Made by a program: the position numbers and the translations under genes. Below are positions 1 through 52,020 of a stretch of 52,020 nt of DNA, piece after piece; position 1 is the first letter of the stretch; each line of letters begins with the position of its first letter. The notes below the pieces were generated by a model. It made no database searches and was not told the DNA's origin. It worked only from the letters and a program-made list of their open reading frames with translations. Origin of the DNA: a virus; the IMG/VR virus record IMGVR_UViG_3300034375_010259, positions 1 through 52,020 of that record, one strand, 5' to 3'.

Positions 1-184
1 TTCCCAAAAAAACCAAAAAATCCTCAAAAGCCCGTAAAAGCCTTTCTAAGCCCTGCAAGAATCTACCCTAGGCTACCCCCCTCAAAGAATCCTAGCAAGG
101 CTGCTAGACCCCAAAAAACGCGCCTCCGGCAGTATCAATCATGACCCCAAAGAAAATTTTTAGACTCAGATGACCGCAAATGGC

Positions 185-305
185 TAAGTACTTGAAATCA
201 CTACAAACGGCTACAATGTTGTACCCTAAGTCCTAACAAGCTATAATAAACAACAGTAATTATTTTTGAGCAAAATACACAATTCACGTAAGTACTTGAA
301 ATCAC
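185..305. repeat. 17-bp direct repeat pair upstream of first late gene
   Basis: TAAGTACTTGAAATCAC occurs at 185-201 and again at 289-305, 104 bp apart, on either side of the promoter at 219-247. The core AAGTACTT is palindromic. Such a pair could be an operator or a looping site. Function is inferred only from position. Confidence 0.6.
219..247 (+). promoter_or_regulatory. Sigma70-like promoter for the structural operon
   Basis: TTGTAC at 219-224 and a perfect TATAAT at 242-247 are separated by 17 bases. Transcription would start near 254, about 65 bases before the first gene with a good ribosome site. The -35 is weak (3/6), so an activator may help. Confidence 0.5.
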
Positions 306-319
306 GTAAAAGGGGCATC

Positions 320-682
320 ATGCCAGGTTCCACAAAAAAAGACGACTCCAAGCGCCAGCCGCGTCGGAAGAAAATCGAAGGTCGAGTCGTATCCAAAACC
401 GAAGAATACGAAGTCCAAGAAATGCCAAGCCTAGAACGCCTAGTCTCAGACGGCTTGTCCATCATCGGCTCCGAACTAGCCCGCTACCGCAGAAAGACTT
501 CCAAAGGTATCACCCTAGATCTCAAAGAAGCCCGTGTAGTAACCTCATACATAGAAGCCTTAACCAAAATGTCCAAGGAAGCTAGAGAAGCCGCCAAACC
601 CTCCCTACTCGGCGAGATGACTGACGAAGAACTTCTAAAGCTTGTCCAGGACTCAGTATCGGAAAATAAAAATAAATCATGA
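320..682 (+). CDS. Possible small terminase subunit (TerS-like)
   Basis: A 120-residue protein and the first gene of the packaging/structural operon. I chose the ATG at 320 because AAGGGG lies just upstream; the frame is open to a TTG at 266 without a ribosome site. It has a basic N-terminus (residues 5-22, KRQPRRKK-like) followed by helical, charged sequence, with a late stretch EMTDEELLKL resembling the C-terminal part of some small terminase subunits. The TerS call rests mostly on position ahead of the large terminase and on size. A DNA-binding protein of another kind is possible. Confidence 0.4.
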   Translation: MPGSTKKDDSKRQPRRKKIEGRVVSKTEEYEVQEMPSLERLVSDGLSIIGSELARYRRKTSKGITLDLKEARVVTSYIEALTKMSKEAREAAKPSLLGEMTDEELLKLVQDSVSENKNKS

Positions 683-724
683 TTCAATATAATGCGCGAA
701 GCCACATTTTAAAAGGAAAAGCAA

Positions 725-910
725 ATGAGTAATAAACCAACCCTAGAAGAAATCAGCAAACACTACGAGTATCTGTGTTCGCAGCTCGGAGACTGCCAGT
801 ACAATATCCGACAATACGAAAACCGTATGAAAGAACTTTACAATCAAATAGATGCCCTCAACAGCATGGCAAAGGACCTTAAAGCGCAAAGAAGCGAGGA
901 AGTAAAATAA
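725..910 (+). CDS. Small coiled-coil protein
   Basis: A 61-residue, entirely helical and charged protein with heptad-like spacing of hydrophobic residues from about residue 20 on. AAGGA lies 7 bases before the ATG. The stop overlaps the start of the next gene (TAATGA), so translation is probably coupled to the GNAT. No family recognised. Confidence 0.6.
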   Translation: MSNKPTLEEISKHYEYLCSQLGDCQYNIRQYENRMKELYNQIDALNSMAKDLKAQRSEEVK

Positions 911-1392
911 TGAAACAAGCCCCATACAATATCCGCGAAGCGGAGACTAAAGATGTTCCCTTCATATTTAACTCATGGCTAAAGTCCTACCGAAACAGTA
1001 ACTTTGCCAGACCACTAGAAAATACAATATATTTCTCCGAACACCATAAAGTGATCGAACGAGTCTTACAGCACCACGGAGTCATCATAGCTTGCAACCC
1101 AGAAGATCCTTCTCAAATCTACGGGTTCCTTTGCGCCGGCTATGTTGATGGAATCCTAGTACTGCACTATGCCTACGTCAAACAACCTTTCAGGAAACTA
1201 GGAATAGCCAAAGCACTACTAAACTGCCTGGAACAGCCCGACGACTCAGCCATCCTATATACGCACCAAACGAGAGTTGCACAAACAGTCGCGCCAAGGT
1301 ACAATATGATATACCACCCGTACCTAGCCTATGACTTAGCAGCCTACCTAGGACTTAAAAACGGAGAAGACAGTGAAGCCGATAAAGATTAA
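910..1392 (+). CDS. GNAT-family N-acetyltransferase-like protein
   Basis: A 160-residue protein with the GNAT fold signature: a strand ending HYAYVKQPFRKLGIAKAL (about residues 86-103), which fits motif A (R-x-x-G-x-A) for acetyl-CoA pyrophosphate binding. GNAT-like genes are common between packaging genes of podoviruses, but their substrates are mostly unknown. The gene overlaps its neighbours at both ends, so it is part of one operon. Substrate cannot be told. Confidence 0.7.
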   Translation: MKQAPYNIREAETKDVPFIFNSWLKSYRNSNFARPLENTIYFSEHHKVIERVLQHHGVIIACNPEDPSQIYGFLCAGYVDGILVLHYAYVKQPFRKLGIAKALLNCLEQPDDSAILYTHQTRVAQTVAPRYNMIYHPYLAYDLAAYLGLKNGEDSEADKD

Positions 1393-1711
1393 AATTAAAG
1401 ACATCGAATGGTCCTTCGCAGTACTAGGCGACAAAGAGTATGTAAGAAAACACGGCGCCGACTCTCAAGGCATCACAGACAAAGATGATAAACTAGTTCA
1501 CTTTAAAGAATCACGCCTATCACTAGCCTTAGTAAAGCACGAACTGCTTCACGTATACTTCAGTAGTTGTTGTATAGACAGCGCCACCGAACTCCAAGCC
1601 GAAGACGCGGAAGAAATAGCAGCAGAAATAATAGCGCACCACGGAGAAGATCTGCTAAAAATATCAAAAAAGCTCTACAACAGCCTGAAGGAGATTGAGC
1701 TAGATGAATAG
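1373..1711 (+). CDS. HExxH zinc-metalloprotease-like protein
   Basis: A 112-residue protein starting at GTG with GGAGA upstream, overlapping the GNAT by 20 bases. The motif KHELLHVYF (about residues 57-65) is the HExxH zinc site of gluzincin-type metalloproteases. A downstream acidic helix (EDAEEIAAEIIAHHGE) could supply the third ligand. Short phage HExxH proteins next to terminase genes are common but their targets are unknown. It is too short to include much beyond the catalytic helix pair. Confidence 0.6.
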   Translation: MKPIKIKIKDIEWSFAVLGDKEYVRKHGADSQGITDKDDKLVHFKESRLSLALVKHELLHVYFSSCCIDSATELQAEDAEEIAAEIIAHHGEDLLKISKKLYNSLKEIELDE

Positions 1712-1928
1712 AGCAGACAGAGTCATAATATTCTCGCGAGTAAAAAAAGCTGTGATAAACATCCTATCATCAGTCTTCACAGCCATAGAAACCGCGACCG
1801 ATAGAAACACAGTAACCTTAAACGGAGTAAAATATGTAAGAGCGTCCACCTTGAAAATGGAGCTAAGATCAATAAGAACAGAAACTTTAACGCAAGTTAG
1901 AAAACTAGGAGAAGGCTATGAGCAATAA
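1704..1928 (+). CDS. Hypothetical small basic protein
   Basis: A 74-residue protein. The ATG overlaps the previous stop (ATGAATAG), which suggests coupled translation. Helical N-terminus, then a short beta-like segment (NTVTLNGVKYVRA) and a basic helix. No family recognised. Part of the packaging operon. Confidence 0.55.
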   Translation: MNRADRVIIFSRVKKAVINILSSVFTAIETATDRNTVTLNGVKYVRASTLKMELRSIRTETLTQVRKLGEGYEQ

Positions 1929-2184
1929 AGAAGAATTAAGTGAACTATCAGAAGTAACTGAACAAAACTCAGAAGAACTAGTAGAAGAATTAAAAGAGTC
2001 CCGTCCTGCACATCAGATAGACGGCGACGTTTTCAACTACATCAAAAGGCTTCAAAAGCCTAGACTAAAAATGATGAGCAAAAACCAACTAATAGATGCT
2101 CTCATCGTCATGTCTATTCAACAAACAGAACTAAAACAAGCTCTAAAACAACTAATGGAAGAAAAGGAATCAACAGATGAATAA
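1918..2184 (+). CDS. Hypothetical acidic helical protein
   Basis: An 88-residue protein preceded by GGAG and overlapping the genes on both sides. Its N-terminal third is E/S-rich and its C-terminal half is helical (MSKNQLIDALIVMSIQQTEL). It resembles small phage proteins placed before terminases but I cannot assign a family. Confidence 0.55.
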   Translation: MSNKEELSELSEVTEQNSEELVEELKESRPAHQIDGDVFNYIKRLQKPRLKMMSKNQLIDALIVMSIQQTELKQALKQLMEEKESTDE

Positions 2185-2881
2185 GATCATGACGCTACTA
2201 GCAACCCTACTAATCTCGTTCCAAGCTAGAGCACTAAACTTAAATACTGCAAACACGGTAAACCTCCGAGGATCTATAAACGAATCCTCAGTAGCAAAAG
2301 CCTACCAAGACATTGAAAGCCTTAGAAACCTTAGAGGTGTTGCAAAGTATCCAATATACTTAGTAGTCAACAGTCCAGGGGGAAGCGTACTTCAAGGCAT
2401 GAAACTCATCAAGTACATGAAGACCGTTCCAAACCTAAAAGTTATCTGCTTATTCTGCGCCTCTATGGCTCATGCAATATTACAACATCATCCAGAAGAA
2501 AGACTTATACTAGAAGATTCAATGCTCATGGCTCACCGAGCTTCAGCGACCTTCAGAGGTCAATTCGCGCAAGGAGAAGTAGAAAGCACTTTAAAAGTTC
2601 TCTCAGCTCTAATAAACTACCTGGAGTCTATAACAGCCAACCGAATAGGACTAAGCCTAAAAGACTACAAACAAAAAATCATAAACGAGTGGTGGACTTT
2701 CGGAGCAGAATCAATAAAACAAAACGTAGCTGACAGAGTAATCACTATAAACTGTAGTCGAGAACTAGAAAAGAAACAAGACATAACAATAGAGGAGTCC
2801 TTTTTCGGACAATTTAAAATAGCCCACTCAGGATGCCCCCTTATAGAATTTGAAATCCCAGTAAAAGAAAAGAAAAAATAG
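2177..2881 (+). CDS. ClpP-like serine protease with a signal peptide
   Basis: A 234-residue ClpP/crotonase-fold protease. Signatures in order: VNSPGGSV (about 65-71; oxyanion strand), CASMAHA with the nucleophile Ser96, SMLMAHRAS with His120, and ADRV with Asp186, a complete Ser-His-Asp set. The first 19 residues (short basic start, hydrophobic LLATLLISF, then ARA) look like a cleavable signal peptide, unusual for a phage ClpP relative, which normally acts as a prohead protease in the cytoplasm. It lies just upstream of the large terminase. Prohead processing, periplasmic proteolysis or membrane-protein turnover are all possible. Confidence 0.7.
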   Translation: MNKIMTLLATLLISFQARALNLNTANTVNLRGSINESSVAKAYQDIESLRNLRGVAKYPIYLVVNSPGGSVLQGMKLIKYMKTVPNLKVICLFCASMAHAILQHHPEERLILEDSMLMAHRASATFRGQFAQGEVESTLKVLSALINYLESITANRIGLSLKDYKQKIINEWWTFGAESIKQNVADRVITINCSRELEKKQDITIEESFFGQFKIAHSGCPLIEFEIPVKEKKK

Positions 2882-2889
2882 GAGAAACC

Positions 2890-3216
2890 ATGAAGATAGA
2901 AAACATTAGAAACGTAAGACTCTACCAAGCTGTAAAATTTGACGGTAAATCAGACACCTTTTTTACCATTGACACTACTCCATCCAGACGAGGAGTTCAA
3001 CTATCAATAGTAGAAAACATCGGCGTACTAATTGAAAACGAGCGTGACGCCATTCTAGTTCCTTTTCCAAACATCTCAGGGATCTACTTAAAAACAGATC
3101 ACCACAAGAAAGAAGAAAAGAAAAAACAAGAACTAGCTGACGAAGCGGAACGAACCAAAGTACTAGCTCCACCTAAAAAGGTAAAGCGTGATCCGATCGG
3201 AGCTAAAAGACTTTAA
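2890..3216 (+). CDS. Hypothetical protein upstream of terminase
   Basis: A 108-residue protein with GGAG before its ATG; the stop overlaps the terminase start. Residues 1-75 look like a beta-rich domain and residues 75-108 form a K/E-rich basic tail ending PKKVKRDPIGAKRL. The tail could bind DNA or a partner. No family recognised. Confidence 0.55.
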   Translation: MKIENIRNVRLYQAVKFDGKSDTFFTIDTTPSRRGVQLSIVENIGVLIENERDAILVPFPNISGIYLKTDHHKKEEKKKQELADEAERTKVLAPPKKVKRDPIGAKRL

Positions 3217-4703
3217 TGGTTAAAAAGCCCATATCCAAACAAGCAATACTTGACGAACTAAGACGGAGACAGGAAAAAGTACTTGAAGAAGCTACTCGTC
3301 CTGTTTTCGTCTTCCAAGAACATTGTTTCGATAAACAAACCGAGTTCTTCAAAGGCGAAGGACCTAGATTCCGCTGCGTCGTTGCCAGTCGTCGTGCGGG
3401 AAAAACAGTAGGAATCGCAGCAGACATGATCGACACCTGTAGAACCGAACCAAACGTCCGATGTCTCTACATAACACTATCAAAACGAAATGCAAAAAAC
3501 ATCATTTGGGGCGACCTTCAAAGGATTGTAGAAGACTACGAAATAGAATGCAAAGCAAACGAAGTAGAACTAACTCTCACATTCCCCAACGGCTCAAAGC
3601 TACACATCGAAGGAGCCAAGGATAAATCAGAAATAGAAAAGTACCGAGGCTGGAAGCTAAGAAAGTGCTATATCGACGAAGCCCAGTCCTTCAGAAGCTA
3701 CATAAAAGATCTAGTAGACGACATCATCGCACCCGCTCTGCGAGACTTACGAGGTGAACTATACCTAACCGGAACGCCTGGTCCTATTCCGACCGGATAT
3801 TACTACGATTGCTCCCAATCTACCACATGGAAAAACCACCACTGGACTGCATTCGATAATCCATACATGCACAACCCCGCCGAAGGTCTTGACCTAGAAG
3901 AAACTCTAGCGGAAGAACGAGAACTCCGAGGCATTGATGAATCAGATCCTTCATACCGACGAGAAACTTTTGGAGAATGGATAGAAGATCAAGACTCTCT
4001 AGTCTTCAAGTATAATGAAGGCGTCAACCACTACGAGGAAATCCCAGAAGGCGACTACACCTACATCATGGGAGTAGACGTTGGATACGACGACGCTGAC
4101 GCCATAGCCATCCTAGGATACTCAGCAAAGCACAATCAAGTATACCTAGTCGAAGAATACCTAATGGCTAAGAAAACAATCTCACAACTAGCAGACATGA
4201 TCATCGAACTTGACATAAAATACAACTGCGTTAAAAAAGTAATCGACTCAGGCGGTCTCGGAAAGAAAATACAAGAAGAAATCATGCAACGATACGGCAT
4301 CACCTTAGAAGCCGCCGAAAAGCAGCGAAAAATAGAATTTATCGAACTAATGAACGCCGACCTCCGCAAAGGCGTCGTCAAAGCTAAAAAGGATTCTGCA
4401 TTCGCTGAAGACTGCCGACTCATTCAATGGGACCGAGATAAGTCCTCCCCCGACAAAAGAGTCATATCCAGCATCTACCACTCTGACATCGCTGATGCAG
4501 TCCTTTACGGATACCGAGAAGCTAGACACTATCTCTACAAGCCTACCCCCGCCAAACACAAAATAGGAACCAACGCCTACATGGAAGAACTAGAAGCCAT
4601 AGAAGCTGAGAAAATGGAAAACGCTAAAAACAAGCACGAGTTGCTGGACCTAGACGAAGATGATATAATAGAACTAGAATCCATGATGGACGAAATCCTA
4701 TAA
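3216..4703 (+). CDS. terL: Terminase large subunit
   Basis: The 495-residue DNA packaging motor and nuclease. ATPase: ASRRAGKT (57-64, Walker A) and CYIDEAQ (151-157, Walker B with catalytic Glu), followed by the coupling motif LTGTPGP (184-190). RNase H-type nuclease: GVDVGYDDADA with Asp288 first, VIDSGG in the middle, and SDIADAVLYG near the C-terminus as the last acidic cluster. It works at the portal vertex to cut and pump DNA. Length is usual for the family. Confidence 0.95.
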   Translation: MVKKPISKQAILDELRRRQEKVLEEATRPVFVFQEHCFDKQTEFFKGEGPRFRCVVASRRAGKTVGIAADMIDTCRTEPNVRCLYITLSKRNAKNIIWGDLQRIVEDYEIECKANEVELTLTFPNGSKLHIEGAKDKSEIEKYRGWKLRKCYIDEAQSFRSYIKDLVDDIIAPALRDLRGELYLTGTPGPIPTGYYYDCSQSTTWKNHHWTAFDNPYMHNPAEGLDLEETLAEERELRGIDESDPSYRRETFGEWIEDQDSLVFKYNEGVNHYEEIPEGDYTYIMGVDVGYDDADAIAILGYSAKHNQVYLVEEYLMAKKTISQLADMIIELDIKYNCVKKVIDSGGLGKKIQEEIMQRYGITLEAAEKQRKIEFIELMNADLRKGVVKAKKDSAFAEDCRLIQWDRDKSSPDKRVISSIYHSDIADAVLYGYREARHYLYKPTPAKHKIGTNAYMEELEAIEAEKMENAKNKHELLDLDEDDIIELESMMDEIL

Positions 4704-4728
4704 CTAACAAAATTACAAGGATATGCAA

Positions 4729-4974
4729 ATGATAACAAACCTAGATCAACTCAAAAAGCTCATAGAATGGTGCAAAGACAATAAAATTAAAAAGTTAAAG
4801 CTCCAGGACATTGAATTTGAGATCTCAGAACTCGACTTTCTTCCCGAAGAAGGCAAAGCTCTGACGCTAGGAAACAGCAATATACGAGAATTTAACACAG
4901 AAACCCTTACTGACACCTCAAAAGATCAGTCCATAATCGACGATGAGGATCTATACTGGTCATCAAACACTTAA
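4729..4974 (+). CDS. Small conserved phage protein between terminase and portal
   Basis: An 81-residue protein. AAGGA lies 8 bases before the ATG at 4729, so the ATG six bases earlier is less likely. It contains LKKLIEWCKDNKIKKLKLQD, a helix plus beta-strand arrangement seen in small podovirus proteins at this place. The C-terminal third is acidic and polar. Function unknown. Confidence 0.6.
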   Translation: MITNLDQLKKLIEWCKDNKIKKLKLQDIEFEISELDFLPEEGKALTLGNSNIREFNTETLTDTSKDQSIIDDEDLYWSSNT

Positions 4975-4983
4975 GGATAGCAA

Positions 4984-6924
4984 ATGGCACTAGATAACTG
5001 GAACCGTAATAACCCTTATTGGTGGAAGGAAAAAGCTGACGAACTTCACAAGAGCGTCTTTCCTAAAATAAAGCACCTTGACGAGCAGCAATCCTACAGA
5101 AGTGCCGCCAATCTACGCCACATGAGACTTTATGGCAACTTCGAACTCATGGGACTTCAAAACTACCAATACGCCCGCCAATCCTCAGCATACAACACAA
5201 CCAACCGAGTAACTTTCAACATCGTTCAAAGTATGATCGATACGGTAGTTTCAAAAATTACAAAAAACCGTCCAAAGCCCACTTTCCTCACAGACGGGGG
5301 CGACTTCAGCCTTCAACAGCGTGGAAAAAAACTAGGAAAGTTCGCAGAAGGCAGATTCCAATCCGCAAAATACTATCAAATCGCAACACAAGCATTCATG
5401 GACGCTTGTATCTTCGGAACCGGCGCCATAAAATTCTTTCGTGACGGAACAGAAATAAAAGCCGAAAGAGTCATGATCGACGAAATCATCATCGACGACA
5501 GCGAAGCCTTATACGGAGCCCCTAGACAGATTCATCAGAAAAAACAAATCCACAAGGACATGGTTAAAGCAATGTTCCCTGACAAACATGGATTCATCGA
5601 TCAACTAGGCTTAGGATCTGAATACTACAACTCAAACACTCAAAACGACATGATCACAGTCGTAGAATCCTGGCATTTACGCTCCGGAAAAGACGCAGAC
5701 GACGGAAAACACACAATCACTATCGAAAACTGCACCCTATTCGAAGAAGAATATACCAAAGACTATCTACCATTCGTATTCATCCGATGGGGAACTCGAC
5801 CTCTAGGATTCTTCGGACAAGGTATCGCAGAACAGCTAATGGGTATCCAGCTAGAGATCAACAAAATCCTAAAAACGATCCAAGTCTCCATGCACCTTAC
5901 AAGTATTCCAAAAGTATTCGTGGAAGCCTCCTCTAAAGTTGTAACGGCTCACCTAGATAACAAAATAGGCGGAGTCATCAAATACGTAGGAACTAAACCC
6001 TCCTATGAATCAGTAAGCGCAATCCCTCAAGATCTTTTTCAGCACCTTGACAGGCTTTTCAACCGCGCATACGAAATCATCGGAATATCCCAACTATCCG
6101 CACAATCTGCAAAACCAGCAGGACTTGAAAGTGGTAAAGCCTTACGTGAATTTACCGACATCGAATCAGAAAGATTCCAAGCCGTAGGCATGAGATATGA
6201 AGAATCATTCATGGAAGCTGCAAAAATTTTCATCGACATGTCAAAAGACATCTACGAAGAAACCGGCGAAATGAAAGTAAAAGTAAAAGGCGAAGGATTC
6301 CTTGAAACAATAGACTGGAAAGAAATAGATCTAAAAGAAGATCAATACATGATGCAAATCTACCCAACCTCCTCTCTATCAAAGCACCCATCAGGAAGGC
6401 TATCAGACATTCAGGAACTAATGCAAGCAGGCTTAATCGATCCAAAACTAGGCTTAAAACTCCTAGACTTCCCAGACTTAAAATCTGCAATGGATAGAGA
6501 AAACGCCGCCATAGAAGACATCGAAGCTACTATCGAGCGCATCATAGACAAAGGAGAATACTCAACTCCAGAACCTTACCAGGATCTACAAATGGGTATC
6601 AAGCTAATGCAACAATCATACCTTCTATATAGAAACAAAAACGTCCCAGAAGACCGTTTAGAACTTCTCACTAGATGGATCGAAGACGCAAACGAGCTTA
6701 TGACTCGCGCCGCCACACCAGAAGTCTCAGATAAAGAACTCATGGCAAACGAAGAAGAACTCATGACTCAAGAAGGTCAACTACCTCAGGAGCTACCTCC
6801 GGAAATGGCGGGATTACCGCCGGAAGCCGCAATGCCAGAAGCCCCCATGCCAGACGCCGGTATGCCCGTAGAACCAACCGCTGTACCAGAAGTTCCGCCA
6901 ACATCGGATCTTTTGCCAGTATAA
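4984..6924 (+). CDS. Portal / head-tail connector protein
   Basis: A 646-residue T7-type portal forming the dodecameric ring at the packaging vertex. Supported by position between terminase and scaffold, size, and typical segments: an N-terminal NIVQSMIDTVVSKITKNRPKP, a central GFFGQGIAEQLMGIQLEINK wing/stem region, SGKALREF, and a helical C-terminal crown. The last 65 residues are P/E/M-rich low complexity (repeats of PPE, MPEAPMP), likely a flexible tail. AAGGA precedes the ATG by 7 bases. Confidence 0.9.
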   Translation: MALDNWNRNNPYWWKEKADELHKSVFPKIKHLDEQQSYRSAANLRHMRLYGNFELMGLQNYQYARQSSAYNTTNRVTFNIVQSMIDTVVSKITKNRPKPTFLTDGGDFSLQQRGKKLGKFAEGRFQSAKYYQIATQAFMDACIFGTGAIKFFRDGTEIKAERVMIDEIIIDDSEALYGAPRQIHQKKQIHKDMVKAMFPDKHGFIDQLGLGSEYYNSNTQNDMITVVESWHLRSGKDADDGKHTITIENCTLFEEEYTKDYLPFVFIRWGTRPLGFFGQGIAEQLMGIQLEINKILKTIQVSMHLTSIPKVFVEASSKVVTAHLDNKIGGVIKYVGTKPSYESVSAIPQDLFQHLDRLFNRAYEIIGISQLSAQSAKPAGLESGKALREFTDIESERFQAVGMRYEESFMEAAKIFIDMSKDIYEETGEMKVKVKGEGFLETIDWKEIDLKEDQYMMQIYPTSSLSKHPSGRLSDIQELMQAGLIDPKLGLKLLDFPDLKSAMDRENAAIEDIEATIERIIDKGEYSTPEPYQDLQMGIKLMQQSYLLYRNKNVPEDRLELLTRWIEDANELMTRAATPEVSDKELMANEEELMTQEGQLPQELPPEMAGLPPEAAMPEAPMPDAGMPVEPTAVPEVPPTSDLLPV

Positions 6925-6957
6925 TAAAAAACTGCCGAAAGGCGAGCAATTACGCTC
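6925..6957 (+). other. Twin short RNA hairpins after the portal gene
   Basis: The short gap contains GCC-GAAA-GGC and GAGC-AATTAC-GCTC in series, upstream of the scaffold ribosome site. No T-run follows, so they are not a standard terminator. They may protect or process mRNA between portal and scaffold. Weakly supported. Confidence 0.3.
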
Positions 6958-6976
6958 AACTAAGTAAGGAGACAAC

Positions 6977-7966
6977 ATGTCAGAACAAGCCGCACAAACA
7001 GCACAAGTAGTAGAATCAGGAAATTCGCACGATGGAACAAGCGAAGCCTACGCTCAACACGATGCCAACACTCAATTAGAACAATCCATGAATCAGAGTC
7101 AAACTGAACAGGTTCTAAAACCCGCTGGAGAAACTTCCGAAGAATCTCAGGAAGTGGAAACACAGCAACAACAACAAGAGCAAAAGGATCAATTCTCCTC
7201 AAAATTCGCAGCCTTATCAAAGCGCGAACGTGCTATCCGAGAAAAAGAAGCCGCTTTAGAGCAAAAAATCGCAGAATTAGAAGAACGTATGTCCTCTATG
7301 CAGCAAGAACCAGAGCAGCGCGAAGTAATGGAAACTTCAAGCGAGCCAGAACTACCTTTAGAATACCGACTAAAGCGAAACCCTCTGCAGACATTAGAAG
7401 AACTTGGACTAAACTTCGAAACTTTAACAAATCTAGCTTTAAATGACGGGAATTTAACCCCCGAAATGAAAATGGAACTCATGAAGCAAGATTTAGACTC
7501 TAAATATTCCAAAGAGTTAGAAGAAATCAAAAATCAGCTTCTAGAAAAGGAACAAAGAGAAGAACAGAGAAAACACGAAGAAGTTATTGAAAACTTTAAA
7601 TATCAGCTAACAAATTTCATTAATAATAACGAGAACTATGAACTCATTAGAGCGAATGACGCTTCTAGCGTAGTTTTTGACGTAATCGAGGAGCATTGGA
7701 AGGCAACTGGACGAGTCATGAGCAACGAAGAAGCAGCAGACCAAGTAGAGGCGTATCTGGAGGAGGAAGCAGACCGTCTTTTCAAGAACACAAGTAAACT
7801 CAAAAGCCGATATAGCTCGGCACCGGAGCCAATGCCAACTAAAGAAGTAAAGAGTAGCCCAACACTCTCAAACAGTCTTACGTCGCCTCAAACAGAGACA
7901 AAGCGAAAACTGACGAAAGATGAGTCAATAGCCGCCGCGGCAAGTTTGCTAAGGTGGAATGAATAA
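6977..7966 (+). CDS. Capsid scaffolding protein
   Basis: A 329-residue protein very rich in Q, E and K, with a low-complexity Gln stretch near residue 58 and long coiled coils (about 80-115 and 170-205). The position between portal and major capsid is that of T7-type scaffold. The C-terminal 30 residues are basic (TKRKLTKDE), as in scaffolds whose tail contacts the capsid protein. AAGGAG precedes the start. Confidence 0.85.
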   Translation: MSEQAAQTAQVVESGNSHDGTSEAYAQHDANTQLEQSMNQSQTEQVLKPAGETSEESQEVETQQQQQEQKDQFSSKFAALSKRERAIREKEAALEQKIAELEERMSSMQQEPEQREVMETSSEPELPLEYRLKRNPLQTLEELGLNFETLTNLALNDGNLTPEMKMELMKQDLDSKYSKELEEIKNQLLEKEQREEQRKHEEVIENFKYQLTNFINNNENYELIRANDASSVVFDVIEEHWKATGRVMSNEEAADQVEAYLEEEADRLFKNTSKLKSRYSSAPEPMPTKEVKSSPTLSNSLTSPQTETKRKLTKDESIAAAASLLRWNE

Positions 7967-7998
7967 CTTTAACTTTAATTTACTTTTAGGAGTATAAA

Positions 7999-9207
7999 AT
8001 GGCTTTGGACCTAACTTCATTTGACGCTGCACTTAAGCAGCACTACACAAGCGACCGTATCGAGAATATGGTTTACTCAGACAACCCACTTCTTGCTATG
8101 ATTGCAAAATATGAGCAATTCGGTGGACGTAACCTTCCAGTTCCTATTGTTTATGGAAACCCACAAGGACGTTCTGCTACTTTCAGTACTGCTCAAGCTA
8201 ATAAGACAAACAGCCAATTGGTTGACTTTGTTCTTACTAGAGATAAAGACTACTCTTTAGCTTCTATCGATAACGAAACACTAGAAGCTTCTAAAGGTAA
8301 CGCAAACGCTTTTATGGAAGCTGCTACTTTAGAAATCGACGGCGCTATCAACTCTAACACTCGTTCATTAGCTATCGCTATGTACGGATCTGGATCTGGT
8401 TCAATCGGTCAGGTTAGCGCTGGAACAACTGGTACTTCTATCCAACTTAAAAACGTAGAAGACGTTACTAACTTTGAAGTTGGAATGGAAATCGTTGTTT
8501 CTACTGCTGACGGCGGTGGATCTGTTAAATCAGGAACAATCACTGTAAACGGTGTTAATCGTGACTCTGGCGTTTTAACTGTTGACGCTGCTTCTGCTAT
8601 CGACGGCGGAACAGGTGTTGCTACTGACGATTACATCTTCGTAGAAGGTGACTACGATCTAAAACTTAAAGGTCTTGCTGCATGGCTTCCTGCTTCTGCT
8701 CCAGGCGGATCTGACAGTTTCTTCTCTGTAAACCGATCTGTTGACGCTACTCGTCTTGCTGGTATCCGATATGACGGATCTGCCGAGCCAATCGAAGAAG
8801 CTCTAATCGGCGCTGCTTCAAGAGTAGGTAGAGAAGGTGGAAAACCAACTCACTGTTTCCTAAGCTACAGCAAGTATGCTGACTTAGAAAAAGCTCTTGG
8901 ATCAAAAGTTCAATATGTTGACGAAAGAGTTAATGTTGAAATTGCCTTCCGTGGAATCATGGTAAACGGACCTCGTGGACCGATCAAGGTTATGCCTGAT
9001 CAAAACTGTCCAGAAGACGTTGCTTACATGCTTCAAATGGATACTTGGAAACTTTACAGTTTAGGTAAAGCTCCTAAGATCCTTGATTCTGACGGAATGA
9101 AAATGTTGCGTGAATCTGGCGCTGACGCTGTAGAAGTTCGAATCGGCTACTACGCTCAGATGGGCTGTAAAGCTCCTGGATACAACGCTCGTATTCAACT
9201 TGCATAA
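7999..9207 (+). CDS. Major capsid protein
   Basis: A 402-residue protein just after the scaffold, with an N-terminal ALKQHYTSDRIENMVYSDNP and an RDKDYSLASIDNETLEAS stretch typical of T7-like major capsids. Residues about 133-215 form a Gly/Thr/Ser-rich insert (VGMEIVVSTADGGG) that may be a surface domain. Codon use stands out: many T-ending codons (GCT, CTT, GTT) where neighbours prefer A-ending ones, as expected for a very highly expressed gene. A strong terminator follows. Confidence 0.9.
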   Translation: MALDLTSFDAALKQHYTSDRIENMVYSDNPLLAMIAKYEQFGGRNLPVPIVYGNPQGRSATFSTAQANKTNSQLVDFVLTRDKDYSLASIDNETLEASKGNANAFMEAATLEIDGAINSNTRSLAIAMYGSGSGSIGQVSAGTTGTSIQLKNVEDVTNFEVGMEIVVSTADGGGSVKSGTITVNGVNRDSGVLTVDAASAIDGGTGVATDDYIFVEGDYDLKLKGLAAWLPASAPGGSDSFFSVNRSVDATRLAGIRYDGSAEPIEEALIGAASRVGREGGKPTHCFLSYSKYADLEKALGSKVQYVDERVNVEIAFRGIMVNGPRGPIKVMPDQNCPEDVAYMLQMDTWKLYSLGKAPKILDSDGMKMLRESGADAVEVRIGYYAQMGCKAPGYNARIQLA

Positions 9208-9218
9208 TTAAACTAACG

Positions 9219-9252
9219 ACTAGGGGAGCCTTCGGGCTTCCTTAGTTTTTTT
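9219..9252 (+). terminator. Strong intrinsic terminator after the capsid gene
   Basis: A 12-bp stem (arms 9219-9230 and 9235-9246, two G-T pairs) closed by a TTCG tetraloop and followed by seven T. It would separate highly expressed capsid mRNA from the tail genes, at least partly, as in T7. Confidence 0.9.
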
Positions 9253-9303
9253 AAGCAGCGGGGTAGCCTCCCTCTGACTAAATGACTAACAAGGAGTCAC
9301 ACC

Positions 9304-9681
9304 ATGGCAAACAGAAATTTTCACAGATTACAATCATTAACAAGAGAAGTAAAAGTACTTCACGCAAAAGTAGCTATCGGAGCTTCTGGAGCGCCAACAC
9401 TTGACGCCGACAACAGCGTAGGTGTAGCATCAGTAACTCGCGACAGCGCCGGTGTTTACATCGTAACTTTAGATGACAAGTACAACGCACTAGTAGGCTT
9501 TGACGTTAAGCAAATTTTTGCAACAGCAGAAGACCTTACTTTTCAAATCGAATCAGAAGCCGTAGCAACTTCTAAGACTGTTCAATTTCAGTGTAAAGCT
9601 GCTGCTGTTGAAACTGATCCTTCAGATGGAAGTACTCTTCTTATCAAACTAGAGCTTAAAAACACTAGCGTTAGAAGATAA
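9304..9681 (+). CDS. Possible capsid decoration or minor head protein
   Basis: A 125-residue beta-rich protein directly downstream of the capsid terminator, with AAGGAG before its ATG. The pattern GVASVTRDSAGVYIVTLDDKY resembles small structural proteins placed after major capsids in podoviruses. No membrane segment and no enzyme motif. Decoration is inferred from position and size. Confidence 0.5.
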   Translation: MANRNFHRLQSLTREVKVLHAKVAIGASGAPTLDADNSVGVASVTRDSAGVYIVTLDDKYNALVGFDVKQIFATAEDLTFQIESEAVATSKTVQFQCKAAAVETDPSDGSTLLIKLELKNTSVRR

Positions 9682-9708
9682 CTAGTCTATTAACAAAAAG
9701 GACTAAAA

Positions 9709-9972
9709 ATGTTACTGAAGGACAAAAGAAAAGGTTTAGCGACAATAATCATCAAACGTATTGGAAAACCATCAATGGATTCCGGATACAAAGAAGAAAT
9801 GTCGCAGCACAAGCCTGAAGGCGAAGTTGACAACGACATGGCAAAAAGCGCCTGTTGCGATGGAATCATCAACGCTATCGAGTCCAAAGACTCTAAAGCT
9901 CTTAAACGTCATTTACTACAATTCCTAGAAATGGCAAAAGAGCATGATGATCCTATGCACAAAGAAGACTAA
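9709..9972 (+). CDS. Small conserved virion-region protein
   Basis: An 87-residue protein. The N-terminal KRKGLATIIIKRI is basic/hydrophobic and the C-terminal half is a helix pair (CCDGIINAIESKDSKALKRHLLQFLEM). Similar small proteins occur between capsid and tail tube genes in related phages, but their role is not known to me. A hairpin follows. Confidence 0.55.
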   Translation: MLLKDKRKGLATIIIKRIGKPSMDSGYKEEMSQHKPEGEVDNDMAKSACCDGIINAIESKDSKALKRHLLQFLEMAKEHDDPMHKED

Positions 9973-9980
9973 CCAATTTT

Positions 9981-10011
9981 GGACGGTACAGACTAAAAAC
10001 CTGTATCGTCC
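9981..10011 (+). terminator. Terminator-like hairpin before tail tube genes
   Basis: An 11-bp stem (GGACGGTACAG with CTGTATCGTCC, one G-T pair) and a 9-base loop, followed by TTAATTTC rather than a clean T-run. Could be a weak terminator or an RNA-processing site. Confidence 0.55.
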
Positions 10012-10033
10012 TTAATTTCTTTACGAGGCTTAA

Positions 10034-10720
10034 ATGGCAATTACATTAGCAGAACTAAAAACTCAAGCCCGTCAAATGGCTGACATGGAACAAAGTCAAT
10101 TTGTTACCGACGCTGAACTAACTAACTACATAAATTTTGCAATCGCAGAACTACATGACCTCCTAGTACAAACATACGGATCTGATTACTTTTTAGAATC
10201 CGTCGAAGGCACTACCACATCCGGAACAGCCGACTACGCACTTCCAGCAGACTTCTACAAACTACGAGGCATTGACGTAAGATTAAACGGAACCGACTGG
10301 TTCACAGTACCTCCATTTAATTTTAACGAAAGAAATAAATATGAAAGATTTGGAAGCTGGACACTTTTAGGAATATCAAATATAAGATACCGAGTAATGG
10401 GAGGCAATTTAAAACTCACTCCTACGCCAGATAGCAACGTAGACTACAGACTATGGTACATTCCAGTAGCTTCAAAACTTTCAGCAGATACAGACTCTTT
10501 AAATGATGTTAATCAATACTCCGATTACGTAATAGTAACCGCAGCTATGAAAATGCGACACAAAGAAGAATCTGACATAAGAGCATTAGCAGCCGAACGC
10601 GGTCGCATAGTTGAAAGAATTGAACAAGCAGCCCAAAACCGTGACGCTGGGCAATCTGAGCAAATAACTGACATTTACGCCGATAACACTGATTACATAT
10701 TCTATACATCGGATAGCTAA
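10034..10720 (+). CDS. Tail tubular protein A (T7 gp11-like head-tail adaptor)
   Basis: A 228-residue protein. Typical features: a helical N-terminus (ELTNYINFAIAELHDLL), then DYALPADFYKLRGIDV, then LKLTPTPDSNVDYRLWYIP, then a helical C-terminus. This is the adaptor ring between portal and nozzle in T7-type tails, and it sits a few genes before tube B as usual. Confidence 0.85.
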   Translation: MAITLAELKTQARQMADMEQSQFVTDAELTNYINFAIAELHDLLVQTYGSDYFLESVEGTTTSGTADYALPADFYKLRGIDVRLNGTDWFTVPPFNFNERNKYERFGSWTLLGISNIRYRVMGGNLKLTPTPDSNVDYRLWYIPVASKLSADTDSLNDVNQYSDYVIVTAAMKMRHKEESDIRALAAERGRIVERIEQAAQNRDAGQSEQITDIYADNTDYIFYTSDS

Positions 10721-11037
10721 TGTCTGTAAAAAACTTTAAAAAGTTAGCTTTAAAGGATAAAGAATCTTCAAAGCTGCAAGAAAACGTAGAACTGGTTTTA
10801 AAGCCTATAATAAACTCTCAAATAATTGATGGAGTTTTATTAAAATGTGTAGACTTACAGCCAGGAAAAAGAAACGAAGTACAGCACAAGCTTGGAAGAC
10901 TTCCTCTAGGCTACATAGTCGTACGTAAGCGAGCTGATGCAAGAATATGGGATTTGCAGGACACTAACCCTGCTCCTGGACAAACTTTTTCACTAGCCTG
11001 CTCTCATGCAGTACAAGTGGATTTATGGATTTTTTAA
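10720..11037 (+). CDS. Small virion-associated protein
   Basis: A 105-residue protein whose start overlaps the previous stop. The segment QHKLGRLPLGYIVVRKRADARIWD followed by a beta-rich C-terminus ending VDLWIF is a pattern I recognise from short structural proteins between tail tube genes of podoviruses. Exact place in the virion unknown. Confidence 0.6.
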   Translation: MSVKNFKKLALKDKESSKLQENVELVLKPIINSQIIDGVLLKCVDLQPGKRNEVQHKLGRLPLGYIVVRKRADARIWDLQDTNPAPGQTFSLACSHAVQVDLWIF

Positions 11038-11046
11038 AGGAATAAT

Positions 11047-11703
11047 ATGGCTACTCCAAATATGAACCTAAGTCTTCCAACTGTATCAATCACAGAAGGA
11101 CCTGAATGGGCTACAGCACTAAACACAGCTATCGAAATGATAGACGCCCACGACCATTCAAGCGGAAAAGGCTCTAAAGTAACTCCAGCAGGCTTGTTCA
11201 TCAATTCAAACTTAGAATTTAACGACAACTCCATCTACGAATTAAAATCTGCAAGATTCCAGGAACAATCAGCAGCCCTAACCGGCTCCGCAAACAGTAA
11301 TGGTCTACACAGCGTTCTAGGAAACCTTTACTGGACAAACGGCTCTGGAGTAGCTGTTCAACTAACTTCCGGAGGCTCCTTAGTATCCGCAACTCCAAGC
11401 ACTAATAGCTATGAAACATTAGCAGTCTCAGCAAACTTAGGTATCAACTCAATAGACACTTACTCCTACTTATTAGTAGACACCACAGTATCACGAACTA
11501 TCACATTACCAGCAGCTTCAGCAGTCTCTAACGGTCGTTTCTACATCATAAAAGACGTATCTGGACAATCATTCGCCAATAACATTTCAATAGCAGTAAC
11601 CGGAGCCGATACTATAGACGGAGATTCATCAGCTACATTATCATCCAACTACGGAAGCTGGACAATTGTAGGCGACGGAACTAGTGAATGGCATATCTCA
11701 TAA
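11047..11703 (+). CDS. Tail appendage or head-fibre-like protein
   Basis: A 218-residue protein. The N-terminal half contains MIDAHDHSSGKGSKVTPAG and LKSARFQEQ, typical of podovirus virion proteins at this place. The last 80 residues (SRTITLPAASAV ... GADTIDGDSS ... NYGSWTIVGDGTSEWHIS) are a beta domain also found in the protein at 23165-23677, so this phage carries the module twice. Confidence 0.65.
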   Translation: MATPNMNLSLPTVSITEGPEWATALNTAIEMIDAHDHSSGKGSKVTPAGLFINSNLEFNDNSIYELKSARFQEQSAALTGSANSNGLHSVLGNLYWTNGSGVAVQLTSGGSLVSATPSTNSYETLAVSANLGINSIDTYSYLLVDTTVSRTITLPAASAVSNGRFYIIKDVSGQSFANNISIAVTGADTIDGDSSATLSSNYGSWTIVGDGTSEWHIS

Positions 11704-11714
11704 GGGATTTATAA

Positions 11715-14654
11715 ATGTTAAGAAAACAAACAATACCGATCCCATTAGTAGAAGGCGTCGAAACTAAAATAGACGAAAACCAAAAAACTATCGGATCTAT
11801 AAGAATCTTAGAGAACGTAGAATTTGAAGATCCTGGAAAGTACGTAAAACGAACAGGATATGACTGCATATCTGTAGACATCCTAGGAAGCTCCTCAATT
11901 ACAGATCCTAGAAAAATTACAACGTACAAAAATGAACTTTGTGTAGCAAACGACACCAATCTATACTCTTACTCAGACTCTACAAATAAATGGACCAACA
12001 AAGGAACCATATCCAACATATTTCCAACCTCAACTCCAATAGTTAGAAATAATTATCAACAATACAATCTAGCTTCAGGACATAAAAACGATATTCAAGT
12101 CTACGCATGGCAAGACACTAGAGGCGGGATCAGAATCACAATGATAGACGCCGCTACTGAAAATGAACTAATAAGCGACGTAGAAATAACAGCCTCCGGA
12201 ACCGTTCCAAGCATTGAAATAACAGAGGCAACCTGCTACATTTTTTTCATTGACGGAAGCAGCATAAAATTCCGAAAAATTGATATAGCAAACCCAACTG
12301 AAATAGAGTCAGAAGTAACCATCATCAACGCCGACCTAAACGCCGGAAATAAAATCTATGACACTTGCCAAGTAAATAACAGAGTCTTCATAGCATACTA
12401 CTCAGCCGCCGCAGATTTAAAATATTTCTACCTATTAGACGATGACACTTTATCGGCTGGAGTAGCCGACGCGGAAGCTCCGTCAACGGCTTTAACACTT
12501 AACCCAGACTACCAAGGTCGTATAGGCGTATCATTCTACAACGGAACTGAGGTAAAATGTGCAGTTAAAAACTTTTCCCTTTCCGCAAACATAGTTCCTT
12601 ATAATGTAGTAGAAACTGTAGCCAATATAACTAGAACTACAATGAGTACTGAGGACGGAACAACTTACACCGTATTTTATGAGCAATCAGCCGCCAGCGC
12701 CTCTAATCACTTAATAAGATCCAATACAGTAACTACAGCATCAGTAATAGGCACCGCTTCAGTCTTCAAAAGATCTTGCGGAATAATAGCAAATGCTTTC
12801 ACCCATGATCAAAAAATATACTTACCAACAATACATGCATCCTCTCTTCAATCTACAATATTTATACTCAACAAAGACTCTGAAGTAGTTTCAAAAATAT
12901 CTTACTCCGTATCAGGAGGTCTTCTAAGTACTTATAAGCTTAGTAAAGTAACCAGCATAAGCACTAGCAAGTATTTGCTGACGAGTCAAATTAAAAACAG
13001 AAACATCTCAGAAGACAACACTCTATTCAGCCTTCTAGGCGTGAACAGTACTTCCCTAGACTTTGACAATTCCGTAAAATATGACAACGCTCGTCTAGGC
13101 ACAAACCTACATTTCGCCGGAGGAATTATACAAGCCTATGATGGAAAAGAAATCGTAGAACACGGATTCCACATATTCCCTGAAGGTCTTGTAAATTCCG
13201 CCACCGCCACTATTGGCGGAAATATGTCGGATGGAACTTACCAGTACGCTGCCGTCTATAGTTGGATAGACAACAAAGGCAATGAGCATAGATCAGCTCC
13301 ATCAGAGTTCTTAGAAGTAACCTTATCAGGCGGAACCGCTACACAAACGGTAGACATACAAATCCCAACTCTAAGAATAACTGAAAAATCAAACGCAGTA
13401 ATAGAATTATACAGATCAGAAGCCAACGGAACCGTTTTATATAAAGTAACTTCCACAACTTCTCCAGTCTATAACGACACTACAATAGACACAGTAACTA
13501 TTCAAGACACATTAGCCGACTTAACAATACTGTCAAATGAACTAATATATACAACCGGAGGCGAATTAGACAACATAGCTGCTCCCGCTGCATCCATTAT
13601 AGAAACTTTTCAAAACCGAATAATACTTGCAGGATTGGAAAACAAAAATTCAATCCAGTACTCTAAAATACAACAACCTGGAAAGCCTGTACAATTTAAT
13701 GACACTTTGATTCAACAGGTAAATTCCAGAGGCGGAGACATCACAGCCGTAGCAGCTTTAGACGACAAACTAATAATCTTCAAAGAAACTGCCATCTACT
13801 ACATGTCTGGCGACGGTCCTAATAATTTAGGAGAGCAAAATACATTCATTGAACCAGAACTCATATCTTCAGACGTAGGCTGCAAAACTCAAAACTCAAT
13901 CGTAAGAATACCGTCAGGAATCATGTTTCAATCCGAAAAAGGCATTTACCTGATAGACAGAAGCCTTAACACAACCTACATAGGCGCTCCCGTAGAAGAC
14001 TACAATGACCTAACCATTAAATCAGCAAGCTTTATACCTAATAAAAATCAGGTAAGATTCCTAACCGATGATCAATGTTTATCATACAACTACCTAGTAA
14101 ACAAATGGGTATTGTTCACAAACCATCAAGGGATCTCGTCCACTGTATTAGGAAATGACTACTACTACATTAGAGAAACTAATGACATATTCAAATCCGC
14201 TACGCATTTCACAGATAACGGCTCCCCAATCCTAATAGCCCTAGAAACCGCATGGATCTCAGCCGGCGGAGTTCAAGGCTTTGCCAGGATCTACAGAGCC
14301 CTTATTTTGGGAGAATACAAATCTCCTCATAAAATAAAGCTAAAACTAGCCTATAACTACCTAGACGCCTTTACACAGGAAAGTCTAATAGATACGTCCG
14401 ATTTCACAGCTACTACGGTTTACGGAGGAGACTCTCCCTACGGCTCAGGAAGCCCCTATGGAGGCACCGGAAACCAGTACCAAATGAGAATCGACATGAA
14501 ACAGCAAAAATGCCAAAGCATTAAGCTCAGATTAGAAGAATCTCAAAGCGACAACTACGGCGAAGGGCTGCAATTATCTAACATTTTGCTAGTAGTAGGG
14601 AATAAGTGGTCAGAATTTAAGCCAGATCAGACCAGAGTTTACGGAGCGTCGTAA
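11715..14654 (+). CDS. Tail tubular protein B (T7 gp12-like nozzle)
   Basis: A 979-residue protein, long for the family, in the normal place after tube A. Features: an N-terminal RKQTIPIPLVEGVETKIDE and ENVEFEDPGKYVKRTGYD, a large beta-propeller-like middle, then FQNRIILAGLENKNSIQYSK and AALDDKLIIFKETAIYYMSG, the typical nozzle motif. It forms the hexameric nozzle on which fibres are mounted. AAGGG precedes the ATG. Confidence 0.85.
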   Translation: MLRKQTIPIPLVEGVETKIDENQKTIGSIRILENVEFEDPGKYVKRTGYDCISVDILGSSSITDPRKITTYKNELCVANDTNLYSYSDSTNKWTNKGTISNIFPTSTPIVRNNYQQYNLASGHKNDIQVYAWQDTRGGIRITMIDAATENELISDVEITASGTVPSIEITEATCYIFFIDGSSIKFRKIDIANPTEIESEVTIINADLNAGNKIYDTCQVNNRVFIAYYSAAADLKYFYLLDDDTLSAGVADAEAPSTALTLNPDYQGRIGVSFYNGTEVKCAVKNFSLSANIVPYNVVETVANITRTTMSTEDGTTYTVFYEQSAASASNHLIRSNTVTTASVIGTASVFKRSCGIIANAFTHDQKIYLPTIHASSLQSTIFILNKDSEVVSKISYSVSGGLLSTYKLSKVTSISTSKYLLTSQIKNRNISEDNTLFSLLGVNSTSLDFDNSVKYDNARLGTNLHFAGGIIQAYDGKEIVEHGFHIFPEGLVNSATATIGGNMSDGTYQYAAVYSWIDNKGNEHRSAPSEFLEVTLSGGTATQTVDIQIPTLRITEKSNAVIELYRSEANGTVLYKVTSTTSPVYNDTTIDTVTIQDTLADLTILSNELIYTTGGELDNIAAPAASIIETFQNRIILAGLENKNSIQYSKIQQPGKPVQFNDTLIQQVNSRGGDITAVAALDDKLIIFKETAIYYMSGDGPNNLGEQNTFIEPELISSDVGCKTQNSIVRIPSGIMFQSEKGIYLIDRSLNTTYIGAPVEDYNDLTIKSASFIPNKNQVRFLTDDQCLSYNYLVNKWVLFTNHQGISSTVLGNDYYYIRETNDIFKSATHFTDNGSPILIALETAWISAGGVQGFARIYRALILGEYKSPHKIKLKLAYNYLDAFTQESLIDTSDFTATTVYGGDSPYGSGSPYGGTGNQYQMRIDMKQQKCQSIKLRLEESQSDNYGEGLQLSNILLVVGNKWSEFKPDQTRVYGAS

Positions 14655-14683
14655 ATATGGTATACTGTATTTGGGAGGATTTT

Positions 14684-15016
14684 ATGACCAGATCGATGTA
14701 TGCCAAATATAAAAAAGAACGTGAAAACAAAGAAATTCTTGAAAGTGAAATAGGATTTGCTATTTATTTCTTCGAAAATGACTATGTCTATATCGAAGAT
14801 ATTTTCGTCGAAAAAGAATACCGAAAGGGAAAAGAAGCTTCAAGGCTTGCAGACGAAATAGCAAAAATAGCAAAACAAAAAGGAATTAACAAAATGCTAG
14901 GTTCGGTCCGACCCTCCTCAAAGGGAAGCACCTCTAGCTTGAAAGTTCTTCTAGGCTACGGATTCAAACTAGCTTCCAGCCATGAAGACGCAATATATTT
15001 CATAAAGGATATATAG
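14684..15016 (+). CDS. GNAT-like acetyltransferase in the tail region
   Basis: A 110-residue protein. GGAGG lies five bases before the ATG at 14684, so the ATG at 14657 is unlikely. YIEDIFVEKEYRKGKEAS matches the GNAT strand 4 plus motif A region, but the pyrophosphate loop reads RKGKEA rather than the usual RxxGxG/A. GNAT relatives between the nozzle and internal virion genes recur in podoviruses. Substrate unknown. It is unrelated in sequence to the GNAT at 910-1392. Confidence 0.65.
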   Translation: MTRSMYAKYKKERENKEILESEIGFAIYFFENDYVYIEDIFVEKEYRKGKEASRLADEIAKIAKQKGINKMLGSVRPSSKGSTSSLKVLLGYGFKLASSHEDAIYFIKDI

Positions 15017-15024
15017 GAGAAATA

Positions 15025-16527
15025 ATGGGCGGAGTAGTTTCATCAGTCACAAAACCAGTAATGGACACAGTCAGCAACGTACCGATAGTAGGCACCGCTT
15101 TAGGAGGTCTTGGGATAGGGAATAAAGCAAAATCTAAAGTAGCTCAAGCAAATGAAAGATATATAGATCCAGAAGCTTTTAAACTTCACACTGGCGCCGG
15201 TGGTGTAGGTCAAATTCAATGGGGATTGCACAATCTTGGAAGTATTGCAGACCGACGACGAATTGCTTTGCAAAAACAAGCCGACACAAGAAGAGAACAA
15301 TTCGGCGGAAGCCTTGGAAATCAAAACCAGTCTCGACAAGCCCAACTAAGATTTCAACAAAGCTTAGAACGTCAAGCCGCCGGTCAAGGTCCTTCACTAG
15401 CTCAAGCTCAATTAAAATCAGCTCAAGACAGATCCTTAAGACAACAAATGGCAGCCGCATCAACTATGCGTGGAGGTCCAGTAGGCGCTCAACAGCGTCA
15501 ACTCATGAGACAACAATCAACCGCTCAAGCCGATCTAGCTCAACAAGCTACACAAGCTCGAATGGCAGAGCAACTTCAAGCTCAACAGCTCCTAGGAAGT
15601 GCAAACGAGCAAATGAGAGCCGGAGACTTAGCATCTTCTCAACAACTTTTAGGCGCTAGACAATTAGAAGAAGAATTAGCAAACAAACAATTTCAACTAT
15701 CAATGGCAGCTCCAGAACTAGCCTTAAAGTTTGGACAAGCTGATCAAGCTGCTAGAGCTGATTTAGAAAGACTACGAACAAACCAATACACCGGACTAGC
15801 AGGCGCTAACCTACAAGCTCAGTCAAGCGCACAAGCCGCCCAAGCTGCAAAAGAAGGTGGAATGTTGAGCGGATTAATGAGTGCAGGCGGAGCTATAGGT
15901 GCAGCGGCACTCCCACTCATGTCAGATGAAAGAACTAAAAAAGCTAAACCAGCCGACGAAAGTTTCGTAAAAAAGAAAACATCCGAAATAGCTTCTGCAT
16001 TTTCCAAAAAAACTAAAAGTGCCACTAAAAACATTAAAGAACATAAAAGAACTAACGCTAAAAACGCTGATGCAAGCAGAAAAAAACTGGGAAACGCCTT
16101 AGGAGACGCAGGAAGTCAATTAGGAAAAGGAATAGCTTCCGGAGCAGATGCAGCAAAACAAGAATATGAAAAAGCTGCACAAGCTGGAGCAGATCTTCAC
16201 AAAAAATCATTAGCTGCAATGTCTGACGAAAAAACAAAACAAAAAGACTCAGATTTCACACCTAAAAAGTTTTTGGACGCTATAAAACCTTACTCTTTTG
16301 AGTACAAAGATGAGTACAAAAACATGCCAGGTGCCGGAAGAGAAAAATATCTAGGAATCATGGCACAAGATTTAGAAAAATCAGGAGCCGTAGGCAAAAG
16401 CATGGTCCATCATTCACCCGAAGGCATTAAGCAAGTTGACTTCGGAAAAGGCTTTGGAGCCATCCTAGCATCACAAGCTCATTTAAACAAAAGACTAGAA
16501 GCTATTGAGAAAAAAAGGAAGAAGTAA
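15025..16527 (+). CDS. Internal virion protein with C-terminal S74-type chaperone domain
   Basis: A 500-residue protein. Residues 1-40 are Gly-rich and hydrophobic; residues 70-290 are very rich in A, Q, R and L; a hydrophobic glycine patch follows (GGAIGAAALPLMSDERTKK). The C-terminal 100 residues (MSDEKTKQKDSDFTPKKFL ... YLGIMAQDLEKSG ... VDFGKGFGAILASQAHLN) look like a peptidase S74 / intramolecular chaperone domain. The Ser-Asp-x-x-x-Lys pattern of the cleavage site occurs twice, near residues 296 and 402. It replaces the T7 gp14 position. Ejection through the envelope is inferred. Confidence 0.7.
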   Translation: MGGVVSSVTKPVMDTVSNVPIVGTALGGLGIGNKAKSKVAQANERYIDPEAFKLHTGAGGVGQIQWGLHNLGSIADRRRIALQKQADTRREQFGGSLGNQNQSRQAQLRFQQSLERQAAGQGPSLAQAQLKSAQDRSLRQQMAAASTMRGGPVGAQQRQLMRQQSTAQADLAQQATQARMAEQLQAQQLLGSANEQMRAGDLASSQQLLGARQLEEELANKQFQLSMAAPELALKFGQADQAARADLERLRTNQYTGLAGANLQAQSSAQAAQAAKEGGMLSGLMSAGGAIGAAALPLMSDERTKKAKPADESFVKKKTSEIASAFSKKTKSATKNIKEHKRTNAKNADASRKKLGNALGDAGSQLGKGIASGADAAKQEYEKAAQAGADLHKKSLAAMSDEKTKQKDSDFTPKKFLDAIKPYSFEYKDEYKNMPGAGREKYLGIMAQDLEKSGAVGKSMVHHSPEGIKQVDFGKGFGAILASQAHLNKRLEAIEKKRKK

Positions 16528-18143
16528 TGAATGATAAATTAGCAGCATTGCAAAATGCACAAAACTTACAAAAACTAAAAGAATCAGGATACCTTCCACA
16601 AGACTTTAACGGCGTTCAACCTGAAGTACCACCAGCTCCAGTAGCTCCAGTAGCTCCAGTAGCTCCCGAAGCCCCTATGGAAGCTGTAAATCCCGAAGCT
16701 CAAGTACCTCCAACAGCTATAAACCCTGAAGCCTCTAGCCTAGAAGCTCCACTACCTCCAGGACCTTCAAGAGAAGAACTAGATCCACATGGGATTCTAC
16801 CTATAAACGAAGAACCTCAATTTGATCCTTCAATGCCACAAGAAACTCCAGAAGAAGCAGATCGTCGGTTACGTCAGGAAGAAATAGACGCGAAACAATC
16901 TGACCTAGCCGAAGAAGAAAGTATCATGATAGGTCATTTAAAGAAAAATCAACAAGAGCAAGATGCTATATCAAACAAAAGAATAGCCGAGCAGTATATT
17001 GAAAAAAAGAAACAAATAGAAACTAATGTAGCAACTGAAAAAGCCGTTCAAGACCACGTAACTAAGACTAATGACGAAATACAAACCAAAATAAAAGGCG
17101 CCCTCAATACCATAAAAAGAGAAGATGAGGAAGCAAAAACCGACGAAGTTGTCGATAAAGACGGTGAAAAAGTTTGGAGCATTTGGGGAAAAATAGCTTT
17201 TGCACTAGCAGCAGGTATTTCCGGAGCTGGACAAGCTATGGCAGGCGATAGAGGTCCTAATAGATTCATACAAGCTTATCAAAATGCAAAAGACTCTGTT
17301 TTAAAAGGTAAAAAATTAACCGAAGAACAAAGACTTGCCAAAGAAGAAATGATACTAAAAAAACAACAAGTAAATATAAGAAAAGCCGCCCAAGCAACAA
17401 ACGAAAAAAACGCTAAAACTAATCTTATGAAGGTTGAAAGAATGTTGCAAATGGAAGGTGCAAAACTGCATATCGAAAGACTTAAACTAGCAATGAAACA
17501 ACAAGAAAAACTACAGCAAGCGCAAGTCTTTAAGAACGAAGTAGCCAACAAAGGTCTCACAAGAGAACAATATCTTGCAGTAGACGAAAAGCGAGCAAAA
17601 TCATACGTATACCTACCAAGCATGGATAGATACCAAAAGCTCACTTCTCCAACCGTAGCAGATAAAACCACTTTCGCAATCGGTAAATACAACGGAGCTG
17701 TAAATCAAATCAACATGATGGAAAACCTCATGGAGCAAATAGACACAGGAGATAAAATACTAGCTTCAGCAAACCTAAGTAAAACCGCCGCATCATTACA
17801 ATCCCAGATAGGCTTCCTAATCGGAGAAAACCGAGTAGAAGTACTAGGTCCAGGTGTTATGACTCCAGCGGAACTAGAATACGTAAAAGGACTTATAGGT
17901 GATCCAACTAAATTCGCCGATGGAATGTCAGACGTAGAAAAAACAAAAATGAGAGGCTTTTTAGGATCTGTTCAAAGTAGAATGATAGAAAACCTACGAG
18001 CTACTGGACTACAACTACCTCCTTCTAAAAACGAAGCCAGAATCGAGGCTATGTTGAAAAAAAATCCAAAATTGGATAGAATAACCGCCGTACAAGCATT
18101 ACAAAAAGTGAATGAGTGGGATTATAACTTCAACAAACTATAA
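16527..18143 (+). CDS. Internal virion / ejection protein
   Basis: A 538-residue protein whose ATG overlaps the previous stop. Residues 28-75 are a P/A/E/V repeat region (PVAPVAPVAPEAP). Residues 110-190 and 260-350 are long coiled coils, separated by one hydrophobic segment (IWGKIAFALAAGISGAGQAM, near residue 220) that could cross a membrane. Position and architecture fit an internal virion protein ejected with the DNA. No enzyme motif seen. Confidence 0.6.
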   Translation: MNDKLAALQNAQNLQKLKESGYLPQDFNGVQPEVPPAPVAPVAPVAPEAPMEAVNPEAQVPPTAINPEASSLEAPLPPGPSREELDPHGILPINEEPQFDPSMPQETPEEADRRLRQEEIDAKQSDLAEEESIMIGHLKKNQQEQDAISNKRIAEQYIEKKKQIETNVATEKAVQDHVTKTNDEIQTKIKGALNTIKREDEEAKTDEVVDKDGEKVWSIWGKIAFALAAGISGAGQAMAGDRGPNRFIQAYQNAKDSVLKGKKLTEEQRLAKEEMILKKQQVNIRKAAQATNEKNAKTNLMKVERMLQMEGAKLHIERLKLAMKQQEKLQQAQVFKNEVANKGLTREQYLAVDEKRAKSYVYLPSMDRYQKLTSPTVADKTTFAIGKYNGAVNQINMMENLMEQIDTGDKILASANLSKTAASLQSQIGFLIGENRVEVLGPGVMTPAELEYVKGLIGDPTKFADGMSDVEKTKMRGFLGSVQSRMIENLRATGLQLPPSKNEARIEAMLKKNPKLDRITAVQALQKVNEWDYNFNKL

Positions 18144-18151
18144 GAGTTTAT

Positions 18152-20737
18152 ATGACAAAAAAGCAAGCCCCTGAAGATAATCAAGACTTAAAAGTCTTAA
18201 AATCTGAAGCAGATATAGCAGCCGACAAAGCCTTAGAAGCCATTGGAACTCCTTCAAGTTCTACAACTCCTTCTAATCCGCAAGTCGATCCCATACAAGG
18301 TCATGTATTCGACAATGACGACGAAGTCGCAGTATCTAAAGCTTTAAACAAAATAGAAGTAGAACAAAAATACGGCGACCAAAACCTTAGAACGGCTGCC
18401 GAATCCGCACTAAGCGCCGCCACTCTAGGAATATCCGACAAAGCTTTAGTAGAATCAGGACTAGTAGACGCTGAAGACCTTGCAGGACGAAGAGAAGCCA
18501 ACCCATTTGCATCCGGAGTAGGATCTGTCGGCGGTTTAGCAGCTTCTCTAGCCTTTCCAGGTGGAGCCGCCGCAAAAGCCGCACAAGCCGCTACTACTAC
18601 TGGAAAAGTCGCCGCTACCGCCGGAAAAGTCGCTTCTACCGCAACAGCTTTACCAAGAGTAGCACAAGCCGCAGGAAAAACCGCAGAAACCGCTCTAGCA
18701 AATGTAATTAAAAAATACGGAAAAGACTCTACAGTTCACAACATTATAAAACAAACAATAGCCAAAGGCGCTGGCGGAGCCGTTGAAGGCGGTTTCTATG
18801 GAGTAGGTCATTTAATATCTGAAAACGCTTTAAATGATGTAGAATTAAGCGTAGAAAATCTTGTCTCTAACATCGGCATGGGCGCCTTACTAGGTGGAGC
18901 TACTTCCTCAGGCTTAGTAATACTTCCAGCTTTAGGATCTGTCGCAGGAAAAAAAATAGCATCAGGGACAAAACAAGTTCGAGAATCTTTAGGAAAATCA
19001 CTAGGACCTAAAGGTGAAGCTATGAAGGCTGTACTCAAGGAAAAATCAGAAAAACTTACAGATGCTAACTCCTTAATGGGAGATATTTTAGGATGGACTC
19101 CATCTCGAAGAGTCAATTGGGAGAAAAATCCCGACCTATATGACAACGTAGCTTCTTGGACACATGAAAATTTAAAAATAAAAAATATTCAAAGAGCTGA
19201 CCACTTTTTAAATCAATTAAAAAACGTAGAAAAAAGAACCGCCAACGCCGCCAATAAACTATTCGAAGAAGTAGATTCAAAAGTCAGTACTCCCGCATAC
19301 AAACTCTATCAAGACATGCTATCCACCTTAAAAGGCGTCGAAGAACGTAATCGAACTGGATACATGAACAAACTAATAAAAGATTTCAGAAAAAAAGTAC
19401 ACTCAAAAGAAATACTACCAGACTCAGCCCCTCATGCTAAATACGGAAGAACTTATAAACTAGTACCTAATGTCGGACTAGCTGAAAAATCAAAAAACTT
19501 ATTAGAACTTAGAAGACAGATTGACGAAGTAGTAAATTGGGGTGATAAAAAAACAGCCGACCATGCTCTAATAAAAATAAGAGAACAAATAAACAACACA
19601 CTCAAAGATATAGCAGAAAAGAACATTCCAGGAGGCGGAGCCCAATTTCGAAAAATAAACTATGACATCAGAATGACTAAAAGACTTATCGACGATGTCA
19701 TGAAAAAAGAAGCTAAAGGCGGCGGAAAAAGCGCTCTTGAAAATGTACTAGACTTCAAAAACCTAGGACTAGCAATACTCGGTCATGGAATAGGAGGAAT
19801 CGAAGTCGCCGGAACAATTGCAGCAGGAAAAGCTCTATTAGAATCAGAAATGGTAAAACGCGCCAGAATTATACACGCCTTAGAAAAAGCCGGAAAGAAA
19901 AACGACGAAGCTGTAAAAGGATACGTATCTAAATTCTTCGAAGGCGCTAAAAACGCCACCGGAACAACTTTAAAACCCGTCAATAGGTTCGCAAGCAAAT
20001 ATGGTAAAGACACTTTTAGAGTTTCATTAATTAACAGCGAACTATCAAAACCATACGACGATACCAAAAAGAAACCAAAAAATAGAATGGAAGCCTTCCA
20101 AACTGTAAGCAACAACCTTTCAAGGCTAAAAACGGAACCAGAACTCCTAGAAAAACTAATAGGTCGAAAAATTCTCCCAATGTATGAAGCCGCGCCGCGC
20201 TCCGCAATGACAATGATCGACACCGCCGTCAGAGGCATAGACTTTTTAGCTTCAAAGCTTCCAAAGCCTTTAACAGAACGAGGAATGTTCAGAAAACATG
20301 AATTTGAACCTTCTGAAATACAACTTCGAAAGTTCGAAAGATACTTAACAGCCGTAAACAACCCTATGTCAGTAATAGAAGATTTCGCCGCTGGAACCTT
20401 AACTCGCGAAGGTGCCGAAGCCTTACAAGTCGTTTATCCTAAAATCTTTCAAGGTCTTCAGCAGACAGTCCTAGCCTACGGAACGGAAAAAAACATAGTC
20501 CTTCCGCTACAAAAAAGAATCCAAGTAGGAATACTGCTAGACATACCGTCAGACATCTCGCTTCAACCAAAGCATTTAGCCGCTTTGCAGCAATCTTTTG
20601 CAGATCAAGCCGAATCTGAACAAGACTCTCAAGCTTCTCAAGCGCCTTCTCAGTCTAAAGCAACTCCTGCCAGAGCTGACAAACTCGACAGAGCTTCCAG
20701 AGAGGAAACTAAACAAAATAGAATAGCGCAACGCTAA
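18152..20737 (+). CDS. Large internal virion / ejection protein
   Basis: An 861-residue protein in the position of T7 gp15/gp16. Residues 110-280 contain repeated A/G-rich hydrophobic segments with glycine-zipper patterns (GGLAASLAFPGGAAAKAA, IGMGALLGGATSSGL), typical of proteins that insert in the host membrane during ejection. The rest is helical and basic. I see no lytic transglycosylase motif. The C-terminal 70 residues are Q/S/A-rich low complexity. No strong ribosome site precedes the ATG. Confidence 0.65.
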   Translation: MTKKQAPEDNQDLKVLKSEADIAADKALEAIGTPSSSTTPSNPQVDPIQGHVFDNDDEVAVSKALNKIEVEQKYGDQNLRTAAESALSAATLGISDKALVESGLVDAEDLAGRREANPFASGVGSVGGLAASLAFPGGAAAKAAQAATTTGKVAATAGKVASTATALPRVAQAAGKTAETALANVIKKYGKDSTVHNIIKQTIAKGAGGAVEGGFYGVGHLISENALNDVELSVENLVSNIGMGALLGGATSSGLVILPALGSVAGKKIASGTKQVRESLGKSLGPKGEAMKAVLKEKSEKLTDANSLMGDILGWTPSRRVNWEKNPDLYDNVASWTHENLKIKNIQRADHFLNQLKNVEKRTANAANKLFEEVDSKVSTPAYKLYQDMLSTLKGVEERNRTGYMNKLIKDFRKKVHSKEILPDSAPHAKYGRTYKLVPNVGLAEKSKNLLELRRQIDEVVNWGDKKTADHALIKIREQINNTLKDIAEKNIPGGGAQFRKINYDIRMTKRLIDDVMKKEAKGGGKSALENVLDFKNLGLAILGHGIGGIEVAGTIAAGKALLESEMVKRARIIHALEKAGKKNDEAVKGYVSKFFEGAKNATGTTLKPVNRFASKYGKDTFRVSLINSELSKPYDDTKKKPKNRMEAFQTVSNNLSRLKTEPELLEKLIGRKILPMYEAAPRSAMTMIDTAVRGIDFLASKLPKPLTERGMFRKHEFEPSEIQLRKFERYLTAVNNPMSVIEDFAAGTLTREGAEALQVVYPKIFQGLQQTVLAYGTEKNIVLPLQKRIQVGILLDIPSDISLQPKHLAALQQSFADQAESEQDSQASQAPSQSKATPARADKLDRASREETKQNRIAQR

Positions 20738-20796
20738 CAATTTTACTAATATAGAACCCGCTAAGACCTACAAGTCTGAGCCCACAAGGAGCCTAA

Positions 20797-21156
20797 ATGT
20801 CACGAAAAAACGTCGTTAAGACCTATAAGATGTTGGAATCTGAAGATTTATCAGTCAACATCACCTCCTCTACTACAAATGTCATAAACCTGGACAAAGC
20901 CTCTATAGTCCTGGAATGGTCTGGAACAGCTCCAGTAGGCACCGTAACCATAGAAGCCACCAATGACGATCCAGACAAAAGCCCTTTATGGCGGGAATTA
21001 GACTTCGGTTCCACCATATCCATAAGCGGAAACACAGGAAATCATGACCTTATATTCAATGAACTCCCATTTAGAGCTATGAGAATCCAATATGTTGCCG
21101 GCTCCGGAACTGGAACTTTAACTGCAACATTAACCAGTAAAACCGTAGGAGCATAA
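20797..21156 (+). CDS. Small jelly-roll-like tail or fibre adaptor
   Basis: A 119-residue beta-rich protein. SVNITSSTTNVINLDKASI, then TVTIEATND, W-R-E-L, GSTISISG and an R-x-x-Y near the end follow the same scheme as the protein at 31406-31771, so the two are probably paralogous adaptors. It precedes the repeat-containing fibre gene with only a short gap. AAGGAG precedes the ATG. Confidence 0.55.
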   Translation: MSRKNVVKTYKMLESEDLSVNITSSTTNVINLDKASIVLEWSGTAPVGTVTIEATNDDPDKSPLWRELDFGSTISISGNTGNHDLIFNELPFRAMRIQYVAGSGTGTLTATLTSKTVGA

Positions 21157-21158
21157 CG

Positions 21159-23129
21159 ATGGCACAATTTCTATACCCCCCATCATCAGCAGCTATAGCA
21201 GCCGGAGCAGCTACAGAAGCTAAACAAGATTCTCAAATCACAGAATTGCAAGGTATTAATACTGAATTAGATGGTCAATCCACCACCTTAACCTCATTAG
21301 ATGGTAAAATCCTAGAAAACCTAATAGACTCAAACAACTCCACAACCGCAACTCTAGGAGCTGGAGCAACATTTACCGGAACCGGAACCGATGTTTCGAA
21401 ATACGCAGCAGTTGCCATAACAATATTTGCAGATCAAGACTCCGCCGTAGATGGTATGCAATTTCAATTTTCATCTGACAACACAAACTGGGATGAAGTA
21501 AACAGCTACAACTTAGATATATCAGTTTCCCAAACTAGAAGATTTCAATTTCCAGTTACAGCACAATATTTTAGATTTGTATACACAAATGGCGCAACTC
21601 CCCAAGGCACTTTTAGAGTTCAAACAATTGTACACACCACAAACGTACTTACAAGTATTCACAGAATTAACACCGGACTTACAAACGATCGCTCCGTAAC
21701 TGTTACAAAATCAGTAATAGCTGGAGAGACATCAGCGGGCGGAGGAGCCTTTGTAAACGTAAAGGCAAATCCATCTGGATCTTTAGAAGTTAATTCTAAT
21801 CAAACAACACATGACGACTTAAATGCAAATGCAAATATACAAGTTGGAGATATTGACGTAAGCGGAGCTAATCCAGTACCAATATCCGCAACTTCACTAC
21901 CATTACCAACTGGAGCCGCCACAGAAGCTACTTTAGCATCCATAGATAGTAAGGACTTTGCAACGCAAACAACTTTAGCAGCTCTTTTAACTGAATTACA
22001 ACTAAAAGCTGATCTTACTGAAACTCAACCTGTTTCGGCTACAACACTTCCATTGCCTACCGGAGCCGCTACCGAAGCCACTTTAGCATCAATAAACGGA
22101 AAAGATTTTGCAACGCAAACAACCCTAGCTTCTATAGACGCTAAAGACTTTGCAACACAAACCACATTAGCTGCCTTACTAGTAGAATTACAAGGCAAAG
22201 CAGATCTCATAGAAACTCAACCGGTATCTGCAGCCTCACTGCCACTACCAACTGGAGCAGCTACGGAAGCCACGCTTGCGTCTATCGATGCCAAAGACTT
22301 CGCAACTCAAACAACTTTAGCTGCATTGTTAACAGAACTTCAAGGCAAAGCAGATCTCGTAGAAACTCAACCAGTATCTGCAGCCTCTTTACCATTGCCT
22401 ACAGGCGCAGCCACAGAAGCCACGCTCGCATCCATAAACGGCAAGGACTTCGCAACGCAAACAACTTTAGCAGCTCTTTTAACCGAACTACAACTAAAAG
22501 CTGACTTAACAGAAACTCAACCTGTTTCGGCTGCATCTCTGCCTCTACCTACAGGAGCCGCTACTGAAGCCACACTAAGCACCTTAACCGGAAAAGATTT
22601 TGCAACGCAAACAACTTTAGCAGCTCTTTTGACTGAATTACAACTAAAAGCTGACTTAACAGAAACTCAACCTGTTTCGGCTGCATCTCTGCCTCTACCT
22701 ACCGGAGCCGCTACCGAAGCCACACTAAGCACCTTAAACGGAAAAGTAACCGCCGTAGACACTGGAAACGTAACCATTTCCGCAGCGCTACCAACAGGAA
22801 CAAATACAATCGGAGCTGTAGACGTAAATACATTAACTCCGGTAGATTTCCTAGACTCAGGGTTAGTAGACGCTGCCGGAACTAACATAGCAACTACAGG
22901 AACCACCGTAGTAGCTTCCTTAGCCGCAGATTGCAAGGAACTAGAAATAGTAGAAGACATAGGCGAGTTTATGACAATCAGAAACGGAGCAGATGCCATA
23001 CTAGCATATCTTCCACTAGGCGGAGGACGGGTGAAAGTATCTATTTCTTCGGGAACCGCTATAAAACTTACAAGTGAAACCGGAAGTGCAATCACAACCG
23101 GAAGTATTGCAATAAACTTTCTAGGCTAA
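21159..23129 (+). CDS. Fibre-like protein with 50-residue tandem repeats
   Basis: A 656-residue protein. Residues 1-60 repeat the scheme AATEAKQDSQITELQGINTE. Residues 65-170 are a beta-sandwich (MQFQFSSDNTNWDEVNSYNL) like that of the small adaptors. Residues 241-530 are five near-identical repeats plus a partial sixth, each beginning QPVSAASLPLPTGAATEATL and containing KDFATQTTLAALLTELQ. The C-terminal 120 residues are a beta domain (FMTIRNGADAILAYLPLGGG). Repeats of this TGAATEATL type probably form a trimeric coiled shaft. Confidence 0.7.
   Translation: MAQFLYPPSSAAIAAGAATEAKQDSQITELQGINTELDGQSTTLTSLDGKILENLIDSNNSTTATLGAGATFTGTGTDVSKYAAVAITIFADQDSAVDGMQFQFSSDNTNWDEVNSYNLDISVSQTRRFQFPVTAQYFRFVYTNGATPQGTFRVQTIVHTTNVLTSIHRINTGLTNDRSVTVTKSVIAGETSAGGGAFVNVKANPSGSLEVNSNQTTHDDLNANANIQVGDIDVSGANPVPISATSLPLPTGAATEATLASIDSKDFATQTTLAALLTELQLKADLTETQPVSATTLPLPTGAATEATLASINGKDFATQTTLASIDAKDFATQTTLAALLVELQGKADLIETQPVSAASLPLPTGAATEATLASIDAKDFATQTTLAALLTELQGKADLVETQPVSAASLPLPTGAATEATLASINGKDFATQTTLAALLTELQLKADLTETQPVSAASLPLPTGAATEATLSTLTGKDFATQTTLAALLTELQLKADLTETQPVSAASLPLPTGAATEATLSTLNGKVTAVDTGNVTISAALPTGTNTIGAVDVNTLTPVDFLDSGLVDAAGTNIATTGTTVVASLAADCKELEIVEDIGEFMTIRNGADAILAYLPLGGGRVKVSISSGTAIKLTSETGSAITTGSIAINFLG
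21879..22746 (+). repeat. 150-bp coding tandem repeats
   Basis: Units start at 21879, 22029, 22221, 22371, 22521 and 22671 (the last partial). All are 150 bp except unit 2, which is 192 bp because a 14-residue piece (KDFATQTTL-containing) is duplicated inside it. Units 5 and 6 are almost identical in DNA, a sign of recent expansion. The frame is kept throughout. Confidence 0.9.
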
Positions 23130-23164
23130 TAGCCTACTAACCCCAAGGGTTACAAGGAGAATTC

Positions 23165-23677
23165 ATGGCAGCAGTCATATTTAACGGCGCAGCAGTAAAA
23201 GCCTTAAAAGACATCATAAGACTTAAAGCTGGAATTGAAATAATTACCAATGATTCTGACGATCCAACACTAGTAGCAAAAAACGCTCCAGCATCAAGCC
23301 TATACCTAAGACAGGGAACTGGAGAAGTCTATGTAAAAACCGACGCCGGATCCTCCACAAACTGGAATCTTTTTACAACATCCACAGCGCCTCCTATTTT
23401 TGACGTATCTTCCATATCAACTAACACTAATGCAGTCAGTGGAGCCACATATTTAGTAGACGTATCTGGCGGAGCAGTGACAGTAACTTTACCAGCACCA
23501 GCAGTAGATGCTTTTGTTCGTGTAAAAGATAGCAGCGGATCTGCAAACACAAACAACATTACAGTAGCTCGTAACGGATCTGAATCAATCGACGGAGTTG
23601 CTGGAAACTTTACGTTAGATTCCAACTATGAATCAGCAGTATTTGTAAGTGATGGCACTGATTGGTGGAGACTATGA
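23165..23677 (+). CDS. Small fibre/appendage protein
   Basis: A 170-residue protein. The N-terminal 70 residues include AGIEIITNDSDDP and SLYLRQGTGEVYVKTDAGSS, a common N-terminal piece of phage fibre proteins. The C-terminal 80 residues (AVTVTLPAPAVDAFVRVKD ... ESIDGVAGNFTLDSNY ... SDGTDWWRL) are a second copy of the domain ending the protein at 11047-11703. AAGGAG precedes the ATG, and its stop overlaps the homing endonuclease start. Confidence 0.6.
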   Translation: MAAVIFNGAAVKALKDIIRLKAGIEIITNDSDDPTLVAKNAPASSLYLRQGTGEVYVKTDAGSSTNWNLFTTSTAPPIFDVSSISTNTNAVSGATYLVDVSGGAVTVTLPAPAVDAFVRVKDSSGSANTNNITVARNGSESIDGVAGNFTLDSNYESAVFVSDGTDWWRL

Positions 23678-24291
23678 GTAATTATTATGTATACGCTCAT
23701 TATACAAAGACAACCAAAGAGTTGTTTTATATAGGAAAGGGGAAGAATAATCGAGCTTATAGCGAGCAAGGAAGGTCGAACTATTGGAAAAGAGTAGTAA
23801 AAAAACACGGACTGGAGGTCATAATTCTTATAGATGAATTAGAAAGTAAAGAAGCCGACAACCTGGAAATAATAGCAATAAGCTTACATTCCCCACGATG
23901 CAATTTTACAAAAGGCGGTACTGGAGGAAACACTACAGAAAAATATAATGAAATAAGAATGGCGGAGTATAAAAAAAAGTGTAGTAAATCTAAAAAAGAT
24001 TGGTGGAATTCCAAGGACGAAAACTTTAAAAAAGAGCATACTAAACCAGCCAATCGAGCAGTTTCGAAGATGTGGAAGAACATGGACCCAGAGCAAAAAA
24101 GTAACGAACAAAAAAGACGAAATTCTTTGAAAAAGAGAAAAAAAGTAAAATGCTTAAACACTAATAAAATATATAATACAGTAGAGGAAGCGGCTAAAGA
24201 TTTAAAAATATCATATAAACAAGGCATTTACAATCAAATAAACGGATATAAAAAACATATACAAGGATATAAATTTACTTACGTCCTATAG
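23674..24291 (+). CDS. GIY-YIG homing endonuclease
   Basis: A 205-residue free-standing homing endonuclease. The ATG at 23674 overlaps the previous stop (ATGA); the frame is open to a TTG at 23662 but the family start is MSNYYVYAHY. Motifs: YVYAHY (GIY equivalent, residues 5-10), FYIGKGKNNRA (YIG plus the catalytic Arg27) and a modular DNA-binding C-terminus with a NUMOD-like helix-turn-helix (IYNTVEEAAKDLKISYKQG). The coding style is A/T-richer than the flanking fibre genes. It is wedged between two fibre genes with no interrupted gene around it, so it moves by intergenic homing. Confidence 0.85.
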   Translation: MSNYYVYAHYTKTTKELFYIGKGKNNRAYSEQGRSNYWKRVVKKHGLEVIILIDELESKEADNLEIIAISLHSPRCNFTKGGTGGNTTEKYNEIRMAEYKKKCSKSKKDWWNSKDENFKKEHTKPANRAVSKMWKNMDPEQKSNEQKRRNSLKKRKKVKCLNTNKIYNTVEEAAKDLKISYKQGIYNQINGYKKHIQGYKFTYVL

Positions 24292-24345
24292 AAGTTTTTC
24301 TACATGGTGTAAAAAACCACAGGATGTAAAAACCAGGAGGCAGTT

Positions 24346-26487
24346 ATTAGCTACATTGGAAAGAACCCAAAACTAAACACAAACACATTCACCCCACAAT
24401 CAGCCGATCCCAGTAATCCCGCTGACGGAATGGTCTTCATGTCAGACGGTACTTCTAGACCAGAAGGTTTATGGCGATATGACGCATCTGCAACGGCATG
24501 GATTCAGGTAGAAAACGACGGCTCGGCAGGGATCAATTTCGTTGACAACGATGATTTCGAAACTGACACTACAGGATATGCAACATATGCGGACGCCGCT
24601 GGAGTAAACGCAGTAGACGGAACTGGCGGAGTTGCAACAACTACCTTTACTCGAAACACTACCACTCCCCTCAGAGGAACTGGCGACGGTCTTATAACTA
24701 AAGATGCTGCCAACCGACAAGGCGAAGGTGTTTCATATGACTTCACAATCGACGAAGCTGATAAAGCTTCAATGCTTAAAATCGCATTTGACTATAAAAC
24801 TAGCACCGCCTATGCTGACGGAGACATTAGAGTTCAAATCTACGATGTCACCAACACTAATTTAATTCGCATAGCTCCTGAGGATTTAGCTGCCAATGAA
24901 GTAAATGGAAAGTTTTTCTCAAGCTTCCAGGCTGCTGCTGACAGTACTTCTTATAGATTAATTTTACATATATCTTCCACCAATGCTTCAGCATATACGG
25001 TTAATATCGATAATGTTGAGGTAACTCCGGCTGTCAGTTCAAGGTATACTCCGGTTTCGGATAGTAGAACTCAGAACACTATCACTATTGAGGGTGTAAC
25101 TACTGATCCTACATTTGGAACAATATCTAAACAAGACATTCTTTATCGTAGAGTGGGTGATCGATTAGAAGCAACCTATAGTTTTGATACTGATGGTACT
25201 GGATCTAGCGCAGGTTCGGGAACCTATTTAATAAGCCTACCGACAGGTTTAAGTTTCGACTCTGATAAAGTTACATATTCAACTTCTGAGAATGAATTTA
25301 ATCCCCATACAAATATAGGATTTGGTAATTTATATAATCAAGCTGCCGGCGGTATTCACGGGATGGTTATGGCTGTCCCTTATGATGATACCAGATTTTA
25401 CTTAGTATCCTCTTCTGTTGTTACCGACGCTGGCGCAGCTTCCTCTGAAACCGCAGATACTTGGGGTAGTGCATCCGCTCACAATGCTACAACACGACCA
25501 TCGTTTGTTCTTCAGATTAATGTTCCAATTAAAGGCTGGTCAACTGGACTCAGTGTTGAGGAATCTTTAAGTGGTAGAATTATTGCTGCTTCGATTCAGG
25601 GCACCGACTCCAACACCGTTGGGGCTGGCACCGCTGAATTTGTTGGATACCAAACAACTCTCTTTGATACACACGGAGGTTTTACCATTGGATCAACCGA
25701 TCCCACTGAATCCAATTCCACATATTATACAATTCCAGAAACGGGCTATTATCAAGTTGATGCTGGGATTGCTTTCGCTGCTTCAACTGGATGGACTTCT
25801 AATGCTTCGGCAGAAATTTATATCATAAAAAATGGATCTACTGTACTCAGACGTAGAGGACATCTTGAGAACAATACAACCAGTCACCCCGTCCAAACAC
25901 AAATCTCTGATACCTTTTATCTTGAAAAAGGCGACACCGTTTCAGTTAAGGCTTACAATGGAACCGCTGGCGCATTGGGATTTTACACACCTGTTCCAAG
26001 AGATACCTATTTCTCAATTGCTAAAGTTCAAGCACCGAGCGAAGTTTTACCTAGTGAGAAAATTTATGCGACTTACTCCCATAATGCCGCGACATCATTA
26101 ACTGCGGCAACTAATACAACTATTCCATATAATACAAAAGAAACGGATTCTCATAACTCGGTTTCGTCGGGCGTCTTTACGGCACCTAGGTCAGGTATGT
26201 TTTATTACTCATTTACGACCTATTTTGCAACTAACTCATGGGCTGCGGATAAAAATATAGATACTGTAGTTTATAAAAACGGAAATGGGACTACTCAGGT
26301 GCAGACTAGCAGGTGGATTTCCGGTGGATTAGCTTCTAATACTATACAAGTTCCAATTTTATCCGGTTTAGTTTATCTAACAAAAGGCGAAACCTTAGAA
26401 TTTACCGTGAATCATGATAACGGAGGAGGTAACACAACAGGAACTGATGCTACAAGAAATAAAATGGTTATATACTCTATAGATTAA
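24346..26487 (+). CDS. Probable receptor-binding tail fibre, ATT start, tandem C1q-like domains
   Basis: A 713-residue protein if started at ATT 24346, five bases after a perfect AGGAGG (24335-24340). The frame has a stop at 24310 and no ATG/GTG/TTG before 24430, yet the upstream codons read SYIGKNPKLNTNTFTPQ, a typical fibre N-terminus. Domains: N-terminal attachment (1-60), a carbohydrate-module-like sandwich (65-230), a middle beta region, then two C1q/TNF-like jelly rolls (about 425-570 and 580-713), each with the GYYQV or GMFYYSF type strand. Codon use changes to T-rich third positions after about 25000, suggesting acquisition of the distal part. If ATT is not used, the protein would start at 24430 without its anchor. 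Confidence 0.7.
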   Translation: MSYIGKNPKLNTNTFTPQSADPSNPADGMVFMSDGTSRPEGLWRYDASATAWIQVENDGSAGINFVDNDDFETDTTGYATYADAAGVNAVDGTGGVATTTFTRNTTTPLRGTGDGLITKDAANRQGEGVSYDFTIDEADKASMLKIAFDYKTSTAYADGDIRVQIYDVTNTNLIRIAPEDLAANEVNGKFFSSFQAAADSTSYRLILHISSTNASAYTVNIDNVEVTPAVSSRYTPVSDSRTQNTITIEGVTTDPTFGTISKQDILYRRVGDRLEATYSFDTDGTGSSAGSGTYLISLPTGLSFDSDKVTYSTSENEFNPHTNIGFGNLYNQAAGGIHGMVMAVPYDDTRFYLVSSSVVTDAGAASSETADTWGSASAHNATTRPSFVLQINVPIKGWSTGLSVEESLSGRIIAASIQGTDSNTVGAGTAEFVGYQTTLFDTHGGFTIGSTDPTESNSTYYTIPETGYYQVDAGIAFAASTGWTSNASAEIYIIKNGSTVLRRRGHLENNTTSHPVQTQISDTFYLEKGDTVSVKAYNGTAGALGFYTPVPRDTYFSIAKVQAPSEVLPSEKIYATYSHNAATSLTAATNTTIPYNTKETDSHNSVSSGVFTAPRSGMFYYSFTTYFATNSWAADKNIDTVVYKNGNGTTQVQTSRWISGGLASNTIQVPILSGLVYLTKGETLEFTVNHDNGGGNTTGTDATRNKMVIYSID

Positions 26488-26496
26488 GGATAAATA

Positions 26497-26586
26497 ATGG
26501 CAGAATTTAAAGACGAATATACAAAACGGATAGCGCAAAGACAGGCTGGAAACGGCTTGTTTGGAGAAGCTTATAATTTAAACTAA
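26497..26586 (+). CDS. 29-residue peptide after the fibre gene
   Basis: AAGGA lies 8 bases before an ATG at 26497, giving a 29-residue polar peptide that starts MAEFKDEY and ends GEAYNLN. It lies alone between two appendage genes. It may be a true micro-gene or the decayed start of a removed gene. Confidence 0.4.
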   Translation: MAEFKDEYTKRIAQRQAGNGLFGEAYNLN

Positions 26587-26627
26587 AAAGTAAAAAACTA
26601 AAAAGCCTCTAACCAAAAAGGCAATAA

Positions 26628-27080
26628 ATGTCAACTAAAGTACTAGAGCGGGGTGCTGCAAACACAAAAGCAGCCTCCGCCTATTCAAATACAGTAGCAG
26701 ACTATGAATCCAGCGCTTCTGGAGACAATATCATAGAATCTGTACCATGCGACTCTACCGTCTTCATAGGCGCCGTAGTTCGTATGAACAGTGGAACTGC
26801 TGTAAATGCAATAGCTGACAGCTCGACAAATTCCAAAGTCGTAGGAATCTGCGTAGCTAAAACATCTAGTACAGTGTGCAACATTCAAGTATGCGGAGCA
26901 ACTTCAGGAATTTTTGGAGGACTTACAGACAATAACTACTTCTTAAGCGAAAGTACAGCAGGTCAAATAACAACCACAGCCCCAACCGGCTCTGGAGAAA
27001 TAGTAATACACATAGGACGATCTCTAACAAGTTCTAGATTAGTAATACAAGTAGGAACACAAATAAGAAGAGCCACTTAA
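26628..27080 (+). CDS. Appendage protein with shared C-terminal domain
   Basis: A 150-residue beta-rich protein. Its second half (YFLSESTAGQITTTAPTGSG ... RLVIQVGTQIRRAT) is clearly homologous to the end of the protein at 27482-28303. The first half starts with STKVLERGAANTKAASAYSN. Probably a small baseplate or fibre-tip protein. AAAAGG lies before the ATG. Confidence 0.55.
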   Translation: MSTKVLERGAANTKAASAYSNTVADYESSASGDNIIESVPCDSTVFIGAVVRMNSGTAVNAIADSSTNSKVVGICVAKTSSTVCNIQVCGATSGIFGGLTDNNYFLSESTAGQITTTAPTGSGEIVIHIGRSLTSSRLVIQVGTQIRRAT

Positions 27081-27095
27081 ACATAAGGATTTAAA

Positions 27096-27464
27096 ATGAC
27101 GGAAAAAAAGAAACCAGCTAGAAAAAAGAAAGAAGAGGTTGTAGAATTTCAAGATCCTACATCAATAGGAAAAATGGAGCCTTCTAAGTACTGGGAATGG
27201 CGCTGCACCATAGAAGAACTTAAAACGGCTAAGTTAAACGAAAAATTAGCGGTTTACAAAAAAGACTTGCTAACAAAAGAGCTAATTATAAAACAACTAG
27301 AATTAAAAAACCACGCACAAATAGAGTCAAAAATCTACCAAGAAAAAATAGCTGCGCAGAAAGAATATGAGCGATTTAAATTAAGTCTGGAAGAAGATTT
27401 AGGATTTGATCTTAAAGACTGTGTGATTGATGACATAACTTTCGAGGTAAAAAAACTCGACTAA
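27096..27464 (+). CDS. Coiled-coil protein, possible fibre assembly factor
   Basis: A 122-residue, K/E-rich protein, almost all helix from residue 40 to 105 (ELKTAKLNEKLAVYKKDLL). The N-terminus is a basic stretch (KKKPARKKK). It lies between the two genes that share an appendage domain, so a chaperone or connector role is plausible but unproven. Confidence 0.5.
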   Translation: MTEKKKPARKKKEEVVEFQDPTSIGKMEPSKYWEWRCTIEELKTAKLNEKLAVYKKDLLTKELIIKQLELKNHAQIESKIYQEKIAAQKEYERFKLSLEEDLGFDLKDCVIDDITFEVKKLD

Positions 27465-27481
27465 CCTAAAAAGGAGACTCT

Positions 27482-28303
27482 ATGGCTCAGGTAAAACTTT
27501 TAAAAATTGGCGCTGACGGACTACAGGAAGAATTTAACAGCGCATCTGACGACATTACGCTTGCTTCGTATACCGTCAACGGCTCCAGCGCCTCTTTAAG
27601 CGCTACCGGATTAGACATGCAGAACACTGACATCACTCTAATCCAGGACATTACATTCAATGACCCCACTACTGGAACAATCACTGATTCTTCCGGAGCG
27701 CACGTCATTGACAAATTAATGTTCGCAGACAAAGAAAATAGCATCGACGTCGGATCCGCTATTCTCTTTCCAACAATTTCCGACGCAGTTGATGAAGTAG
27801 ACGCATTCCGTCTTCCTACATTAGCAGGCACTCCTTCCGCTGCTCCAGCAGACGGTGGAGAAGGCTACCTAGTATGGGACAGCACCAACAACAAGCTATA
27901 TGCTTACGATGGATCTGCCTGGGACGACTTGTCAACAGTTACAGCGGCTGAAAAAGTCTGCAACGTCTACACAACTGGCGAAGCTATTGCAATCGGCGAA
28001 GTTCTTTACATCTCTGCTGCTAACACTGTAAGTAAAGCTGACGCTTCAACTAACTACGAAGCCATGGGCTTTGCTAAGACTGCTGACGGAGTTGGCGGAT
28101 CAACAATTGAAGTCCAATCAGAAGGCATAATCGAAGGATTAGCTGGACTTACTGCTGGATCTAGATACTTTCTAGACACTACTGCAGGAGCCGTAACAGC
28201 AACAGCGCCCACTGGCTCAGGCTCTCGTGTACTTCAAGTAGGTTTTGCAAAAAATACTACTGACCTACACATTCAATTCGACTTCGTAGGACGAAGAGCC
28301 TAA
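27482..28303 (+). CDS. Appendage / tail protein
   Basis: A 273-residue beta-rich protein. The middle segment GGEGYLVWDSTNNKLYAYDGS is a typical fibre-protein loop. The C-terminal 100 residues (AIGEVLYISAANTVSKADAS ... YFLDTTAGAVTATAPTGSG) match the end of the protein at 26628-27080. AAGGAG precedes the ATG and a good terminator follows. Confidence 0.6.
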   Translation: MAQVKLLKIGADGLQEEFNSASDDITLASYTVNGSSASLSATGLDMQNTDITLIQDITFNDPTTGTITDSSGAHVIDKLMFADKENSIDVGSAILFPTISDAVDEVDAFRLPTLAGTPSAAPADGGEGYLVWDSTNNKLYAYDGSAWDDLSTVTAAEKVCNVYTTGEAIAIGEVLYISAANTVSKADASTNYEAMGFAKTADGVGGSTIEVQSEGIIEGLAGLTAGSRYFLDTTAGAVTATAPTGSGSRVLQVGFAKNTTDLHIQFDFVGRRA

Positions 28304-28327
28304 TTAGTGAATTAACCAAAGGAAGCC

Positions 28328-28350
28328 AAGGAAGGCTTTCTTCCTTTTTT
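28328..28350 (+). terminator. Intrinsic terminator after appendage cluster
   Basis: AAGGAAG pairs perfectly with CTTCCTT around a 5-base loop, with six T from 28345. It closes the 26.6-28.3 kb transcript and lies just before the HNH gene. Confidence 0.8.
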
Positions 28351-28366
28351 ATAAGAAGTTAATAAA

Positions 28367-28858
28367 ATGAAATTTTGTAGAATTTGTAATATAGAAAAAC
28401 CATTAATAAAATTTGCGACAAGAAAATCAGCAAAAGATGGAAGAAGAAACGAGTGTAAATTATGTACGAATAAAAAACATAAAATGTACAGAGACACTCC
28501 TGAGCAAAAGAAAAAAAAGAAAGAGCGTAGAAAAAAAACATATTGCGTTGAGTATTATAGAATTTACAGGAAAAATAATATACAAAAAATAAGAAAATCA
28601 GCAAACAAATGGGCAAAAAACAACAAAGAATATAGATCTCATATGCAGAAAAAAAGAGAAGTTTTAAAAAGACAATCTTCTTTATATGGATACGAAGATG
28701 AAATTAAAAACATATATATAAACAGACCTCCAGGGCACCACGTAGATCACATAATACCATTAAACCACAAAGACGTGTGTAGACTGCACGTCCCGTGGAA
28801 CTTACAATATTTACCAGCAATAGAAAATTTAAAAAAGAGTAATAAACTATGTCAATAG
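28367..28858 (+). CDS. HNH homing endonuclease
   Basis: A 163-residue protein. The N-terminus has two CxxC pairs (CRIC at 4-7, CKLC at 30-33) for a structural zinc, the middle is very K/R-rich, and the C-terminus carries the HNH core: HVDHIIPL (125-132), NLQYL with Asn145, and N-x-x-K-x-x-K. It has no clear ribosome site, follows a terminator and overlaps the next gene start by 10 bases. Free-standing mobile endonuclease, in a clearly A-richer coding style. Confidence 0.85.
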   Translation: MKFCRICNIEKPLIKFATRKSAKDGRRNECKLCTNKKHKMYRDTPEQKKKKKERRKKTYCVEYYRIYRKNNIQKIRKSANKWAKNNKEYRSHMQKKREVLKRQSSLYGYEDEIKNIYINRPPGHHVDHIIPLNHKDVCRLHVPWNLQYLPAIENLKKSNKLCQ

Positions 28859-29436
28859 ACAAAGTCAAACCACTAAAAATAGAAGACTCAACAAACGGAA
28901 CCGAATTCGACATGGTTCCAACTGAAACCGACCCCACAGAAGACTACCTAGCTTCCAAAGGCATTGCTTTCGAAAACTCAGAAAACACAACAATATATGG
29001 TGACGCCGGCGTCATGAAATTTAAAGACACGGACGTAACAACAGAAAAATCCTTAATAGAACTAGTATCCTCAGCCTCCCCCGGATTTATATGCTCCAGA
29101 AAAGGAGTAACATCATCCGGAACTTGGTTAGAAAGCGACGGCATCCCAACAAATACCGTGGGAATTCCAATATTATTAAACAATCCAACACTAACTGCAA
29201 TTATTGCAACAAATGAAACAGCATCTGCAACTTTTACCGTAGAAATATACGAACACGATGGAACAACTTTCACACTAATAGACACTCTAACAGTAACCTC
29301 CAGTAGGTCAGATAAAAAAGTACTAACCACCCCAGCGTCTTTAACCTCCGAACAGGAACTAGCGGTAAAAATATCTTCCGGAACTGCAAAAAATATTAAA
29401 GTAATTTGCCTAATAGGCGGAGACACCATAACATGA
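28849..29436 (+). CDS. Conserved tail/appendage protein
   Basis: A 195-residue protein. VKPLKIEDSTNGTEFDMVPT and DYLASKGIAFENSENTTIY form an N-terminal module that I recognise from phage tail-region proteins. The rest is beta-rich with an SGTAKNIKVI end. The start overlaps the HNH stop, and the only ribosome-site-like bases lie inside the HNH gene. Confidence 0.55.
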   Translation: MSIDKVKPLKIEDSTNGTEFDMVPTETDPTEDYLASKGIAFENSENTTIYGDAGVMKFKDTDVTTEKSLIELVSSASPGFICSRKGVTSSGTWLESDGIPTNTVGIPILLNNPTLTAIIATNETASATFTVEIYEHDGTTFTLIDTLTVTSSRSDKKVLTTPASLTSEQELAVKISSGTAKNIKVICLIGGDTIT

Positions 29437-30119
29437 GTAAAATCCTAAAAAACACCACTATCTCAGACATAGAACTATCCACATTAGCCAGAACAATTCC
29501 AGCCTCTGGACAAATAACCATACCAGTAGGAGATTACCTTCTATTAGGATCAGAAGACTCCATAACCGAACTAACCCCCCTAATAAACTCCGGAGATATT
29601 GTAATAAACGATGGTTCAAATGATCTTTCTTCGGACGAGGCAATAGAATACGCACAATACCCAGACCAGGCTTCAAATATAAGATTCACTCCCACCTCAA
29701 GCATAGCCGAAATTAATGTACAAGATGCCATAGGATCCGGAGTCAATACCGCACTAAACACTCCTCGATACGGAATACCACTAATTTATAATGGAGTTGT
29801 AAGTAACAATGAATTTATAGGATATTCAAATCTACTACCTGGAGATGAGACTCCAATTATCATACCAGTAGACTCAGAAATAACAGGATATACTTTTAGT
29901 AATTCCAGAGCAGACGCAAGCTACACAATAGAACTAAGAAAGAACTCAGAAACCGCTACACCATTTAACACTACTTCAAAAATAACAACAAAAAACTTCA
30001 TTCAATCAGAATTATCCGAAGAATTTGCCGCCGGCGATTCTATATTTGTAAAGTATTTAGATGATGGCGTAAACGCTTCGGACGTTGGAATATTTTTAAC
30101 ATTTAAAGCAATTTTATAG
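29433..30119 (+). CDS. Tail/appendage protein
   Basis: A 228-residue protein starting at ATG 29433, which overlaps the previous stop; the frame is open further to a TTG. N-terminus MSKILKNTTISDIELS and PASGQITIPVGDYLLLGSED resemble neck or baseplate proteins in similar clusters. The C-terminal half (ITGYTFSNSRADASYTIELR) is a beta-sandwich. No catalytic motif. Confidence 0.5.
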   Translation: MSKILKNTTISDIELSTLARTIPASGQITIPVGDYLLLGSEDSITELTPLINSGDIVINDGSNDLSSDEAIEYAQYPDQASNIRFTPTSSIAEINVQDAIGSGVNTALNTPRYGIPLIYNGVVSNNEFIGYSNLLPGDETPIIIPVDSEITGYTFSNSRADASYTIELRKNSETATPFNTTSKITTKNFIQSELSEEFAAGDSIFVKYLDDGVNASDVGIFLTFKAIL

Positions 30120-30130
30120 GAGGCAATTAA

Positions 30131-30835
30131 GTGAGCATATATATAAAAAACACCGACTCTATTACAAGAACCTGGCATGGAAAACAACTCAATGTAAATG
30201 AATATCATTTAATTCAACCATCATCAGAAGTATCATGGGCAAACAATGAACAACTTCTCATAGACATAGCAAACGGAAAAGCCACAGTAGCTAAGGACGA
30301 TTCTGGTTCTAAAGATATTACAAACATAAATGAAGCTATAAACTACTTAAAAAACAACCTACCCACTCAAGTAAAAACCATTGCGGTAAATGAACCAGAT
30401 GGAAAAAGGGCTAGGTTAGTGGGAGTAATACCAGGAACCACAATTGCCACGGCAAATACCACAACCTCCCATGATTACTTAATTCCACAACTACAATACG
30501 AAGGACAAAACGTAAATTCTATCTTCGACGGAATTCAATACTTCGTAAAAGACTCTGAAATGGGGGACAAAATGACTTTCCAAGTAGTTGACAAAGACGG
30601 ATTCGGAGTGTTAGCAGGATGGTATGACCAAGCCACTTTCGATGCTATGGGAAATCTATATGTAGTAGAAGAATTTGGAAAAGACTGGAACATCGCTCCC
30701 AATCATCTTGAAAACATTGTACTTTATAAAGCCCGGCTAATAAGTGGACTATATCTGCGAGTAAATTACACCAATGTCCACGCAACAAAAGACACAAATT
30801 TTTTTATAAACCTCTTCCGACACATCGAGTCGTAA
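30131..30835 (+). CDS. Tail/appendage protein
   Basis: A 234-residue protein with a GTG start 7 bases after AGGAGG. N-terminus SIYIKNTDSITRTWHGKQLN has the same organisation as the previous protein, and a beta sandwich follows (MGDKMTFQVVDKDGFGVL). Probably a virion component of the appendage complex. No enzyme motif seen. Confidence 0.5.
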   Translation: MSIYIKNTDSITRTWHGKQLNVNEYHLIQPSSEVSWANNEQLLIDIANGKATVAKDDSGSKDITNINEAINYLKNNLPTQVKTIAVNEPDGKRARLVGVIPGTTIATANTTTSHDYLIPQLQYEGQNVNSIFDGIQYFVKDSEMGDKMTFQVVDKDGFGVLAGWYDQATFDAMGNLYVVEEFGKDWNIAPNHLENIVLYKARLISGLYLRVNYTNVHATKDTNFFINLFRHIES

Positions 30836-30836
30836 C

Positions 30837-31382
30837 GTGGAATACATAAAAATAGGATTTTCCAAATCAAAAAAACCGCTACCTATTGGATCATGGATAA
30901 TCAGAGCTTATCAAAGAACCTCCTACTCTCACGTATATATAGAAGTTCCTACAAGTAAATTCCCTTCTAATCATATACTACATGCATCAGAAGGCATTGT
31001 ACACAAAATGTCAAAAACTCAGTTCCATAAAAAACATGAAATCACAGAAGAATATGTAATTCAAATACCGGAGATGATATTATTCAATAAACACCAAAAC
31101 AAAAGCACTACATTGTATCAACTAATACTAGATGAAATGCACGAAATTTCTGGAGCCGATTACGGTATAATGCAAAACATAGGTATCGCTTTAGTAGACT
31201 TACTAAGACTATTCAACATAAAAATAAAAAACCCTTGGACTTCCGGCTGGAACTGCTCAGAATTTGTAGGATTTGTACTAAAAAACATTTTTCCAGAAGC
31301 CTTTAAAAACAAGAACTTAGACATTATAACGCCTAAAGATATTAATAACATCCTAAAAAGCCTAACAAATCTATATAAGTAA
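30837..31382 (+). CDS. Permuted papain-like (NlpC/P60 or YiiX-type) hydrolase
   Basis: A 181-residue protein starting at GTG two bases after the previous stop. SYSHVYIEV with His32 and TSGWNCSEFVGFVL with Cys140 give a His-before-Cys order, as in the circularly permuted papain-fold families. These often cleave amide bonds in peptidoglycan or lipids. It precedes the XhlA-like gene, so it may be a lysin or a virion-borne wall hydrolase. No signal peptide is apparent. Confidence 0.6.
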   Translation: MEYIKIGFSKSKKPLPIGSWIIRAYQRTSYSHVYIEVPTSKFPSNHILHASEGIVHKMSKTQFHKKHEITEEYVIQIPEMILFNKHQNKSTTLYQLILDEMHEISGADYGIMQNIGIALVDLLRLFNIKIKNPWTSGWNCSEFVGFVLKNIFPEAFKNKNLDIITPKDINNILKSLTNLYK

Positions 31383-31405
31383 CCACACAAAGAAGGAAAG
31401 AACGC

Positions 31406-31771
31406 ATGAGAACCAAAAACGACTCCTTGACGCTGTCTGGCACCGATATGACAGTCAACATCACCTCAGATCCAATCTGGTTAGGTCACATCGTAAATTA
31501 CTCAATTCAAGTAGTTTATACCGGAACTCCAAATGGAACCCTTAAACTCCAAGGCTCTAACGATCAAGGAGCCAACGACACTTCTTTATCAACCGCAACA
31601 ATTACAAACTGGACCGACATTCCTTCCAGCTCTATAGCCGTTTCAGCCGCAGGAAGCTCTTTATTACTAGACAAAGATTGTGGATACCGCTGGGTTCGCC
31701 TAGTATGGACTGACTCAGCTTCAGGAGCTTCTTCCATTACAGTAGCGAGATATAACGTAAAAGGTATATAA
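31406..31771 (+). CDS. Small jelly-roll-like tail or fibre adaptor
   Basis: A 121-residue protein. DMTVNITSDPIWLGHIVNYS, LKLQGSND, NWTDIPSSSIAVS and GYRWVRLVWT follow the same order as the protein at 20797-21156. It sits between the papain-like hydrolase and the holin-like gene. Confidence 0.55.
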   Translation: MRTKNDSLTLSGTDMTVNITSDPIWLGHIVNYSIQVVYTGTPNGTLKLQGSNDQGANDTSLSTATITNWTDIPSSSIAVSAAGSSLLLDKDCGYRWVRLVWTDSASGASSITVARYNVKGI

Positions 31772-31786
31772 TAAAAGGTGAATAAA

Positions 31787-32035
31787 ATGAAGGAAGATTT
31801 TGACAGGATTCACAATAAAATTGAAAAAATTGATGACAAACTAGACAATATAGATAAACATTTAGCGGTATACAATGAGCAACTAGCTATTCATATAAAA
31901 AGAACAGCTTTATTGGAAGATGAAATAAAACCAATAAAAACCCATGTAGATCAAATAAAAGGCATAGGTAAAGCTTTAACCATTTTATCGATAATAACAA
32001 CCGTAGTCCTAGCCGCAAAACAATTCATAGGATAA
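31787..32035 (+). CDS. XhlA / holin-like membrane protein
   Basis: An 82-residue protein. A charged coiled coil fills residues 1-55 (HIKRTALLEDEIKPIKTHV) and one membrane helix lies at the C-terminus (ALTILSIITTVVLAA), the XhlA-type layout. The ATG at 31787 is chosen because AAGG lies upstream; the GTG at 31778 has no site. Probably a holin or lysis-associated protein. Confidence 0.6.
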   Translation: MKEDFDRIHNKIEKIDDKLDNIDKHLAVYNEQLAIHIKRTALLEDEIKPIKTHVDQIKGIGKALTILSIITTVVLAAKQFIG

Positions 32036-32039
32036 TATA

Positions 32040-32711
32040 ATGGAAGATGAAAAAAAGAAAAAAATCAACCCTATAAGAAAAATCGCCAAAGCAGGCATGG
32101 AAAGGGTATCAGAAGCGAAGAAAGATAAATCAGAAATTTTAAAGCCCACATCTACTTTTAAACAAAAAACTGAAAAAATAGATACAAAAAGCGCTCAAAA
32201 ACAACTATCAGGCGACGAATTTGTAAAAAAACAAAACAGAATAAAAAGACTAAAAAAAATAAAACAAGGCGTCTTAGAAAAATCAGCAGAATTATCAACA
32301 AGTGAAGGAGCTGGTCCAGCAACTCGATATGTTGAAAAAGCTAAAAAAATAATAGACGAAGCCAAAGAACGTAGAGGAATTACAGAAAAGATCGGAACCT
32401 CTCAAAAAGGAATGCTCAAAGCATCTTCTAAACTAGGAAAATCGGCAGGAAATAAAGCCTTAAAAAAAACTGGCGGATCTTTAGTAAAAAAAGTAGCCTC
32501 CAAAGCAGGACCAGTAGCATCTTTTGCAGCCGCTTTAGGAACCGCAATCTCAGCAAAAGACTCTATGGCTGCAATGCCAGGAGAAGAATCCGGACCCGCA
32601 CGAGGTACAGAAGAATATAAACTAGAAGGCGGAAAAGGTGACAAAGAAAAAGACAAACAAATTTACGAGGAGGCTATGAAAAAATGGCGCTCCAAAAAAC
32701 TAAGGAGATAA
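32040..32711 (+). CDS. Lys-rich hypothetical protein
   Basis: A 223-residue, strongly basic protein (KKKKINPIRKIAKAGM start) with a short hydrophobic Gly/Ala patch near residue 160 (AGPVASFAAALGTAISA) and an acidic, polar end. It could be a virion or membrane-associated DNA-binding protein. Near the lysis genes but no family recognised. Confidence 0.5.
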   Translation: MEDEKKKKINPIRKIAKAGMERVSEAKKDKSEILKPTSTFKQKTEKIDTKSAQKQLSGDEFVKKQNRIKRLKKIKQGVLEKSAELSTSEGAGPATRYVEKAKKIIDEAKERRGITEKIGTSQKGMLKASSKLGKSAGNKALKKTGGSLVKKVASKAGPVASFAAALGTAISAKDSMAAMPGEESGPARGTEEYKLEGGKGDKEKDKQIYEEAMKKWRSKKLRR

Positions 32712-32712
32712 A

Positions 32713-32874
32713 ATGGAAATCTTAAAAAGCGTGGGAAAATCCCTTTTAAGCGCATTACTAACTGAAAAGTTTCTAAAAGAACTTATCATATTTCTTCTCG
32801 AAAAGCTTGTAGCTAAAACAGACAACAAACTTGACGACGAAATCGTAGCCAAAGTAAAGGAAGCTCTAAAGTAA
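32713..32874 (+). CDS. 53-residue amphipathic protein
   Basis: AAGGAG lies before the ATG at 32713. The peptide starts MEILKSVGKSLLSALLTEKF and has an aliphatic central helix (ELIIFLLEKLVAK) and a charged end (TDNKLDDEIVAKVKEALK). It is the next gene after the XhlA-like cluster. It could be a small holin/antiholin partner or a virion peptide. Confidence 0.55.
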   Translation: MEILKSVGKSLLSALLTEKFLKELIIFLLEKLVAKTDNKLDDEIVAKVKEALK

Positions 32875-32877
32875 TTC

Positions 32878-33345
32878 ATGAAACGAATAAAGCTAGTAAT
32901 CCCGCTAAAGCCATACAGTCTAAACAAAATGTACTACCGCGACGGTAAAATAAAAAAGACTGAAGCTAGAAACTGGGAGAACGCTGTAATCGAATATCTA
33001 AGGGACGAAAAAACCCAAAAAGACCTTGAACAATTTAGAGAATCTTTCAATCCTAAAAAACACTACCTAGAAATCCACCTTTTATTCTTATACCCCAAAG
33101 AACTATTATTTACCAGGGAAGGCTCATGTAGTTCTAAAGTATTTGACGCTACTAACGTGGAAAAGCCTTTAGTAGACGTAATATTCTTAAAATCCCACTC
33201 AACATCTCGAATAAGAAATCTCGAAATAGATGATAAATTTATAATGGACTTAGTTTCAAAAAAAAGATCTGCTGAAAAGCATCGAATGGAAATTACAATT
33301 TATATAAAAGATCTTCAAGATCTTCAAGATACAGAGCAACCTTAG
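32878..33345 (+). CDS. rusA: RusA-family Holliday junction resolvase
   Basis: A 155-residue protein. Family signs: IPLKPYSLNKMYYRDGKIKK at residues 8-27, the acidic catalytic set FDATNVEKPLVDVI (Asp90, Asp100) and EIDDKFI (Asp118/Asp119). The enzyme would cut branched replication intermediates before packaging. It is the last plus-strand gene and overlaps the C-terminus of the convergent PDDEXK gene by 53 bases. Confidence 0.8.
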   Translation: MKRIKLVIPLKPYSLNKMYYRDGKIKKTEARNWENAVIEYLRDEKTQKDLEQFRESFNPKKHYLEIHLLFLYPKELLFTREGSCSSKVFDATNVEKPLVDVIFLKSHSTSRIRNLEIDDKFIMDLVSKKRSAEKHRMEITIYIKDLQDLQDTEQP

Positions 33346-33844
33346 TCTTAGCATAAAAAGGAACTTTACACTCCCCCCAACGCTTATAGTCTGATACGTC
33401 TTTAGCATCACAATAACCTAAGATCTCCACCTCTCGCTTATCAAGATCTACCGACGTAAAAGCCAAAATGTCCTCCTCAGAAGGTTTAGAATACAAAGAA
33501 TCAGATTTTTGGAATAACCATGATTTTCCATAACGCTCTACACTAGCAAGACTTTGAGATTTTACATGTACAAAACCATAATCAGAAATCAAATCAGCCG
33601 AAAAAGACTTTCTCCGACCTTCATAGATTTTCATATCTGGCTTAGTGCATTTACGGTTCTTTCGATTCAAATCCTTATAAACCGCCCACTCGCCTAAAGT
33701 ACCGCAGATAATATCCTCAATCATTTTATCTACTCGACTCTCACCTCTATAAGCATAACATGATTTAGACAATCCCACTCGATCATGAGCAAAAGCAACG
33801 CATTTATCATACAAGTACTTACTTATTTTTATTTTTTTCGCCAT
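33293..33844 (-). CDS. PDDEXK-type nuclease
   Basis: A 183-residue protein from the ATG at 33844 (the frame is open to 33892 without a ribosome site). Core: GTLGEWAVYKDL with Glu52, SADLIS with Asp84, and FVHVKSQ with Lys95, the E..D..xK pattern of restriction-like nucleases. Similar short phage proteins exist without a known target. Last gene of the replication operon; its C-terminal LEDLEDLLYKL is encoded opposite the end of rusA. Confidence 0.6.
   Translation of the reverse strand: MAKKIKISKYLYDKCVAFAHDRVGLSKSCYAYRGESRVDKMIEDIICGTLGEWAVYKDLNRKNRKCTKPDMKIYEGRRKSFSADLISDYGFVHVKSQSLASVERYGKSWLFQKSDSLYSKPSEEDILAFTSVDLDKREVEILGYCDAKDVSDYKRWGECKVPFYAKTKVALYLEDLEDLLYKL
33311..33332. repeat. Short 9-bp tandem in the convergent overlap
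   Basis: GATCTTCAA is repeated twice plus a partial copy. It encodes DLQDLQD on the plus strand and LEDLED on the minus strand, so both proteins end in a small acidic/amide repeat. Confidence 0.7.
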
Positions 33845-33849
33845 ATAAC

Positions 33850-34128
33850 CTACAAAAGTATAAAAAGTAAAATAGTTAAAACTGAAGTCCAATTAAGAGC
33901 CTTGGAAGCCTTTGCCTCTTCCTCTACTTCTTTAACTCGATCTTCAACTACTCTAATTTTAGTATCTTGAGCTATAATAACCTTTTTCTGGCTATTAATA
34001 GTCTTTTCCTGAGCCTCTACGACCTTAGTACACTTACTAAGTACTTTATCACACTCACTTGTCATCCCTATAGGACTGTAAATCAGACATGAAATCATCA
34101 CGCAATTTATTAGAATTTTCTTCAGCAT
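33850..34128 (-). CDS. Spanin-like protein with signal, coiled coil and C-terminal membrane helix
   Basis: A 92-residue protein. Hydrophobic N-terminus (ILINCVMISCLIYSPIG), Cys-containing segment (SECDKVLSKC), a long coiled coil (TINSQKKVIIAQDTKIRVVEDR) and a final hydrophobic helix (SVLTILLFILL). This is a periplasm-spanning layout compatible with a unimolecular spanin, though the family is not recognised and the lysis genes lie on the other strand. It overlaps the next gene by 74 bases. Confidence 0.45.
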   Translation of the reverse strand: MLKKILINCVMISCLIYSPIGMTSECDKVLSKCTKVVEAQEKTINSQKKVIIAQDTKIRVVEDRVKEVEEEAKASKALNWTSVLTILLFILL

Positions 34129-34252
34129 TTTGAGCCTCCTTCTTAGCTTCTTTTATTTGCTTATTTAGTTTTTTTACTTTCAACTCATACATAATACTTT
34201 TAACCGCACTTTTAATTATATGAACAATGTGATCAATTAACAACTTTATCAT
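34055..34252 (-). CDS. Small coiled-coil protein downstream of polymerase
   Basis: A 65-residue protein: amphipathic N-terminus (IKLLIDHIVHIIKSAVKSIM) followed by a K/E/A-rich coiled coil. Its ATG overlaps the polymerase stop (TAATG). The partner gene at 33850-34128 overlaps it heavily, a layout reminiscent of nested lysis genes. Role uncertain. Confidence 0.45.
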   Translation of the reverse strand: MIKLLIDHIVHIIKSAVKSIMYELKVKKLNKQIKEAKKEAQNAEENSNKLRDDFMSDLQSYRDDK

Positions 34253-36459
34253 TATTTAATATCTCCATACTTGTTTCCAACTTCCGGATCAGCATTTAAA
34301 GGTACTGAAAGTTTAGTAGTATTCTCCATAAGGAATTTCATGATCTTAACAACTCTCTCAACATCTTTTTCAGCCGCGCTCACCACAATTTCATCATGAA
34401 TCTGCATAATAATATGAGCATCCAAACCTATTCTTTTAAACTCCCTAGAAATAGCCACACAAGCTCTATTAGTTATGGAAGCCGCCATAGACTGAATAGG
34501 AAAATTTAACGCATTATTAATAGCCGCTCGATACTGCTTACTTAAATATTTCATCTGCTTATATTTTTTAGGACATCCGTGATATTTCTTCCACAAAGAT
34601 AAAGAATCTCCTAACTCTTCACCATGAGCAAAATGAAGCTTTTTTAGCATGGGCAAATGCCGAACCCTTCCAGCTCTACTTTTTACATATCCGAACTTTT
34701 TGGCAAAATCAATAAGATTGTCCATACGGATTTTTAAATCAGGATAGGTATGAAAATAAGAATCAATGATCTCATCAGCATCCTCTGTAGAGATATTTAA
34801 GGTCTTTGAAAGTTTAAAAGACTGCATTCCGTACCTTAGACCTAATGAATAAACCTTAGCATCCTGCCTAAGATCTGGTTTATGATTTTTCAAAAAATTA
34901 TCCGCCTTCTTATCAGCGGAATACTCATCCGACAATCCATGAACCCCGATAGCCGTTTTTGAGTAAAAATCTTCTCCATTTCTAATCATATCCAACAAAG
35001 CCGGATCTTCAGAATCATCAGCAAAAACAACAACCTCCAAAGAACTATAATCGGCACCCACTAACTTTCTACCAGAACCAGAAATGATACAATCCCTGAT
35101 TACATTATTATATTTCTCAACTAAGGGATCAACTCCGGAAACCTTTCTAGGTAATTGCATCAAATCTCCACCTAAACGTCCTGAAGTAGTCCTATGCATA
35201 AACCATCCTGGAAAAAATGATCCGTCTATATTCTGCTCCAGGTATCTATCAATATAAGTCCCCTGAAGCTTCACAAGCCTATTAAAGACCATAAGATCTT
35301 TCACCCACTCGTACTTATCAGCTACTTTCATCAAAAACAAATGATCTACTTGAGGATTACCCTTCTCAGTACGACTAACCGGCTCCTCCTGAAGCTCATC
35401 AAAAAATAAACGCTTCAAATGGTCCTTACTACTTAGATTAAATACTTGAGGTTTTCCTTGCTCCTCCCACCATAAATTCTGAACAGCCTTAACAACTTCC
35501 TCATCCAAATAAGGACCTCCACTAATAAACTTAATAGCTTCATGATCCTTAAAAGGTTCTAATGCGGAATCACTAAGACTATATCTACCTGTCTTAGTCT
35601 TCGGAAGATCCAAATCATAATACTTACACAATAATTGAGCAAAAGTCCCTGACCTTCTTGGAGGCATCTCTTTGTTCAAATACCATGAATAAAAATTATC
35701 CAAATGCGGCTCTATTTGCTGCATGATCTTATTAGTTTGATTCTCAATATCTAGTTTTAATTCCTCAGAGTACTTAGACAAAAGATCAACATCAACAACC
35801 ACACCTTTAGACTCCATAGGAATAATAACTTCTTTATACATAGGCATGACTTCTTCAACAAAGAAGAATTTTTCTAACCTCTGTTTTTTAACTTCTTTCA
35901 AATAATGCTCATTAATTCTAAAAGTAAGCAAGCAATCCTGAATACAGTACTTACCTAGTATTTCGGCATCAGCCATAAAATAATCAGACGAAGGATTACC
36001 GCCATTAGCCTTAATAGACTCTTTCATTAACGCCTGCTCATCAACAGCTTCGTCACCATACAATTTCTTCGCCAACTCTTTCAAAGCAAAAGGACGCTCC
36101 TCATCGACTGTATGCTTTGCCAACATCCCATCAGACCATAAACTATTTACTAAGTCTACGCCAAAATAAGACATACAAAACCTACACTCAAATGAGGAGT
36201 TCCATCCCGTCCATTGCTTATCTTTTAATTTCGCTAAAATTTTCTTACATTCCTCAAAAGGAATTACTTCTTCTAACTCAGATCCGTTCCAGCGTAGATG
36301 AACAACGTAAAAGCCCTTTTCGCTATTACTAACTCCAAACCCAATAATTTTTTCTTGGCTTGGCATCAGTCCCGTCGTTTCAATGTCAAATGCCAAAAAT
36401 TCATTTTGATCTATGAAAGTAGTAATGTCAATAAGATCTCTTACGTTGTCTATTATCAT
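34252..36459 (-). CDS. polA: DNA polymerase I (family A) with 3'-5' exonuclease
   Basis: A 735-residue replicative polymerase. Exonuclease: FDIETTG (Asp25, Glu27), GWNSSFE (Glu91 where Asp is usual), YCIQD (Tyr171, Asp175). Polymerase: motif A GADYSSLE (Asp470), motif B RQDAKVYSLGLRYG (Arg531, Lys535, Tyr543), motif C IHDEI (His688, Asp689). The position matching E. coli Phe762 is Leu539. No 5'-3' exonuclease domain. It lies in the replication operon with the primase, helicase and exonuclease. Confidence 0.95.
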   Translation of the reverse strand: MIIDNVRDLIDITTFIDQNEFLAFDIETTGLMPSQEKIIGFGVSNSEKGFYVVHLRWNGSELEEVIPFEECKKILAKLKDKQWTGWNSSFECRFCMSYFGVDLVNSLWSDGMLAKHTVDEERPFALKELAKKLYGDEAVDEQALMKESIKANGGNPSSDYFMADAEILGKYCIQDCLLTFRINEHYLKEVKKQRLEKFFFVEEVMPMYKEVIIPMESKGVVVDVDLLSKYSEELKLDIENQTNKIMQQIEPHLDNFYSWYLNKEMPPRRSGTFAQLLCKYYDLDLPKTKTGRYSLSDSALEPFKDHEAIKFISGGPYLDEEVVKAVQNLWWEEQGKPQVFNLSSKDHLKRLFFDELQEEPVSRTEKGNPQVDHLFLMKVADKYEWVKDLMVFNRLVKLQGTYIDRYLEQNIDGSFFPGWFMHRTTSGRLGGDLMQLPRKVSGVDPLVEKYNNVIRDCIISGSGRKLVGADYSSLEVVVFADDSEDPALLDMIRNGEDFYSKTAIGVHGLSDEYSADKKADNFLKNHKPDLRQDAKVYSLGLRYGMQSFKLSKTLNISTEDADEIIDSYFHTYPDLKIRMDNLIDFAKKFGYVKSRAGRVRHLPMLKKLHFAHGEELGDSLSLWKKYHGCPKKYKQMKYLSKQYRAAINNALNFPIQSMAASITNRACVAISREFKRIGLDAHIIMQIHDEIVVSAAEKDVERVVKIMKFLMENTTKLSVPLNADPEVGNKYGDIK

Positions 36460-36475
36460 CTAAACCTCTAATTAA

Positions 36476-36823
36476 TTATGCTACTAAAACATCAAAGGAA
36501 TGAGCCATAGTTCCTTTATAGGTGCCTTTTTTCATTTCTTTTTTGCCTTCGTAGACTATTTTGCAGAAATCTCCAGGAGAGACTTCCTTCATTCTATGAG
36601 CTAAGTTCCCAGCATGATTAACAATAACAATAGTCCCGTCTTCTTGTTCGAACTTGTAATCATACTTATTAGGATCATACTTGTTCTCAATAGCCTCTAA
36701 AAAAGTTCCCTCTAAAAGATCTCCTACAAAGCCTTCATCAGCCAAAGACTTTGGACGGATAAATTTTACTGAAAACTCACCCTCTGACTCACCATTAGGT
36801 CTTTTCCATACTCTTTCTGACAT
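36476..36823 (-). CDS. Probable ssDNA-binding OB-like protein
   Basis: A 115-residue protein, AGGAG before its ATG. VKFIRPKSLADEGFVGDLLEGTFL, FEQEDGTIVIVNHAGNLAH and GDFCKIVYEGKKEM form a compact beta scheme like the small OB-fold proteins lying between polymerase and exonuclease in podoviruses. A ssDNA-binding or recombination-mediator role is inferred from fold pattern and place. It lacks the usual acidic C-terminal tail. Confidence 0.5.
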   Translation of the reverse strand: MSERVWKRPNGESEGEFSVKFIRPKSLADEGFVGDLLEGTFLEAIENKYDPNKYDYKFEQEDGTIVIVNHAGNLAHRMKEVSPGDFCKIVYEGKKEMKKGTYKGTMAHSFDVLVA

Positions 36824-36831
36824 ATTTACTC

Positions 36832-37020
36832 CTATTGCGGTTTCCCGCTATCTCTCTCGGCATTATTGCCTTGAGATTCGATCAAAACTATTTCATTTGT
36901 TGCACGATCCATCATCTTTTTAAGGAATCTATCCTTATAAAAAACTCCATCAGGATTATGATATAATTTATTATAAATATCCAATAACTGCACCAAATCA
37001 CTTTTTCTCATATTTTTCAT
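36832..37020 (-). CDS. Hypothetical 62-residue protein
   Basis: A short charged helical protein (SDLVQLLDIYNKLYHNPDG) with GAGG upstream, in the tightly packed replication operon between the exonuclease and the OB-like protein. No family recognised. Confidence 0.5.
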   Translation of the reverse strand: MKNMRKSDLVQLLDIYNKLYHNPDGVFYKDRFLKKMMDRATNEIVLIESQGNNAERDSGKPQ

Positions 37021-37021
37021 A

Positions 37022-37840
37022 CTACACCTCTAGTATCTCATAATTTTCAGATTTGTCAACTTCTTCTTTAATTATTTTTGTTGATTCCCATTTATTTTCT
37101 TTTTTGCAAGTTTCATAAATCTTCAAAGCTTTTCGGAATTTCCGATCTCCTTCGGATCTAGTATCCGCTGATAGCTTATAAATCTCGGTATTATTATCTC
37201 GTTTATCTAAAACCAAAAAGTAAAATTCAAATGGTTTACCATAATGTTTTTCAAACAATTTCAAATACATAGCCGAACTTATATCATAACCAAAACCATC
37301 AACCGTAATCTTAAAAGACTCTAAGTCTGAACCTTGCCCAGAAGTCTTTACATCTACTATATAGCCTTTTTCGACGTTTATATAGTCAGCTCGAACTTTC
37401 AAAGGTATTCCGTTATAGTCCATAAATAAAGAAGCTTCCGCCTTGCCGCCCTTTAAAAGCTCATTAGCTAATGACATTTTTCTAGCAGACGAAACCCACC
37501 GTTCGACTCTAACTCTCTGCGGCTTTGAAAGTAATATATAGCCCTGATTCTCTTCCTTAAAATCTTCCCAAGCCTTACCAATCTTTTTCCACCCGTCATA
37601 GAATCGAAATTCCTGATCAATCAAATGCGGCTCTAAAAGAAGAGAATGAGCATAAGTCCCTTCGTCAAAGTTGGCTTGAGTCCTGGGAGATGGTTCAGGT
37701 TTATTACCTAAAATCTTTTGTTCATAAAAATCTGCCGGATCTTTCAAAAGCATCTTCAAATTAGACGAACTTAAATGCTCCCGTTCCGCATGATAATCCT
37801 CATTCGATAAGTCTACAATACCGCTGTACTTTTTACTCAT
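37022..37840 (-). CDS. RecE-like PDDEXK exonuclease (DUF3799-type)
   Basis: A 272-residue protein. LSSSNLKMLLKDPADFYE and FDEGTYAHSLLLEP (with His65) are the N-terminal motifs of exonuclease VIII-like proteins. KVRADYI with Asp152 and YIVDVKTSG with Asp163 and Lys165 are the nuclease core. It would process DNA ends for recombination, probably with the nearby OB-like protein; no RecT or Erf-type annealing protein was recognised. Its start overlaps the helicase stop. Confidence 0.8.
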   Translation of the reverse strand: MSKKYSGIVDLSNEDYHAEREHLSSSNLKMLLKDPADFYEQKILGNKPEPSPRTQANFDEGTYAHSLLLEPHLIDQEFRFYDGWKKIGKAWEDFKEENQGYILLSKPQRVRVERWVSSARKMSLANELLKGGKAEASLFMDYNGIPLKVRADYINVEKGYIVDVKTSGQGSDLESFKITVDGFGYDISSAMYLKLFEKHYGKPFEFYFLVLDKRDNNTEIYKLSADTRSEGDRKFRKALKIYETCKKENKWESTKIIKEEVDKSENYEILEV

Positions 37841-39198
37841 TACTTTTTTCCTTTTGTTTTTTTCTCATGTATATGCAATCTCCACACCCTAACACCATCC
37901 TCCGTAGTATTTTTTACCGAGAAAACTTCAGGATATTTTTTCATCAATTCTAAAAACTTACCTCTACCGATTCTAAAGCTGTAGCCAAATTGCTCTTTAA
38001 CTTGATCAGCAGCCTCCCAAATCTCATAATTTTTACCACTATTAATCTCACAAAATCTAAATATGAACCAATCCTCCCATTCCTTTAAAGAGCTAGATCG
38101 GACTTCTTCAGTTCGTTTTGAAACAAAAACCTTTAACATTTCTTTTTCGTCTACATGATAATGCCATAAAAAAGAAGCCAAACTCTTTATATTCTCAGGA
38201 GCAAATAAGCTTTGAATCTCTTCCGGAGTAAAAACTGTAGTAAGCTTTTTATCAGTCAATTCAATAATACTAAATCGCCTATCATCAGCAGTAAGAGAAA
38301 TAGAATCCATGTTATTTGATGATATGTAAAAATTAGCATAATTCTTAATTTCCTTAGCATCTACACCTTTCTGCTCAATCTCTAAATAGTCATTAACCAC
38401 CAACTTTATCCGATCCTCTTCTTCTTTGTTTTTTATACTTATTTCATCACAATAAACCAATCTTTTGTTCGCTATCTGAGAATTAAAAGTCCCTTTAAAC
38501 ATTCTATCTCCGCCAGAGTAGAAATTAGAGGCTCCAAACAATTCTCTCATAATCCCACCTAGAACACCCTTTCCAATTCCTTGTTTGCCTATAGTAGCCA
38601 AGATACAATAATTACGACTTCTCAAGCCATTTGCCAGCCATTGAATTAGATAATTGTATGAAGTCTTATCCTTATTGACTAAATGCATGAAAAACCGACG
38701 GTACAAGTTTTGAAATTCTAACTCTTTTGGCACTTCCAGATTCCCTTCCGAAAAAAAACAATCCTGAAACCAGAAAGGCGGCTGGTACGTATTAAAACTA
38801 TAAGTATCGTCATCATTTTTTATTAACATCCCGTAATCATAAGGTCGATACTCATACTCGCACGTAATAATCTTATTTTTGATATTGCACCTACGATCAA
38901 AAAGCTCCACTAATCGAGATCTATGAATCTTAGAAACTTGTCGAGAAACCTTATCAAGAATAGAAACCGTATTATCCTCACCCAATTGATCACAAACCAA
39001 GTCGGATCTAACTAACTTCTGAATAAGCCCGTAATTCTTATAATCAGCTACGCAATCCTCAATAATGTCGGCAAGAACTTCCGAACTGACAGACTTATAC
39101 TGCGCTTCCAATCTTTTCTGAATTTGATTATGGTTATTTCCAAATCTAATCAAAGTTTCACATTCCGTCTTTATTTCTCTAATTTCCTTACTATCCAT
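37840..39198 (-). CDS. SF3-type replicative helicase (DUF5906-like)
   Basis: A 452-residue protein. GGGAG precedes the ATG at 39198 by 6 bases, so the upstream extension to 39243 is unlikely. Walker A GKQGIGKG (204-211), Walker B RLVYCDEI (about 246-253), sensor region NFYISSNN (289-296) with DDRRF behind it, typical of the superfamily 3 / DUF5906 helicases paired with AEP primases. The C-terminal 100 residues look like a winged-helix domain. It overlaps the primase gene by 8 bases. Confidence 0.8.
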   Translation of the reverse strand: MDSKEIREIKTECETLIRFGNNHNQIQKRLEAQYKSVSSEVLADIIEDCVADYKNYGLIQKLVRSDLVCDQLGEDNTVSILDKVSRQVSKIHRSRLVELFDRRCNIKNKIITCEYEYRPYDYGMLIKNDDDTYSFNTYQPPFWFQDCFFSEGNLEVPKELEFQNLYRRFFMHLVNKDKTSYNYLIQWLANGLRSRNYCILATIGKQGIGKGVLGGIMRELFGASNFYSGGDRMFKGTFNSQIANKRLVYCDEISIKNKEEEDRIKLVVNDYLEIEQKGVDAKEIKNYANFYISSNNMDSISLTADDRRFSIIELTDKKLTTVFTPEEIQSLFAPENIKSLASFLWHYHVDEKEMLKVFVSKRTEEVRSSSLKEWEDWFIFRFCEINSGKNYEIWEAADQVKEQFGYSFRIGRGKFLELMKKYPEVFSVKNTTEDGVRVWRLHIHEKKTKGKK

Positions 39199-40126
39199 TG
39201 ATTTCTCCCGCTCTGATCTTTTTATTATATCCATGATCAACACCGATACACAACTTATGCTCGGGATAACCTACACTAATCAACTTCGGAAAAACACGCT
39301 CCCATAGAACCTGTAAAAGGACTTCTTTACTTACTTTCGTATAATCTATACATTGGACCGTCAACTTAAAAATTTCTCGATACATGCCATCAGGACGTGC
39401 CCAATCGACATATCTGAGTCTATTTTTAAGAAACACAGGACAATGTTGCCAAAACTCTTCTACATCCTCAACCTGGACCTCTGCCTCAAACTTCTTAACA
39501 GGATTAAAAGAAATAGAAGGACATGAATCTAATATCAAATTAAACGCCTGAGCGGTCAACCGATCCCCCAAATAAACCAATTCCTGAATAACTCCATTTC
39601 TTTCAAATCCAGGAAATCTTGAAAGCCTTGAAGGATTCTGACAAGAGTAATCAACGAACTTCTCGCCTTTATCTCCATCTAGCAGCTCTGAAGCCTTTAA
39701 ATCGATTTTAGCAGCCAATCTACGCCACACATGCTTATAGTACTGAATACCGTCTAACGTGTGAACAGCGGCATTTAAAGGCTTCTCAAGGCTAACTATG
39801 GCATGATACGATTTACCGCCTGAATACACGATAGAAGTAAACGGAATGCCACATTCTTTAAAAATCCTTAATTGATCTTTTAAATCAATATTATCCATTT
39901 CAAATAAAAAATTCCTATAAGAGCAAACATTAATATCAGCTCGCGAAGGAAATCGACTATCTTTGTCCTGAACATAAGATTTGTACGGATCTAATGCATT
40001 TATGCAGAAAAACTCTGGAACGGCACTACCAATTTTCAATGCGTTACGAACCTTGGTCTGGTAAATACCCCCAAAAGTAGTGCAATTTCCCTGTACGAAC
40101 AAGGTACTCATAAACGTATTTTTCAT
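39191..40126 (-). CDS. AEP-type primase (primase-polymerase)
   Basis: A 311-residue protein with GGAGG 6 bases before its ATG. Motifs: NFLFEMDNI with Glu76 and Asp78 (metal ligands) and VYSGGKSYHAIV with His108 (nucleotide site), then PSRLSRFPGFERN. This is the archaeo-eukaryotic primase fold, not DnaG/TOPRIM or the T7 gp4 type. It is the first gene of the replication operon, followed by the helicase. Confidence 0.8.
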   Translation of the reverse strand: MKNTFMSTLFVQGNCTTFGGIYQTKVRNALKIGSAVPEFFCINALDPYKSYVQDKDSRFPSRADINVCSYRNFLFEMDNIDLKDQLRIFKECGIPFTSIVYSGGKSYHAIVSLEKPLNAAVHTLDGIQYYKHVWRRLAAKIDLKASELLDGDKGEKFVDYSCQNPSRLSRFPGFERNGVIQELVYLGDRLTAQAFNLILDSCPSISFNPVKKFEAEVQVEDVEEFWQHCPVFLKNRLRYVDWARPDGMYREIFKLTVQCIDYTKVSKEVLLQVLWERVFPKLISVGYPEHKLCIGVDHGYNKKIRAGEING

Positions 40127-40280
40127 AACTTACCTCCGAACCTTTTGTTCAAAATTTTTCTGTACGCACTTAAATTCATGAAATCACTAAGGAGTGCAAC
40201 TCGTACAGATTTTCTCTCAGTTCCCCCACGCATATTTTATTATTCCCTACCTTATATGTTTTTTTTTATTAGTCTTTTTC

Positions 40281-40297
40281 AGTACTCTTTAAGTACT
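40281..40297. promoter_or_regulatory. Inverted repeat, possible operator
   Basis: AGTACT-CTTTA-AGTACT, two palindromic half sites just downstream of the expected start of transcription. Could bind a repressor; AAGTACTT-type sites also occur in the 17-bp repeats at the left end. Confidence 0.4.
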
Positions 40298-40307
40298 TTA
40301 CTAGTCT

Positions 40308-40336
40308 ATACTAGTCTATATTATTTCTACAGTCAA
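40308..40336 (-). promoter_or_regulatory. Sigma70-like promoter of the replication operon
   Basis: On the minus strand, TTGACT (40336-40331), 17-base spacer and TAGTAT (40313-40308). Transcription would start near 40300 and run through primase, helicase, exonuclease and polymerase. Confidence 0.6.
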
Positions 40337-40440
40337 CTTAAGATTTCTCTGTACTTCTGTACTTATTAAGTTCTTCTTTAGTTTCAAGAACTTACACCTC
40401 AAGGGTGGGATATGATTCCTTGTACGTACAGGACCTTCTA

Positions 40441-40719
40441 TCATGATTTATCATGGGTCTCTTTTTCTTTTCTAATTCTATCAAAAAACTCTAATTCTTC
40501 CCTACTATGTCTTCGAGTTTTCGCTTTAAAATCCGTCCAAATGACATCTCCGTCACCTTTATGGAAATTCCTTAAATAATACAAATAATTTCTAATTGCC
40601 TTCAACTTCTTCTCGTCTTCAGAAGTCTTAACAAGTCCTTCACCAGCCTTCACTCGCCTACCTCCATTTCTAATTGCCCAAAAAAGCCTTAAAATCCAAT
40701 CCCATAAAACCGACAACAT
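40441..40719 (-). CDS. Hypothetical protein
   Basis: A 92-residue protein. The first 15 residues (LSVLWDWILRLFWAI) are hydrophobic and aromatic, perhaps a membrane anchor; the rest is basic and helical. GGAAGG precedes the start. No family recognised. Confidence 0.5.
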   Translation of the reverse strand: MLSVLWDWILRLFWAIRNGGRRVKAGEGLVKTSEDEKKLKAIRNYLYYLRNFHKGDGDVIWTDFKAKTRRHSREELEFFDRIRKEKETHDKS

Positions 40720-40741
40720 TAAAACCTTCCAAGTCTATAAA

Positions 40742-40960
40742 TTATTCATCATCATCTTCACCTAATAACGATTTCGAAGCCTTATGAAGCTCATAAGCAT
40801 TCTTAAAAAGTCTAAGCATATATAAGTCATACTCAGCAATAACCTCAAAGTAATCCGACTCTTCAAAAGTCCAAACTATAAAATTAGTGTCCAAGCTAAA
40901 ACCGATCCCTACATTTTCCTCGTCTTCAAAACCTTTCATGAAATCATTATACAACGCCAT
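40742..40960 (-). CDS. Small acidic hypothetical protein
   Basis: A 72-residue acidic protein with a DDDE end. GFSLDTNFIVWTFEESDYFE suggests a small beta hairpin followed by helices. GGAG precedes the ATG. No family recognised. Confidence 0.5.
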   Translation of the reverse strand: MALYNDFMKGFEDEENVGIGFSLDTNFIVWTFEESDYFEVIAEYDLYMLRLFKNAYELHKASKSLLGEDDDE

Positions 40961-40971
40961 AAAAGCTCCTT

Positions 40972-41301
40972 TTAAGCGTTAATCTGATATAAAAAGTCCA
41001 AAAAGTCTTCCGAAGCTTCCAAGTACTTTTCCGCCTGCCGAAGCCTTTTAATATTCCCTATCATAATCCAATCATCCCGTAAAATGCTCCCAAAGTACAA
41101 AGCACCAATCTCAACATGAACCTTACCGTTTCGAAAAAAGGCTACACCGTCCACGCTATACTGCGCTCCATCAACTTCAAACTGATAATCGTTTATATCC
41201 ATTTCCTTATTTTCCAATAAAGAATATTCCCCCGAATCATCATGATTCATGTACTCATAAAACAACTCTTCATAATCAGATCTTACTTTAATTTTTCTCA
41301 T
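40972..41301 (-). CDS. Hypothetical protein
   Basis: A 109-residue acidic protein with a beta-rich middle (YQFEVDGAQYSVDGVAFFRN) and helical end. AAGGAG precedes the ATG. Downstream neighbours are small acidic genes of the same operon. No family recognised. Confidence 0.5.
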   Translation of the reverse strand: MRKIKVRSDYEELFYEYMNHDDSGEYSLLENKEMDINDYQFEVDGAQYSVDGVAFFRNGKVHVEIGALYFGSILRDDWIMIGNIKRLRQAEKYLEASEDFLDFLYQINA

Positions 41302-41311
41302 TTTAAACTCC

Positions 41312-41381
41312 TTAAGCCTTCAAAAGTCTTCTCAAGCCTACCATACTTAAGCCTTCAAAAGCCTTCTCCAGTCTACCACAC
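41312..41381 (-). repeat. Tandem 35-bp repeat in spacer
   Basis: Two 35-bp imperfect copies (41312-41346 and 41347-41381), each starting TTAAGCCTTCAAAAG on the plus strand, fill the whole gap between the genes at 40972 and 41382. On the minus strand they contain CTTTTGAAGGCTTAAG. Shorter pieces of the same word occur in many spacers of the minus arm. Confidence 0.8.
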
Positions 41382-41651
41382 TTAACCCCTTTTGACAACC
41401 CTTTTTTTGCCTTTTCCAATATTTTTCCCAGCCTTATAATGCTCCAAAAGCCTTAAAAAGTCCTCAAAAGCCTCCCACTTAACGTAATAACCACAATGAT
41501 CACATGTCTCTTTATCCACACTTTCGGCGCCTACCAACGGCTTCCTCGACCTATAATGCGGTTCCATACCTTTATGGCATGAACAAGTAGCTATATACTC
41601 TACACCTCTAAAGATCTTCCTAGTTCCACTAAGTTCCTTAAAATTATTCAT
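41382..41651 (-). CDS. Small zinc-ribbon-like protein
   Basis: An 89-residue protein. CSCHKG and CDHCG supply four cysteines in a ribbon arrangement, with a conserved-looking H between them. The ATG at 41651 has AAGGA 6 bases upstream; two upstream starts fit less well. C-terminal KKRVVKRG is basic, so nucleic-acid binding is possible. Confidence 0.5.
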   Translation of the reverse strand: MNNFKELSGTRKIFRGVEYIATCSCHKGMEPHYRSRKPLVGAESVDKETCDHCGYYVKWEAFEDFLRLLEHYKAGKNIGKGKKRVVKRG

Positions 41652-41677
41652 CTCCATTCCTTCCAAGCCTTAAACTA

Positions 41678-42061
41678 TTAATGTTTGATTTTTTTCCCAG
41701 CATCCATGATTTTCTGCACTTCCAGATCTTCCAAATCTTCAAAATCTTTTCCACTCGAACCTTTAAGACTTAAAGATTTAGAACTAGAACCCTTATAATC
41801 TTCAACAGTCTTCAAAAGCACTTCAAAAGCCTTTTCCGCAAATTTACTAGCTGTAGAAGTCTTCAAAACTCCCATCTTTAAAGCTGTAGCTATGATACTC
41901 ACGGCTACAGAGATTAATATCCCAGGAACTTCCTTTAGCATCAATGCCGCATTTTCACTCGACTCTAGTAAGTCATCAGTTTCGGATGCATAAGATTCCT
42001 CCATTAAATCAACAATGGCATCTCTATACTCTTTTCCTTTTTCGGATAGTTTAATTCTCAT
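41678..42061 (-). CDS. Hypothetical protein with amphipathic membrane-like helix
   Basis: A 127-residue protein started at the ATG behind GGAG (42061). Acidic helical first half, then EVPGILISVAVSIIATALKMG, a weak membrane segment, and a K/E/S-rich end containing DFEDLEDLEVQK. No family recognised. Confidence 0.5.
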   Translation of the reverse strand: MRIKLSEKGKEYRDAIVDLMEESYASETDDLLESSENAALMLKEVPGILISVAVSIIATALKMGVLKTSTASKFAEKAFEVLLKTVEDYKGSSSKSLSLKGSSGKDFEDLEDLEVQKIMDAGKKIKH

Positions 42062-42094
42062 CTTTTCTCCTTTATGGTTTAGTGGTCTTTTGTA

Positions 42095-42111
42095 GACCGT
42101 CAATAGCTTTT
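42095..42111 (-). promoter_or_regulatory. GACCGTCAATAGC element (copy 1)
   Basis: On the plus strand GACCGTCAATAGC, on the coding strand GCTATTGACGGTC, about 35 bases before the ATG of the gene at 42061. Copies recur at 43768, 49694, 49721, 49748 and 50220. See findings. Confidence 0.6.
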
Positions 42112-42176
42112 TAGCTTTTTAGCTTTTTAGCTTTTTAGCTTTTTAGCTTTTAGCTTTTTAATTTTTAGCTTTAAAA
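42105..42176. repeat. 8-bp tandem array (AGCTTTTT)n
   Basis: Five perfect AGCTTTTT copies followed by three or four degenerate ones. It lies between the GACCGTC element and the end of the next gene. Such arrays vary in copy number by slippage; it may be a spacer between two regulatory elements or simply unstable filler. Confidence 0.9.
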
Positions 42177-42356
42177 CTAATCATCATCATGATCATGCAA
42201 ATACCTATCAATACAAGTTTTCACATCCTCCACCGTGTAATTGGTTTCCTCGCAATCCTCCACCATGAGTTCATACCTATACTCATCAGCAGCCTTCATC
42301 ATTTTCACGCCTACAGAAGTCGCTAAAAGCACACTTAAAACCGCCACCAAAATCAT
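42177..42356 (-). CDS. Small membrane or exported protein
   Basis: A 59-residue protein started at the ATG behind GGGAG. Residues 1-20 are hydrophobic (MILVAVLSVLLATSVGVK), followed by an acidic domain with two Cys (EDCEETNYTVEDVKTC) and a His/Asp-rich tail (HDHDDD) that could bind metal. Confidence 0.55.
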   Translation of the reverse strand: MILVAVLSVLLATSVGVKMMKAADEYRYELMVEDCEETNYTVEDVKTCIDRYLHDHDDD

Positions 42357-42357
42357 G

Positions 42358-42555
42358 TTATCTCCCTTTGTATTTCTTAATCGCATTTAAAATTACCTCA
42401 TAAATATTAACGGTCAATAAAACCCCCATCATGATTAAAAACCCAAAAACACTCGCAACAAACTCCACTACAAACGCCATCAACCTAAAAACACCTTCCG
42501 CCAATTCCTTTAAAGTTTCTACAAATTCCTTCAAAGTCTCTAAAAAATCCTTCAT
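42358..42555 (-). CDS. Small membrane protein with repeated amphipathic start
   Basis: A 65-residue protein. The first 20 residues repeat LKEFVETLKEL-type heptads, then a hydrophobic stretch (AFVVEFVASVFGFLIMMGVLL) crosses the membrane once. Placed before the M23 lipoprotein gene's downstream end; no family recognised. Confidence 0.5.
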   Translation of the reverse strand: MKDFLETLKEFVETLKELAEGVFRLMAFVVEFVASVFGFLIMMGVLLTVNIYEVILNAIKKYKGR

Positions 42556-42587
42556 AGTTCCTCCTTTTAAACTTATTAACCTTTAAA

Positions 42588-43178
42588 TCAATTAACTATA
42601 TAATACATCAATTCCATGTATTCATCAAGCAATTTCCCATTATACTCATCAATAAACTTAATCGGATCTACCTGAACCCCATCAACAATCACCTCAAAAT
42701 GTAAATGCGGTCCCGTCGTTTTCCCCGTATTTCCTGACAAACCAACCGGCTCGTAATCCAATAGTATGTCTCCTTTCTCGACTTTAAAAGAACTCAAATG
42801 CGCATACAAAGTCTTAAACCCATCATGCCGCACAATCACATAATTTCCAAACCCAGACTCAAACCCTACAAACTCCACCACGCCCTTTTGAATCGAAATC
42901 ACTTCCTCCCCTTCCCGAACTGCAAAATCAACTCCTTTATGCATCCTAGATCCATTCCCCAAATCGCGAAGCCCATACGGAGAAGACATGACTCCTCTAA
43001 CAGGCATTCGAAGAAACTTCCTAGGAACTTCAATCCTTTTAGGCTTCCTTTGCAAATCATGCTTTTCAATTAACAACTGCTTCTTACGCTCTTTCAAAGC
43101 CTGCAAAGTACTTACATCAGTCGTACTACAGCCTACAAACAATAAAAGGCTTCCAAAGACTACAAAACTATTTCCCAC
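42588..43178 (-). CDS. M23 (LytM-type) peptidoglycan endopeptidase, probable lipoprotein
   Basis: A 196-residue protein. I chose the GTG at 43178 because AGGAG lies 7 bases before it and it gives a lipoprotein signal, SLLLFVGC with Cys17. After a coiled linker the M23 domain has YGLRDLGN, HKGVD (His80, Asp84), AHL (His127) and PHLHFE (His158/His160), the full zinc set. It would cut stem-peptide crosslinks from the inner or outer membrane. No separate lysozyme is seen in the window, so this is a main candidate for the endolysin or for an entry enzyme. Confidence 0.75.
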   Translation of the reverse strand: MGNSFVVFGSLLLFVGCSTTDVSTLQALKERKKQLLIEKHDLQRKPKRIEVPRKFLRMPVRGVMSSPYGLRDLGNGSRMHKGVDFAVREGEEVISIQKGVVEFVGFESGFGNYVIVRHDGFKTLYAHLSSFKVEKGDILLDYEPVGLSGNTGKTTGPHLHFEVIVDGVQVDPIKFIDEYNGKLLDEYMELMYYIVN

Positions 43179-43188
43179 TTTTAAACTC

Positions 43189-43668
43189 CTATTTCCTAAC
43201 ACCGTACCAAGTAGGCTCACGCACATCATGATCCCATCTTACGGCTAAATATAACTGATAAGCTTTAGTAACATCCTTTATATGCTTAAAATCAACTCCA
43301 ACAGACTTATTAGCGGCACAATTAGCAAAAGGCGTCAAACTCCCTTCGGGAATCATAAACTCATGATCCTTAAAAACATCCAACAACCTACTAGACTTGT
43401 GAACCTTACCATACCTGAAAGTATACTCATCACTTAAAGCCTTAAAATGCCTTAAAAGCCATTGAAAGTTTTCCCTAGTTTCCCTAGCCCACACACTACT
43501 TGGGTGATTCTTATGAGTCATTTTGTAGATGCCATCACCCTCATAACCATGAACTCTTAAAGCCGTACTAAGCATTTGAGCAGTTTCTAAAACCATTTTC
43601 AGCGCTCTCTTGTCATCTAAAAATTTAGCACATTCTATTGGACATTCGGATGTAAAAAATATATTCAT
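43189..43668 (-). CDS. Conserved phage protein of unknown function
   Basis: A 159-residue protein. The patterns CPIECAKFLDDKRALKMVLE and NHPSSVWARETRENFQWLL belong to a widespread phage family that I recognise but cannot assign a function. The ATG at 43668 has AGGAG 7 bases upstream. It is the first gene after the promoter at 43695. Confidence 0.6.
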   Translation of the reverse strand: MNIFFTSECPIECAKFLDDKRALKMVLETAQMLSTALRVHGYEGDGIYKMTHKNHPSSVWARETRENFQWLLRHFKALSDEYTFRYGKVHKSSRLLDVFKDHEFMIPEGSLTPFANCAANKSVGVDFKHIKDVTKAYQLYLAVRWDHDVREPTWYGVRK

Positions 43669-43694
43669 CACATGACTCCTTTTGGGTTTATTAA

Positions 43695-43723
43695 ATTGTA
43701 CCGTACTTTTAGGGGATTTGCAA
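43695..43723 (-). promoter_or_regulatory. Sigma70-like promoter
   Basis: On the minus strand TTGCAA (43723-43718), 17-base spacer, TACAAT (43700-43695). It lies about 25 bases before the gene at 43668, and a GACCGTC element sits about 45 bases upstream. Confidence 0.65.
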
Positions 43724-43767
43724 GACTTTTTTTGATTTTTTAGATTTATAGATTTATAGACTTAACC

Positions 43768-43783
43768 GACCGTCAATAGCTTT
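43768..43783 (-). promoter_or_regulatory. GACCGTCAATAGC element (copy 2)
   Basis: Same 13-bp core as at 42095, 45 bases upstream of the -35 at 43718-43723. It is followed by repeated TTTATAGA and TAATAAATTCC words. Confidence 0.6.
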
Positions 43784-43814
43784 CAGCTAATAAATTCCAA
43801 CTAATAAATTCCAG

Positions 43815-43895
43815 CTATTCTCCAGCTTCAAATATGTCCAGCAGGATCATTATTACAGCCAATGCAACTAATAGCATTAATAATAAGTTAATCAT
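43815..43895 (-). CDS. 26-residue membrane microprotein
   Basis: GAGGG lies 7 bases before the ATG at 43895. The peptide is one membrane helix (LLLMLLVALAVIMILL) with an acidic tail DIFEAGE. It follows the ankyrin gene directly and has the same layout as the microprotein at 51284-51352. Good ribosome site and composition argue that it is real. Confidence 0.55.
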   Translation of the reverse strand: MINLLLMLLVALAVIMILLDIFEAGE

Positions 43896-43905
43896 CAGTA
43901 TTCCC

Positions 43906-44193
43906 TCAGTCTTGCGTCTTTATTAATTCATTATATAACATACAATCTAATGAGTAGATAATCATTTCTTCATTATTAAAATAAATTGCACTTCCTAAAA
44001 CGTAGCCTTTATCGTTATTAATATCAGCGCCTTTTTCTATTAAATATTTAACAATATCAAAATGTCCATTAAAGGCTGCAATTCCTAAAGCCCAATCATG
44101 GTTAGCATTAGCTCCATTTTTAACTGCTAATTTTACCATTTCGAGTTGATTAATTTCAATGCCGAGTGTTAGTATTTTTTGCCAATCAATCAT
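43906..44193 (-). CDS. Ankyrin-repeat protein
   Basis: A 95-residue protein with two to three ankyrin repeats (QLEMVKLAVKNGANANHD, NGHFDIVKYLIEKGADIN, then a degenerate third). Repeats are of the short type lacking the TPLH part. Its ATG overlaps the previous stop by 8 bases. Its end, KTQD, is encoded by the junction sequence that recurs in front of neighbouring genes. Binds a protein partner by analogy; target unknown. Confidence 0.7.
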   Translation of the reverse strand: MIDWQKILTLGIEINQLEMVKLAVKNGANANHDWALGIAAFNGHFDIVKYLIEKGADINNDKGYVLGSAIYFNNEEMIIYSLDCMLYNELIKTQD

Positions 44194-44395
44194 TGATGCC
44201 GCCTTTTTGTTGCTTCAAAGTTCTCCTAACAATAACCATAGAAGCTGGCACAATTAACTCCCCACCATCAGGCAATCTAAGCAACATTAAATTATTAACA
44301 CTATCATAATACTTCATCTCTTTCAAAGGTGCCCACATCGTTCTTCCCAAGGCTGGTATTATATAGTATTGTTCATATTCCGGTTTATTTTTCAT
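44186..44395 (-). CDS. Hypothetical 69-residue protein
   Basis: A small beta-rich protein (NNLMLLRLPDGGELIVPASM) ending in a basic helix. AAGGAG precedes the ATG; overlaps the ankyrin gene downstream. No family recognised. Confidence 0.5.
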   Translation of the reverse strand: MKNKPEYEQYYIIPALGRTMWAPLKEMKYYDSVNNLMLLRLPDGGELIVPASMVIVRRTLKQQKGGIND

Positions 44396-44422
44396 TATTA
44401 ACTCCTTAAAATTATATCACTA

Positions 44423-44659
44423 TTAATTATTAATCTCTTTATAATACTCATCAAGCCAATCCAGTTCGGTAATGTGCAATTGTCTCTCTAATAACTTTTC
44501 GTACAATTTATATGTGTTGCTTAATTTCTCCCTGTATTCCTCAGTGTATAGATCCTGCTGGGTGGATACCATTACGTAGTCGAGTAGTAAGTCCTTGACT
44601 TCATTAAGTAATTTTACTTTTTCGTTGTTGTTCATTAGTAATACTTCCTTTTTATTCAT
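44423..44659 (-). CDS. Hypothetical helical protein
   Basis: A 78-residue charged helical protein (VKLLNEVKDLLLDYVMVSTQ). Two starts have ribosome sites: ATG 44659 (GAGG) and the ATG 24 bases later (AAGGA). First gene behind a TTGACA promoter. No family recognised. Confidence 0.5.
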   Translation of the reverse strand: MNKKEVLLMNNNEKVKLLNEVKDLLLDYVMVSTQQDLYTEEYREKLSNTYKLYEKLLERQLHITELDWLDEYYKEINN

Positions 44660-44688
44660 TATTGTTACCTCAATGTTGCGTCAATGAT

Positions 44689-44717
44689 AGAGTATCATGC
44701 AAAAATGTTGATGTCAA
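44689..44717 (-). promoter_or_regulatory. Extended -10 sigma70-like promoter
   Basis: On the minus strand a perfect TTGACA (44717-44712), 17-base spacer, TACTCT (44694-44689) with an extended TG just upstream. The start would lie near 44682, about 20 bases before the gene at 44659. Confidence 0.65.
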
Positions 44718-44761
44718 GTATTTTTTGAGTTTTTTAGGAATTTATGCCAATTTTATTGAAT

Positions 44762-45061
44762 TTAAACAGATTTAAGTGAACACCATTTCAAATGATGATT
44801 TGGAAACGAAGTATGCTTGGCTGCGCAATCGCAATTTTTCGGTATTGGTGGCGGCTCATTGACGACATCCTTATTTATAAACATCCAATAATAACTAGAG
44901 TCGTATGTCATCTCTCTAAAAGCGTATAAATCGCTTAAAATAGTGACCATCTTCCCGTCAACATGAATTACCTTACCTTTATCCATATTACTTGCGCCGG
45001 TATATATTTCTATTTCACATCCAATCAGGGATTTATTTACGGTATGTATAAATTGGTTCAT
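44762..45061 (-). CDS. Zn-motif protein with SH3-like N-terminus
   Basis: A 99-residue protein from the ATG at 45061 (GAGAATTGTTG leader; TTG starts just upstream less likely). DKGKVIHVDGKMVTI resembles an SH3/KOW-type strand pair. The end carries NCDC and HLKWC, a CxC...HxxWC zinc site shared with the protein at 49786-50196. The gene begins inside the end of the ankyrin gene. Function unknown. Confidence 0.55.
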   Translation of the reverse strand: MNQFIHTVNKSLIGCEIEIYTGASNMDKGKVIHVDGKMVTILSDLYAFREMTYDSSYYWMFINKDVVNEPPPIPKNCDCAAKHTSFPNHHLKWCSLKSV

Positions 45062-45524
45062 CAACAATTCTCCTTAGTTTTGCGTCTTTGAGTAATTTTA
45101 CGATTTCGGTATGTTTCATTACGAGAAGCCCATTTAATGCTTGATCATTCTTAGCATGAATATTAGCTCCATGTTCTAATAACAGTTTTACGATTTCAGT
45201 ATGTCCATAATCAGAAGCCAATCTTAATGCTTCATCATTCCAAGCATGAACATTAGCTTCTTTTTCCAATAACAGTTTTACAGTTTTAGTATGACCATTT
45301 TTAGAAGCTCGTCTTAATGCTTGATCATTCTCAGCATGAACGTCAGCACCATAGTCTAATAACAGTTTTACGATTTCAGTACGTCCATTACGAGAAGCCC
45401 ATCTTAATACATAATCATTCCCAGCATGAACGTCAGCACCATGTTCTAATAACAATTTTACTATTTCAATGTGACCAAAATAAGAAGCCCATGTTAATGC
45501 TTGATTTAATTGGTTTTGTGTCAT
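45033..45524 (-). CDS. Ankyrin-repeat protein, 30-residue repeats
   Basis: A 163-residue protein with five ankyrin repeats, each of 30 rather than 33 residues and of the form NDxALRxASxxGHTEIVKLLL followed by GADVHA. DNA units are exactly 90 bp apart. The ATG at 45524 sits behind GAGGAG. The style closely resembles ankyrin proteins of giant viruses. No signal peptide. It probably binds a host or phage protein. Confidence 0.8.
   Translation of the reverse strand: MTQNQLNQALTWASYFGHIEIVKLLLEHGADVHAGNDYVLRWASRNGRTEIVKLLLDYGADVHAENDQALRRASKNGHTKTVKLLLEKEANVHAWNDEALRLASDYGHTEIVKLLLEHGANIHAKNDQALNGLLVMKHTEIVKLLKDAKLRRIVDEPIYTYRK
45090..45524 (-). repeat. 90-bp ankyrin tandem repeats
   Basis: The word AACAGTTTTA (or AACAATTTTA) recurs at 45181, 45271, 45361 and 45451, exactly 90 bp apart, with high DNA similarity between units. 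This suggests recent duplication and possible copy-number change. Confidence 0.9.
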
Positions 45525-45604
45525 CAACAATTCTCCTCAATGTTGCGTCTTCTTTTCCGGGCAAAATTATTACGTTCTAGGTACTCTATAAAATCTTTTT
45601 TCAT
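45524..45604 (-). CDS. 26-residue leader peptide coupled to the ankyrin gene
   Basis: ATG 45604 opens a 26-codon frame starting MKKDFIEYLERNNF and ending in a basic/acidic tail (RKRRRNIEENC). Its TGA overlaps the ankyrin ATG (TGATG), so ribosomes could reinitiate. AAGG lies 9 bases upstream. Could be a real leader peptide or chance. Confidence 0.4.
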   Translation of the reverse strand: MKKDFIEYLERNNFARKRRRNIEENC

Positions 45605-45630
45605 TATTTTTGACCTTCTCAGTTCCTTAT

Positions 45631-45659
45631 CTATCAGTATAGCAGATATGGGTTGTCAA
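45631..45659 (-). promoter_or_regulatory. Promoter candidate for leader/ankyrin genes
   Basis: On the minus strand TGCTATACT, an extended -10 with 5/6 match (45641-45636), lies 35 bases before the leader peptide. A TTGACA at 45659-45654 is only 12 bases away, too close for a normal pair, so the extended -10 may work without it. Confidence 0.4.
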
Positions 45660-45676
45660 CAGTACGTTAATCATTT

Positions 45677-46693
45677 TTATTTCCTTAAAGTTTTGACCAT
45701 TTCTTCTGCAATTCTTTCAATAACTGGAACAGCTACGGAATTTCCAAATTGCTTATAAGCTTGTGTATCTGATACAGGTATTATAAAACTTTCAGGAAAT
45801 CCTTGTAATCTAGCGCATTCTCTGGGCGTTAATTTCCTAGGTCTTTTATTAATATCTGATTGATCTATTAAAATTTCGCTACCATCTTTTCCATACCTAG
45901 CACTAATAGTATTCGTGTACTCAGAATCTTTATTGAATAAAGAATATCCAAACCCATTGCCCTTCTGTTTATGACTCTCTTTTCTTCTTTGATGACCATT
46001 CCATAGCTTTTCAGAGAGAGTGTATTTATCATCCACATTTTGCTCTAAAATATTTCCAACTTTTGTAGGGGTTTTACAAGGCTCAGGAAAGTTAAAATTA
46101 TCATTAAAATTGAAATTTAAAGGAAATTGACTCTTATCAAATCCAATAATATAAATTCTTTCCCTATTTTGTGGTACTCCGAAGTCAGCAGCTCTTAGTA
46201 CTTTAAATTCAACATGATAATTTAACATTGTGAGAATTTCAAGGATGGTATTTAAAGTCTTTCCTTTATTGTGACCTTTTAATTGTTTCACATTTTCTAG
46301 TAAAAATGCCTTTGGTCTTTTATGTTTTATAATGTCTTGGATATAAAAAAATAGTGTTCCTCTAGTATCTTCAAATCCTTTTTTTAATCCTGCTTGAGAA
46401 AATGGCTGACACGGAAATCCTGCCAGTAAAATGTCGTGGTTAGGTATTTCCTCCATAGATATCTTTGTTATGTCTCCATGAGGCATTTTTCCATAATTAG
46501 CCTTATAAGTCTCTTGAGCAAATTTATCCCATTCAGATGTAAATACACATAATCCTTTATGTTTTTCAAAGCCTAATCTCATTCCACCTATACCAGCAAA
46601 AAGATCAATAAATGAATAATTATTGTCAATGTTAGCATTAGCACCTTTTTCAGAGGATCGTTTTAATGCTTTATTTAATTCTTTTTGTGTCAT
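45677..46693 (-). CDS. dcm: DNA cytosine-5 methyltransferase with ankyrin-derived N-terminus
   Basis: A 338-residue m5C methyltransferase. Motif I FIDLFAGIGGMRLGFE (28-43), motif IV GFPCQPFSQAG with Cys95, motif VI LLENVK, motif VIII QNRERIYIIGF, motif X GNSVAVPVI near the C-terminus; all catalytic motifs are present. Residues 1-25 (MTQKELNKALKRSSEKGANA) are not part of the family and match the start of the ankyrin protein next door. No partner restriction enzyme is seen, so it probably protects phage DNA. The recognition site cannot be told. Confidence 0.85.
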   Translation of the reverse strand: MTQKELNKALKRSSEKGANANIDNNYSFIDLFAGIGGMRLGFEKHKGLCVFTSEWDKFAQETYKANYGKMPHGDITKISMEEIPNHDILLAGFPCQPFSQAGLKKGFEDTRGTLFFYIQDIIKHKRPKAFLLENVKQLKGHNKGKTLNTILEILTMLNYHVEFKVLRAADFGVPQNRERIYIIGFDKSQFPLNFNFNDNFNFPEPCKTPTKVGNILEQNVDDKYTLSEKLWNGHQRRKESHKQKGNGFGYSLFNKDSEYTNTISARYGKDGSEILIDQSDINKRPRKLTPRECARLQGFPESFIIPVSDTQAYKQFGNSVAVPVIERIAEEMVKTLRK

Positions 46694-46713
46694 CAACAAT
46701 TCTCCTCAGTGAT

Positions 46714-46977
46714 TCAATTATTAATACTAAAATCGATGTACTTTTGGCTCATTCGCCACCTTTTGCTGACACCGATCTTACCGTTAATTATATAATACCA
46801 ATCAATAAATGTCAATACCCCACCTTTCGAGGCGGCAAAATAGCAGTTTGGATGGTCGTCAAAAGGTCCGGTACCGCGTTTAAAGTACTTATAATAAGTA
46901 ATAGACTCGCCCTTAGCTCGTTTCTCTTGAAAGTAAAACGGTTTATCCGATTCTATGCATTCCTGTAAACTCGCCAC
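46714..46977 (-). CDS. Hypothetical protein
   Basis: An 87-residue protein with a GTG start 7 bases after GGAG. It includes YYKYFKRGTGPFDDHPNCYF and a KRWRMSQKYIDF end. Mixed alpha/beta, no family recognised. Lies just upstream of the methyltransferase in the same operon. Confidence 0.5.
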   Translation of the reverse strand: MASLQECIESDKPFYFQEKRAKGESITYYKYFKRGTGPFDDHPNCYFAASKGGVLTFIDWYYIINGKIGVSKRWRMSQKYIDFSINN

Positions 46978-46979
46978 TA

Positions 46980-47219
46980 CTAAATCTCCGTATCCCCTGC
47001 ATGAGTGTTGTAGAAGTCTTCGATCTTATTCCGTTTATCAATGCAATGGGAAGCCAAAGTAGAATTTAAATTCGCGGCAAAATAAATAGACATGATATGA
47101 TACATCTCCCCAATGGGTAAATTATTCATTGACGCAAATTCAGCAATCGAATGATCTATACCTTTTAAGTCTTTCTTGCCTTTTTCTACGTGTTCAATTA
47201 AGTATTTAGTTACATCCAT
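46980..47219 (-). CDS. Hypothetical protein
   Basis: A 79-residue helical protein (YLIEHVEKGKKDLKGIDHSI; FAANLNSTLASHC). GGAAC precedes the ATG. It is followed after two bases by the gene at 46977. No family recognised. Confidence 0.5.
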   Translation of the reverse strand: MDVTKYLIEHVEKGKKDLKGIDHSIAEFASMNNLPIGEMYHIMSIYFAANLNSTLASHCIDKRNKIEDFYNTHAGDTEI

Positions 47220-47251
47220 AATAGTTCCTTAGTGTTGTTTTAAATCTTTCA

Positions 47252-47467
47252 TTACAAATCCTTATCAGTTTCTTCAACCATACTCTTAAAATCATCAAAC
47301 AAGTCATCTACGATCTGATCATACGCATAAGACTCGCCATTTATCGAACAATAATCAACGCTATCCAAGACTGCATAACTTAAAACATCCGCCATCCCTT
47401 TTTTAATCTCTATTAGGTCTTCAGAAGCTAATAAATCTTTTAAAATCTTCAAAGTCTCTGGTTTCAT
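47252..47467 (-). CDS. Small acidic hypothetical protein
   Basis: A 71-residue, D/E-rich helical protein (LKDLLASEDLIEIKKGMADV; DDLFDDFKSMVEETDKDL). GGGAGG precedes the ATG, a strong site. First gene behind the promoter at 47498. Acidic composition would fit a host-takeover inhibitor, but nothing proves it. Confidence 0.5.
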   Translation of the reverse strand: MKPETLKILKDLLASEDLIEIKKGMADVLSYAVLDSVDYCSINGESYAYDQIVDDLFDDFKSMVEETDKDL

Positions 47468-47497
47468 TTTTACCTCCCTTAAAGTTTCTTATACTTT

Positions 47498-47526
47498 ATA
47501 GTACAGGAAATCGTTTTAAAATGCAA
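47498..47526 (-). promoter_or_regulatory. Sigma70-like promoter
   Basis: On the minus strand TTGCAT (47526-47521), 17-base spacer, TACTAT (47503-47498). It lies between a terminator and the gene at 47467 and would drive the genes down to the methyltransferase. Confidence 0.55.
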
Positions 47527-47545
47527 TCTTTTTGATAAAAAAAGT

Positions 47546-47594
47546 CTAAAAAATCCGCAAGTAGCTAACCCACCGAAATCACATGACTCGCGGA
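47546..47594 (-). terminator. Intrinsic terminator on the minus strand
   Basis: TCCGCGAGT (47594-47586) pairs with ACTTGCGGA (47562-47554) in a 9-bp stem with one G-T pair and a 23-base loop, followed by TTTTTT. It ends the transcript carrying the diphosphohydrolase-like gene and the two small genes after it. Confidence 0.65.
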
Positions 47595-47603
47595 GCCTTC
47601 AAA

Positions 47604-47729
47604 CTATTCCTCCTTAGAAGTCTTCGTGCCATAAAAAAACACCGGACTGCTACCGTCCTCATATTCCTCAACTGCACTCGGATAATGTATCAAAACCCAT
47701 TGATGCGTCAACGCTAAAATCTCCCCCAT
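47604..47729 (-). CDS. 41-residue hypothetical protein
   Basis: The ATG at 47729 directly follows the stop of the 30-residue gene. Start MGEILALTHQWVLIHYPSAV, end TKTSKEE. Codon style and tight packing support it, but there is no clear independent ribosome site. Function unknown. Confidence 0.5.
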   Translation of the reverse strand: MGEILALTHQWVLIHYPSAVEEYEDGSSPVFFYGTKTSKEE

Positions 47730-47822
47730 CTACAACCCATGATCGTGAGCCATTTCCATAAGCACATTTTCATGATCCAATAAAACATCTCCCATTTTTC
47801 GAACTTTTAAGCTTTTACTCAT
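47730..47822 (-). CDS. 30-residue hypothetical protein
   Basis: GGAG lies upstream of the ATG at 47822, which overlaps the end of the diphosphohydrolase-like gene by 8 bases. Start MSKSLKVRKMGDVLLDHENV. The overlap indicates translational coupling. Function unknown. Confidence 0.5.
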   Translation of the reverse strand: MSKSLKVRKMGDVLLDHENVLMEMAHDHGL

Positions 47823-48438
47823 TTGAACTCTCCTTTTTAGTTATAGCTCTATCAAAGTCTATCATATCCTTCAAAACATTATTCTTATACCTATCATCCT
47901 TCTCCGGATGCGTAAACTGATATTCAGCTAGCATAGCCAAATTACACAAAGCGTGCCACAAATGCGGCTTCCCCGACTCCGAATCCAGATCTTCCCCACC
48001 GTTAAATTTATACAAATGCCTTAAAGCACAATTAATAACCTTCGACCAGTCCATGCCCTTTCTCCAATTCTGGTCCGGATATTTACCACCATGCTTTTCG
48101 CTGTTCGCCATCAGTACGGAAGCGATCGCATATATTGCGGCTTCAGGGCATTGCGTCAGTTCAATTTTTCCGTCATTGAAGCGCAATCCCTCAGTGTTTC
48201 CAATATTGCCAATATTGCTGTCAATGTTGCTATCAATGTTGGATTTTTGTTGTGGTTGTTGATGGAACAATTCAATGTCTTGATTTTCTAAAATTCTGCC
48301 ATCCAAAGTAAATCGACTATGTCCAGTAACATCAAACCTAACTTTTATAGGATATTTTTCAAAGAAATTTATTTCAACAACCTTTCCTTTTTGATCTCTA
48401 AATCTAACCAAGTCGCCAGCCTTAAATTCTCTACTCAT
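47815..48438 (-). CDS. dATP/dGTP diphosphohydrolase-like protein with SH3-like domain
   Basis: A 207-residue protein. Residues 1-40 (FKAGDLVRFRDQKGKVVEIN) look like an SH3/KOW domain. A linker of N-I-D/N-I-G repeats (about 65-82) follows. The C-terminal half has WSKVINCALRHLYKF, GEDLDSESGKPHLWHALCNL, the pattern of the phage family annotated as dATP/dGTP diphosphohydrolase N-terminal (DUF5664-type). It could change nucleotide pools during infection. No purZ-like gene is seen, so it is not evidence for modified adenine. Confidence 0.6.
   Translation of the reverse strand: MSREFKAGDLVRFRDQKGKVVEINFFEKYPIKVRFDVTGHSRFTLDGRILENQDIELFHQQPQQKSNIDSNIDSNIGNIGNTEGLRFNDGKIELTQCPEAAIYAIASVLMANSEKHGGKYPDQNWRKGMDWSKVINCALRHLYKFNGGEDLDSESGKPHLWHALCNLAMLAEYQFTHPEKDDRYKNNVLKDMIDFDRAITKKESSNE
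48180..48241 (-). repeat. Microsatellite linker inside the diphosphohydrolase-like gene
   Basis: CAATATTGC / CAATGTTGC-type units repeat every 9-12 bases and encode the NIDSNIDSNIGNIGN linker. Length changes stay in frame. Confidence 0.7.
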
Positions 48439-48463
48439 CTAAAACTCCTTATAAACTTAAAAA

Positions 48464-48715
48464 CTAATCAATACTTTCCTGCACTAATCTTTTCTTTAAA
48501 AGCAAAAAATTCCTATGCTTTTCAAACTGTCTTTTGATCCATGGTGTCATGTTATGTTTAGAATTTATGGATCTTTTCAACCATTCAAGCATTTTACGGT
48601 CCATTTCAGCCAAAGAAAGTTCTCCATTAAGCCTTAAACGGACTAACTTAGCCCAATAAGTCTCATACCGTTCTTCCCAATACTTTAAAGCTTCCGCATC
48701 CTTAAAAGTCTTCAA
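48464..48715 (-). CDS. Hypothetical helical protein
   Basis: An 83-residue basic helical protein (ALKYWEERYETYWAKLVRLR). Its start overlaps the stop of the next upstream gene (48712). No family recognised. Confidence 0.5.
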   Translation of the reverse strand: MKTFKDAEALKYWEERYETYWAKLVRLRLNGELSLAEMDRKMLEWLKRSINSKHNMTPWIKRQFEKHRNFLLLKKRLVQESID

Positions 48716-49032
48716 AAGTCCTCCCCCGTTTTCAAATCCTTAGTCTTCAAATCTTTAATCTTCAAATCATTAAGCCTTTTAAACCTATTAACGGTCATCA
48801 AAGACTTCCCATTCCCATCACTCGGCAAATAACAATAAGCTCTATATTCTTGAAAGCCTGTCTTAACTAACCTAGCCAAACAATACTTTTCACCATATAG
48901 ATTTTTACAACCTTTAGAAGCCGTCAATAGGTTTTCTGTATCCGTATCATTCCAAGGCAAACTCGACTTATTAACTCGAACAGCCTCCGGACATACAGAC
49001 ATGATTAATAGTGCAGTAATCAGAAAATTCAC
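48712..49032 (-). CDS. Small exported Cys-containing protein
   Basis: A 106-residue protein with a GTG start behind AAGGA. The N-terminus (FLITALLIMSVC) looks like a signal peptide, followed by a domain with several Cys (KGCKNLYGEKYCLARLV; YRAYC) that could pair in the periplasm. The C-terminus has repeats of DLKTKDLKT. It lies next to the lipoprotein gene; a shared job at the cell surface is possible. Confidence 0.5.
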   Translation of the reverse strand: MNFLITALLIMSVCPEAVRVNKSSLPWNDTDTENLLTASKGCKNLYGEKYCLARLVKTGFQEYRAYCYLPSDGNGKSLMTVNRFKRLNDLKIKDLKTKDLKTGEDF

Positions 49033-49043
49033 TTATAGTCCTT

Positions 49044-49595
49044 TTAAGGCTTGTTCGGGTTTTGTTGCCCATTAGCGTTTCCATTACCGTTGCCAGGGCT
49101 TTGTTGACCGTCATTGCCTTCACTGCCGTCAGTAGCTCCACCGCCTTCAGTACCGTCAGTAGCTTCATTGCCATTAGACTGTGAGTCTAAAAAATCCGTT
49201 AAATTATCAATACAATTCTGCTGATCCGCTTCCTCCGTGTACTGATCCTCGCAAAAACTTACAACGCCTTCCAAGTTAAGGGAAACTTCCGAGTCAAAAA
49301 AGCCTAACGCAGCCATAAAGCAATCATTACTCTCTTCCGTACCTTCACCAAACCGTCGATCGCATGTATCAGATACTTTATCGAAATCCATGACAAACTC
49401 TACCGGATCTGCATTGACCTGAATATCTTCAAATTCTACTTTGTCTATAGTAAGCCGACTTTCGCCTTGATTGGCTACGGTAATCTTTTCCGGAGTTCCG
49501 GAGATCTTGTGTTTAATACCACATGACGAGAATCCTAAAGCGGCTACGCCAATAAGCATGATTTTCATTTGTAATTTTTTAGTTTTTAAGTTCAT
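49044..49595 (-). CDS. Probable lipoprotein with low-complexity acidic/Gly tail
   Basis: A 183-residue protein with AAGGAG before its ATG. Signal: basic start, IMLIGVAALGFSSC with the lipid Cys25. Then a beta segment (KITVANQGESRLTIDKVEFE) and an acidic domain with paired Cys, ending in a low-complexity tail (TDGTEGGGATDGSEGNDGQQ, then GNGNGNANG). Phage lipoproteins of this size often block the receptor (superinfection exclusion). It has its own TTGACA promoter. Confidence 0.55.
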   Translation of the reverse strand: MNLKTKKLQMKIMLIGVAALGFSSCGIKHKISGTPEKITVANQGESRLTIDKVEFEDIQVNADPVEFVMDFDKVSDTCDRRFGEGTEESNDCFMAALGFFDSEVSLNLEGVVSFCEDQYTEEADQQNCIDNLTDFLDSQSNGNEATDGTEGGGATDGSEGNDGQQSPGNGNGNANGQQNPNKP

Positions 49596-49615
49596 TTTAA
49601 CTCCTTGGTAGGTTA

Positions 49616-49645
49616 TAGATTAGCAGATTTTTCAGGAGTTGTCAA
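49616..49645 (-). promoter_or_regulatory. Extended -10 promoter for the lipoprotein gene
   Basis: On the minus strand a perfect TTGACA (49645-49640) and, 17 bases on, a -10 region preceded by TGC. The three GACCGTC repeats lie about 50-105 bases upstream. Confidence 0.55.
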
Positions 49646-49693
49646 CTGTTTTTTAGGCTTTTTGGGCTTTTTTGGGCTTTTTTAGGCTTGGAT

Positions 49694-49775
49694 GACCGTC
49701 AATAGCTTTTAAGCTTTAGTGACCGTCAATAGCTTTTAAGCTTTAGTGACCGTCAATAGCTTCTAAGCTTTATAG
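49694..49775 (-). repeat. 27-bp tandem repeats of the GACCGTCAATAGC element
   Basis: Copies start at 49694, 49721 and 49748, 27 bp apart, and each continues CTTTTAAGCTTTAG or similar. They fill the gap between the gene at 49786 and the lipoprotein promoter. Confidence 0.9.
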
Positions 49776-49785
49776 CTTTTAAACT

Positions 49786-50196
49786 TTACTTCTTCCTAGG
49801 ATTCTTATGAGTATAATCTTTCGATTCAAACATCGGACACCAATCATAATGCTGGCTCGGATTGGCTTTCGGATACAACTTCAAAACTCCACAAACGCAT
49901 TTAGACTTCAACGGCTTTGAATCTGGACTGTAGTCTCCAAAGTCTAATAGTCTTTCAAATTCATCCAGTAATTCGTCATCCCCCATGCGTTGGTAGACTT
50001 GATAACTCTGAAAAAGTATCCACATTGGAAGTCCGTTGTCAGGCTGTACTTGTATCGAAGCTCCCGATTTGTTTATAACTTTGCCTTGCATGACTTTCTG
50101 GACGCTATTAAAGATTTGAACATAATCCCCAATGCTTATTTTGTCCATGTCCAGGATAAACTTAAACTTTGATTGTACAGAACTATAATTATTCAT
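49786..50196 (-). CDS. Zn-motif protein with SH3-like N-terminus
   Basis: A 136-residue protein with AAGGA before its ATG. ISIGDYVQIFNSVQKVMQGK and GASIQVQPDNGLPMWI look like an SH3-type barrel. CVCG and HYDWCP near the end give the CxC...HxxWC zinc site of the protein at 44762-45061. The two are paralogues 5 kb apart. Function unknown. Confidence 0.55.
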   Translation of the reverse strand: MNNYSSVQSKFKFILDMDKISIGDYVQIFNSVQKVMQGKVINKSGASIQVQPDNGLPMWILFQSYQVYQRMGDDELLDEFERLLDFGDYSPDSKPLKSKCVCGVLKLYPKANPSQHYDWCPMFESKDYTHKNPRKK

Positions 50197-50219
50197 TTAT
50201 GTCCTTTTTAGGCTTTAGT

Positions 50220-50300
50220 GACCGTCAATAGCTTTTAAGCTTTATAGCTTTTAAGCTTTATAGCTTTTAAGCTTTATAGCTTTTAAGCTTTATAGTTTTT
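50220..50300 (-). repeat. GACCGTC element plus 16-bp tandem repeats
   Basis: GACCGTCAATAGC at 50220 is followed by about four copies of a 16-bp unit TTTTAAGCTTTATAGC. On the minus strand the array lies just upstream of the gene at 50196. AAGCTT palindromes occur in each unit. Confidence 0.9.
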
Positions 50301-50305
50301 AAACT

Positions 50306-50398
50306 TTACTTCTTTCCAATTGGCGTTTTCATTAAACACAACGCTGGCTTAACAGGATATAAAATATCTCCCACAGTCATTTTGTTATCACAAACCAC
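50306..50398 (-). CDS. Possible 24-30-residue protein
   Basis: The frame MTVGDILYPVKPALCLMKTP starts at ATG 50380, or at GTG 50398 behind AAAGGG. The frame remains open further upstream with protein-like sequence (CNILNTCKGYF) but without a normal start, so it may be the remnant of a longer gene or use an unusual start. Low confidence. Confidence 0.35.
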   Translation of the reverse strand: MVCDNKMTVGDILYPVKPALCLMKTPIGKK

Positions 50399-50432
50399 AT
50401 CATTAAAATACCCTTTACAAGTATTTAATATA

Positions 50433-50792
50433 TTACAACCCTACGTCTAATAAAACAAGATAAACTTTCTTACCATCATGATGCACTATCGAAGGAAACC
50501 CGTAAAGAGTTTGAAACTCCTTCCACTGCTTACCAGTCTTCGGAAGCTCTACTTGCTTTTCCAGGTCGTAATTATCTAACAACTCCTTTTCAAGTTCATC
50601 ACAAGCCGTATGCATTTCTCTACTTTTTTGATCCAACTCTTCTCTGGTTATCTCACCTTTTTTAAATCTTGTATATTCTTTCTGGTAATCATTACTAATA
50701 AGATCAAATCTTTCACGCCATTGCTCATTATAATCTTGATTATCAGCACCCTCTATAGGTCTTCCTGATTGTCTTTGTAAGGTTACTCTCAT
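50433..50792 (-). CDS. Hypothetical helical protein
   Basis: A 119-residue charged protein with a coiled coil (REELDQKSREMHTACDELEK) and a beta-like end (PSIVHHDGKKVYLVLLDVGL). AAGGAG precedes the ATG. Early operon, function unknown. Confidence 0.5.
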   Translation of the reverse strand: MRVTLQRQSGRPIEGADNQDYNEQWRERFDLISNDYQKEYTRFKKGEITREELDQKSREMHTACDELEKELLDNYDLEKQVELPKTGKQWKEFQTLYGFPSIVHHDGKKVYLVLLDVGL

Positions 50793-51055
50793 TTTAACTC
50801 CTTGGAAGTTTTTAATCGGTAGTAAATCATTACCGAAATGAATAAAATATTCGCCATGTAATTATATAGCAAGGGATTGATTCCAAAAACTTTTAAAGTA
50901 TAAACAAAAGCTAGAATCTCCCCTAAATACCATGGTACTAGCAAAGCCCACGGCACTGTACATTTTTTTGTTATGAAACATGATATAGTCTCTGGAAGTC
51001 CGCAAAAGGCTAGTAAAGCCGATCCAAGCCATCCAATAGTCTCAATTAGCTCCAT
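50789..51055 (-). CDS. SemiSWEET / PQ-loop-like membrane protein
   Basis: An 88-residue protein. I chose the ATG at 51055 because GGGAG lies 6 bases upstream. Three predicted membrane helices. ETIGWLGSALLAFCGLPETI matches the first helix and P-Q motif of SemiSWEETs, with PE instead of PQ. Then WYLGEILAFVYTL and a third helix with the conserved Asn69 (NYMANILFIS). SemiSWEETs are dimeric sugar transporters. In a phage it may serve in membrane takeover or exclusion. Confidence 0.5.
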   Translation of the reverse strand: MELIETIGWLGSALLAFCGLPETISCFITKKCTVPWALLVPWYLGEILAFVYTLKVFGINPLLYNYMANILFISVMIYYRLKTSKELK

Positions 51056-51224
51056 AAGGCGCTCCCATTTTTTTATACTCTTGAATATGCCTTTCCACTG
51101 ATTGCTCATTTTTCTTTATTAGTTCTGTAATGACCGTTCCTAGCTTTTTTCCTGGCAATAATAGGACTGTAGTGACCGTAAGTAGCAAAATACCCAAAAA
51201 CAGCTTATCATTTTTCTTTTTCAT
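51042..51224 (-). CDS. Small membrane protein
   Basis: A 60-residue protein started at the ATG behind GGGAG (51224). A basic start (KKKNDK), one membrane helix (LFLGILLLTVTTVLLLPGKK), then a charged helix. Its end overlaps the SemiSWEET-like start. The segment coding LTVTTV / GTVITE contains two variants of the ACGGTC motif found in the spacers. Confidence 0.5.
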   Translation of the reverse strand: MKKKNDKLFLGILLLTVTTVLLLPGKKLGTVITELIKKNEQSVERHIQEYKKMGAPYGAN

Positions 51225-51256
51225 AAGCGCTCCCAATAAGCTTCGCTAATAGACAT
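51221..51256 (-). CDS. Possible 11-residue leader peptide
   Basis: MSISEAYWERL is followed by TGA overlapping the ATG of the membrane protein at 51224. There is no good ribosome site, so this may be chance. Confidence 0.2.
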   Translation of the reverse strand: MSISEAYWERL

Positions 51257-51283
51257 GACCCTAGTAGCTTAAAAATTTAAAAT

Positions 51284-51352
51284 CTAAATACCAAGTTCTT
51301 CTTCAAAAATAATCATTAAAACAAAAACCACAATAAGTATAATCTTTATCAC
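51284..51352 (-). CDS. 22-residue membrane microprotein
   Basis: GGAG lies before a GTG at 51352 that overlaps the stop of the acidic gene (TAGTG). The peptide is one helix (MIKIILIVVFVLMIIF) with acidic end EEELGI, the same layout as the microprotein at 43815-43895. Confidence 0.5.
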   Translation of the reverse strand: MIKIILIVVFVLMIIFEEELGI

Positions 51353-51594
51353 TATTTCTCCTTTGCGCTATTAAGCATTTCTTCAAAATAAACATCCCAA
51401 CACATCTCATCAAAAAACTCTTCATTAAACCAATCTACATCATCATGATGAAAATACTCTCCACAATACTTATCATACTTAAACTCATCCCACAACTCGT
51501 TTAATCTATCATCGTTTTCAAACTGCCAAGCTTCAAAGTCTTTTTCCAAAACTTCAAATTCTTCTTTTGTCAGTTTCTTTAAAATTGAGTTCAT
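51352..51594 (-). CDS. Very acidic first early protein (Ocr-like candidate)
   Basis: An 80-residue protein in which 25 residues are D or E and only 9 are K or R, with many aromatic residues (DDVDWFNEEFFDEMCWDVYF). AAGGAG precedes the ATG and the best promoter of the window lies just upstream. This is the position and composition of T7 Ocr, which mimics DNA to block restriction. No sequence homology with Ocr is visible, so the role is inferred. Confidence 0.5.
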   Translation of the reverse strand: MNSILKKLTKEEFEVLEKDFEAWQFENDDRLNELWDEFKYDKYCGEYFHHDDVDWFNEEFFDEMCWDVYFEEMLNSAKEK

Positions 51595-51613
51595 TAAAAT
51601 TCTCCTTTTTAAA

Positions 51614-51642
51614 ATCTTAACATTTTATAAATTACTTGTCAA
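51614..51642 (-). promoter_or_regulatory. Strong early promoter
   Basis: On the minus strand a perfect TTGACA (51642-51637), 17-base spacer, TAAGAT (51619-51614) with an extended TG in front. It starts the acidic first early gene. Confidence 0.7.
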
Positions 51643-51719
51643 TTATTTTTAAAAAAGTTTTCCAGGAATTTTAGCCTTTTTTATTTGTTGGAGGGAAGAT
51701 TCAATAATTTTTGTTTATA

Positions 51720-51790
51720 AACAACTTTTATTAACTAAACAACTTTTATTGACTAAACAACTTTTATTGACTAAACAGAAATTATTGACG
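51720..51790. repeat. 18-bp iterons
   Basis: Three copies of ACAACTTTTATTGACTAA (the first with A for G) in direct repeat and a degenerate fourth that reads TTATTGACGAAAG. They share the core TATTGAC with the GCTATTGACGGTC spacers elsewhere. Confidence 0.9.
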
Positions 51791-51815
51791 AAAGTCGAAA
51801 AAAATTGCTTATAAT
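51785..51815 (+). promoter_or_regulatory. Rightward promoter candidate
   Basis: TTGACG (51785-51790) and a perfect TATAAT (51810-51815) with a long 19-base spacer. It points to the right end, where no gene remains, so it is meaningful only if this end joins position 1. Confidence 0.45.
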
Positions 51816-51886
51816 GATAACCATCAATATTTTTTATTTATGACCCAATAATTTTTGTCTTTTTTTTATCATAACTAATTAAAATA

Positions 51887-51916
51887 ATAGTAACATACTA
51901 TATAAATTGTTGTCAA
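51887..51916 (-). promoter_or_regulatory. Second leftward promoter candidate
   Basis: On the minus strand a perfect TTGACA (51916-51911), 18-base spacer, TACTAT (51892-51887) with TG upstream. Its transcript would cross the iterons before reaching the first early gene. Confidence 0.5.
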
Positions 51917-52020
51917 CTAGAATCTGTTTATCCAATAAATTCAGGGACTTATAACTTTTTTTTCTTTACTGTTTTTTTTCTTGACCGATTTTGATTAGAT
52001 TTAATTAAGAATTCAGCATT

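Follow-up and report, generated by a model that had tools for sequence, protein, structure and literature searches.

A probable ATT start codon in a phage fibre-like gene lying behind a GIY-YIG homing endonuclease gene

ATT is a very rare start codon, and the genes most readily compared with the one described here are the cellular genes beginning at AUU or AUA, namely infC and pcnB of Escherichia coli and cvfC1 and ccpN of Staphylococcus aureus. A natural AUU start behind a strong Shine-Dalgarno sequence is described for infC (PMC5472188), while AUU starts in S. aureus come with strong or extended Shine-Dalgarno sequences and give about one tenth of the expression obtained with AUG (PMC13009471). 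The fibre-like gene of the viral contig analysed here (the window, meaning the whole stretch of 52,020 nucleotides) shares common aspects with these genes. No canonical in-frame start lies upstream of its conserved N-terminal segment, its near-cognate codon stands behind a strong and normally spaced Shine-Dalgarno sequence, and this codon is common to more than one genome, the window and a second contig (L014). On other aspects it differs, since the AUU/AUA genes are cellular regulators whereas this is a phage structural gene, and since its relatives use ATG, so that ATT is a derived change.

The second comparison is with free-standing GIY-YIG homing endonuclease genes (HEGs), the seg genes of bacteriophage T4 and their relatives. 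Like them, the window HEG combines a GIY-YIG catalytic domain, whose core positions aligned, with a NUMOD-like DNA-binding tail; it matches phrog_314 (E 7e-15) as well as PF22083 and NUMOD1, with Pfam scores below the gathering scores. Also like them, it lies between two structural genes of the same orientation and is patchily distributed, being inserted between genes and missing from HEG-less relatives. Unlike the seg genes, its kind of insertion goes with a changed start codon of the neighbouring gene in two of three cases, and homing is here putative.

The window carries a podovirus-like set of structural and replication genes, including those for the terminase, portal, major head protein, internal virion protein and DNA polymerase. 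The features of the locus are collected in Table 1. Orthologues of the upstream structural gene were found in eight other contigs (L012, L014, L015, L016, L018, L024, L008 and L105). An earlier note on this DNA had called the downstream gene a fibre gene, a label with which the neighbourhood and the weak C1q-like and PHROG similarity of the C-terminal end agree; the middle domain is common to other phage proteins. However, the AlphaFold model was poor (pLDDT 56) and left unused, and no solved structure matched the protein in sequence; the label is reasonable but unproven and the function putative. In another, syntenic contig, a single frame of 1192 amino acids (L005:2219-5797) begins like the 170-aa gene at 23165 and ends like the fibre, so that both products may be parts of one structure.

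Table 1. Coordinates of the features at the fibre locus of the window.
Feature	Position	Strand	Remarks
Upstream structural gene	23165..23677	+	C-terminal part T4 gp9/10-like (PF07880)
GIY-YIG homing endonuclease gene, NUMOD-like tail	23674..24291	+	ATG at 23674 overlaps upstream stop (ATGA); stop codon 24289-24291
Short stem	24301..24328	+	Weak
In-frame stop TAA	24310..24312	+	Upstream of fibre frame
Shine-Dalgarno AGGAGG	24335..24340	+	Duplex energy -10.3, best of scored forward-strand genes
ATT start codon (probable)	24346..24348	+	ATG position in relatives; ATT also at L014:3001-3003
Fibre-like gene, 713 codons opened by the ATT, weak C1q-like C-terminus	24346..26487	+	
First in-frame ATG, internal Met29 of family	24430..24432	+	Alignment of ATG-starting relatives; Shine-Dalgarno weak, -2.6

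The earlier note had proposed that the fibre starts at an ATT, because a perfect AGGAGG is followed, after the five bases CAGTT, by ATT in frame with AGC TAC ATT GGA AAG AAC CCA AAA CTA (SYIGKNPKL), and because the frame contains neither ATG, GTG nor TTG between the upstream stop and 24430; it had also placed the ATT 54 bases beyond the end of the HEG (24291). All of this is borne out by the sequence. The motif itself, AGGAGG followed by ATT after four to nine bases, nevertheless occurs three times in the whole window, against 3.25 expected by chance; it was rejected as evidence by itself, and the claim consequently rests on the comparison with relatives.

The alignment with relatives lacking the endonuclease, which the earlier note had suggested, places an ATG exactly at the window ATT in seven contigs (L012, L015, L016, L024, L008, L009 and L011), where the same two genes follow each other in unchanged order with 8-105 nt between them. 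A further relative (L018) also starts with ATG, its N-terminus being one residue shorter. These alignments back the idea that the ATT arose from an ATG by mutation. L014, a different metagenome contig of diverged sequence, has AAGGAG, six bases and then ATT at the same codon, and its fibre gene too is without a canonical start upstream of the conserved N-terminus. When all viral contigs were scanned for a Shine-Dalgarno sequence followed by ATH and the fibre N-terminus, L014 was the only fibre-like match; the ATT cases total two among the contigs searched, a scarcity that counts against an ATT start. The fibre N-terminus was not found in any isolate phage, and a search of the bacterial genome collection turned up no relative of use. 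With a conserved start position, a protein conserved from the ATT to 24430 and a second phage sharing the codon, the ATT start is convincing despite the chance-level motif, and it is probably real.

We consider it likely that translation begins at the ATT, that an ancestral ATG was replaced in place, and that the HEG sits before the native leader of the fibre gene, these three elements being taken jointly. The endonuclease gene would have inserted right after the stop of the upstream gene, ahead of that leader, and the initiator tRNA presumably decodes the ATT as formyl-Met. Since a HEG lies just upstream of the ATT in both phages, the codon is perhaps connected with the insertion. The earlier note had suggested that it may be tied to the insertion, and the association stands as a tendency: ATT occurs in two of the three HEG-bearing loci (window and L014) and in none of the HEG-less ones, whether only the eight with the same upstream gene or all of about eleven are counted. 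It is not obligatory, since L105, whose HEG is 52% identical to that of L014 and stands at the same place, starts its fibre with ATG. With Fisher p values of 0.055 or 0.033, uncorrected for relatedness, the link is suggestive.

The L014 endonuclease is also of the GIY-YIG type and lies directly after the upstream gene, just before the fibre, but it belongs to a different subfamily from the window HEG; both match the same broad PHROG, and BLASTP detected no relationship between them. In small trees with modest support, L014 grouped with L105 and L015 while the window fell elsewhere, which favours two independent changes from ATG to ATT. These observations leave room for a cause that would be added to the preferred explanation without replacing it. 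The start codon may lie in or near the GIY-YIG target, so that the change from G to T protects the element from its own product, or the ATT may have hitchhiked by co-conversion of flanking DNA, a process known for phage HEGs (PMC2988022). Two HEG subfamilies would then have invaded the same site, the G would have been lost independently by either route, and a very strong Shine-Dalgarno sequence would have rescued the gene. Self-protection or co-conversion would explain the association and agrees with the ATG of all HEG-less loci. The L105 locus and the modest p values speak against it, however, and insertion alone may already destroy the target; the proposal is a tentative one, and somewhat doubtful. 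The HEG of contig L017, distantly related to that of the window, is followed by a gene that starts with ATG.

Homing-type endonuclease genes have a hot spot in the structural region. At 28367-28858 the window contains a second one, endonuclease VII/HNH-like (phrog_1035). L012 has a partial relative, 57% identical to it, in the corresponding location (10164-10289), and further relatives lie near the fibre region of L018 and L019.

An improbable alternative is that the HEG inserted behind the fibre ATG and took that codon for itself, the fibre gene recruiting ATT in the window and L014 and later ATG in L105. Every HEG does begin right at the upstream stop, and the three HEG-bearing loci all have AGY as the second fibre codon. 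In addition, HEG and fibre share a reading frame, with stops between them, in the window (23674-24348), L014 (2323-3003) and L105 (3725-4432), at distances of 672, 678 and 705 nt, an agreement that may be due to chance (1 in 27). However, the leaders that follow the HEGs, of 54, about 68 and 63 nt, are about as long as those of the nearest HEG-less relatives (53 and 56 nt), and an overlapping start was seen in no HEG-less relative. The L014 leader moreover aligns with that of the HEG-less L012 more closely than do 99.9% of shuffles (this being one of ten comparisons); no significant alignment was obtained between the window and L012 leaders. From the leader lengths and the L014 alignment, the most likely course is that the fibre kept its native start codon and that this mutated where it stood; recruitment of a new one after the insertion is less likely.

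That the true codon is an ATG, misread in sequencing or assembly, is rather unlikely. A single base of a metagenome contig differs here from the family, yet the same ATT in the independent and distant L014 makes a one-off error improbable, and the strongest Shine-Dalgarno sequence stands before this very codon.

Equally unlikely is a fibre now translated from the ATG at 24430, with its first 28 codons dead. This is the first canonical in-frame start and the same Met is present in L014, but a start there would drop the codons upstream of 24430. Between the window and L014, codons 2-28 differ by 6, 5 and 17 changes at codon positions 1, 2 and 3 (pN 0.23 vs pS 0.72), so that the two ATT genes have accumulated many third-position differences while keeping the protein. 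The pattern is one of purifying selection on these codons between the two phages, and the segment is very probably translated. Met29 is furthermore an internal residue in the aligned ATG-starting relatives, and its Shine-Dalgarno sequence is poor, against a very strong one at the ATT.

A reading in which the HEG belongs to an intron, with the true start created by splicing, is hardly credible, and we rejected it. The L014 HEG does show similarity to endonucleases of group I introns (TIGR01453, slightly under the cut-off), but an Rfam intron search of the window and L014 loci gave no match, no group I catalytic core was found, and the HEG frame takes up the whole insert, so that a ribozyme core would not fit.

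Other candidates were also set aside. The stem that the earlier note had drawn at 24301-24328 can indeed be drawn, but this region folds no better than shuffled sequences (z = +1.0) and hairpins are present in most HEG-less leaders too, so that it is not special and was rejected as a regulator. A promoter brought in by the HEG and offset by a weak start was discarded because promoter-like sites were at or below chance level. A tRNA search found no tRNA, and decoding of the ATT by a phage-encoded tRNA was rejected as well.

Translation from the ATT remains odd in one respect, AUU starts being inefficient and thus strange for a structural protein. Of the scored forward-strand genes in the window, the fibre has the strongest Shine-Dalgarno sequence, followed at -10.2 by that of a GTG gene. 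Initiation at the ATT would be weak, and this unusually strong and well-spaced sequence would compensate for it; going by the literature on AUU starts, the ATT would give a lower yield of fibre. We infer that the codon is used in vivo, with reduced expression, after mutation in place. The loss of the G could reflect self-protection or hitchhiking in homing, dosage tuning or relaxed selection, and reinitiation after translation of the HEG is possible as an alternative factor. Genome-wide relaxed initiation was rejected: in the window and the L014 contig, no gene other than the fibre has a strong Shine-Dalgarno sequence with a near-cognate codon well ahead of its first canonical start.

Gene callers limited to ATG, GTG and TTG would clip 28 conserved residues from the window and L014 proteins. 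The locus provides an example of a structural phage gene in which an ATT start has recurred, and a case where a selfish gene may have remodelled the start codon of the gene next to it.

On the side of initiation signals, the AGGAGG site of the GTG gene mentioned above is placed at 30118-30133 in the window, and the two strongest scored sites both precede non-ATG starts. The 16-mer AGGAGAATTGTTGATG, running from a Shine-Dalgarno sequence to a start codon, occurs on the minus strand at 45059-45074, 45522-45537 and 46691-46706, where three neighbouring genes, including that of a DNA methyltransferase, follow it.

Follow-up and report, generated by a model that had tools for sequence, protein, structure and literature searches.

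Sequence analysis suggests that the array of 18-bp repeats near the right end of this phage genome probably serves transcription, its elements being operators at which a regulator would act on the divergent promoters among which they lie, and that replication more likely starts in a noncoding cluster of CTGTAC motifs at 40127-40440 than at the array. The window, i.e. the whole stretch of DNA analysed, is an entire linear virus record of 52,020 bases without end repeats; a terminal repeat that would indicate circularity was sought and not found. Late genes (protease, TerL, portal, major capsid protein) occupy the + strand to ~33 kb. Between 51.6 and 34 kb the - strand carries the early and replication genes (PolA, exonuclease, SF3 helicase, AEP primase, M23 peptidase, C5 methylase). 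The first leftward gene (51352-51594, - strand) encodes an acidic protein of 80 aa with no family match, and the first rightward gene on the record (266-682, + strand) is TerS-like, with an ATG preceded by a ribosome-binding site at 320. Other samples hold fragments identical to the record, the right end being in none of those found, and a megablast search of the right 22 kb of the window against a phage collection returned no match.

The region at 51595-52020 is an AT-rich stretch with a direct-repeat array. An earlier note on this DNA described it as a gene-free block, and no gene is indeed found up to the end of the record; since the record is linear and without end repeats, the block is cut off there and may be incomplete. 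The three direct iterons plus a degenerate fourth that the note reported are real: four abutting direct copies of TAAACAACTTTTATTGAC run from 51718 to 51789 on the + strand with a period of 18, the first (51718-51735, TAAACAACTTTTATTAAC) with one mismatch, the second (51736-51753) and third (51754-51771) exact, and the fourth (51772-51789, TAAACAGAAATTATTGAC) degenerate, its TTGAC starting the -35 box of a rightward promoter. Two further sites had been missed, namely an inverted copy at 51700-51717, reading TAAACAAAAATTATTGAA on the minus strand, and a sixth, related and slightly longer site, TAAACAGATTCTAGTTGAC, at 51912-51930 on the minus strand, at whose end the -35 box of the distal leftward promoter lies.

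Chance is excluded as the source of the array by dinucleotide shuffling: the tandem-segment score of the region is 40, the maximum in 300 shuffles is 15, and none of the 300 reaches the array. Matches to the element with up to three mismatches number 3 against 0.18 expected. All four occurrences of TAAACA-N5..9-TTGAC in the 52-kb genome fall within 51595-52020 (three in the array and one at 51912-51930), and a genome-wide PWM scan found no further good copies of the element, the next best scoring 13.3 bits as against at least 23.6 for five sites. The exact 18-mer has four matches in IMG/VR, two on copies of one phage (L002/L005) that carries a gene resembling an Xre-type repressor and two in open, coding-like sequence (L003/L004); these were set aside because a rough calculation gives about six matches by chance. 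A degenerate double-iteron pattern searched in IMG/VR gave no match.

The promoters proposed earlier are likewise present. A rightward promoter, TTGACG-19-TATAAT with a long spacer, lies at 51785-51815 on the + strand, and two leftward promoters lie on the - strand, the proximal one (TTGACA-17-TAAGAT) at 51614-51642 and the distal one (TTGACA-18-TACTAT) at 51887-51916; the region thus holds three TTGAC-type promoters against 0.17 expected (p ~0.001, shuffle test). The predicted +1 of the distal leftward promoter matches the leftward transcript start that had been placed near 51880. Two of these promoters have their -35 box at the end of the same 18-19 nt element: the rightward one, where the element is the last of the four tandem direct copies, and the distal leftward one, where it stands as a single copy. 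As read from the sequence, this placement of one element on two opposing -35 boxes is operator geometry. In phage lambda, OR/OL is the divergent operator/promoter region of the phage switch. Our region resembles such switches in carrying several copies of one element over the -35 boxes of two opposing promoters and, in the relatives, in having an adjacent gene for a putative DNA-binding protein; it differs in that the copies are four abutting direct repeats with an 18-bp period rather than spaced dyads, in that no repressor family or integrase match was found among the genes scanned, and in that the record lacks a regulator gene.

Relatives of the phage were collected by a major capsid protein search, which gave at least 80 IMG/VR loci at 52-100% identity, and by a TerS alignment search, which yielded 35 loci from around the late-operon start. 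Where the gap is internal to a relative's contig (as in G006 and G020, among others), the divergent layout is that of the window, which bears out the description of the region as one of divergent control, with opposing promoters in a single gap. Their divergent gaps are mostly 41-280 nt long (634 in L108) and are enriched for TTGAC and TATAAT, none of 300 shuffles reaching the counts. TAAACA[AG] is only slightly enriched in them (p ~0.02-0.05), and the operator sequence is therefore not clearly conserved. The array itself is absent from the equivalent gap of all 20 relatives tested, the best score there being at most 12 as compared with 40 in the window. The region had been called a probable origin, with the lack of these iterons in relatives named beforehand as a result that would speak against it; the call is thus unsupported, and correcting it matters since an origin placed at 51.6-52.0 kb would have misdirected experiment.

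In 29 of the 30 relatives with enough sequence (29 of the 35 TerS loci), a small HTH protein is encoded by the gene that comes first rightward of the divergent gap; the remaining TerS loci, except L122, start too near TerS for this gene to be judged. Some relatives have further short genes between the HTH gene and TerS. The HTH gene is absent from all stop-to-stop frames of the window. Because both ends of the record fall in the divergent gap, it is simplest to suppose that the record breaks off just short of the gene, which would lie beyond position 52020; its loss from this phage is the less simple alternative. The modelled HTH protein has a mean pLDDT of 79, and its fold matches are all insignificant, several of them being to HTH proteins, so that we infer DNA binding rather than observe it. 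The protein is the natural and likeliest candidate to bind the array. The earlier surmise that a small protein binds the iterons fits this gene of the relatives, which in the phage of the record would apparently lie just past the end of the sequence.

We propose that the block would hold the divergent early and late promoters of a podovirus-like phage, with the 18-bp elements as operator sites for a phage regulator. Bound regulator would block or recruit RNA polymerase and so determine how active the leftward early operon is relative to the rightward TerS/structural operon; with tandem copies, binding could be cooperative and control graded. The small HTH protein would be the likeliest regulator, its gene lying just beyond 52020 in the phage of the record; as the product of the gene that comes first rightward of the gap it would be autoregulatory. 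Replication, in the same proposal, would more likely begin at 40127-40440, where the SF3 helicase would act as initiator on the CTGTAC cluster.

That cluster fills a noncoding gap of 314 nt directly upstream of the AEP primase gene (39191-40126, - strand) and is a rival candidate for the origin. It holds five CTGTAC motifs where 0.13 are expected, more densely packed than anywhere else in the genome; the motif was derived from this gap together with relative G005 and then tested in other genomes. In G020 the motif reaches its genome-wide peak, with nine copies, in the gap that precedes the primase operon; the genome-wide peak of G027, with six copies, begins 13 nt upstream of the primase gene and lies partly in small reading frames. 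Other relatives carry other repeats at the corresponding place: AGCCGCAG repeats lie directly 5' of the primase or primase-helicase gene in G021, and an eight-copy array of AAAATCTGTTTACC (reverse complement GGTAAACAGATTTT), which could be an origin, lies directly 5' of the primase-SF3 helicase gene in G024 (L148 4524-4820), a genome with a 123-base end repeat. Related repeats in G005 and G015 (TGTACCAG, TGTGCCAG) are in the early region, away from the primase. G006 was left out of this comparison since it is without the primase stretch, and large repeat scores within repeat-protein genes of G005, G015, G020 and G027 were set aside.

It is doubtful that, as stated earlier, no recognisable initiator is encoded among the replication genes. 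The SF3 (DUF5906) helicase (37840-39243, - strand; DUF5906 1.6e-21) matches the C-terminal region of NrS-1 PrimPol (6k9c, E 1.5e-17) and SaPI5 primase-helicase structures, and its model shows the winged-helix order of elements at the C-terminal end (37870-38076, - strand; model residues 374-442), a predicted candidate origin-binding domain. An initiator candidate is thus recognisable, as this ending is like those of the origin binders SaPI Rep, in which the C-terminal domain recognises the iterons (PMC7581432), and P4 alpha, in which a winged helix binds the origin repeats (PMC4234260). Judging from the model, the helicase is a candidate initiator at 40127-40440. An AEP primase, an SF3 helicase predicted to end in a winged helix and short repeats adjoining their genes together resemble the iteron origins used by the SF3 helicase initiators SaPI Rep, phage P4 alpha and SCCmec Cch2 (PMC7581432, PMC4234260). 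That description suits 40127-40440 but not the array, which lies 11.5 kb away. The SaPI repeats are downstream of rep (PMC7581432), those at 40127-40440 upstream of the primase gene. IMG/VR contains at least 80 relatives from this uncultured phage group, for which the helicase and the 314-nt gap make a candidate pair of initiator and origin.

Strand composition bears on how the genome is copied rather than where copying starts. Third-codon GC skew, in + strand letters, is -0.46 in + genes and -0.40 in - genes, with A exceeding T in both. In 2.5-kb bins the skew is negative throughout the window (21/21) and throughout G006 (20/20), G020 (23/23), G021 (21/21) and G027 (22/22; the last two oriented alike), and in all five the third-codon bias is independent of gene direction; a single-sign third-codon bias was not seen in G005, G015 or G024. 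No switch of sign, as from a bidirectional origin, occurs in the window or in the G020 circle. Because the whole genome has this one-way asymmetry, skew cannot place the origin, and with every bin of the same sign it was dropped as a locator. G020 has a 127-base end repeat, which sits in a repeat-protein gene, and reads as a complete circle, around which a bias of one sign suggests one-way replication. The bias would fit forks that always run leftward, whatever their start point.

A broader reading, which we hold tentatively and as less probable than not, would extend primase-side origins to the whole clade, with a repeat sequence that turns over between species (CTGTAC, AGCCGCAG, AAAATCTGTTTACC) and is read by the SF3 winged helix, and with a circle copied one way, giving the single-sign bias; the array at 51.7 kb would then be a separate operator or a second, species-specific origin.

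It is rather unlikely that the array is itself an iteron origin to which a phage protein binds and which the leftward transcript from ~51880 primes or opens. Direct repeats in an AT-rich block crossed by a transcript would suit such an origin, and leftward forks starting at the array would agree with the one-way strand bias; against this stand the 20 equivalent gaps in which no array was found, and the distance of at least 11.5 kb to the primase and helicase genes, the repeat clusters of G020, G021, G024 and G027 each adjoining the primase gene of their own genome. The element moreover coincides with two -35 boxes, its 18-bp period is by our own reasoning not a whole number of helical turns, and the genes adjoining the array gave no match to a replication family. 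Its resemblance to the G024 array beside the primase-helicase gene counts in favour: the G024 motif and the site at 51912-51930 have TAAACAGATT.TA in common, a likeness that is suggestive only, since the joining pattern was drawn from both arrays.

The NrS-1 phage primase-polymerase has the template recognition sequence TTTGGTTA (PMC8718748), and the inverted copy of our array reads TTTGTTTA, which matches it at 7 of 8 positions; the other copies match at 6 of 8 at best, and in the window, unlike in NrS-1, primase and helicase are separate proteins. The array was rejected as an NrS-1 site because it contains no exact TTTGGTTA, the exact sites of the window being at 561, 26610, 28313 and 37287.

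Iterons that overlap promoters are common in plasmid Rep systems. We consider it improbable, more so than an origin pure and simple, that the array is such a combined promoter-origin region, where an initiator on the repeats also represses the promoters, as in autoregulated plasmid Rep systems; the facts that favour it are those given for operators and for an iteron origin, and it is opposed by the want of an adjacent initiator gene and by the separate primase-side cluster. It is equally improbable that the repeats arose by recent tandem duplication of the -35 region and have no binding protein of their own, the extra copies of TTGAC and a UP-like A-tract simply strengthening or decorating the rightward promoter: the copies are near-identical, abutting, end in TTGAC and occur only in the phage of the record, but the inverted copy and the separate site on the opposite promoter would be left unexplained.

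Several other elements were observed. Repeats of TTGACGGTC were ruled out as -35 boxes, having no good -10 at the right distance; one copy is ~30 nt from a start codon. A leader motif, GCTATTGACGGTCA (near-palindrome TGACSGTCA), occurs on the minus strand 5' of early genes at 42107, 43780, 49706, 49733, 49760 and 50232, often adjoining AAGCTT-type arrays of 8, 16 or 27 bp, and no family like it was found in the relatives checked. TAAGTACTTGAAATCAC is present twice 5' of TerS in the window (185-210 and 289-314) and once directly 5' of TerS in two relatives (L130 6958; L132 828), and is a possible candidate for a late control element. In G020 (L137 10826-13345) the TerL homology is interrupted by ~1 kb inside one open reading frame, in an intein-like manner. 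A capsid-protein relative (51%) lies within a Rhodobacteraceae metagenome-assembled genome (L162, PIVL01000026.1), a weak hint at the hosts of this phage group.
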